33,277 nt of DNA, taken from NCBI GenBank assembly GCA_036480375.1, contig JAZGGI010000009.1, positions 1 to 33,277 on the forward strand, in the 5' to 3' direction. How positions within the stretch are numbered: position 1 is the first letter of the stretch; every line of letters begins with the position of its first letter. The notes under the pieces were generated by a model. The model was not told the DNA's origin, searched no databases, and saw only the letters and a program-made list of their open reading frames with translations. Positions 1 through 33,277 of the stretch are shown piece by piece. Source of the DNA: Candidatus Zixiibacteriota bacterium (lineage in GTDB: Bacteria > Zixibacteria > MSB-5A5 > GN15 > JAAZOE01). Made by a program: the position numbers and the translations under genes.

Positions 1-2
1 AT

Positions 3-215
3 TTGCCGCCGATCTGTGCTATTAGAATCTATACCGTTGACGGTGATTTGGTTAGATATATCAAACACTTTCGTCCTGATGGTGGACCTGGATCTCAAGA
101 AGAAACGTGGAATGTCATCAGCCGCAACACCCAGGCCATCACAACCGGTATCTATATCTGGCATGTCCGCTCCGACATGGGCGAACAAACCGGAAAACTC
201 GTCATTATGAAATAA
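3..215 (+). CDS. C-terminal end of a secreted protein with FlgD-like/T9SS-type tail (5' partial)
   Basis: The reading frame is open to the window edge and ends at TAA 213-215, so this is only the last 70 or so codons of a larger gene. The visible protein contains IRIYTVDGDLVR, an ETWN segment, TTGIYIWHV and a final GKLVIMK. This is the usual pattern of the FlgD Ig-like/Por-secretion-like C-terminal beta-sandwich found on exported proteins of FCB-group bacteria ('vytvdGrlvr...W.g.n..G..v.sGiYiy.v....g...tgklvlik'). The first codon in frame, TTG, is not a start. The tail suggests a cell-surface or secreted product, but the function of the main body cannot be seen. It converges on the copper ATPase gene, with 13 bases between the two stop codons. 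Confidence 0.6.
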   Translation: MPPICAIRIYTVDGDLVRYIKHFRPDGGPGSQEETWNVISRNTQAITTGIYIWHVRSDMGEQTGKLVIMK

Positions 216-228
216 TCAAATCGCGGCG

Positions 229-2688
229 CTATGAAGATACCGATTCTTTTAAGATCGGTTTGAGTTTTTTTAGCCTCAGGGAGTTTGTCACCACAAAAAT
301 AGACGATAACGCCATCGCCACGGCCGCAAAAATAGGCGACATACTTATCCCAAATGGATATAATATCCCCGCGGCGATGGGAATCATGATTATATTATAG
401 AAAAACGCCCAGAATAGATTCTGCTTTATAATTCTCAAAGTCGATTTTGAAATTTCGTAGGCAGTCAGGATAGCCTTCAAGGATTTGCCGGTAATAGTGA
501 TATCCGATGATTTAACGGCAATATCGGTTCCCGTTCCCAATGATACTCCAATATCGGCCGCCACTAAAGCAGCCGCGTCATTTACTCCGTCACCGACCAT
601 GGCCGTCACATACCCGGTGCGTTTCAAAGTTTCTATCGTAGCCAGTTTTGTTTTCGGTTTCGCTTCAGCTTCGACATGACTAATACCGATTTTGGCGGCG
701 GCCGCCCTGGCCGATTTATAATTATCCCCGGTTAGTAAAATCACTTCATTGTGTAAGTCCTTGAGATAACTGATAACTTCGGGCGCATCCTTTTTCACGG
801 CATCCGATAGTATTATGGAGCCTTTATATTCAATATCCACCGCGACGTGTATTACCGACGACCCTTGATTATCATCGGATTTCTTAAATTGATCCGCGAT
901 TCCTTCCGGCATACCCTGCTCAATTAAATATTCCAACTTACCTACAATGACTTTTCTGCCTTTAATTAACGATGAGATACCCTGACCGGGAAGATATGTG
1001 TGATCTTCTGGTTCTATTAATTTGCTGCCGTCTTTACGCGCCCGTTCGCGGATGGCTTGAGCCAGCGGATGTTCGGAGAATTGCTCGGCCGAAGCCGCCC
1101 ATTGAATCAATTCCTGCTCCGACAGGCCTCTCTCGCCTACAGTTTCGGCAACCGTTACTTTTTCAACGATTGGATGTCCCTTGGTTAACGTTCCGGTTTT
1201 ATCGAAGATAAAACAGTTGGCTTTTGAAAATCTCTCGAGAACATTCCCGTCTCTAAATAGCACGCCTAGACGGGCTGCACGTCCGGTCGCGACGAGAATA
1301 GCCGTCGGTGTCGCTAAACCCAGAGCACACGGACAGGCTACCAGTAAAACCGCTACCGGAGCCGTCAACGCCATTACCGAACCGGGCTTTAATAGGAGCC
1401 AAACCACCAAAGTCAAAAATGATATCACAATTATTATGGGAACGAATATTCCGGCGACTTTATCGGCCATTTTCTGTATCGGAGCCTTCTTGCCCTGTGC
1501 TTCTCGGACCAAATGAATCATTCTATCAAGTACGGTTCCGTTTCCCGCTTTTGTTACCATCATTTTGAACCCGCCGGTAGTATTAACCGTTCCGCCGATG
1601 ACATTATCGGCCGCCTTTTTATCAACCGGAAGAGACTCACCGGTCAGCAGGGATTCATCGATTGTCGCTTCTCCGGTTATTATAACTCCGTCGGCCGGGA
1701 TGGACTGACCGGCTCGAATAAGAACGGTATCACCAATTATGAGTTCATCAAGCGGTATTTTTTTCTCATCGCCGGACTCCTCAATGCGGATTACTGTCCG
1801 GGGAAGCAGAGAAGCCATGCCGAGCGCGGCATCGCGGGCTTCGTGGGTGGCCTTCTCTTCAAGATAACGCCCGATCATAATAAAGGTGATGATCATCGCT
1901 GTAGTTTCAAAATAAACGGGCATCGGTTCGGTATTTCCATCCAGAAAATACCGCAAACCCACAAAAAGAGAATATACAAGGGCGCTGCCCGAGCCGAGGG
2001 CGATAAGACTGTTCATATTGGCCCGTTTGTGGAGCAATTGATTATAGGCATCAATGAAAAATATTCGTCCTGAATACATGACCGGCAGAACCAGTATCAA
2101 TTGAATTATAACGGCCACCGAAAAAGGAAGGCTGAATAAGTTAAGGATATGTTGGCCAAAATGCAGAGCGAAAATCAAAGACGAGCAGATTATCGCGATT
2201 ATCAATTCCCACCGATATTTTTGGCCCCTGAGGGATTCATCTACTTCGCTATCCAAAAGAGCCGCTTGGTAGCCAATCTCTTTTATATCCCCGACCAGAG
2301 ATTTATGGGAATAGAAATTTTCAAGAAAATCGATCTCCCCCGTCTGGGTCGCGAAGTTTATTCGGGCATCGATTATACCGGGGATTTTCTTGAGTCCATT
2401 TTCAATCGTCGCGGTGCATCCGGCGCAATGCATATTGAATATTTCAACCGATTCATGAGTAATCTTCATTTTCAGTCCCAGGCGATTGAGTTCATCAAGA
2501 ACTTGATTGATATCATCGCTGTATTTTTCGCCCGCTCGGGTTCGAAACGTAATTCGCCTTTTTTCAGTATCAACGCGCACGTCCTCGATACCGGACAGGC
2601 TTTCGATTTGCCGGTGTAGTTCGTCGGCCTGAATAAATGGACTATCTTCAGCAATATCGATATCAAATTGTTTTGAATAGTTATTCAT
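229..2688 (-). CDS. copA: Cu+-exporting P1B-type ATPase
   Basis: An 819-residue inner-membrane pump that exports Cu+ at the cost of ATP. Two N-terminal heavy-metal-associated domains are visible: the first (about 15-75) has lost its CxxC, and the second (about 78-145) keeps MHCAGC with Cys88 and Cys91. Eight membrane segments follow. Catalytic marks in order are TGES (349-352), the transmembrane CPC (452-454), DKTGT (phosphorylated Asp496), SEHP with the HP pair (540-541), and GDGVND (699-704). The last two helices carry NLFWAFFYN and MALSS...NSLRL, the residues that with CPC define the Cu+ subgroup (P1B-1). The start ATG overlaps the stop of the upstream PLP-enzyme gene by one base (TAATG), which suggests translational coupling. 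No copper regulator lies nearby. Family and metal class are secure; the physiological role is inferred. Confidence 0.95.
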   Translation of the reverse strand: MNNYSKQFDIDIAEDSPFIQADELHRQIESLSGIEDVRVDTEKRRITFRTRAGEKYSDDINQVLDELNRLGLKMKITHESVEIFNMHCAGCTATIENGLKKIPGIIDARINFATQTGEIDFLENFYSHKSLVGDIKEIGYQAALLDSEVDESLRGQKYRWELIIAIICSSLIFALHFGQHILNLFSLPFSVAVIIQLILVLPVMYSGRIFFIDAYNQLLHKRANMNSLIALGSGSALVYSLFVGLRYFLDGNTEPMPVYFETTAMIITFIMIGRYLEEKATHEARDAALGMASLLPRTVIRIEESGDEKKIPLDELIIGDTVLIRAGQSIPADGVIITGEATIDESLLTGESLPVDKKAADNVIGGTVNTTGGFKMMVTKAGNGTVLDRMIHLVREAQGKKAPIQKMADKVAGIFVPIIIVISFLTLVVWLLLKPGSVMALTAPVAVLLVACPCALGLATPTAILVATGRAARLGVLFRDGNVLERFSKANCFIFDKTGTLTKGHPIVEKVTVAETVGERGLSEQELIQWAASAEQFSEHPLAQAIRERARKDGSKLIEPEDHTYLPGQGISSLIKGRKVIVGKLEYLIEQGMPEGIADQFKKSDDNQGSSVIHVAVDIEYKGSIILSDAVKKDAPEVISYLKDLHNEVILLTGDNYKSARAAAAKIGISHVEAEAKPKTKLATIETLKRTGYVTAMVGDGVNDAAALVAADIGVSLGTGTDIAVKSSDITITGKSLKAILTAYEISKSTLRIIKQNLFWAFFYNIIMIPIAAGILYPFGISMSPIFAAVAMALSSIFVVTNSLRLKKLKPILKESVSS

Positions 2689-3848
2689 TATCCGAGCGCC
2701 TTATCCAAATCCTCTATTAAGTCATCGGCATCTTCTATCCCGACAGACAGCCGAATCAGGCGATCATTTAGACCTTTTTCTTCTCTGATTTCCTGCGGAA
2801 TCGAAGCATGAGTCATTACGGCCGGATGCTCTATTAGAGATTCGACTCCTCCCAGAGATTCAGCCAGTAAGAATAATTCGGTACGGGAAACGATCTCCAA
2901 AGCCTTTTCCCGATTGCCGGAAATTTCAAATGAGATCATACCGCCACCTCCCGACATCTGACGCTGGGCAATCTTATAATGAGGATGACTTTCAATAAAA
3001 GGGTATATAACCTTGGCAATATCTTTCCTCTGCTGTAGCCAATCGGCGATTTTCAGGGCATTCCGGCAATGCTTTTTCATGCGTAAATCGAGAGTTTTCA
3101 AACCCCGATGGGCAATAAAACAATCAAAAGGACCGGGAACAGCCCCGGCCGAATTCTGCAAGATTTTGTACTTGGTGTACAATTGTTCATCGCTGGTGAT
3201 AATCGCGCCACCGACCGTATCGGAATGACCTCCGATATATTTGGTTGTTGAATGAACGATAACATTGGCGCCCAGTTGCAACGGCTGCTGGATAGCCGGC
3301 GACATAAAGGTATTGTCAATTATCAGAGGTATCCTGTGAGCTCTGGTTACTTTTGAGATATTCTCAATATCGGCTATTTTCAGGAGAGGATTTGAAGGGG
3401 TTTCCATCCAGACCATTTTTGTATTGGACTTAATGTGTGGCTCAAGATCAAAATCGCCGAACATATCGACATATTCAAGTTCAATTCCCAGTGGTTCATA
3501 AAAAGTCGAGAATAAGCGGTACACGCCGCCGTAAAGATCGTCTCCGGCAATAATATGGTCGCCCGGTCGATAGGTTTTCATAATGGTATCAACGGCCGAC
3601 ATCCCTGAAGCAAAAGTCAATCCATAATCGGCGCCTTCGAGACCGGCCAGGGCTCTCTGGTAGGCCGACCGAGTTGGATTGTCGGTGCGGGAGTATTCGT
3701 ATCCCTTGTGCTGGCCGGGAAATTCCTGGCGATACGTCGAAGTTTGGTAAATCGGGACCGTAACCGCTCCGGTTTGAGGATCCGGTTCGGAACCGAGATG
3801 GACGGCCCGAGTTGCAATTGCGAGTTTTTTCAATTTTTTTTCATTCAT
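2688..3848 (-). CDS. Cystathionine gamma-synthase / gamma-lyase family PLP enzyme
   Basis: A 386-residue Cys/Met-metabolism PLP enzyme, normal length for the family. It makes cystathionine from an activated homoserine, or cleaves cystathionine or related thioethers, in the cytoplasm. Visible marks are YSRTDNPT (52-59, phosphate and neighbouring-subunit contacts), SGMSA (81-85), the PLP-stacking region around DDLYGGVYR, IDNTF with the Asp that binds the pyridine nitrogen (178), and the Schiff-base lysine in STTKYIGGHSD (Lys203). Synthase and lyase cannot be separated by eye, so no symbol is given. The gene is first in a pair with copA, whose start overlaps its stop. The ribosome site (GGCG) is weak. 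A TATATT element in the A/T-rich 70 bases upstream could be a -10 box, but I see no good -35. Confidence 0.92.
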   Translation of the reverse strand: MNEKKLKKLAIATRAVHLGSEPDPQTGAVTVPIYQTSTYRQEFPGQHKGYEYSRTDNPTRSAYQRALAGLEGADYGLTFASGMSAVDTIMKTYRPGDHIIAGDDLYGGVYRLFSTFYEPLGIELEYVDMFGDFDLEPHIKSNTKMVWMETPSNPLLKIADIENISKVTRAHRIPLIIDNTFMSPAIQQPLQLGANVIVHSTTKYIGGHSDTVGGAIITSDEQLYTKYKILQNSAGAVPGPFDCFIAHRGLKTLDLRMKKHCRNALKIADWLQQRKDIAKVIYPFIESHPHYKIAQRQMSGGGGMISFEISGNREKALEIVSRTELFLLAESLGGVESLIEHPAVMTHASIPQEIREEKGLNDRLIRLSVGIEDADDLIEDLDKALG

Positions 3849-3910
3849 TGTTTCGCCTTTTTTGTTGAGAATAAGAAATTAATATACGAAAAATCCTGAA
3901 AAATATTATA

Positions 3911-3946
3911 AAAAAAAGCCTGATTACCTGGGAGAAGTAATCAGGC
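3911..3946 (-). terminator. Rho-independent terminator of the sigma factor gene
   Basis: Read on the minus strand, a 10-bp perfect stem (GCCTGATTAC at 3918-3927 with its complement at 3937-3946) and a 9-base loop are followed by seven U residues (3911-3917). It lies 40 bases past the sigma factor stop, so it ends that transcript and insulates the PLP-enzyme/copA pair downstream. Confidence 0.85.
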
Positions 3947-3986
3947 CACTACATGCTAACAACCTAAATTAGTTTAACAGAATTTT

Positions 3987-4628
3987 TTACTTAATCCCTA
4001 ACGCGATGAGCAAGCCGGGACAACGCCGCAGCAAGTCCTTACGTATTTTCTGGCGGGCTCGATGCAGATACCAGCGGACAGTAGCTTCCGGCATATCCAT
4101 AATATTGGCCACGTCATCAATCTGGCACCCTTCAATATCTCGCAGAATAAAGGCCGACCTCTGTTTCCCGTTTAGTCGGCTGGCGGCGTTGGTCAGCTCC
4201 TCGCGCAATTGATTATTCCGGTAATTGCTTTCCGGATTATCGCGGTGGTTTGCAACCGTATCGCGAACATTATCCAATGGTTCATGCCGATGGCGCCGGT
4301 GTTTGCGCATGTAGTCAATTGACGCATTGACGGTTATCCGATACAACCAGGTATAAAACCGCTTGTTTTCATCATAACGCCATAAATTTTGTGAGGTCTT
4401 TACGAAAACATTCTGGGTAATGTCAGCAGCTTCATCATAGTCACCAACCATTTTGTAGGCCAAAGCCCCGACCTGGTTACGATAACGGCTGACTAATTCA
4501 CCAAAGGCTCTCTCATCCCCCCGCCTGATCCGACGAATAATAGCCTTTACCTCAAGCTCATCCTTGTCTTCTGCGACATTCCTTGTTTTCGGAATACTAG
4601 AAACCCTGGTTACATTTTGATTAGACAC
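3987..4628 (-). CDS. RNA polymerase ECF-type sigma factor
   Basis: About 213 residues from the chosen start. It contains sigma region 2 (FGELVSRYRNQV, then DYDEAADITQNVFVKTSQNL and FYTWLYRITVNASIDYMRKH) and region 4 (LNGKQRSAFILRDIEGCQ followed by the helix-turn-helix IDDVANIMDMPEATVRWYLHRARQKIR). This two-domain layout, with no regions 1.1 or 3, is the extracytoplasmic-function class, close to RpoE/SigW-like factors. The open frame extends to a TTG at 4721, but that start has no ribosome site. The GTG at 4628 has GAGGGA seven bases upstream. An ATG at 4643 is a second option. No anti-sigma factor gene is adjacent: the next gene upstream is a cell-wall peptidase in its own transcript. The target regulon is unknown. 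Confidence 0.9.
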   Translation of the reverse strand: MSNQNVTRVSSIPKTRNVAEDKDELEVKAIIRRIRRGDERAFGELVSRYRNQVGALAYKMVGDYDEAADITQNVFVKTSQNLWRYDENKRFYTWLYRITVNASIDYMRKHRRHRHEPLDNVRDTVANHRDNPESNYRNNQLREELTNAASRLNGKQRSAFILRDIEGCQIDDVANIMDMPEATVRWYLHRARQKIRKDLLRRCPGLLIALGIK

Positions 4629-4984
4629 AACTATTTCCCTCATTAGGCGTCGAATTAATAATTTTGTGGACTGCAATAGTTCATATTCCCTTAAACATAA
4701 ATTCCATTTATTAGTTCCCAATTCTTCGTTTTTTACTGCAGTTTATGCGATATTCCCAAGTGCCCAAAATGGGAGGGATTTTTTGAAAAGCCTGCTAATA
4801 AATGGTAAAAAATTAAAAACTGATCAAAAAAAACTCAAGCCGACAGATTCCCAAGCCTCCCATAAATAGATTTTTTACATACAGTCACCCACAAATCCCC
4901 CCGCCCAACTTATTACTATTATTATTCTTATGTGATTTGGGGTGGACCATTAAGAATATAAATAATGACCAAGATTAATGGATT
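4629..4984 (-). other. Leader/intergenic stretch upstream of the sigma factor gene
   Basis: About 350 A/T-rich bases between the sigma factor start and the terminator of the M23 peptidase gene. It must hold the sigma gene promoter, but I could not pick a convincing -35/-10 pair, and I see no sigma-54 or ECF-type motif pair, no RNA gene and no second gene. Short T- and A-runs occur throughout. Confidence 0.4.
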
Positions 4985-5014
4985 AAATTAAAAAAGCCCC
5001 GAGTAAATCGGGGC
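4985..5014 (-). terminator. Rho-independent terminator of the M23 peptidase gene
   Basis: On the minus strand, GCCCCGA (5008-5014) pairs perfectly with 4996-5002 around a 5-base loop and is followed by a U-rich run (4985-4995). It begins 25 bases after the peptidase stop codon. Confidence 0.85.
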
Positions 5015-5038
5015 CACAAATTTTGAATTTAGGCTGTC

Positions 5039-5938
5039 TTACTTATTGATTATGTATTTGTACGGATTGACGTGTTTGCCTTTTTTTATGACTTCGTAAT
5101 GTAAATGGGGGCCAGTTGTATAGCCGGTGCTGCCCATCAATCCAATTATATCTCCGCGTTTGACCCTTTGTCCGACTTTGACTTTGTAATCACTCAGATG
5201 TCCATAGCGGGTTATGAATCCGTAGCCGTGATCGATAGAGACCATTTTCCCAAGGCCGCCGTTTATTCTGACTGCCGTGATTTTGCCTTCAGCGGTCGCG
5301 TAAATAGGCGTTCCATTACTATTGGAAATATCAAGGCCGGGATGAAACTCTTTAAGTCCCGTGAAGGGATCGTTGCGAGTGCCGTAGCCGCTTGAAGGAT
5401 AACCACGGGCGGGCTTAATTGACGGGGTATGATTGAGCAGATCTCGTTTATTTCCAAGGAGTTCATAGACATCCCGGTACCGCTCCCGTTCGAATTTGGC
5501 CAGGCGCAAAAGTTCATCGACGTCAGCGCTGACTTTGAGGGCTTCGGCGGTAGCCTCGGTGAAGTTATTTAAAGCGGGGTCTTCGGGGCCGCCAACACCC
5601 AGCATCCGGGCTTCTTCGTTAATTTCCGGCAATCCGAATATGGTTCTGATGGCTTCTTCCTTGTTGACTAACTCGGCGTAGCTCCCCTGCAGATCATCGA
5701 TTGATCCTTCCATTGCGGTATATTGTTCGGAAAGCATCTGATTTTCGCGAAGGAGTTTATCCAGGCGGGCGCGGTCCACTCTCTGGCTGAAATAATCGGA
5801 CAGTAAAAATACATTGATCGCGATAAAGCAAATACCGAAGAGGGCAACGGCCCATAAAAGCTTTACCGGGATTGAATATGATGACATGTCGCCGCCCTTT
5901 CGGGGAACGACCATTATGGTAATCTTATCTTTTAGCAT
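5039..5938 (-). CDS. Membrane-anchored M23 family metallopeptidase (LytM-like)
   Basis: A 299-residue protein with a short basic cytoplasmic head, one membrane helix (about 26-47), a periplasmic coiled-coil stretch (about 52-170) and a C-terminal LytM/M23 domain (about 178-295). The zinc and catalytic residues are all present: His199 and Asp203 in HPGLD, His247 in YGHLS, and His278/His280 in GPHLH. It should therefore be an active endopeptidase on peptidoglycan cross-links rather than an EnvC-type inactive activator. The layout (helix, coiled coil, M23) matches enzymes used in cell separation or envelope growth. The ATG at 5938 is preceded by an in-frame stop and has GAGGA directly adjacent, unusually close. 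A second ATG nine codons in (5914) is possible. The gene is monocistronic, with its own strong promoter and terminator. Confidence 0.92.
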   Translation of the reverse strand: MLKDKITIMVVPRKGGDMSSYSIPVKLLWAVALFGICFIAINVFLLSDYFSQRVDRARLDKLLRENQMLSEQYTAMEGSIDDLQGSYAELVNKEEAIRTIFGLPEINEEARMLGVGGPEDPALNNFTEATAEALKVSADVDELLRLAKFERERYRDVYELLGNKRDLLNHTPSIKPARGYPSSGYGTRNDPFTGLKEFHPGLDISNSNGTPIYATAEGKITAVRINGGLGKMVSIDHGYGFITRYGHLSDYKVKVGQRVKRGDIIGLMGSTGYTTGPHLHYEVIKKGKHVNPYKYIINK

Positions 5939-5988
5939 TCCTCAATCAGCGAAGGAATTATTCCTCCACTCTCCAAAAAAATCGCCCC

Positions 5989-6017
5989 ATTATATAAGCC
6001 TTGGGCATACCTGTCAA
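5989..6017 (-). promoter_or_regulatory. Consensus sigma-70 promoter of the M23 peptidase gene
   Basis: On the minus strand, a perfect -35 TTGACA (6012-6017) and a perfect -10 TATAAT (5989-5994) are separated by exactly 17 bases. Transcription would start near 5982 and give a leader of about 45 bases before the ATG at 5938. Confidence 0.85.
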
Positions 6018-6070
6018 GTCAAAAAGCTCTATTTATTAGTTCAATATATCGGCAAAAGGGTTGCCTGAAT

Positions 6071-6211
6071 TTACTTGATAACTATAAACTCTTTGCGAAG
6101 AATTTTCTCAATAACTTTTATGAATTTTTCCGGATTCAGAGTCTGTAGGCTATAAAGATGCCAGCAGACTTTTCTGGGCTTTTTGTAATTCTCCTTCTTT
6201 TTTGGAGCCAT
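6071..6211 (-). CDS. Possible small lysine-rich protein (46 aa), unknown
   Basis: In the otherwise empty stretch between the M23 peptidase and the AsnRS-like gene, the minus strand holds an ATG-initiated 46-codon frame. It begins MAPKKKENYKKPRKVCWHLY, continues with an amphipathic LNPEKFIKVIEKIL, and ends in a hydrophobic EFIVIK. AAGGCAGG lies about six bases upstream of the ATG. I do not recognise the protein. The basic N-terminus and helical C-terminus are consistent with a nucleic-acid-binding or membrane-interacting peptide, or with the remnant of a longer degraded gene. The evidence is only the ribosome site and a sensible composition, so it may be chance. Confidence 0.3.
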   Translation of the reverse strand: MAPKKKENYKKPRKVCWHLYSLQTLNPEKFIKVIEKILRKEFIVIK

Positions 6212-6520
6212 AATAACCTGCCTTGCTGAGCGATCTTATAAGGCAATGACAGGTTTCTGCCATATACCATCGCGACATAATTACCGTAAGTTTGATAAGG
6301 ATTTAGCAATTGCTATGCCTTTTGATCGACAAACACATTAACACCGACGGACTACTCTATTATATTGATTTACAATATCTTAGAAAATCCGTCAAATGAT
6401 CAAAAATTGAACAGCATGCTATCGGTTTGCAGAAATTGTGGTCAAAATCCCACATTGAGTAGGTTTTGAGCAAAACCATAAAACTTCCGGAAATCGACTG
6501 GTTTTAGAGCTTGATTAAAT
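6212..6520. other. Intergenic stretch with small palindromes
   Basis: No supported gene. It holds a perfect 12-bp palindrome TAGCAATTGCTA (6304-6315), a TATAAT on the minus strand near 6355 without a clear -35, and a tight inverted repeat GGTTTTG/CAAAACC (6462-6477). The region could be a decayed mobile element, but no terminal repeats or transposase residue pattern could be followed. Confidence 0.35.
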
Positions 6521-6556
6521 TCAGGGCGGCTTCACATAAAGATTGAAGCCGCCTGA
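6521..6556 (-). terminator. Terminator hairpin after the AsnRS-like gene
   Basis: GAAGCCGCCTGA (6545-6556) pairs with 6521-6533 (one bulged base), giving a stem of about 12 bp with an 11-base loop. It lies about 12 bases past the stop at 6569. On the minus strand it is followed by AATTTAATC, a weak U tract. Confidence 0.6.
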
Positions 6557-6568
6557 TTGATCGTGTCA

Positions 6569-7567
6569 TTAAATAACAAGGAATTCCGGCGAGCGAGGAA
6601 TTTCTACGGCCGCCTTAATACTTTCCCAGCGGTTTTGTTTGGTGGTAATAATCGACTGTACGACTCGTTCAAAACCGATGCCGCACCCGGATGATTGACC
6701 CTCCGATTGCTTGAGGACCTCGAAATACCAACTAAATTGAGCCGGGTCGACTCCGCGGGCGACGAGGTGATCATACATATAAGATTCTTCAAACTGTTTT
6801 TTACATTTTTCCGAATCGCCTTCCCGAACGGCCCCGCCGACCGATTCGCCAGCGTGAGGCAGGAGAAGATCACAGCATAAAGTTTCACTGCCTTTCCTTT
6901 TCATTGAGAAGAATTTTATGACTCCTCCTTTTTTGGGTCTGGGTTCGGCCGGGTAATTGGTGACAAAGGTCGGCATTCCGGAAAGGATTTGGCATAATAA
7001 TTCTTCCTCTTCGCTGCCGAAATCATCACCGAATTGTATCTGGTGTCCTTTGGCCTGGAGCAGGCTGACCGCTTTTTCGTATTTGACGCGGTTGAAGGGC
7101 TGGTCGATATATTTTTTCAGAGTATTATTGCGATAGATTTTATGTCCTTCGGTATACATTGCTTTTATCAATGACTCGATATTATCCATTAAACCGTCGA
7201 GTTGGAAATCGCGGCTCTCAAATTCTATCAATGTAAATTCGCATAAGTGCCGTCCGGTTACTTTACGCTCCTGCCGGAAAGACGGCCCGATTGTGTAAAC
7301 GCGATTGTGCGCAACGGTGAAGGCTTCCAGGTAAAGCTGCCCGGTTTGCCGGAGAAACATTTCCACTTCATCGCCGCCTTCGTCAAACATCGCTACCGAC
7401 ATGGCGTTGGGGAACCATTCGCAGGAACCGGTCGCTCCGGTGATATGCGGAACCTGAACCTCCATAAAATCGTGTTTTACAAACCATTCGCGGGCGGTTC
7501 TTAAGAGTAGTGATCTCAATTTGCTGGTGACAGCAAAATTGCCCTGACATACTTCCAGATGACGCAT
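6569..7567 (-). CDS. AsnRS-like class II enzyme without anticodon-binding domain; likely asparagine synthetase (AS-AR type)
   Basis: A 332-residue class II aminoacyl-tRNA-synthetase catalytic core of the Asp/Asn type. Motif 1 lies around FMEVQVPHITGATGSCE (35-50), motif 2 is GPSFRQE...RHLCEF (95-111, Arg98 and Glu100), and motif 3 is GCGIGFERVV (294-303, Arg301). A true AsnRS or AspRS has about 100 extra N-terminal residues forming an OB-fold that reads the anticodon; this protein starts directly at the catalytic core. That architecture matches the archaeal asparagine synthetase related to AsnRS (AS-AR), which amidates aspartate without tRNA. The start ATG at 7567 has AGGAGGT six bases upstream. 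The frame stays open further upstream only because it runs through the leader hairpin. Asparagine synthesis is inferred from the missing domain; a tRNA-linked role remains possible. Confidence 0.8.
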   Translation of the reverse strand: MRHLEVCQGNFAVTSKLRSLLLRTAREWFVKHDFMEVQVPHITGATGSCEWFPNAMSVAMFDEGGDEVEMFLRQTGQLYLEAFTVAHNRVYTIGPSFRQERKVTGRHLCEFTLIEFESRDFQLDGLMDNIESLIKAMYTEGHKIYRNNTLKKYIDQPFNRVKYEKAVSLLQAKGHQIQFGDDFGSEEEELLCQILSGMPTFVTNYPAEPRPKKGGVIKFFSMKRKGSETLCCDLLLPHAGESVGGAVREGDSEKCKKQFEESYMYDHLVARGVDPAQFSWYFEVLKQSEGQSSGCGIGFERVVQSIITTKQNRWESIKAAVEIPRSPEFLVI

Positions 7568-7592
7568 CAATAGACCTCCTGGTTTTAGGTAT

Positions 7593-7625
7593 AAAAAAAA
7601 GACCACCCAATAAAAATGGGTGGCC
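7593..7625 (-). promoter_or_regulatory. Transcription attenuator in the leader of the AsnRS-like gene
   Basis: On the minus strand a nine-pair stem (7617-7625 with 7601-7609, one G-U pair) and a 7-base loop are followed by eight U residues (7593-7600). The last U is only 25 bases before the start codon, and that gap is filled by the ribosome site. No promoter fits there, so every transcript of the gene must pass this terminator. A competing pairing of GTTGGC (7632-7637) with GGCCAC (7620-7625) could act as antiterminator. I found no T-box core sequence and no short leader peptide rich in Asn codons. Confidence 0.7.
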
Positions 7626-7773
7626 AATAAAGCCAACATATAACGGGAATACCGCTCCCGCTCCGGGATGGTTAGCATGCATTTTGCCAAACTCCCCGGG
7701 CTGATAGTATCTTTCCCGAACGCACTCGTAGCGCGATTTTGATTTTCGTTATGAACATGTCTCTAAAAAAGGG

Positions 7774-7802
7774 ATTTAATATGCCTGCAAGGGTTAAGTC
7801 AA
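7774..7802 (-). promoter_or_regulatory. Probable promoter of the AsnRS-like gene
   Basis: The minus strand shows TTGACT (-35, 7797-7802, five of six) and TTAAAT (-10, 7774-7779, four of six) 17 bases apart. It sits just past the GNAT gene stop and would give a leader of about 200 bases ending in the attenuator. Between the two lies foldable sequence: CGGGA/TCCCG (7644-7660), and an imperfect long stem joining 7661-7676 with 7686-7700. Confidence 0.5.
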
Positions 7803-7845
7803 GTTTTAATTTTCCGCCGGGCTAAAAATTAATAGATAATAATAT

Positions 7846-8877
7846 CTACTTTTCAATTCCATCGAGATATTTCTTTAACTGAGTTGAATAAATTTCAAAT
7901 TCAGCGCCTTTGCTGAATAGTTTATACCCCATCTGTTCATTGACTACATAGATTGGCTTATTGGCTGCCCTCATATCCGTCACCATAAATTCGTTTCCGT
8001 GAAAATCTTTGCCGATTTTTTCATATAAAGACGCCTTAAGCCATTTTGATAATCCTCGACCACGATATTTGGCCGTGACGCCGGTCATTGCTTGATACGC
8101 TTCCCGGGGGTCAGACATATTAATCATAATATTGGATATACCGATAACGCCGTTAACATTGTGCAGCAACAAGCTGGTAATCAGCCTGGAGTTATTATCC
8201 TCCCGCCATTTTTCCTGCCGTCTGATCTCTTCGGGCGCGACGTGATATTTTTTGGCATTCTCATTTTCTTTGGGCATCTCGTTTATATAGCGGGCGAAAA
8301 GTTCAGCGTATTGATTGAGATATTTTTCCGGAATGGCCGAATAAATAATTAATTTCAGATCTTGATTTTGGGCCGGGATTTCAGTCAACCATTTTTCGAT
8401 AATTATGTGATTGGCAGAATCGCGATACAGGCGGAATCTTTCCAATCGATTTAAATATGCACTCTTCCACATTTGCGGTAAACGCATCATCCGCTCTGTC
8501 TCAGTCATAGTATTGGCTGAAGGACATTCGAACTTAACCAAATAATCATATATCCGTTTCGCCATCAAGTGACTGACGTCCTCGGGAACGTCTTCGTAGA
8601 GGGTATCGAATCCGAGAGAGCCATTTTGTTGGGGGGTGCGAGCGTTGAAAATCATCATTTGAATCCACCCGACGGGATTATTATCATCAAAAATCACAAA
8701 GCGATCATATCCTTTTTCGGGTTGTTGATAGGACAACATTCGCTTTTTAAAATCTTCCCACGGAGTATCTGGAAAAGTCGAATCGAACCGCTCGCGAAGA
8801 TCAACCATCAATTTATGATAGGTTTGCCACCGGCCATCGGTGAAATCGGCATCCGCTACAGACATTGTTGTAAACAT
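7846..8877 (-). CDS. Double-GNAT acetyltransferase-like protein
   Basis: A 343-residue soluble protein. The C-terminal half is a recognisable GCN5-related N-acetyltransferase fold. It has TGVTAKYRGRGLSKWLK (265-281) with the acetyl-CoA pyrophosphate loop RGRGLS (272-277), followed by NKPIYVVNEQMGYKL (306-320), the usual motif B pattern. The N-terminal half (about 1-165), with VGWIQMMIFN, looks like a second, degenerate GNAT domain, as in mycothiol-synthase-like tandem proteins. The substrate is unknown. GGAGGGGG precedes the ATG. It stands 52 bases past the punA stop in the same direction and may be read from the yggS-divIVA-punA transcript. The AsnRS-like gene downstream has its own promoter. 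Confidence 0.75.
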   Translation of the reverse strand: MFTTMSVADADFTDGRWQTYHKLMVDLRERFDSTFPDTPWEDFKKRMLSYQQPEKGYDRFVIFDDNNPVGWIQMMIFNARTPQQNGSLGFDTLYEDVPEDVSHLMAKRIYDYLVKFECPSANTMTETERMMRLPQMWKSAYLNRLERFRLYRDSANHIIIEKWLTEIPAQNQDLKLIIYSAIPEKYLNQYAELFARYINEMPKENENAKKYHVAPEEIRRQEKWREDNNSRLITSLLLHNVNGVIGISNIMINMSDPREAYQAMTGVTAKYRGRGLSKWLKASLYEKIGKDFHGNEFMVTDMRAANKPIYVVNEQMGYKLFSKGAEFEIYSTQLKKYLDGIEK

Positions 8878-8929
8878 ACTACCCCCCTCCGATTAGTTAA
8901 GAATAAATAATATCTCTGAATCTATTTGA

Positions 8930-9751
8930 TTAAATCCGCTCAACGACCCCGGTGATGATATCGCGCAATTTCGGCTCGGCTTCGTTGGCCGTATCAATGA
9001 TGCGTTCGAGAGAGCACGGCTCCAGTGTATCGGGCAATCCCATGTCGGTTATAATCGACATCCCCAGCACTTTGGTTCCCTGATGACGGGCGACAATAAC
9101 TTCGGGAACGGTTGACATCCCAACGACATCGGCGCCGATAATTCTCAGAAAACGGTACTCCGCGGCGGTTTCCAGATTCGGCCCGGAGACTGAAACATAT
9201 ACGCCTTTCTTCAGAGGAATCTTCAAATCAAGAGCAACCTCTTCGGTCAGTTTCACCAGATCCATATCGTAGCAGTTATACATATCGGGAAACCGGACGC
9301 CCAGTCGGTCATCGTTGTAACCGATGAGAGGATTATATCCCAAAAGATTAATATGATCGGTAATTACCATGACATCACCGGCTTTGAATTGGGGATTCAT
9401 TCCTCCGCAAGCATTGGAGACAATCAGAATTTCAATTCCCAGCTCTTTCAGAACCCGTACCGGGAAGGTGATCTGTTTCATGTCGTAGCCTTCATAGAAA
9501 TGAAATCTGCCCTGCATGGCCGCCACCGGCTTGCCTTTAAGTGTTCCCATGAGGAGTCGACCCTTATGAGATTCGACGGTTGAAACAGGGAAATTGGGAA
9601 TATTTTCATATTCAATTTTTGATTTGATTTCGATGCCATCGGCAAGGGAACCGAGTCCGGTACCAAGAATAATACCGATTTGTGGTTCTATATCCGTTTG
9701 AGTTTTTATATAATCCGCTGATTCAATAATCTTATCGTACATATTGTCCAT
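8930..9751 (-). CDS. punA: Purine nucleoside phosphorylase, trimeric PNP-I family
   Basis: A 273-residue enzyme that splits purine (deoxy)nucleosides with phosphate into base and (deoxy)ribose-1-phosphate for salvage. Visible family marks are GIILGTGLGSLAD (26-38, phosphate loop), SHKGRL (61-66), GRFHFYEGY (81-89), NACGGMNP (113-120), VSGPNLETAAEYR with the base-binding Glu194, and GADVVGMSTVPE with Met212. The base-contact residue that is Asn243 in the human enzyme is Asp236 here (SIITDMG). In human PNP the N243D change broadens use toward 6-aminopurines, so the substrate range may be wider; this is inference. The gene follows divIVA by three bases and is the third gene of the yggS-divIVA-punA operon. 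Confidence 0.93.
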   Translation of the reverse strand: MDNMYDKIIESADYIKTQTDIEPQIGIILGTGLGSLADGIEIKSKIEYENIPNFPVSTVESHKGRLLMGTLKGKPVAAMQGRFHFYEGYDMKQITFPVRVLKELGIEILIVSNACGGMNPQFKAGDVMVITDHINLLGYNPLIGYNDDRLGVRFPDMYNCYDMDLVKLTEEVALDLKIPLKKGVYVSVSGPNLETAAEYRFLRIIGADVVGMSTVPEVIVARHQGTKVLGMSIITDMGLPDTLEPCSLERIIDTANEAEPKLRDIITGVVERI

Positions 9752-9754
9752 TGT

Positions 9755-10444
9755 CTATTCCTCATTCGTATGATGTTCGGTATCGTCGAGCTTTTCGATT
9801 TGCTCCAGGGCATTATTATCCTCATCCGACTGTTCAATATACCCTTCTTCAGGATTCGTCTGCATATCCTCGGCGGTGTATTGCTGGGTCTGTGCCGTCT
9901 CTTCGCCGGAGACAGATTCGCCTTGCCCGGCATCATGTTCGGAGTATCCGTTTCCTTTATCATCCTCGGCCAGCAGTTGTTCGATTGAAGCCAGTTGCGA
10001 TGTAATGAGTGATTTTAATTGAGTCAGATAATTGCTGCGGATGAACCTGATTTTGTTTATGTCGGCGACAAGTTTCCCCATCTGGCGGTGCATATCGGCG
10101 ATTACTTCCGACTTCTTATGCTCGGCTTCGCGAACAATCAATTCCGCTTCTTTTTTGGCCTGCTCAATAGTAGTTTCGGCATCTTTATGAGCCGTGGTTA
10201 TGGTTGCATCCGCGTTTTTCTGAGCTTCCACGACGACCGCTTTGAGGGTGTCTTCAAGGTCGATTAAATGTTTCAAACGTTCGTTGAGGTGATTGTTTTC
10301 TTCGGATAGTTTTAAAGTTTCGGCGCGGGCTTCCTCCAGGGCGGTCGCCGCGAGATCCCGAAAAACTTCGACATCATCGGGATTGTATCCCCGGAATTTA
10401 ATTTCAAACTGCTGCTGACGCAGATCATTAGGAGTGGTTTCCAT
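9755..10444 (-). CDS. divIVA: DivIVA-domain coiled-coil protein
   Basis: A 229-residue protein with a short N-terminal DivIVA lipid-binding domain (about 5-35: TPNDLRQQQFEIKFRGYNPD, then EVFRDLAATALEEA). A long coiled coil runs from about 35 to 165, and an acidic Gln/Glu/Asp-rich, probably disordered tail makes up the last 60 residues. DivIVA proteins form scaffolds at negatively curved membrane, such as poles and septa. QQQFEIKFRGY matches the family's conserved membrane loop (usually 'I.n.eF....rGYd..eVd.FL'). In many bacteria the gene stands directly after yggS, as here (21 bases downstream), which supports the call. The tail sequence is not conserved and its role is unknown. Confidence 0.88.
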   Translation of the reverse strand: METTPNDLRQQQFEIKFRGYNPDDVEVFRDLAATALEEARAETLKLSEENNHLNERLKHLIDLEDTLKAVVVEAQKNADATITTAHKDAETTIEQAKKEAELIVREAEHKKSEVIADMHRQMGKLVADINKIRFIRSNYLTQLKSLITSQLASIEQLLAEDDKGNGYSEHDAGQGESVSGEETAQTQQYTAEDMQTNPEEGYIEQSDEDNNALEQIEKLDDTEHHTNEE

Positions 10445-10465
10445 AATAATACTCTATTTTAATTG

Positions 10466-11167
10466 TTATCTTGTTCTCTCGCCAAAAATCGCAGTACCGA
10501 CACGAACCATGTTGGAGCCGCATTTTATTGCCAACTCGTAATCCGACGACATTCCCATCGATAACGTATCTACGTAAGGGCCTACTTGTGTTCGCATCGC
10601 CTCAAATAATTTACGAGTCATTTCAAACGCTTTTTGAATTTCACTCGCATCATCCGTCCAGGGGCCTATCGTCATCAGACCTTTCATGTTTATACCCGGA
10701 AGCGTCGCTATTCGTTCGGCCCCTTCAATTAAATCATCGGGAGGGAAGCCGTATTTACTTTCTTCGCCCGATGAATTTACTTCCAGAAGACAATCAATCT
10801 TCTTGTTCAGTCTGACAGACGCCTGAGAAACTTTTTCAGCCAGATGCCATGAGTCGATTGACTGAATCAAATCGAAATATTGTACCGCCCGTGCTGCTTT
10901 GTTGGTTTGCAAATGTCCTATCAGATGCCATGAGGCGATGTTACCCAGTTCTTTAACTTTTTCGATTCCTTCCTGAACTCGACTCTCCCCCAGAATTTTC
11001 GCACCGGCCGCGACGGCGTGTTCCACTATCTCCACAGAAAAAGTTTTACTGACGGATACAAGCGTAATTTCCGAAGGCTGACGATTAACTTTTCCGGCGG
11101 CCTCGGCGATGCGCTGATTCACTTCCCGCAAATTCCGGGCGATCCGTTCCACTACTTCATTTTGCAC
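10466..11167 (-). CDS. yggS: PLP homeostasis protein, YggS/PLPBP family
   Basis: A 233-residue single-domain PLP-binding TIM-barrel protein of normal length for the family. It binds pyridoxal phosphate without known catalysis and helps control PLP and amino-acid pools. The PLP lysine is Lys41 in VSVSKTF. Other marks are GESRVQEG (usually GENRVQE), WHLIGHLQTNKAA (phosphate and partner loops), LLEVNSSGEESKYG, GLMTIGP, LSMGMSSDYELAIKCG and VRVGTAIFGER at the C-terminus. It is the first gene of the yggS-divIVA-punA operon. No ribosome site precedes the ATG, and a possible -10 box ends only nine bases upstream, so the message may be nearly leaderless. Confidence 0.95.
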   Translation of the reverse strand: MQNEVVERIARNLREVNQRIAEAAGKVNRQPSEITLVSVSKTFSVEIVEHAVAAGAKILGESRVQEGIEKVKELGNIASWHLIGHLQTNKAARAVQYFDLIQSIDSWHLAEKVSQASVRLNKKIDCLLEVNSSGEESKYGFPPDDLIEGAERIATLPGINMKGLMTIGPWTDDASEIQKAFEMTRKLFEAMRTQVGPYVDTLSMGMSSDYELAIKCGSNMVRVGTAIFGERTR

Positions 11168-11175
11168 AACATTGA

Positions 11176-11205
11176 TATATAAGTTACAGGCGTCAATTTT
11201 AGCAA
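11176..11205 (-). promoter_or_regulatory. Possible promoter of the yggS operon
   Basis: The minus strand has TTGCTA (11200-11205) and TATATA (11176-11181) 18 bases apart. Transcription would begin within a few bases of the yggS ATG. A TTGACG inside the spacer has no -10 partner at proper distance. The call is weak. Confidence 0.3.
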
Positions 11206-11208
11206 TAT

Positions 11209-11240
11209 AAAAACGGGCGGAACGTAAATCCGACCGCCCG
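11209..11240 (-). terminator. Rho-independent terminator of the DUF255 lipoprotein gene
   Basis: CGGGCGG (11234-11240 on the minus strand) pairs with 11214-11220 around a 13-base loop and is followed by five U residues (11209-11213). It stands 25 bases past the stop. Confidence 0.8.
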
Positions 11241-11264
11241 CTTTGCTCGCGACACTGTTTATTC

Positions 11265-13400
11265 CTACAGACCGCTTAGCCAGTTTAGTTCTTGGCTCAA
11301 ACCGGCCAAGTCTGTCACCGGGAGACGACAGGCTTTATCACGGCAGAAGAAATATGTCAGTTGGTCGACCTCCTGCCTTCCCTGCAAAAGGGGTAAGTTC
11401 GATTTTTCCCCGCTGATATTCCCGATTACGATTTTATTGGGTAAAAATCGAGAAAATATTTCCCGATTGAATCGTGTCATTTTTTGAGAATCGTTACCTG
11501 AGACGACAATTTCGATAGGTTCTGATAAGGCAAAATACCCGGCCATCAACAGTGTGCCAGTTGCCTGGGGTGACTGGGCGGCCATACCCGAGTGGGCTGC
11601 CAATGATTCATCCCTAATATTGGACAGAGAATTATCACCGGTAATAGCGATAAGATACTGGAGGTTGCGAATCATGACATAAGCCGGCGAAGGCGTGGCG
11701 CCGTCTGATATGTCACGAGGCCTGAAGATTAAATCATTGTTATTTGCGGGAGCGGAATAAAATTGATCGGAATCATAAAACAGTTCCACAGTGCGATCAG
11801 CCAACTGCCGGGCGGTCCGCAGATAATTTTCCTCAAACGATGCCTGGTATAAATCGAGTAATCCGGCAATGAAATAGGCGTAATCTTCCAGTAATTCCAC
11901 GCGCAGGATTTTTCCATGGCGGTAGCTATGATAAAGCGTGCCCTCGTCATACAATTTTTTCAAAATAAAATCGGCGGCTTTTCTTGCGGATGTTAGATAA
12001 CCGGCTTCCCCTGTCACCTGATAGGCCCGCGAAAAGGCGGAGATAGCCAGGCCATTCCACGAAACAAGGATCTTATCGTCGATAGCCGGGGCGACACGAC
12101 GGGAACGGACATCTAATAAAGTCAGATTTGCCTTTTCAATTTTCTCACGAAATTCTTCCGGGCTCAATTGTAATTTATCCATAACATCCTGCGAATGACG
12201 GCCCAAATGTAAAACATTGAGACCATGCTCAAAACTACCCGATACGGTTATCCCGTAATAGCGGCATATCCAATCGGAGTCATCGCCCATTATTTCGTCT
12301 ACCTCTGATTTTTTCCAGACATAGAATTTACCTTCTTCGCCTTCGCTGTCGGCATCCATAGTCGAATAAAAGCCGCCTTCGGAGTCAGACATTTCGCGCT
12401 GCAGAAAACCAAGAGTTCCTGTTACGACTTCGAGATACTCCGCCTCGCCCGTTAGCTGGTAGGCTTCGAGATATGATTTGACTAAAAGGGCATTGTCATA
12501 AAGCATTTTTTCAAAATGAGGAATGAGCCATTTTTCATCGACCGAGTAGCGATGGAAACCGCCTCCGAGATGATCGTAGATTCCGCCTTCCGACATTTTT
12601 TTCAATGTCAGAAAACCGGCTTGGGAATATTCTTCGTTTTTGGTTAAACGAGAAGCTCGAAATAAAAACTCAACAGCAGCGCTCTGGGGGAATTTGGGGT
12701 TTGAGCCGAATCCGCCGTTTCGAAAATCCACATTTCTGAGTATTTCATCCGCCCCTGAAACTAATACTTCACGACTGATAGGCCTTGGTGAAATACTCTG
12801 AGTTGCCGATTGAGACAAACGGCTGGTAATCGTCTCGGCGGTCTTTATAATATCATCGTGCCGGCTTTCATAAGCGAAGGCGATTTCCGTGAGGAGCTCC
12901 TTAAATCCCGGGCGGCCGTAATTTGATACCGGCGGGAAATAGGTCCCGGCGAAAAACGGTTTCTTATCGGGAGTCATAAAGATTGACATAGGCCATCCCC
13001 CACCGCCGGTCATAGCCATGACGGCCGACATATAAACCTGATCGATATCGGGTCGTTCCTCTCGATCAACTTTTATCGACACAAAAAACTTATTTAATAT
13101 CCGAGCGATTTCGTCGTTTTCAAACGATTCATGCTCCATGACATGACACCAATGGCAGGCATTATAACCAATTGATAAAAATATTGGTTTATTTTCATTA
13201 CGTGCTTTTTCGAAAGCTTCTTCGCTCCACTCGTACCAATCGACCGGATTATCGGCATGAGCCTGCAAATAGGGTGACGCGGCATTGGCCAGTCTATTTT
13301 TTGTCTTAGTGTGCAAGGTTTCTTCTCCTATCTCAGAACAACCTAATATCATTGCCAGACAAAGGATTAGTATTATGAGTAATCTTGTATTATGGACCAT
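11265..13400 (-). CDS. DUF255/thioredoxin-fold lipoprotein (YyaL/SPATA20 family)
   Basis: A 711-residue protein. A lipoprotein signal with a lipobox ending at Cys21 (AMILGC) precedes the conserved family start, [19 protein letters not shown] then [10 protein letters not shown]. The thioredoxin-like domain (about 35-190) has the CHWCH motif (82-86), a CxxC redox pair. The rest (about 200-690) is an alpha-barrel like the six-hairpin glycosidases, with [20 protein letters not shown] and [14 protein letters not shown]. Biochemical activity in the family is not firmly established; redox or carbohydrate roles have been suggested. Most homologues are cytoplasmic, so the lipobox, which would place this one on the periplasmic face of a membrane, is noteworthy. 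The ATG has AGGAG seven to eight bases upstream. It is transcribed alone and divergent from the TPR gene. Confidence 0.9.
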
Positions 13401-13490
13401 CTATATCTCCTAACTCTACAATGAGTATAACCCCGATTAATCCATTATTGTTTCATGAATTTGGAACCCGGCCGGATGTTTCGTTTAGAA

Positions 13491-13518
13491 TTAAAAAAGG
13501 CTTGCCGATATCTATAAT
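13491..13518 (+). promoter_or_regulatory. Probable promoter of the TPR protein gene
   Basis: A perfect -10 TATAAT (13513-13518) follows TTAAAA (13491-13496, four of six) at 16 bases. The start codon lies about 40 bases further, with GCGGAGGA as ribosome site. The region between the two divergent genes holds no other gene. Confidence 0.5.
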
Positions 13519-13562
13519 GGCCATTACTTTACGCGACTATCATTAGCGGAGGATTTTTTGAA

Positions 13563-14738
13563 ATGAGACGATTAACGTTAATTACTCTTTTGCTCCTGAG
13601 TTTGATTATTCTATTTTCTCAGTCTATCTGGGCGCTTGGTTCAGAAATGGAAAAAGCGATATTGGATGCCCGCTGGCCGAAAATATATAAAATGCTAAAG
13701 GCAGATTCGGCTTCTGTGGCCGATCCAATCTCCCGACTTCTGATGGGCCATGCCTGTCTGGCAACCCAGAAAAACTACGGCGCAACAAGCATGTTCAAGA
13801 GCGTCACCGATCCCGATGAGATAGTAATTTGGGCTCAATTTACAGAGTCGTTCTATAAACAACATCCCGAAAACGCGGTCGCCGTTTACCTATCCGCTGA
13901 TGCCAACCTCCGTTTGGGAAAAATCGAAGATGCCCTGGCCGGTTTTGATCATTCCATATCCAGGAACGATCTGTTTTTATTACCTTATTATCAAAAGGCA
14001 TTCATCTATAATTTCATGCTGAAGGATTACCAAAAGGCGGAAACCGAGTTTCGCAATGTCCTGAGAATCAACCCACGCTTTGCCCGCGCCTATCTGGAGC
14101 TGGCCGGGATTTATACCGACAGGGATGATCATACAAAATCAATTGAACTATTGAGCAAGGCGATAGATTCCGATAAGGAATATTCCTTCGCCTTTTACAA
14201 CCGCGCTAATGCTTATATGCATCTGAAAGATTATGATAAAGCCTTATCCGACTACGACCAGGCTATTATGTTGCGGCCTATCTGGCCGGAAGCGTTTTAC
14301 AATCGAGGCAATCTTTTTCTATTCGGTAAGGATAATCTTCTAAACGCGATTTCCGATTACGATAAAGCAATTCGTATGAATCCGGAGTACAGCGATGCTT
14401 ATTTGAATCGAGGTATCGCTCGCGACCGACAGGGAATGTCTCCCCAGGCCATATCTGATTTTAATCGCGTCCTGGATTTAAGCCCGGACAAGGCCGAGGC
14501 ATATAGCAATCGAGGCAATGCCCATTTGAATATGGATTTAATTGATAAAGCTCTGGATGATTATAATAAGGCTCTGGAACTTAATCCCCAACTTGCGGAA
14601 GCTTTTGAAAATCGCGGTTATCTGTACATGGTCAAACTAAACGATCCTGAAAAAGCCTGCGCCGACTGGAAAAAAGCCTGCCAATTGGGACGCTGCAATA
14701 ATTATAATATCGCCCGCGACGGTGGTACATGCAAATAA
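13563..14738 (+). CDS. Exported tetratricopeptide-repeat protein
   Basis: A 391-residue protein with a clear signal peptide (basic MRR, hydrophobic 5-19, likely cleavage near IWA-LG at 24). After a 75-residue helical segment come eight consecutive TPR units of about 34 residues (roughly 102-380). Each shows the A..NRG.....D...A..DY..A..L.P pattern, for example EAFYNRGNLF, DAYLNRGIA and EAYSNRGNAHL. The repeats form a protein-binding solenoid in the periplasm. No catalytic domain is present, so the partner cannot be named. GGAGG stands ten bases before the ATG. The 3' side leads into the rubrerythrin gene after 118 bases with no obvious terminator, so partial co-transcription is possible. Confidence 0.88.
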   Translation: MRRLTLITLLLLSLIILFSQSIWALGSEMEKAILDARWPKIYKMLKADSASVADPISRLLMGHACLATQKNYGATSMFKSVTDPDEIVIWAQFTESFYKQHPENAVAVYLSADANLRLGKIEDALAGFDHSISRNDLFLLPYYQKAFIYNFMLKDYQKAETEFRNVLRINPRFARAYLELAGIYTDRDDHTKSIELLSKAIDSDKEYSFAFYNRANAYMHLKDYDKALSDYDQAIMLRPIWPEAFYNRGNLFLFGKDNLLNAISDYDKAIRMNPEYSDAYLNRGIARDRQGMSPQAISDFNRVLDLSPDKAEAYSNRGNAHLNMDLIDKALDDYNKALELNPQLAEAFENRGYLYMVKLNDPEKACADWKKACQLGRCNNYNIARDGGTCK

Positions 14739-14856
14739 TCGTCACGGCTTGAATATATCCATTTGGTATAGACAACTTTAAAAATCCGCTTGCTCCCCTC
14801 CAACTTTATGTCTAATATGAATCGATTATTTAAATCATACTGGGAGGTATATTTTC

Positions 14857-15432
14857 ATGGCGGATTTAATAGGAACCAAGACCGAAAAAAATTTATTGGG
14901 TTCATTTGCCGGAGAATCACAGGCGCGGAATCGCTACACGTTCTTTGCCAGCAAAGCCCGAAAAGAAGGGTATGTGCAGATTGCCGATATTTTTGAAGAA
15001 ACCGCCAATCAGGAAAAAGAGCATGCCAAGCGGTTTTTCAAATTTCTGAAAGGCGGGGATGTCGAAATTACGGCTTCGTTCCCGGCGGGTGTAATTGGCT
15101 CGACGGCTGAAAACCTCAAGGCCGCCGCCGCGGGAGAGCATGAGGAATGGACGGAGCTTTACCCCGAATTCGCGCGAATCGCTCGACAGGAAGGTTTCGA
15201 GGCAATTGCCAAAAACTGGGACGCCATATGCGTCGCTGAGAAGCAGCATGAAAACAGGTACCTGGAATTATTGAAAAATATCGAAAACGGAACCGTCTTC
15301 AAAAAGCCGGAAAAGGTAGTCTGGCGTTGCAGAAACTGCGGATATTTGCACGTGGGAGAAGAGGCGCCCGATGTCTGCCCGGCCTGCGCCCATAAAAAAG
15401 ACCATTTCGAAGTTCTGGCCGAAAACTGGTAA
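14857..15432 (+). CDS. rbr: Rubrerythrin
   Basis: A 191-residue cytoplasmic non-haem iron peroxidase that reduces hydrogen peroxide in anaerobes and microaerophiles. The N-terminal ferritin-like four-helix domain carries the diiron ligands Glu20, Glu53, His56, Glu94, Glu97, Glu128 and His131. The C-terminal rubredoxin domain binds a single iron through Cys158/Cys161 (CRNCGY) and Cys174/Cys177 (CPACAHKK). Length and ligand spacing match the classical Desulfovibrio enzyme. GGGAGGT precedes the ATG. The next gene, 29 bases on, is a flavin-reductase/rubredoxin fusion that could supply its electrons. No PerR-type box could be recognised upstream. Confidence 0.97.
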   Translation: MADLIGTKTEKNLLGSFAGESQARNRYTFFASKARKEGYVQIADIFEETANQEKEHAKRFFKFLKGGDVEITASFPAGVIGSTAENLKAAAAGEHEEWTELYPEFARIARQEGFEAIAKNWDAICVAEKQHENRYLELLKNIENGTVFKKPEKVVWRCRNCGYLHVGEEAPDVCPACAHKKDHFEVLAENW

Positions 15433-15461
15433 GCAAAAACCATTAGCCGTAAGGAAAATAC

Positions 15462-16178
15462 ATGAATCTTGATGCCCTGCTTACGCTGAGTTATGGGGTT
15501 TACGTCGTCAGTTCGCGATTGGGCGACAAGCTCAACGGCCAGATATCCAATACGGCGATGCAGGTATCAAGCTCACCGCCTCTGATTACGGTCGCCATCA
15601 ACAAAGGCGCATTGACTCATGAATGTATTGCGGAAGCCGGCGTTTTTGCCGTTACGATTTTATCTGAGAAGGCCCCGCTCGAATTTATCGGACGGTTCGG
15701 TTTTAAAAGCGGCCGTGATGTGGATAAATTTGAGGGTATTGATTATCGCCTGACGCAAACCCAATCGCCTTATCCGACTGATTATGCCTTGTCGGTGTTG
15801 GACGCCGAAGTTATCAAATCCGACGATATGGGTTCGCATACATTGTTCACCGGGAAAATCGTTGACGCCCGGATAATCGGTGAAGGCATCCCAATGACAT
15901 ATCAGTTTTATCGCGAGAATTTGCGTGGTAAGACTCCGCCCACAGCGCCTACTTATAAAGGTGAGCAAGTCCCTCCAGATGATGCGAAAGAAATGGATGA
16001 AAACAAAGCTACGGCGGCCGGTCGAAGCTATGTATGCGAAGTATGCGGATATGTCTATGATCCGGCGCAGGGTGATCCTGATAACGGTATAGAGCCGGGT
16101 ACTAAATTTGAAGATTTGCCTGATGATTGGCGCTGTCCGGTATGCGACGCCAATAAAAGCGAATTCGAGCCTGTCTAA
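15462..16178 (+). CDS. Flavin reductase-rubredoxin fusion (high-molecular-weight rubredoxin, Hrb-like)
   Basis: A 238-residue fusion. Residues 1-155 are a flavin-reductase-like split-barrel FMN domain ([20 protein letters not shown] then [19 protein letters not shown], and [23 protein letters not shown]). After a polar linker (about 160-188), residues 189-238 are a rubredoxin with Cys192/Cys195 (CEVCGY) and Cys225/Cys228 (CPVCDANK). The same order is found in the Moorella Hrb protein, an NAD(P)H:rubredoxin oxidoreductase that feeds electrons to flavodiiron proteins reducing O2 or NO. Here the neighbour is rubrerythrin, 29 bases upstream, so it probably passes electrons from NAD(P)H via FMN and rubredoxin iron to peroxide reduction. 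No flavodiiron gene is in view. AAGGA serves as ribosome site. Confidence 0.9.
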
Positions 16179-16185
16179 AATATTT

Positions 16186-16210
16186 ATCGCCCCGATTATT
16201 TCGGGGCGAT
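16186..16210. terminator. Hairpin terminator between convergent genes
   Basis: A 10-bp perfect stem (ATCGCCCCGA at 16186-16195 with 16201-16210) and a 5-base loop lie seven bases past the Hrb-like gene stop. A U-rich flank is present on both strands (TGAATTT to the right; AAATATTTTA on the minus strand), so it may work in both directions. Confidence 0.65.
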
Positions 16211-16225
16211 TGAATTTAGAGGAGG

Positions 16226-16276
16226 GGGAGGGGATGGGGTCCCACGCGGAGGATACGGGATATCCCCTCCCGTTTT
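16226..16276 (+). terminator. Second hairpin, possible terminator
   Basis: GGGAGGGGAT (16226-16235) is the perfect complement of 16262-16271. The loop is 26 bases, and GTTTTG follows. It lies between the convergent Hrb-like and propeller genes and may back up the first terminator. The purine-rich arm is unusual and may have another role. Confidence 0.4.
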
Positions 16277-16286
16277 GAGTGAAGGT

Positions 16287-17372
16287 TTAGTATATTTTCC
16301 CCAGTGCGATTTCCTGCGTGGGGATTTGTCCATCAAATAAAGTCGAAACGAGTCCGCCGCTTTTCATCAGAAGTCCTTCGCTGGTGGCGGCGATTAGTTT
16401 GTTTTTATACTTGATCATACGATTAACCATCAAGCCCTCGAATTTAGGTATCATTTTGAATTGATTTTCGAAGAAGGTGACGGCTCCGTTTGTCGTACCG
16501 ATTTTGACAACCCAGTCATCGGCGTTGATGGCGGTAATGATTTCCGAAGGGAGACCGTCGCCCAGACCGTATGGCTGCCAGCGTCCGCCGTCGTAGATAA
16601 AGAGTCCCTTATCGGTACCGAGATAGATATGATTGTGGCTGTATTGCAGGGCGGTGACATTATCGAACAGGGTCGAATCACGGCGCAAGTAACGTTTGCG
16701 GAATTCCATTCCATCCCAGAAATAAAGACCGTCACCGGCGGTACCGATCCATACGCCTCTCGGTTCCGGAGCGATGTTCGAGACCTTGATACCGGTTGTC
16801 AGTTCACGAACGCCGTCGCAGCTAACCTGATAGAAGCCTTCGGTTGTACCGACGTAGAGGAGTTGCTCTTTCTGGGCGAGAGCGGTTATTGTACCGGACA
16901 GATTCAGATCAAAATCATCATTGACTAATTCACCATCTTCGAGAGTATAAAGGTTATCGCCTCCAACCAATACCTTTTCGCCGATCCTGATCATCGCGCC
17001 TAAAGGTTTTTCCGAGGTCACGAATGAATTGGTGCCGTCGCTTCGGTGATGAATCACAATTCCGTTTTCATGAAGACCGTAGATGTTTTCATCAATGGCA
17101 ATTATATCGAGGATAACGGGACGGGATTGCGATTGCAGGTCCTGTTCGGAAAAAACAACGGTGCCTTCTTCGGTAACTTCATTGGCGAACTCTACTCCCG
17201 GCTGTTCGGCATCATTATCCGCGTAATTAGTATCAATCAATTGGTCGATAATCTCATCAGTGACGGTTCCTACTTCGATTACGGCGTCATCTTCGGATGA
17301 GCAACCGATTAAAAACATCGCCATTCCGAGGGCGACTCCGGCAAGCGTCAAGAGGAAAAACTTTGTTGTCAT
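16287..17372 (-). CDS. Beta-propeller lipoprotein
   Basis: A 361-residue protein with a lipoprotein signal ending at Cys24 (FLIGC). Residues from about 70 form repeated short strands of the two-component-regulator-propeller type: LLYVGTTEGFYQVSCDG, GVWIGTAGDGLYFWDG, HIYLGTDKGLFIYDGGRWQ, and VKIGTTNGAVTFF. About six to seven blades can be traced. Such propellers usually serve as sensor or binding modules; here no kinase is fused, so it would be a free lipid-anchored propeller. It is transcribed divergently from the solute-binding-protein/kinase/regulator operon and shares the control region with its palindrome, so a link to that signalling system is possible but not shown. GGAG precedes the ATG. 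Confidence 0.75.
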   Translation of the reverse strand: MTTKFFLLTLAGVALGMAMFLIGCSSEDDAVIEVGTVTDEIIDQLIDTNYADNDAEQPGVEFANEVTEEGTVVFSEQDLQSQSRPVILDIIAIDENIYGLHENGIVIHHRSDGTNSFVTSEKPLGAMIRIGEKVLVGGDNLYTLEDGELVNDDFDLNLSGTITALAQKEQLLYVGTTEGFYQVSCDGVRELTTGIKVSNIAPEPRGVWIGTAGDGLYFWDGMEFRKRYLRRDSTLFDNVTALQYSHNHIYLGTDKGLFIYDGGRWQPYGLGDGLPSEIITAINADDWVVKIGTTNGAVTFFENQFKMIPKFEGLMVNRMIKYKNKLIAATSEGLLMKSGGLVSTLFDGQIPTQEIALGKIY

Positions 17373-17497
17373 GACTGTCTCCTTTATTTTAAGGTTTCAT
17401 GTTGCTCAACGAAAGACATATCAAAGATTGTGCCGAATTTGTAAGACGTTGCCATACAATGAATTTTCCCTTAATGAGTAAGGCAGATATAATAAAA

Positions 17498-17517
17498 CTG
17501 TGTCAAAATTGACACAG
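17498..17517. promoter_or_regulatory. Operator-like palindrome in a divergent control region
   Basis: CTGTGTCAA and its exact complement TTGACACAG form nine-bp arms with two bases (AA) between them. The right arm contains the TTGACA used as -35 box of the plus-strand operon, and the left arm gives a TTGACA on the minus strand, toward the propeller lipoprotein gene. A dimeric regulator bound here would cover the promoter. The regulator is unknown. Confidence 0.5.
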
Positions 17518-17537
17518 GTGCATCAAACTCGTATTTT
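17509..17537 (+). promoter_or_regulatory. Promoter of the signalling operon
   Basis: A perfect -35 TTGACA (17509-17514) and a -10 TATTTT (17532-17537) are exactly 17 bases apart. The first ATG follows 25 bases after the -10. This is a sigma-70 type promoter; no GG-N10-GC sigma-54 pair was found here. Confidence 0.6.
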
Positions 17538-17562
17538 GCGTGTATAAGGTTTAGAGGGTTGC

Positions 17563-19221
17563 ATGAGATATTTTTTTATCACAGCTTTGGTATTGGTTTT
17601 GGTGTGTGGTTCGACAATATGGGGGCAGTATGTCGAATCACAAATTATTCAGGTCAGGCTGAATCGCCTCTATTTTGAACACGGCGTTGAAGGCGGGATT
17701 TTTGCCGGGACGCCCTTTGCGGTATATTGCGGTGAGAATGAAATTATTTCAGGAATCATCGATTATGCCGGACCCGGAATATCTTTTAGCCGCCCCATTG
17801 CTGAAATTGATGAGCGTCTGTTTTCCGATAGTTGTCTTGCCCGCTTGACGACGGCGGTGGTCGATACCAAAGCGGTAATTACACTCGGCACCGATTTGCC
17901 ACTTGAGTTATTCAATATTTCGCGTGAGACATTATTTGAAAGAGTTAATGATTCAATATTTCCGACGCTGGCGGATTCTCTCAGTATATCCGGGCGGGAA
18001 TTGACTCTGTATTTGAACCCGAGTATTCGGTATTCCGATGACACCCGCCTTAATAGCGAAACCGTTCACTGGTGGCTGGATGATCTTAATTACCGCAGCC
18101 GGTCATACGCCGTTCGCTATTTTTTCGCCAAATTAAAACCGCTCAACGAAGACGGGATTGAAATAATAGACGGTTTCACCCTGCATTTGCGATTTAAGCA
18201 GCCTTTCCCTCGAGCGGGCTATTTTCTTTCGCATCCTGATTTTCAAGTATATAATCGGAGCTACCTTGGCACGGGCGCCTTTCGCGAAATCGGGCAGGCG
18301 ATGGCGGGAGAACAATTGCGGGCCTTTGTTCCCAATGAATCATATCGGGGTGATATACCTCAGGTTGAAAAAATAATTATAAAATATTTCCGGCAGTCAT
18401 ATCGAATGAAATTCGAATATGAAAACGATATGAGTGACGGATATATCGGGTTCGGGTATGAAGATGATCTGGCCGGAGTATATGAAGCGAAAGCGTTATA
18501 TCCTTACCTGGCGGTGATGCTGGCGGGAATCGGAGGCGATAGTTTTTCGAGAGGGTTGCTGCCGTCTTCAATTTATTATCGCTATGATCCCGAACGGCGA
18601 CATCTCTATTTTCCTTACGGCGCGACCGAAAGTATTTTGCGCTGGATTATACGAGATGATTCGGCGGAGCCCGCGGGACGTTATCATCCTTTTGATACCG
18701 AGCGGGGCCGGTCGCTACACAGGATTATTCTCAATAACGCGCCCCGCGTTGAAATTTGCTACGACAACAGCCTGCTCTATGAAACCGGACGATACGTAGC
18801 GGATATTGCCGCTCGTGAAGGAACAATCGCCGACCTGAAAAAATATAATTATGGCCAGTCGTTTGATATTCATGTGGCGTTTTTCCCGGCGTCGGACAAT
18901 ATCATTCCGTTCGCCTTGATCAGCGCCGTTTTGGAATTGAATGATCAAAACTCGACACTGCCTCAGGATCAAAGAATGAATCGACCCGGGTGGGATGATC
19001 TGGGTAGAGGAACGAGCCTTTTGAATCCGGAAAACCGGGACCGCTTTTTTGCCCGGGCCGAAGCCACGATATTTGAAGAGGCTTCGTTTTTTCCTCTCTT
19101 CCGTCCCTGGATTTACGCCGTCGGCAGTGATCGGTTTAAAGGTATGAAATTTGATTTTTACGGAATTCCTGATTTGGATGATATCACCGCTTTTCGGGCT
19201 TTTACAATCGGAGGAAATTAG
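17563..19221 (+). CDS. Divergent family-5 extracellular solute-binding-like protein, probable sensor partner
   Basis: A 552-residue exported protein with a signal peptide (hydrophobic 4-19, cleavage near TIWG-Q). From about 140 on it resembles the peptide/nickel-binding SBP family 5. SISGRELTLYLNPSIRYSDD then TRLNSETVHWWLDDL matches the 'tftLR.gvkfhDGtp.tAedV..sl' signature, and GTGAFREIGQ...LRAFVPNESYRGD with QVEKIIIKYF matches 'GTGPYkl....g....l..N..YwgG.P.ld.i'. The conserved C-terminal family features are weak. There are no permease or ATPase genes. It ends three bases before a histidine kinase gene, so a periplasmic ligand-sensing role for that kinase is the best inference, rather than transport. 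The first 130 residues are not recognised. Confidence 0.72.
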   Translation: MRYFFITALVLVLVCGSTIWGQYVESQIIQVRLNRLYFEHGVEGGIFAGTPFAVYCGENEIISGIIDYAGPGISFSRPIAEIDERLFSDSCLARLTTAVVDTKAVITLGTDLPLELFNISRETLFERVNDSIFPTLADSLSISGRELTLYLNPSIRYSDDTRLNSETVHWWLDDLNYRSRSYAVRYFFAKLKPLNEDGIEIIDGFTLHLRFKQPFPRAGYFLSHPDFQVYNRSYLGTGAFREIGQAMAGEQLRAFVPNESYRGDIPQVEKIIIKYFRQSYRMKFEYENDMSDGYIGFGYEDDLAGVYEAKALYPYLAVMLAGIGGDSFSRGLLPSSIYYRYDPERRHLYFPYGATESILRWIIRDDSAEPAGRYHPFDTERGRSLHRIILNNAPRVEICYDNSLLYETGRYVADIAAREGTIADLKKYNYGQSFDIHVAFFPASDNIIPFALISAVLELNDQNSTLPQDQRMNRPGWDDLGRGTSLLNPENRDRFFARAEATIFEEASFFPLFRPWIYAVGSDRFKGMKFDFYGIPDLDDITAFRAFTIGGN

Positions 19222-19224
19222 CTA

Positions 19225-20859
19225 ATGACGTTCTCGACCCGATTGCGCCTGACTTTGCTGGCCGCCGCGATTTTGCCGACGATTCTGATAACGATAATCG
19301 TCGTAACCGGTATATCCGAACAGATTAAAAGAATCGAACATCGGGAAGCGGTTTTGGCATGTGACCGTTTTGAGGATTTGCTTGGTAACACATCGGCCCG
19401 CGTAGAAAAAAGTATTCGATATGTTGCCGACAGCCGCGCTTTTCAAATCAGCGAACTCAATCTGCAAGCCAAAAGACGGTCGTCTTCCCGGTATCGTCTG
19501 CCGCTATTGTCTCTTGATTTTTTGGAATATGTCGATTCATCGGGGCGGGTATTACTTTCGGCCGACCGTCCGGCATTGGTGGGGCAGGTTCTACCGCCAT
19601 CGGATATTGCCGATCCCTACTTTGTATATAAATATGAAAACGATTACCGGGGCTCGCATCCCTCGCTGATTTGTATTATCCCCACTCAATCCGGCTATCT
19701 TTATGGCGGGATATTTCTGGATTTGTCGTTCAACTCATTGGCCGCGGCAGTAACGAGGTCGCAAATATCTTTTTTGGATAAGCGAAACGTATCTGATGGA
19801 TCACCGTTACAGCAGCCGGACAAGTCTGTCGGAAATCCTTATCGAGAGGAAAATCAATTTCGCGCGGTGATATTCAATGAGGAGCCATCGGAATATTTTA
19901 TTTTCGGCCGGTTTGATCCCAGCGGTCTCGATATCGTTTTCAATAATTTCTATACCGCTGTCGGGGGGGTCACTATATTTTCGCTGATCGTGGTAATTAC
20001 GGCCGGGTTGTATTTTACATCGCGGACCCGGCGGGAAATTCAAAATCTTCGCGAGGGGGCGGTACGAGTCGCCTCGGGTGATTTGTCCAGCCAAGTTATA
20101 ACCCGAGGGGAAGACGAGTTTTCCGAACTGGCCGAATCATTCAACAGCATGATGAAACAGTTGTCCGATTCGCAAAAACGGCTTGTCATGACCGAAAAGA
20201 TCGCGGCCTGGCAATCGATTGGCCGCAAAGTGGCCCATGAAGTGAAAAACCCCCTGACTCCGATCGCGATCGCCGCCGACGATTTACGGCGCAGTTATTC
20301 TGAACGACAACCCGATTTTGAAAAAATATTATCCGAATGTACGGGGACGATTACCCGGGAGGTTGACCGTTTGAAAAAATTAATTGATCGTTTTTCGGCG
20401 TTCGCGCAGATGCCCGCTCCGGAGATAAAAGAATTCGACATCAATCGGGTGGTTGATGAAATCAAAATTCTTTATAAAGACCAGATTGAAGCCGGTCGTG
20501 TTGAATTAAAAAATAACTTATCGCATCCAATAGTCAGAGCGGATTTGGAGCAGTTACTGCAGGTTCTAATTAATCTTATCAAGAACAGCCTCGAAGCCGA
20601 CGCCGGAAAATGCCAGGCGGAATTTCAAAGCTTGCATGATGGTATTAGAATCACGATTGAAGATGACGGGCCAGGTTTTCCCGAGAAAATCCTGACCGAT
20701 GGAATTACTCCATATCATTCAACCAAAAAAGAAGGCAGTGGTTTGGGACTTTTGATTTGCCAGCGAATTGTATTTGATCATATTGGGACTATGAACGTTG
20801 AAAACAAAAAAGACGGAGGGGCGCGGGTGAGCATCACCCTGCCGCAGGAAAATGTCTAA
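19225..20859 (+). CDS. Membrane sensor histidine kinase, NtrY-like
   Basis: A 544-residue kinase. Its order is membrane helix 1 (about 9-29), a periplasmic sensor region of some 210 residues (30-243) with no named fold by eye, helix 2 (244-265), a HAMP linker (266-318: LREGAVRVASGDLSSQV, EDEFSELAESFNSMM), then the kinase. The H-box is KVAHEVKNPLTPI with phosphorylated His338. The ATP domain has NLIKNSLEA (Asn454), DDGPGFP (480-486) and GSGLGL (504-509). The 'HEVKNPLTPI' H-box and HAMP place it near NtrY-type kinases, which pair with NtrC-type regulators. The next gene is exactly that and overlaps by eight bases. The upstream gene encodes a solute-binding-like protein that may present the signal to the periplasmic region. 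Confidence 0.93.
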   Translation: MTFSTRLRLTLLAAAILPTILITIIVVTGISEQIKRIEHREAVLACDRFEDLLGNTSARVEKSIRYVADSRAFQISELNLQAKRRSSSRYRLPLLSLDFLEYVDSSGRVLLSADRPALVGQVLPPSDIADPYFVYKYENDYRGSHPSLICIIPTQSGYLYGGIFLDLSFNSLAAAVTRSQISFLDKRNVSDGSPLQQPDKSVGNPYREENQFRAVIFNEEPSEYFIFGRFDPSGLDIVFNNFYTAVGGVTIFSLIVVITAGLYFTSRTRREIQNLREGAVRVASGDLSSQVITRGEDEFSELAESFNSMMKQLSDSQKRLVMTEKIAAWQSIGRKVAHEVKNPLTPIAIAADDLRRSYSERQPDFEKILSECTGTITREVDRLKKLIDRFSAFAQMPAPEIKEFDINRVVDEIKILYKDQIEAGRVELKNNLSHPIVRADLEQLLQVLINLIKNSLEADAGKCQAEFQSLHDGIRITIEDDGPGFPEKILTDGITPYHSTKKEGSGLGLLICQRIVFDHIGTMNVENKKDGGARVSITLPQENV

Positions 20860-22171
20860 AATATTGTTGATAGATGACGAGCATGAAATCCGCAGTACGC
20901 TATCTGCCGCCCTTGGTCGTCGCGGCTATCGGGTCGATACCGCACTTGATATCACGGGAGCGAAAAAGAAAGATTTCCTAAAATACGATTTGATTTTACT
21001 CGATGTTATGCTGCCCGATGGAGACGGAGTGGGATTGCTGGAGGAAATAATAAAGGCCGACGGCTCGCCTCCGGTAGTAATGATCTCGGGGCATTCGGGG
21101 ATTGATACGGCTGTGCGGTCGATTCAATTAGGCGCGTCCGATTTTTTGGAAAAACCATTGTCGCTCGAACGGATACTTATTACTATTGAAAATGTCCTGC
21201 ATACGCGCAAACTCAAAGATGAAAACATAGAATTATCGAATAAAATTTATGGACGGCTAATTGGAAAATCGGTGGCGATGAATAAAATTAAAAAAGATAT
21301 TGAAAAGACCGCGGGTAAATCCAATCGTTTTTTGATTCTCGGTGAAAACGGAACCGGCAAGGAAATGATTGCGCGCATGATTCACCAACACTGCAAATAC
21401 AAATCTGGCCGATTCGTTCCGGTTAATTGCGCCGCATTGCCGGCCGAGCTGGTCGAATCTGAACTCTTTGGGCATATTAAGGGATCGTTTACCGGTGCCA
21501 TCGCCGATAAATCCGGACGATTTGCTGAGGCCGATAAAGGGACGATATTTTTGGATGAGATCGCCGATATGAAGCCGGACGCTCAGGCCAAAATTTTGCG
21601 CGTTCTCGAAAGCGGCGAATTGCGCTCGGTCGGGTCGAGCGAAACGATACATATTGAATTGAATGTTGTGGCGGCGACTAATAAAAATATTCAAAAGCTG
21701 ATTGACGACGGGGAGTTCCGCCAGGATTTATTTTATCGTCTCAATGTTGTTACATTAGATTTGCCTCCTCTGCGTGAAAGGAAAAAAGATATTCCGCTTT
21801 TGCTGGAGCATTTTTTGTGTGAATTTGCAGAATCCGCGGGACGGACACCTGTTGAACTTACGAAAGATGCATTGGAATTTTTAATGGTTTATGATTATCC
21901 CGGTAATGTTCGTGAGATGCGAAATATCGCCGAGCGAATATCGATTTATATCAACAAAGCGAAGGCTGACAAAGCCGACATCCGCCCATTATTATCGGGA
22001 GCTTCATCAAGAGATTTTGTTCCGCTCAAAGACGCCGTTGATGATTTTGAGTCTGAGTATATTCAAAGAGCCATCGGGATATGCGGCGGCAATATCGCCG
22101 AAGCCGCCCGACGACTGGGTCTGGAACGCTCCCATCTCTATAAGAAGATGAAGAAGCTGGGATTGGAGTGA
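20852..22171 (+). CDS. NtrC-family sigma-54 response regulator
   Basis: A 439-residue three-domain regulator. The receiver domain (1-115) has DDE (8-10), phosphoacceptor Asp51 (LLDVMLPDGDG) and Lys101 in EKPLS. The AAA+ domain (about 135-360) has Walker A GENGTGKE (164-171), the sigma-54-contacting loop in the form GSFTGA (211-216, usually GAFTGA), Walker B IFLDEI (232-237) and the arginine-finger region FYRLNVVTLDLPPLRERKKD. The C-terminal Fis-type helix-turn-helix is AIGICGGNIAEAARRLGLER then SHLYKKMKKLG. Phosphorylated by the preceding kinase, it should activate sigma-54 promoters. I saw no clear sigma-54 promoter in this window, so the targets lie elsewhere. Ala-to-Ser in the GAFTGA loop occurs in some functional homologues. 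Confidence 0.96.
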   Translation: MSKILLIDDEHEIRSTLSAALGRRGYRVDTALDITGAKKKDFLKYDLILLDVMLPDGDGVGLLEEIIKADGSPPVVMISGHSGIDTAVRSIQLGASDFLEKPLSLERILITIENVLHTRKLKDENIELSNKIYGRLIGKSVAMNKIKKDIEKTAGKSNRFLILGENGTGKEMIARMIHQHCKYKSGRFVPVNCAALPAELVESELFGHIKGSFTGAIADKSGRFAEADKGTIFLDEIADMKPDAQAKILRVLESGELRSVGSSETIHIELNVVAATNKNIQKLIDDGEFRQDLFYRLNVVTLDLPPLRERKKDIPLLLEHFLCEFAESAGRTPVELTKDALEFLMVYDYPGNVREMRNIAERISIYINKAKADKADIRPLLSGASSRDFVPLKDAVDDFESEYIQRAIGICGGNIAEAARRLGLERSHLYKKMKKLGLE

Positions 22172-22218
22172 AGGATAAGAGGAATTTTCAATGACTAAAA
22201 AAACACTAATAAAACTAG

Positions 22219-22346
22219 GGTTGGAGCCCAAAGGGCTCCAGCCAGATCTTCTAACATATTATGTTTCGCTCTCATGGCAAGAGCCCTTCGTGCTCTTTCT
22301 CTACAAAATAAAAATAATTATACGAACGACAACCCGAGAGTTGTCG
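22219..22346. repeat. Cluster of three REP-like palindromes
   Basis: Three hairpins lie side by side after the convergent regulator and VWA genes. They are GGTTGGAGCCC/GGGCTCCAGCC (22219-22243, 11 pairs with one wobble, loop AAA), AAGAGC/GCTCTT (22279-22297), and CGACAAC/GTTGTCG (22327-22346). Each has its own sequence. The style is that of dispersed intergenic palindromes, and the cluster probably also stops transcription from both sides. The 184 bases between the two genes hold no coding frame of interest. Confidence 0.55.
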
Positions 22347-22355
22347 CTACAATAA

Positions 22356-24005
22356 TCAATGATGTAGGGCAGACGCGAATTTCATCGATAGGCATTTTCG
22401 GCAGAGGTCAATAAACTCCCGGCGATAGCCGTCCCTGTCGGCTCCAATAGATTCACGCGCCAAATCCATAGCCTGATTGAAACTTGCCGAACCTCGATAC
22501 CTTGAATCATTCAAGAGCATCCCATATTCGGCGACGGCCACGGCGAATTTGAAATTATCCGAAGCATGATGATATTTCGAATCGCTTAAATAAACCGGCG
22601 TTGAAATCAGACGACTGGTTTCCTGGTTTGGCGTTTTATACCGCAGTTTGAGCATCATAATTTCATCTTCATATCGATTATCGATCACATCCGTTCGGGA
22701 TTGATACCTCAACGGATCGGTTCCCGGGTCATAATAATAGGCCGAATTTGGAATAATCTCATAAAGAGCCGTTACCGAATGGCCGACTCCGATGTCTCCG
22801 GCGTCACGCCTATCGTTGTTGAAATCGCGTTTGTCGAGAATCCGGTTTTCGTATCCAATCAACCGATACGCTTTGACATGCGCCGGATTAAACTCTACCT
22901 GCATCTTAACGTCTTTTGCAATGGTATGCAGGGTGCCGTTCATCTCGCGAATCATGACGCGTTTGGCTTCGCGGAGATTATCGACATAGGCGTAATACCC
23001 ATTGCCTTTGTCGGCCAACTGTTCCATCCGGGAATCTTTGAGATTGCCGGTTCCGAATCCGAGGACAGAAAGAAAAATTCCGCTGCGTCTTTTTTCCTCA
23101 ATCATGCGAACCAGTTCGGAAGTGCTGGAAACGCCGACATTGAAATCTCCATCGGTGGCCAAAACAACACGGTTGTTGCCTCCGTCGATGAAATTATCCC
23201 ATGCTTCCCGGTAGGCCAGTTCAATTCCTGCAGCTCCGGCGGTGGAGCCATCGGCATGTAATCGGTCAATCGCCCGGATTATCTCCTCGCCTCGATATCC
23301 GGGAGTTGACGGCAGGACCAAACGAGCCCTTCCGGAATAGGTAACGATAGCAATCCGGTCATCCTGCCGAATATGATTGACGAGCAGTTTGAAGGCTTTT
23401 TTCAAAAGCGGCAATTTCTTGGGATTGTTCATTGACCCCGACACATCAATCAGAAACACGAGATTGGAAGGCGGAAGATGATACTGGTTTAATTTCGCGC
23501 CCTGCAAACCAATCAGAACCAGGTCATGCCGGGGATTCCAGGGGCAGTCGGCCACTTCGGTATTGACTGAAAAGGGATGAACGCCGTCCGGTTGAGGATA
23601 GTCATAATTGAAATAGTTGATTAACTCCTCAATGCGAACCGCATCCCGTGGCGGATGATTACCGCTTTGTATATAGCGGCGAACGTTGCTGTACGACGCG
23701 GCGTCAACGTCCACTCCAAAAGTCGAAAGCGGCTGTTCGGTTGTGAGTAAAAATCGGTTTTCATAAATCCGGGAATATTCCTCGGTGTTATATTCCGGCA
23801 ACCAGGGAGCTTTTGGATACGGATGCTGATAGTTCAAGTTGCCGTGATCCCCGTGAGTCGGCAGAGCGGGCCGGGGGGGTGGTGCCGGGCGAGGAGGGAT
23901 TTTATCAACTCTAATAATAGCGAACGGTTCCTCCGACGGCGGCGGTTTGGAACCGCATCCGAATAAAATAGAAATTAAAACGCAAACGATAGCAATACGT
24001 CTCAT
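22356..24005 (-). CDS. von Willebrand factor A lipoprotein, YfbK-like
   Basis: A 549-residue protein. It has a lipoprotein signal ending at Cys17 (LFGC), a proline-rich linker (about 35-50), and an N-terminal YfbK-type segment (ENRFLLTTEQPLSTFGVDVD then AASYSNVRRYIQSG and AVRIEELINYFNYDYP). A VWA domain follows (about 180-350) with the metal-site DVSGS (187-191), the Thr/Ser in DGSTAG and ATDGDFNVG. A C-terminal DUF3520-type region (from about 370) ends the protein. The full MIDAS set is kept, so it can bind a divalent cation and probably a protein ligand at the periplasmic surface. Homologues are widespread and poorly characterised. GGAGG stands four bases before the ATG. It is transcribed in the same direction as the small membrane-protein gene 210 bases upstream, separated by an AT-rich hairpin. 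Confidence 0.93.
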   Translation of the reverse strand: MRRIAIVCVLISILFGCGSKPPPSEEPFAIIRVDKIPPRPAPPPRPALPTHGDHGNLNYQHPYPKAPWLPEYNTEEYSRIYENRFLLTTEQPLSTFGVDVDAASYSNVRRYIQSGNHPPRDAVRIEELINYFNYDYPQPDGVHPFSVNTEVADCPWNPRHDLVLIGLQGAKLNQYHLPPSNLVFLIDVSGSMNNPKKLPLLKKAFKLLVNHIRQDDRIAIVTYSGRARLVLPSTPGYRGEEIIRAIDRLHADGSTAGAAGIELAYREAWDNFIDGGNNRVVLATDGDFNVGVSSTSELVRMIEEKRRSGIFLSVLGFGTGNLKDSRMEQLADKGNGYYAYVDNLREAKRVMIREMNGTLHTIAKDVKMQVEFNPAHVKAYRLIGYENRILDKRDFNNDRRDAGDIGVGHSVTALYEIIPNSAYYYDPGTDPLRYQSRTDVIDNRYEDEIMMLKLRYKTPNQETSRLISTPVYLSDSKYHHASDNFKFAVAVAEYGMLLNDSRYRGSASFNQAMDLARESIGADRDGYRREFIDLCRKCLSMKFASALHH

Positions 24006-24076
24006 AATACCTCCAGATGTTAAAGGGTGAATTCCCTGCGATTGGAGGTTGTACCAAAATATCGAAAGTGGGATTC

Positions 24077-24105
24077 ATTAAATTTTCGATGCGAAAAATT
24101 TAATG
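24077..24105. other. AT-rich inverted repeat upstream of the VWA gene
   Basis: CATTAAATTTTCG and its near-complement CGAAAAATTTAATG (one extra A) flank a three-base centre. It lies about 75 bases before the VWA start and 110 bases after the small membrane-protein stop. It could be an operator or a weak terminator; no U run follows on the minus strand. Confidence 0.35.
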
Positions 24106-24214
24106 GATATTTAAGTCAGGTAAGATGTATAAAGTTGTTTTTCAATATTGTTGGCTTACGATAACCCAAGCCAATTTCGAAATATCCGGTGAATATTACA
24201 TGGCACAAAGCCTA

Positions 24215-24406
24215 TCACTTATTCAATTGCCGAAACGCCCAGATGCTTAAGAAACCGGCTGCCATAAAACCGACGTACGATATCCAAATCGGAACCATCC
24301 AGTCACCGACCTGGAAGGGCCATCCGAGGATCGCTCTCACCAGATGTAGAATAGCGACCAATCCAAAAACGGTCCCCGAAGCGATACAATATTTTTTCCT
24401 ATCCAT
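24215..24406 (-). CDS. Small two-helix membrane protein
   Basis: 63 residues beginning MDRKKYCIASGTVFGLVAIL, with two predicted membrane helices (about 8-26 and 38-57) separated by a short loop (GWPFQVGDW), and a basic C-terminus. The pattern 'GtvF..va.LHl.R...Gw...vg.w.vP.wvSy.g....g.l...a' is shared by a family of small conserved bacterial membrane proteins of unknown function, as far as I recall. GGGGGAG lies six bases before the ATG. It stands alone between the REP-like element and the VWA gene. Confidence 0.65.
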   Translation of the reverse strand: MDRKKYCIASGTVFGLVAILHLVRAILGWPFQVGDWMVPIWISYVGFMAAGFLSIWAFRQLNK

Positions 24407-24460
24407 ACTACTCCCCCTTATATTTGCGGCAGGACGCGCCGCATAAAAACAGGTTTCCGC

Positions 24461-24557
24461 TTGTCATTCCCGGGAGTTCCCGTGGAGCGGGGACGAGTCG
24501 GGAATCCGGGATATTTCAAACTCTGCATGGATTCCAGCGTTCGCTGGAATGGCAATG
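24461..24557. repeat. REP-like palindromic element
   Basis: The stretch reads TTGTCATTCCCGGGAG... to ...ATTCCAGCGTTCGCTGGAAT. It contains nested inverted repeats: ATTCCCG (24466-24472) with CGGGAAT (24499-24505), TTCCCG (24477-24482) with 24499-24504, and a hairpin with nine-bp arms (24531-24550). 'TGTCATTCCCG...GGATTCCAGCG' is the familiar signature of dispersed REP/ERIC-style intergenic repeats in many genomes. It lies between the DUF6265 gene and the small membrane-protein gene and may have been spread by a REP-type transposase elsewhere. Confidence 0.6.
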
Positions 24558-24605
24558 TGAGGTTAGCTTCTTTCACATAATATGGCCATTCATGACGACA
24601 ATGAA

Positions 24606-25130
24606 TCACGGGCTAATACGATTCAGCAAAAGCTCCATCTCTTCGGTTTTATCGTCATGTTTCATGCGCAGGAATATCTGCAGGGTCTCATCATCAAGTA
24701 AACTGTAAGTCAGGCCGTCGAAGCAGGCGGTAGTACTGTCGATTTTTACCAGGCGAAAAGTGACGTAATCGTCCTTCTCTTCCCAGCCGGACATATCGGG
24801 ATTAAAATGCTTAAGCTTTAATATCAGGCTCTGCGCTTCTTCGGTGACGATAAAAAATTCATAAAAAGCATCCTGTCCTTCGGTGATAAGCTTGAACGTC
24901 CCGGTCATACTGTTGCCCAGAGGCGGGCTCCAGTTTTCCTCGATGACGCCGCCGAGCCCCTCACCCTGCCAGTATCCGGCCAGCCAGGCAATATCCGACA
25001 GATTCGCTTCCGGCGATTTCGCGCCTTCCGGCAGTGACATGGTTTTATCCATCTTATCCTCAGAGATTCCCATGTTTGATATTGTCAATAATAAGACAGC
25101 GAAAGTTATTATGCGAGCGAACAATTTCAT
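24606..25130 (-). CDS. Secreted DUF6265-family protein
   Basis: A 174-residue protein with a signal peptide (MKLFARIITFAVLLLTISNM, cleavage near residue 23). The mature part matches the DUF6265 pattern: LSDIAWLAGYWQGEGLGGVI, then EENWSPPLGNSMTGTFKL and EFFIVTEEAQSLILKLKHFN. This is a lipocalin-like beta barrel of unknown function whose hallmark is the 'WLaG.W.g......eE.W..p.gg.m.G.fr' start. The typical size is 150-180 residues, so it is complete. GGGGAGG precedes the ATG, and a promoter is visible upstream. The 3' side runs into a REP-like element, not a classical terminator. Confidence 0.82.
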   Translation of the reverse strand: MKLFARIITFAVLLLTISNMGISEDKMDKTMSLPEGAKSPEANLSDIAWLAGYWQGEGLGGVIEENWSPPLGNSMTGTFKLITEGQDAFYEFFIVTEEAQSLILKLKHFNPDMSGWEEKDDYVTFRLVKIDSTTACFDGLTYSLLDDETLQIFLRMKHDDKTEEMELLLNRISP

Positions 25131-25152
25131 AACGCCTCCCCAGTTTTGCCGA

Positions 25153-25181
25153 AATTTATCAAGATTTTATAGCTAAGTCAA
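25153..25181 (-). promoter_or_regulatory. Probable promoter of the DUF6265 gene
   Basis: The minus strand shows TTGACT (25176-25181) and TAAATT (25153-25158) 17 bases apart. The ATG follows at 25130, so the leader is about 15-20 bases and holds only the ribosome site. Confidence 0.5.
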
Positions 25182-25487
25182 ATTGAGTTATCCACATTAT
25201 TTTTCATAAAATTCCTTGTAATATGATACTCCTCTATCGGTTACAGTAAATTGGGTTCGTTTTGTCATTTTTAGTTTTTTACAAAATTCATCTCCGTCCA
25301 AGCAAAATAAATTAAGATTAAGCTCTCCTATATATACTATGGGATAATTTCGGAAAATACGGCGTTATTAAGGAATAATTGTATATGCTCTTTGCGGGAA
25401 TCTATCCGAAAAAATGTTTCTCTTATTTTTCGGATGGGCCACCGGTCAGAGATCCTGATAATTCCGCAAGGCGGGATAATACTATTT
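25182..25487. other. Non-coding stretch with one long hairpin
   Basis: No supported gene in about 300 A/T-rich bases. The only structure noted is a 10-bp perfect inverted repeat ATCCGAAAAA/TTTTTCGGAT (25404-25435, loop 12). It lies downstream of the dockerin-protein cluster on the minus strand. Together with the terminator hairpin at 25488-25510 it may form a composite repeat. Confidence 0.4.
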
Positions 25488-25510
25488 GGCGGCATCGCAG
25501 GGATGCCGCC
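25488..25510 (-). terminator. Hairpin after the dockerin-protein cluster
   Basis: GGCGGCATC (25488-25496) and GATGCCGCC (25502-25510) pair perfectly around five bases, 18 bases after the stop of the SBBP gene on the minus strand. There is no strong U run (AAATAGT follows), so it may be a REP-type palindrome acting as a weak terminator or 3' stabiliser. Confidence 0.5.
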
Positions 25511-25527
25511 CTACTTTCTTAACCCAT

Positions 25528-27231
25528 TTATTGTTCAACCTCACAAGGCCCCGGGCCGCCTTTGAAAACATGGTTTATGAGATAAACCGCATCACCGACA
25601 TTACAATCTCCGTCCCAATTGGCATCACCGGCTTCAATCGGGTTGGGGGCCGGGCCACCCTTGAATACATGGCTGATGATATAAACCGCATCGCCGACAT
25701 TGACATCACCATCACCATTAGCGTCACCGCAATTAAGGTTGAAATAATGTTTTACTATAAATGCGTCATAGTTCCCGCCATTGAAATTAGGGGAATATAC
25801 GTTAGATTGAGTTGGAAAATCGGTTGAAACGGTGTGACCGGCCATAATAAGCGAATTAGATAAATCACAAATAATAAATTCATTACCCGCATCATCCAAA
25901 CTTCCGCCAATGAATGATGCGTAGCTGATTGAAGATAGATCAGTATCCATTTTAATGATAACGGCATCGTGCATTCCGCCGCCATAGATGCTTTGAACAG
26001 CGTCAATGGTAATAGGAAAATTAGAACTCTCAGTCAATCCAAAAGCATATATATTGCCGTTACCGTCACATACCAATGTGCCCATGAAGCAACAGCTATT
26101 GGTTGTACCGCTTAAAAATGTTGACGCTACCATATTCTCGAGATCATTATCTACTTTGGAAATAAATCCATCGTTATATCCATTATAGGTTCTGTCATAG
26201 GCGCCAGGAGTCGTATAATAGTCGGCATGGTTGGTGTGACCGGTATTATACAGGTTGCCCTGGTCGTCGATAATAAGCTCAGCTACACCCGCATCGCCGA
26301 CAAGCGTCGAGGCTAAGAGATTTGACAATGAATTATCGAGCTTTGAAATCGCAGAGTTATAATAGGAGCCACTATGTATGCGATTGTAACTATTGGGAGT
26401 AGTGGGATAATCACCCGAACCGGTTGAGCCGCCAATGAATATATTATTTTCCGAATCCAAGACTAATGAAGGAAAAGCTTCTATACCGGAACCACCAACA
26501 AATGTAGATGATAAAATTGAAGTTAGATCGCTGCTTAGGCGTGTAATGAAATAATCAGTATTGCCGCCATACAGGGTATCATAGGCATTTGAGGTTTTTG
26601 GGAAATCTGATGAATTTGTAGTGCCTGCCACATAAATGTCCCCATTTGTGTTTGTCAGAAGCCCCGGACAATTGTAAGGTCCCTCGGCCTGGTTTCCACC
26701 CAGATAAGTCGATGCAATTAATGTATTTAAATCGGCATCTAAAATAGCCACAAACATATCACTGGAACCGCCCATGTATGTCCCGCCAACTACTCCAGGA
26801 GTAATCGGAAAGTTACTTGAGCCTGTATAACCGGCTATAATGACTTCTCCCTGTGCATTAATACATATTCCCGCATACTGATCGTCACCGGTTCCGCCGA
26901 TATATGCCGCCGCAAGAACGTCTGTCAACCCGGAGTTTAATTTGCAGATATAAATATCGTTGCCACCTCTCAGGGGAGATTGATAATTGCCCAGGCTTGG
27001 AGGAAAATTACTGGAATTTGTATATCCTACGATATAAATATTGCCATGGGAGTCGGATGCCAACTGTATACCTCCGAATCCATCATTACCATTTCCACCA
27101 AGATATGTAGATACCAGATAGGGCAAATTGATCAATGATTCAATCGTCGCGTCCGCACTTAAGGTAGCAGAAACGAACACCAACATTACACTAATGCCCA
27201 ATAACAGATATCCGATTTTTTTAACATTCAT
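25528..27231 (-). CDS. Secreted SBBP beta-propeller protein with C-terminal dockerin-like module
   Basis: 567 residues from the chosen ATG (27231), which has AGGAG nine bases upstream. A longer frame to 27288 would start inside the preceding gene's coding sequence and has no ribosome site. A signal peptide (LLLGISVMLVFVSATLSA-DA, cleavage about 26) is followed by seven SBBP repeats of about 65 residues (35-495). Each opens with a variant of ASTYLGG and contains an NIYIVGYT.SS.FP.T.. core; seven units suggest a seven-bladed propeller. The last 65 residues are a dockerin-like pair of calcium-loop segments (GDANGDGDVNVGD... and GDANWDGDCNVGD...), each followed by VFKGGP, ending GGPGPCEVEQ. The start overlaps the upstream FISUMP gene by 11 bases, so it is the last gene of a cluster. 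It probably binds a ligand at the cell surface; the partner is unknown. Confidence 0.88.
   Translation of the reverse strand: MNVKKIGYLLLGISVMLVFVSATLSADATIESLINLPYLVSTYLGGNGNDGFGGIQLASDSHGNIYIVGYTNSSNFPPSLGNYQSPLRGGNDIYICKLNSGLTDVLAAAYIGGTGDDQYAGICINAQGEVIIAGYTGSSNFPITPGVVGGTYMGGSSDMFVAILDADLNTLIASTYLGGNQAEGPYNCPGLLTNTNGDIYVAGTTNSSDFPKTSNAYDTLYGGNTDYFITRLSSDLTSILSSTFVGGSGIEAFPSLVLDSENNIFIGGSTGSGDYPTTPNSYNRIHSGSYYNSAISKLDNSLSNLLASTLVGDAGVAELIIDDQGNLYNTGHTNHADYYTTPGAYDRTYNGYNDGFISKVDNDLENMVASTFLSGTTNSCCFMGTLVCDGNGNIYAFGLTESSNFPITIDAVQSIYGGGMHDAVIIKMDTDLSSISYASFIGGSLDDAGNEFIICDLSNSLIMAGHTVSTDFPTQSNVYSPNFNGGNYDAFIVKHYFNLNCGDANGDGDVNVGDAVYIISHVFKGGPAPNPIEAGDANWDGDCNVGDAVYLINHVFKGGPGPCEVEQ
25541..25730 (-). 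repeat. Dockerin-coding direct repeat, copy 1
   Basis: About 190 bases encoding the dockerin-like pair of the SBBP protein. By eye it matches copies 2-4 at most positions. It is the only copy, besides copy 3, that reads GACATTACAATCTCCGTCCC in the second calcium loop. Confidence 0.75.
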
Positions 27232-28111
27232 ATGTCTTAACTCCTTTTTTATCCACCTCACACGGCCCCGGGCCGCCTTTGAAAACATAATTTATAAGAT
27301 ATACTGCATCACCAACGTTACAATTACCGTCACAATTAGCATCACCGGCTTCAATCGGGTTGGGGGCCGGGCCACCCTTGAATACATGGCTGATGATATA
27401 AACAGCATCGCCGACATTGACATCACCATCGCCGTTGGCGTCTCCTTTAAGATCTAAACAACATCTGATACATCGCACCGATTTACCACTGGTTTGCCTG
27501 TCGCCATTGAGGAGAACTCCTGGGATGTCATGTGGGACAAGGTATAAAAAAGCGTGATCGTCAGAATTGGGCGTGCTGGTCCAGAAGCCGGTGAGCCATC
27601 CAAGGCCAACAAATGAGCCGTCGGGATGACGAGAACCAGCAGGCAGGACGCTTAGGTTACTACTATTGTCGCCGTTACCGTTGTTGTCCCAACCACTGGT
27701 GTTTTTTAGCGCAATCCCTGCGATAGAGGAACCGCCAAGTTCATTAACCAGCAAGGTCCATTCATCTACGGAGGGCAAATGCCATTCTTCGGGACAGGCA
27801 TTGACGGCAGTTGCCCAATCGTATAAGCGGCCATAAATTGTACCATTTGACGTATCATTGTTATAATTCCAACTGCCGGATGTATCATAATTCAGGTTTT
27901 CCGCCATCCAGTAATTATCGCCTATCTTGACCCACCCATATGTTTGTCCATCGCGGATATCTACAAACTCACCTAACGTATTCTTATCATTATTATCTGA
28001 GGGCAATCCCACCGACTGCTCTGATTTAACAAGTCCATCAGCCATTGCCACTGTATGCCTCATGAAGATTACAAATAACATTACGAGCACAAGGCTAAAA
28101 TATCTAAACAT
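27221..28111 (-). CDS. FISUMP-domain secreted protein with C-terminal dockerin-like module
   Basis: 296 residues from the ATG at 28111, which has GGAGG eight bases upstream; an in-frame ATG at 28150 has no ribosome site. A signal peptide (about 1-24, VAMA-DG) is followed by a 'Fibrobacter succinogenes major paralogous' (FISUMP) domain: DGQTYGWVKIGDNYWMAENL, IYGRLYDWATAVNACPEEWH, LPSVDEWTLLVNELGG, FWTSTPN and SVRCIRC. The dockerin-like module occupies about 232-286. Its tail after GGPGPC is longer than in the sister proteins (EVDKKGVKTYEC) because the coding frame runs through the ribosome site and start codon of the next gene. FISUMP domains are surface-protein modules of unknown function, related in look to formylglycine-type folds. 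Confidence 0.87.
   Translation of the reverse strand: MFRYFSLVLVMLFVIFMRHTVAMADGLVKSEQSVGLPSDNNDKNTLGEFVDIRDGQTYGWVKIGDNYWMAENLNYDTSGSWNYNNDTSNGTIYGRLYDWATAVNACPEEWHLPSVDEWTLLVNELGGSSIAGIALKNTSGWDNNGNGDNSSNLSVLPAGSRHPDGSFVGLGWLTGFWTSTPNSDDHAFLYLVPHDIPGVLLNGDRQTSGKSVRCIRCCLDLKGDANGDGDVNVGDAVYIISHVFKGGPAPNPIEAGDANCDGNCNVGDAVYLINYVFKGGPGPCEVDKKGVKTYEC
27258..27445 (-). repeat. Dockerin-coding direct repeat, copy 2
   Basis: The same segment in the FISUMP-domain gene. It shares the block CTTCAATCGGGTTGGGGGCC with copy 1, while its second half differs (ACAATTACCGTCACAATTAG). Such block sharing suggests exchange between copies. Confidence 0.75.
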
Positions 28112-28168
28112 CCAAATTCCTCCATCCGTTTTTATATTCACTACCTCCATTTTAAATGTTCTATCTGC

Positions 28169-30058
28169 TTACTCAAGTGATTGACACGGCCCCGGGCCGC
28201 CTTTGAAAACATGGTTTATGAGATAAACCGCATCACCGACATTACAATCTCCGTCCCAATTGGCATCACCGGATTCGATTGGTTCGGGGGCCGGACCGCC
28301 TTTAAAGACATGATTGATAATAAAAACAGCATCTCCGACATTGACATCAAAATCACCATTAGCGTCACCGCAGATGTAATCGCAAATATCACCGACACCA
28401 TCTTCATCAGTATCGACCTGATTGGGATTAATGACTTCTATGCAATTATCACAACTGTCTCCGACGGCATCACCGTCAAAATCTTCTTGCAGTGGATTGG
28501 GCGCATCAATACAGTTATCGCATAAATTCCCTAATCCATCTTCATCATTATCCAACTGTTCAGGATTTGGCAGACCGGGACAATTATCATATGCTTCCGG
28601 CACTAAATCTCCATCAAGGTCATATAAGTTTCTTCCCAGGATAGATATTTCAATTGAATCCTTGGTACAGGGTAAACCGGCCGAATCCGCCAGAAATGAG
28701 GTCCAGTATCTGAGGTTTCTCCTGTAATCTGAGCCGATGCGATCCGGATCGGTATTTCCATAATTGTGTGCCACCGGTGTCAGAACATATTTGGCTAAAT
28801 ACCAGGAGAGCGCAACTGGATCAGTAGAAGCGGCAATCACGTCTGTCTGTACTGATTCAGTCAAGTAAAATGGTCCCTCGGGAGAAGTCAATTTGGCATC
28901 GGCAATTGTCAGATCGGGATATGTCTCGGCCATAATTTTGGCCGTCAGTGCGTACTTACCAAACAAATAGTCGTCGTGCATTTCATTAAATCCGCCATAG
29001 CGCATGTCAGCATAAGCTGTTGTCATGACGCCAACCCAGTTCTTGACGGCTATTGTAGCCCCGGCCCAGAAATGGGATTTGAGAACCGGGAAATTAATCA
29101 AACACATTCTCTCGCGGTCATATGTGGACGTGGAAATATCCCAAATGCCGTATTTAAGTGATATGTAACATCCGGCATCACTTGAGTAAAACTTGGGGTA
29201 GCTAACTTTTGTTTGATCATCATATACAAATCCATCATTATAATCTCCGACAGAATACTCATACGCCTCCTCATCCCAAAAAGTATTCCAGCGATTGGAA
29301 GAAACGTTATAACCTTTGATACTAAAAGCCGAAATAACATCAGTGACAGATTGATTTTCATCATCTGAATTATTATTGTCGTGACCAAGCTGGTAGCCCA
29401 AATCCTGAGTGTTGTCACATACTATAATTGCTCCCGTAAAACCGTCGGGATGGCTGATTATTTTCCTAATTATTCCCTTAAGGCGATCATTGTTGGAAGA
29501 ATTGAATGACGGCCATTGATAACTTCCCTTGATAATGACAATTTCATTTGAAGCAACCAATCCATTCGGAGTAGTCGAAGTTTTATAAAACTCAAAACCG
29601 TCAGCTTCCATTAACCGGAAAAGAGTATCTGTAGCCGGATCAGTAAAATATTCATCAGGAGTAGACTCATCAGCGCCGTCCAGAGTTCCGATCGTTACGG
29701 GTATGGAATCAAGAACGTACACTCGAGAAATTGGCGAATCTGAAACCCAATAAGGTAAATCAAGATCAGCCTTCTGCCTGGAAAAAGTAATTCCGGGAAT
29801 CGAGGCCACAAACCATGCAGCACCAACAATGACGACGAGAGCCCCTGAAATTTTTAGAATCCTTCGCAGGACGAGTGTGCCGGTAATAAACGAAATGATG
29901 GAAACAATCCAATAAAAGGCCATTGGAATTGCTGCTCGCTGGCAGGGGTAGGTTAAACGACGAAAATCTGATCCGCTGCGGAGAATCAACCAGAGAAGTG
30001 ACCCGAGCCCGGTGAGCCAGAAAAAAAAGGATTTCCAATTTTTCTTTAGCATACTCAT
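28169..30058 (-). CDS. Membrane-anchored DUF362 protein with TSP3 repeats and dockerin-like module
   Basis: About 629 residues from the ATG at 30058; an ATG nine bases earlier lies too close to the GAGG ribosome site. Three hydrophobic helices (about 8-27, 45-65, 71-89) with LTYPCQRAA between the first two are followed by an extracytoplasmic DUF362 domain (about 100-480). That domain includes PVTIGTLDGADESTPDEY, NFPVLKSHFWAGATIAVKNW and LTIADAKLTSPEGPFYLTES. Then come three thrombospondin type 3-like calcium repeats (DGDLVPEAYDNCPGLPNPEQ, ...DNCIDAPNP, ...DNCIEVINPNQVDTDEDGVG) and a dockerin-like pair ending GGPGPCQSLE. DUF362 is a widespread domain without settled function; the usual 4Fe-4S ferredoxin cysteines are not seen. 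It is the second gene visible in the four-gene cluster. Confidence 0.87.
   Translation of the reverse strand: MSMLKKNWKSFFFWLTGLGSLLWLILRSGSDFRRLTYPCQRAAIPMAFYWIVSIISFITGTLVLRRILKISGALVVIVGAAWFVASIPGITFSRQKADLDLPYWVSDSPISRVYVLDSIPVTIGTLDGADESTPDEYFTDPATDTLFRLMEADGFEFYKTSTTPNGLVASNEIVIIKGSYQWPSFNSSNNDRLKGIIRKIISHPDGFTGAIIVCDNTQDLGYQLGHDNNNSDDENQSVTDVISAFSIKGYNVSSNRWNTFWDEEAYEYSVGDYNDGFVYDDQTKVSYPKFYSSDAGCYISLKYGIWDISTSTYDRERMCLINFPVLKSHFWAGATIAVKNWVGVMTTAYADMRYGGFNEMHDDYLFGKYALTAKIMAETYPDLTIADAKLTSPEGPFYLTESVQTDVIAASTDPVALSWYLAKYVLTPVAHNYGNTDPDRIGSDYRRNLRYWTSFLADSAGLPCTKDSIEISILGRNLYDLDGDLVPEAYDNCPGLPNPEQLDNDEDGLGNLCDNCIDAPNPLQEDFDGDAVGDSCDNCIEVINPNQVDTDEDGVGDICDYICGDANGDFDVNVGDAVFIINHVFKGGPAPEPIESGDANWDGDCNVGDAVYLINHVFKGGPGPCQSLE
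28183..28371 (-). repeat. Dockerin-coding direct repeat, copy 3
   Basis: The segment in the DUF362 gene. Its first 80 bases are the same as copy 1, while the middle (GATTCGATTGGTTCGGGGGCC) is the same as copy 4. The first calcium loop (GDFDVNVGD) differs at several silent and non-silent positions. Confidence 0.75.
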
Positions 30059-30129
30059 AATAATCATACCTCTTTTTTTCTATATCGATTAACGCAATAT
30101 TCAGCAGTATTAATCAAATGTGAACAGTC

Positions 30130-30157
30130 ATTATAACCAATTTTGTAAAAGAATTGG
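30130..30157 (-). promoter_or_regulatory. Possible internal promoter before the DUF362 gene
   Basis: The minus strand has a perfect TATAAT (30130-30135) beside a small inverted repeat CCAATT/AATTGG (30137-30157). No good -35 was found at 17 bases. The 122-base gap is the widest in the cluster, so a separate transcript start here is plausible. Confidence 0.3.
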
Positions 30158-30180
30158 GCGGCGATCAGCAATCCTCATCT

Positions 30181-33100
30181 TTACTCACACCCTTCACAAG
30201 GCCCCGGGCCGCCTTTGAAAACATGGTTTATGAGATAAACCGCATCACCAATATTGCTATTGCCGTCACAATTGGCATCACCGGATTCGATTGGTTCGGG
30301 GGCCGGGCCACCCTTGAATACATGGCTGATGATATAAACCGCATCGCCGACATTGACATCACCATCACCATTAGCATCGCCGCACATCATCTCAGTGATG
30401 ACCAGGAATTGATTAACGCTGACATCGGAAAGCGCGTTTACCATCCCGCTGGGCCATTCAACTTTTATAGAATCTACAATAGTCGCATCACCGAGGCCAA
30501 AATGAAGTTCTGAAGAGCCTTGAGCCAGGGAACTGATGTGGCTTCTCAATTCACGCATTTGCCAGACCGGGGAACCGTTAATATCCGCCAGCACCCTTAC
30601 TTTGGCGCCAATACCGGATATATTAGACTGGATCCCGATGAGCTTAACTATCAACCAATTATTTCCATTGCCGTTATTCCTTAATTGAATATTCGGTTCT
30701 TCGTAATACCAATTAGATAGATACAAATCCAGATCGCCGTCGCGATCATAGTCAGCATAAGAAACTTTGCATGATAACTGGCCGGTATTATCTATTAGTG
30801 AACTGTCTACATAAGGGGTAAATGTGCCGGTGCCGTCATTCAGATAAAAATAGTCGGGCTGGTCCTCAGTTAATTTATCATCATTTATCAGGAAAATATC
30901 AAGATCGCCGTCGTTATCAAAATCGCCGGAGCAGCTCGAAGTTGACCAGTGGTTTTCATCGGTGATTGGTTGACCGGTTACCTGGACAAAAGTGCCACCG
31001 CCGGTGTTCTCAAAAAGGGCGTTGTTATAGCCGTACCAGGTCGGAATAAATAAATCCTGATCACCATCATTATCAAAGTCGCCAAAATCATAATTCTGGC
31101 TACCTTCAAGAGTCAAATAATTTAAACCGGTGACAGCTGTGAATTCTCCATCATTATTTTCAAATAATATATCGCTGATGAAGGTTCCGGTTTTTCTGAC
31201 AATTAAGTCTTGATCGCCATCGCCGCCGATATCGGTCCAGATCGTCTCGCCGGACGTGGTAACGTCATCATCTATTGGACTATCGGTTATTTTTGTAAAA
31301 GTCCCGTCACCAACCCCCTGATATAGCTGATCATTGCATGGACCGGTAAACATCCAGGCGGGAGTAAACAGATCAAGGGCGGCGTCATTATTATAATCGG
31401 CACAGGCTATCGCCATAGAGGCAGCGGAATCGATAGCTATAATTCCCGTGGTAATTTTGGTAAATGAATCATTGCCGTTGTTCAGGTAATAATTATTAGG
31501 GATATTCTCATGCATGCCTTTGGCTATGTACGCATCCATGTCGCCATCATTGTCGTAATCGGCCCAGCAACTGGCGGTGGAAGAGCCTTCATCAAGGAAA
31601 ACATAACCGGTTGCTTCAGAAAATGTGCCGTCGCCATTGTTCCGGTATAATCTGTTTGATACATCCCACATCGAAAGGAATATGTCGGGATAATCATCAT
31701 TGTCGTAATCGATCCAGCTGATGCTAGAAGTCGATGCTGTATCGGTTACATGCGGTCCTTCGGTGATGCGCGTGAATTGGTCAAAGGTGAATTTGGAGAC
31801 AAAACAGTCACTTTCACCACCATTATAATCATCATCGGCGGCATTTGCAGTAATTGGAAAATCGATTGAGGAGTTGGTAAAACCGGCAATAATTGCATCG
31901 CCTTTTTTATCGATTGCTATTGAACACGCTCTTTCCTTGCCGCTTCCACCCAAAAAGGTCGAGTATAATATTTCTGACAGGTCATCGGTGATTTTCATCA
32001 GGAAGCCGTCACCAAGACCGCCATTGTAATTATTGTCAAAGGCATTATCAGTCGCCGGGTAATTTTCTGAAGCGGTTGAGCCGATAATACAAATATTGCC
32101 ATTCCGATCAGACTTTATATCAGATATATATCCCAAACCGGCATCTTCAGGTGTTAAAAATGTAGCCGCCAGGCAATTACTTAAATCTGCGTTGAATTTG
32201 GTAATATGATATTCATCGCCGCTAAAACCTTCATCGATTACTCCGGACGAAACCGGGAAGTTCGAATCCCATGTATGGCCATAGGTATAAACATTTGATT
32301 CCTCATCCAGACAAAGGTGTAATCCGCTTTCATAATCGTCAGCGCCATAAAACGTGGAAGCAAGTAAGATCGTAAGGTCATTGCTTAATTTTGATACGCA
32401 CACATCCAGATTCGCCCAGTCATTGCCGGGAGTTCCATTTATTTCTGTGTTGTAAGCGCCGGTTGTTGTCGGATAATTATCCGATCCAGTGGTTCCCCCA
32501 ACATATACATTATTACTATTATCTATTGCAATGTCAGGATAATCTTCTCGATAAGTTCCCCCAAGAAATGTTGAAGCCAGTAACGAAGTTAAATCGCTGT
32601 TAAATTTCGAAACAAAAAAATCCCAATCACCATTGTAATCTTCATCGATAACGCCTGAAGTTTTGGGGAAAGTTCCATTATTAGTCATTCCAACAACAAA
32701 AATATTGTTATTATCGTCCAGGGCGGCGGCAACCCGAAATTCATACCCGGTACCGCCAAGATATGTGGAAGCCTGTAAGGTTGAGAGATCACCGCTTAAT
32801 ATTGAAATAAAACCATCCGTTGTTCCGGATATGGTAGAATCATACGCACCGGAAGTGTGTGGGAAATTGGATGAATGGGTGATACCTGATATATATACAT
32901 TTCCATTATCACCGGCGACAAGCGACCATATTTGATCAAATCCCGATCCTCCGAGGAATGTACTCGCTTCAAGAGTCGAAAGGTCATTGGATAGTTTCGA
33001 AATAAATAAGTCATAATTGCCCTTGCGTTCATCTTCATAAGCGCCTGGAATTGTTGGGAAATCGCTGGATTCTGTCATTCCAGCGACATAAACAGCATCA

Positions 33101-33277
33101 TCAGGACCCAATGCGGTCCAAATCCACCAATACGCATCGCCACCCTCAGTGCCGCTTCCACCCAGATAAGTTGATGCCAGCAGTGGATCAATCACAAGCG
33201 GAAGATTTTTGTCGTAGCAACCTACCTTGAATCCGTACTCCATGTCGTCCACTGAGTAAGCGACCTCGATATATCTT
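30181..33277 (-). CDS. Large secreted SBBP/FG-GAP/UnbV protein with dockerin-like module (5' partial)
   Basis: The frame is open to the window edge (RYIEVAYS precedes the GTG at 33252), so the N-terminus is missing; 1031 residues are visible. In order there are the end of an N-terminal SBBP-associated domain (YGFKVGCYDKNLPLVIDPLL), seven SBBP repeats (about 30-500, ASTYLGGSG... type), and about six to seven FG-GAP/VCBS integrin-like repeats (510-850) with calcium motifs such as DYDNDGDMDAYIA, DFDNDGDLDIFL and DYDRDGDLDLYL. An ASPIC/UnbV domain follows (about 870-950: GIGAKVRVLADINGSPVWQM, LHFGLGDATIVDSIKVEWPS), then the dockerin-like pair ending GGPGPCEGCE. It is a multi-domain, calcium-rich surface protein, probably for adhesion or ligand binding. 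It is the first visible gene of the cluster. Confidence 0.88.
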   Translation of the reverse strand, partial: RYIEVAYSVDDMEYGFKVGCYDKNLPLVIDPLLASTYLGGSGTEGGDAYWWIWTALGPDDAVYVAGMTESSDFPTIPGAYEDERKGNYDLFISKLSNDLSTLEASTFLGGSGFDQIWSLVAGDNGNVYISGITHSSNFPHTSGAYDSTISGTTDGFISILSGDLSTLQASTYLGGTGYEFRVAAALDDNNNIFVVGMTNNGTFPKTSGVIDEDYNGDWDFFVSKFNSDLTSLLASTFLGGTYREDYPDIAIDNSNNVYVGGTTGSDNYPTTTGAYNTEINGTPGNDWANLDVCVSKLSNDLTILLASTFYGADDYESGLHLCLDEESNVYTYGHTWDSNFPVSSGVIDEGFSGDEYHITKFNADLSNCLAATFLTPEDAGLGYISDIKSDRNGNICIIGSTASENYPATDNAFDNNYNGGLGDGFLMKITDDLSEILYSTFLGGSGKERACSIAIDKKGDAIIAGFTNSSIDFPITANAADDDYNGGESDCFVSKFTFDQFTRITEGPHVTDTASTSSISWIDYDNDDYPDIFLSMWDVSNRLYRNNGDGTFSEATGYVFLDEGSSTASCWADYDNDGDMDAYIAKGMHENIPNNYYLNNGNDSFTKITTGIIAIDSAASMAIACADYNNDAALDLFTPAWMFTGPCNDQLYQGVGDGTFTKITDSPIDDDVTTSGETIWTDIGGDGDQDLIVRKTGTFISDILFENNDGEFTAVTGLNYLTLEGSQNYDFGDFDNDGDQDLFIPTWYGYNNALFENTGGGTFVQVTGQPITDENHWSTSSCSGDFDNDGDLDIFLINDDKLTEDQPDYFYLNDGTGTFTPYVDSSLIDNTGQLSCKVSYADYDRDGDLDLYLSNWYYEEPNIQLRNNGNGNNWLIVKLIGIQSNISGIGAKVRVLADINGSPVWQMRELRSHISSLAQGSSELHFGLGDATIVDSIKVEWPSGMVNALSDVSVNQFLVITEMMCGDANGDGDVNVGDAVYIISHVFKGGPAPEPIESGDANCDGNSNIGDAVYLINHVFKGGPGPCEGCE
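30194..30383 (-). repeat. Dockerin-coding direct repeat, copy 4
   Basis: The segment in the large SBBP/FG-GAP gene. It shares the GATTCGATTGGTTCGGGGGCC block with copy 3 and the CACCCTTGAATACATGGCTG block with copies 1 and 2. The second loop is the most diverged (GNSNIGD). Confidence 0.75.

Follow-up and report, generated by a model that had tools for sequence, protein, structure and literature searches.

A conserved terminator and tandem leader ORFs suggest translation-coupled attenuation of an AsnRS-like gene in Zixibacteria

Our results suggest that the leader of an AsnRS-like gene in Zixibacteria is a translation-coupled transcription attenuator, similar to that of pyrBI but with tandem leader ORFs. 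We give this reading a probability of roughly 0.55. The leader lies in a stretch of 33,277 nucleotides from a Candidatus Zixiibacteriota bacterium (contig JAZGGI010000009.1), which we call the window; its features are collected in Table 1. Our comparison of orthologous leaders shows that the terminator, the position of the promoter, the positions of both leader ORFs and the fixed overlap between these ORFs are conserved beyond chance.

In the model we favor, RNA polymerase would initiate about 200 nt upstream and, 25 nt short of the gene, reach an intrinsic terminator. Ribosomes would translate uORF1, finish 8 nt past the start codon of uORF2, and then either restart or load directly on uORF2. 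A uORF2 ribosome that is close behind the polymerase would cover the 5' arm of the terminator, so that no hairpin forms and the gene is transcribed. If close translation is missing, the hairpin would form and transcription would end. The signal would then be how tightly transcription and translation are coupled (ribosome supply, polymerase pausing or translation stress) and not one charged tRNA.

Table 1. Features of the AsnRS-like gene and its leader in the window.
Feature	Position	Strand	Basis
Promoter	-35 TTGACT 7802-7797, 17-nt spacer, -10 TTAAAT 7779-7774	-	read from sequence
5' box TTTTTTAGAGAC, T-run then AGARAC, transcript start	7759..7770	-	by eye, conserved in nearly all leaders
uORF1, ATG + 27 codons + TAA, MFITKIKIALRVRSGKILSARGVWQNAC*	7672..7758	-	conserved stop position
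uORF2, ATG at 7682, GGAG 9 nt upstream, 99 codons	7383..7682	-	conserved SD/start position, frame open through hairpin
Alternative hairpins over uORF2 ribosome site/start (CCGGGGAG...CATCCCGG, CGGGAGCGGTATTCCCG)	7649..7697	-	predicted folds only
Small hairpin, TGGCT 7635-7631 with GGCCA 7625-7621, candidate antiterminator	7621..7635	-	better than shuffles
Intrinsic terminator	stem 7625-7617 / 7609-7601, U-tract 7600-7593	-	sequence and conservation, 22/28 orthologous loci including L014, L015
AsnRS-like gene, 332 aa, SD AGGAGGT just upstream	6569..7567	-	Pfam PF00152, E 1.7e-41

The gene product consists of an AsnRS-type class II synthetase catalytic domain and lacks the anticodon-binding domain, and its scores against the NCBIfam models for AsnRS, AspRS and asparagine synthetase A are all under the cut-off. 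Because the same genome also encodes a full AsnRS (C16) and AsnB (C24), we regard the gene as a paralogue. Its identity as an asparagine synthetase A (the archaeal AsnRS-like AS-AR) was rejected, since the profile is nearer to AsnRS (148.6 bits to 1x54 versus 40.2 bits to 1nnh) and the NCBIfam models are far below cut-off. Orthologues with 53–73% identity (own copy excluded) occur in 28 of the 132 genomes of the phylum, all metagenome-assembled. The family is patchy within the phylum, and a scan of genome contigs with exact short peptide patterns found it only in Zixibacteria or in records lacking a phylum name. No relative was found in viral contigs. The upstream neighbour gene varies between loci; hence the leader travels with the AsnRS-like gene.

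In the minus strand of the window, positions 7625-7593 read GGCCACCCA-TTTTTAT-TGGGTGGTC-TTTTTTTT. The hairpin has nine pairs, six of them G-C, with a loop of 7, and the eight U of its tract are followed by 25 nt up to the ATG at 7567. The pair G7624-U7602 reads A-C on the plus strand and hence the full stem exists only in minus-strand RNA. The gap at 7592-7568 contains AGGAGGT and no promoter. The original prediction had described just this: the nine-pair stem with eight U 25 bases before the start codon, the G-U pair confined to minus-strand RNA, and a gap holding the ribosome site only. It had also proposed that the hairpin is an attenuator in the leader and that expression needs read-through. 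This agrees with a terminator between promoter and gene and no promoter room behind it. Judged from the sequence, no promoter fits between 7592 and 7568 that could provide a later transcription start, and orthologues do share the hairpin; these were the two points on which the prediction could have failed.

Within a single sequence, terminator-like matches are at chance level (4 found vs 4.2 expected), and the exact hairpin pattern has one occurrence in its own genome. It is the conservation among orthologous loci, not this count, that places the hairpin beyond chance. A GCC(A/G)(C/T)CC...GG(G/A)(T/C)GGC hairpin stands directly before the gene in 20 of the 28 loci, own included, starting 53–64 nt before the start codon. 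In none of these 20 leaders could a promoter fit behind it, and 18 have a good U-tract, which is degenerate in L021 and L023. L014 and L015 also have this hairpin, but about 390–440 nt upstream of the gene. It is absent from L033, L034, L036, L037 and L038, and the L017 leader is interrupted by a contig end. On the evidence of these sequences, the hairpin is a genuine, conserved attenuator.

Two observations concern the loci that deviate. The 390–440 nt between terminator and gene in L014 and L015 are filled by REP-like repeats (TCGCCCCTCGACTCCGCTCGGGGTGAC). Orthologues of family f16 carry a different terminator (TCCCCGACC..GGTCGGGGATTTTTTTT), at about -87 before the gene in L037, -53 in L038 and -226 in L036.

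Transcription is predicted to start at about 7770-7764. Nearly all orthologous leaders have a TTGAC promoter 200–390 nt upstream of the gene, with a constant spacing between the -35 box and a TTTTAGARAC-like box downstream. Elsewhere in the window (6017-5989, minus strand), a perfect sigma-70 promoter (TTGACA, 17, TATAAT) lies upstream of an M23 peptidase gene at 5938-5039.

Between promoter and terminator, conservation resides in two small overlapping ORFs. We scanned for ORFs that begin at the transcript end or have an SD with at least 4 matches, in a set of 20 leaders from which L023 was dropped as a near-duplicate and to which L015 was added. We settled on the ORF criteria with group A already in view, and the controls (400 dinucleotide shuffles) were given equal freedom, with the window optimised as for the real leaders. 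As related genera do not provide independent leaders, we also used reduced sets. Of the 20 leaders, 14 have the uORF1 stop 32–46 nt ahead of the terminator, compared to a mean of 3.6 and a maximum of 7 in shuffles; in the reduced set (one group-A member, without L029) 10/15 do, with a null maximum of 5. An SD and start for uORF2 are found 44–59 nt before the terminator, a single 16-nt window, in 15 of the 20 leaders, with the frame open through the hairpin. Shuffles reach a mean of 3.7 and a maximum of 7 (reduced set 11/15 vs maximum 6), and natural sequence from the same loci a mean of 3.6 and a maximum of 9. By eye, the remaining five leaders have a uORF2 start codon near the expected place, with no SD of at least 4 nt in the tested window.

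The two ORFs are also tied to each other. The uORF1 stop is exactly 8 nt downstream of the uORF2 start in 11 of the 15 leaders and in 7/11 of the reduced set, against a null maximum of 5 in both cases. When leaders are aligned on the uORF1 stop, 13/14 have T and G at -7 and -6, which is the uORF2 start codon. uORF1 is 17–39 codons long, exactly 28 in all five group-A leaders. Neither the uORF1 nor the uORF2 peptides are conserved, and uORF1 peptides are unrelated between leaders. Diverging peptides at constant ORF positions fit the idea that it is the passage of the ribosome, not the peptide, that matters. The case for the ORFs is thus one of positional statistics and not of codon-level conservation, and it is from these positions that we infer translation.

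Could uORF2 be something other than a leader ORF? In the window it spans the terminator and overlaps the AsnRS-like gene out of frame, which is the usual arrangement. It is in frame in only two leaders with an SD start (L020 and L032), so we rejected the reading that the gene extends N-terminally across the hairpin. An in-frame ATG at -53 in L001 was also rejected as an extension start; its SD is 13 nt away and it differs from the conserved start. We also dropped the idea that a uORF2 stop is conserved where the gene begins (several leaders have ATGA there), as the position of this stop varies too much. That uORF2 of L015 is open for 437 nt, across the repeats inserted between its terminator and gene (P = 0.036, shuffles), is a point in favor of the coupling model.

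Among 16 uORF1 sequences there is no notable amino-acid enrichment and no run of control codons, Asn or other. Asn is at expectation (z -0.4), by which an Asn-codon leader peptide was dismissed, and the original prediction had been right to see no Asn-rich peptide. The highest value belongs to Val (z 3.1), raised in part by the TG motif of the uORF2 start. The uORF1 bounds of L026 and L028 were off by one codon, which does not materially change the counts. One could argue that a leader in which neither codon counts nor motif searches yield a signal is just a constitutive leaky terminator that tunes expression. We consider this very improbable, as plain leakiness does not need a conserved two-ORF overlap at a fixed distance.

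A more serious alternative is a stalling-type attenuator. As in leaders of the trp type or those induced by antibiotics, the position of the ribosome in uORF1, stalled or at the stop, would then select between the terminator and the small hairpin at 7635-7621. The near-constant uORF1 stop, 32–46 nt from the terminator, would suit such a mechanism, and so would alternative helices that overlap the end of uORF1 and the base of the terminator arm. The original prediction had placed a rival pairing at 7632-7637 with 7620-7625, and it exists as 7635-7631 with 7625-7621. This small overlapping hairpin surpasses its shuffled counterparts across the 20 leaders (Fisher p = 3e-6, related leaders not being fully independent); it is missing in L018, L019, L021 and L024. 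However, it is short and takes only 2–5 nt of the terminator 5' arm, uORF1 lacks notable amino-acid enrichment (the Asn and Val values given above), and the conserved start and frame of uORF2 are left unexplained. Stalling is hence a possibility that we take seriously, yet find unlikely. Predicted folds also bear on the coupling model we favor: wherever uORF2 has an SD (15 leaders), this SD is at least partly paired. Therefore, translation of uORF1 could open the uORF2 ribosome site.

The conserved terminator, the structured folds and the amino-acid related gene might also point to a riboswitch or T-box-like leader RNA that senses a metabolite or a tRNA. The original prediction, which had taken the lack of an Asn-rich peptide as a sign of a new sensor RNA, does not hold in this respect: no conserved aptamer-like motif or covarying core was found, and two overlapping ORFs are conserved instead. 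Rfam yielded no family match at the gathering threshold and no credible one at relaxed thresholds. For the T-box (RF00230) there was no match even below threshold, at E up to 10 in the window or 3 in 17 loci, which bears out the predicted lack of a T-box core. The best Rfam match, anti-hemB, was rejected, with 28 bits vs a gathering score of 49.5; it covers the terminator. At the cut end of the L019 stretch (1-64) there is a partial tRNA-Sec match of 33.8 bits, below the gathering score. A Gibbs motif search from the 5' box to the terminator found nothing clearly above shuffles, and neither the sequence nor the length of the middle region is conserved. In the consensus fold of four close group-A leaders, 2 of the 16 pairs are compensatory. 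The covariance model built from these four leaders (R1) finds L015 strongly (E 4e-14). Beyond its own members, it otherwise finds L014 in part, L020 at E 0.003 and other weak, end-driven matches. Hence, no conserved covarying aptamer was found by motif search, consensus fold or R1 searches, and we think a sensing RNA is highly unlikely.

R1 also bears on whether the leader is instead a small RNA in its own right, with a separate promoter and terminator, whose place before the gene is incidental. In the phylum, clear R1 matches occur once per genome, which speaks for such an RNA, and the distant terminators of L014 and L015 would fit as well. However, these matches always adjoin the AsnRS-like gene, with no unlinked copies. 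In the 20 leaders with the hairpin 53–64 nt before the start codon, the SD directly follows the U-tract, and the middle of the putative RNA is conserved neither in sequence nor in length. An independent small RNA is therefore quite improbable.

This brings us back to translation-coupled attenuation. Together, uORF1 and uORF2 would put a ribosome roughly 100–140 nt before the hairpin in most leaders. This suggests a relay, and therefore we favor translation-dependent antitermination. Some points argue against coupling, among them the positional nature of the ORF evidence and the five leaders whose uORF2 start codon lacks an SD of at least 4 nt. When a terminator lies within the first 100 bp of a coding region, it is poorly repressed unless pausing helps (PMC4824070), and the terminator here lies 44–57 nt into uORF2, which would be in this range of poor repression. 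No conserved pause sequence or tract was found between uORF2 start and terminator across leaders; the T-runs there are 3–4 long in most leaders, 8 in L002 and 1 in L035.

More tentatively, the leader might be a general coupling sensor. Tandem overlapping ORFs, whose peptides are free to vary, would hand over the ribosome from uORF1 to uORF2 so that it reaches the terminator together with the polymerase, and the AsnRS paralogue would respond to ribosome supply or translation stress, not to a metabolite or a charged tRNA. If the coupling model is true, then pyrBI-like attenuation extends to an uncultured phylum, and a relay of two ORFs could solve the escape of early-frame terminators from ribosome control. 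Control by translation would also hint that the AsnRS paralogue acts on the translation machinery. Our literature search found no paper tying Zixibacteria to such attenuation.

How does the leader compare to known systems? It shares with T-box leaders (RF00230) a length of about 200 nt and a terminator before an aminoacyl-tRNA-synthetase-like gene, but it has no T-box core, stem I specifier core or Rfam match. In trp-type leaders, a few tens of nucleotides separate the leader ORF stop from the terminator. The small uORF1 ends similarly (14/20 leaders, 32–46 nt), but here there are no control codons and a second ORF crosses the terminator. The mgtCBR leader of Salmonella has two short ORFs (mgtM and mgtP), a non-conserved mgtM peptide and control by transcription-translation coupling (PMC3641672). 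Two leader ORFs and a non-conserved peptide are also seen in Zixibacteria. In contrast, mgtCBR lacks intrinsic-terminator-like hairpins (PMC3641672), whereas the Zixibacteria leader has a terminator, and mgtP is rich in Pro codons, a run absent from the Zixibacteria leader ORFs. In the pyrBI attenuator of Escherichia coli (pyrL leader), the terminator lies within the leader ORF and tight coupling keeps the hairpin from forming (PMC4824070, PMC5021804). The single leader ORF of pyrBI is accompanied by UTP-sensitive U-rich pausing, whereas the Zixibacteria leader has two overlapping ORFs before a different gene and no pause tract was found. Common to both systems is an intrinsic terminator that lies shortly before the gene and within a leader ORF that looks translated: in 15/20 leaders an SD-bearing uORF2 is open through the hairpin.
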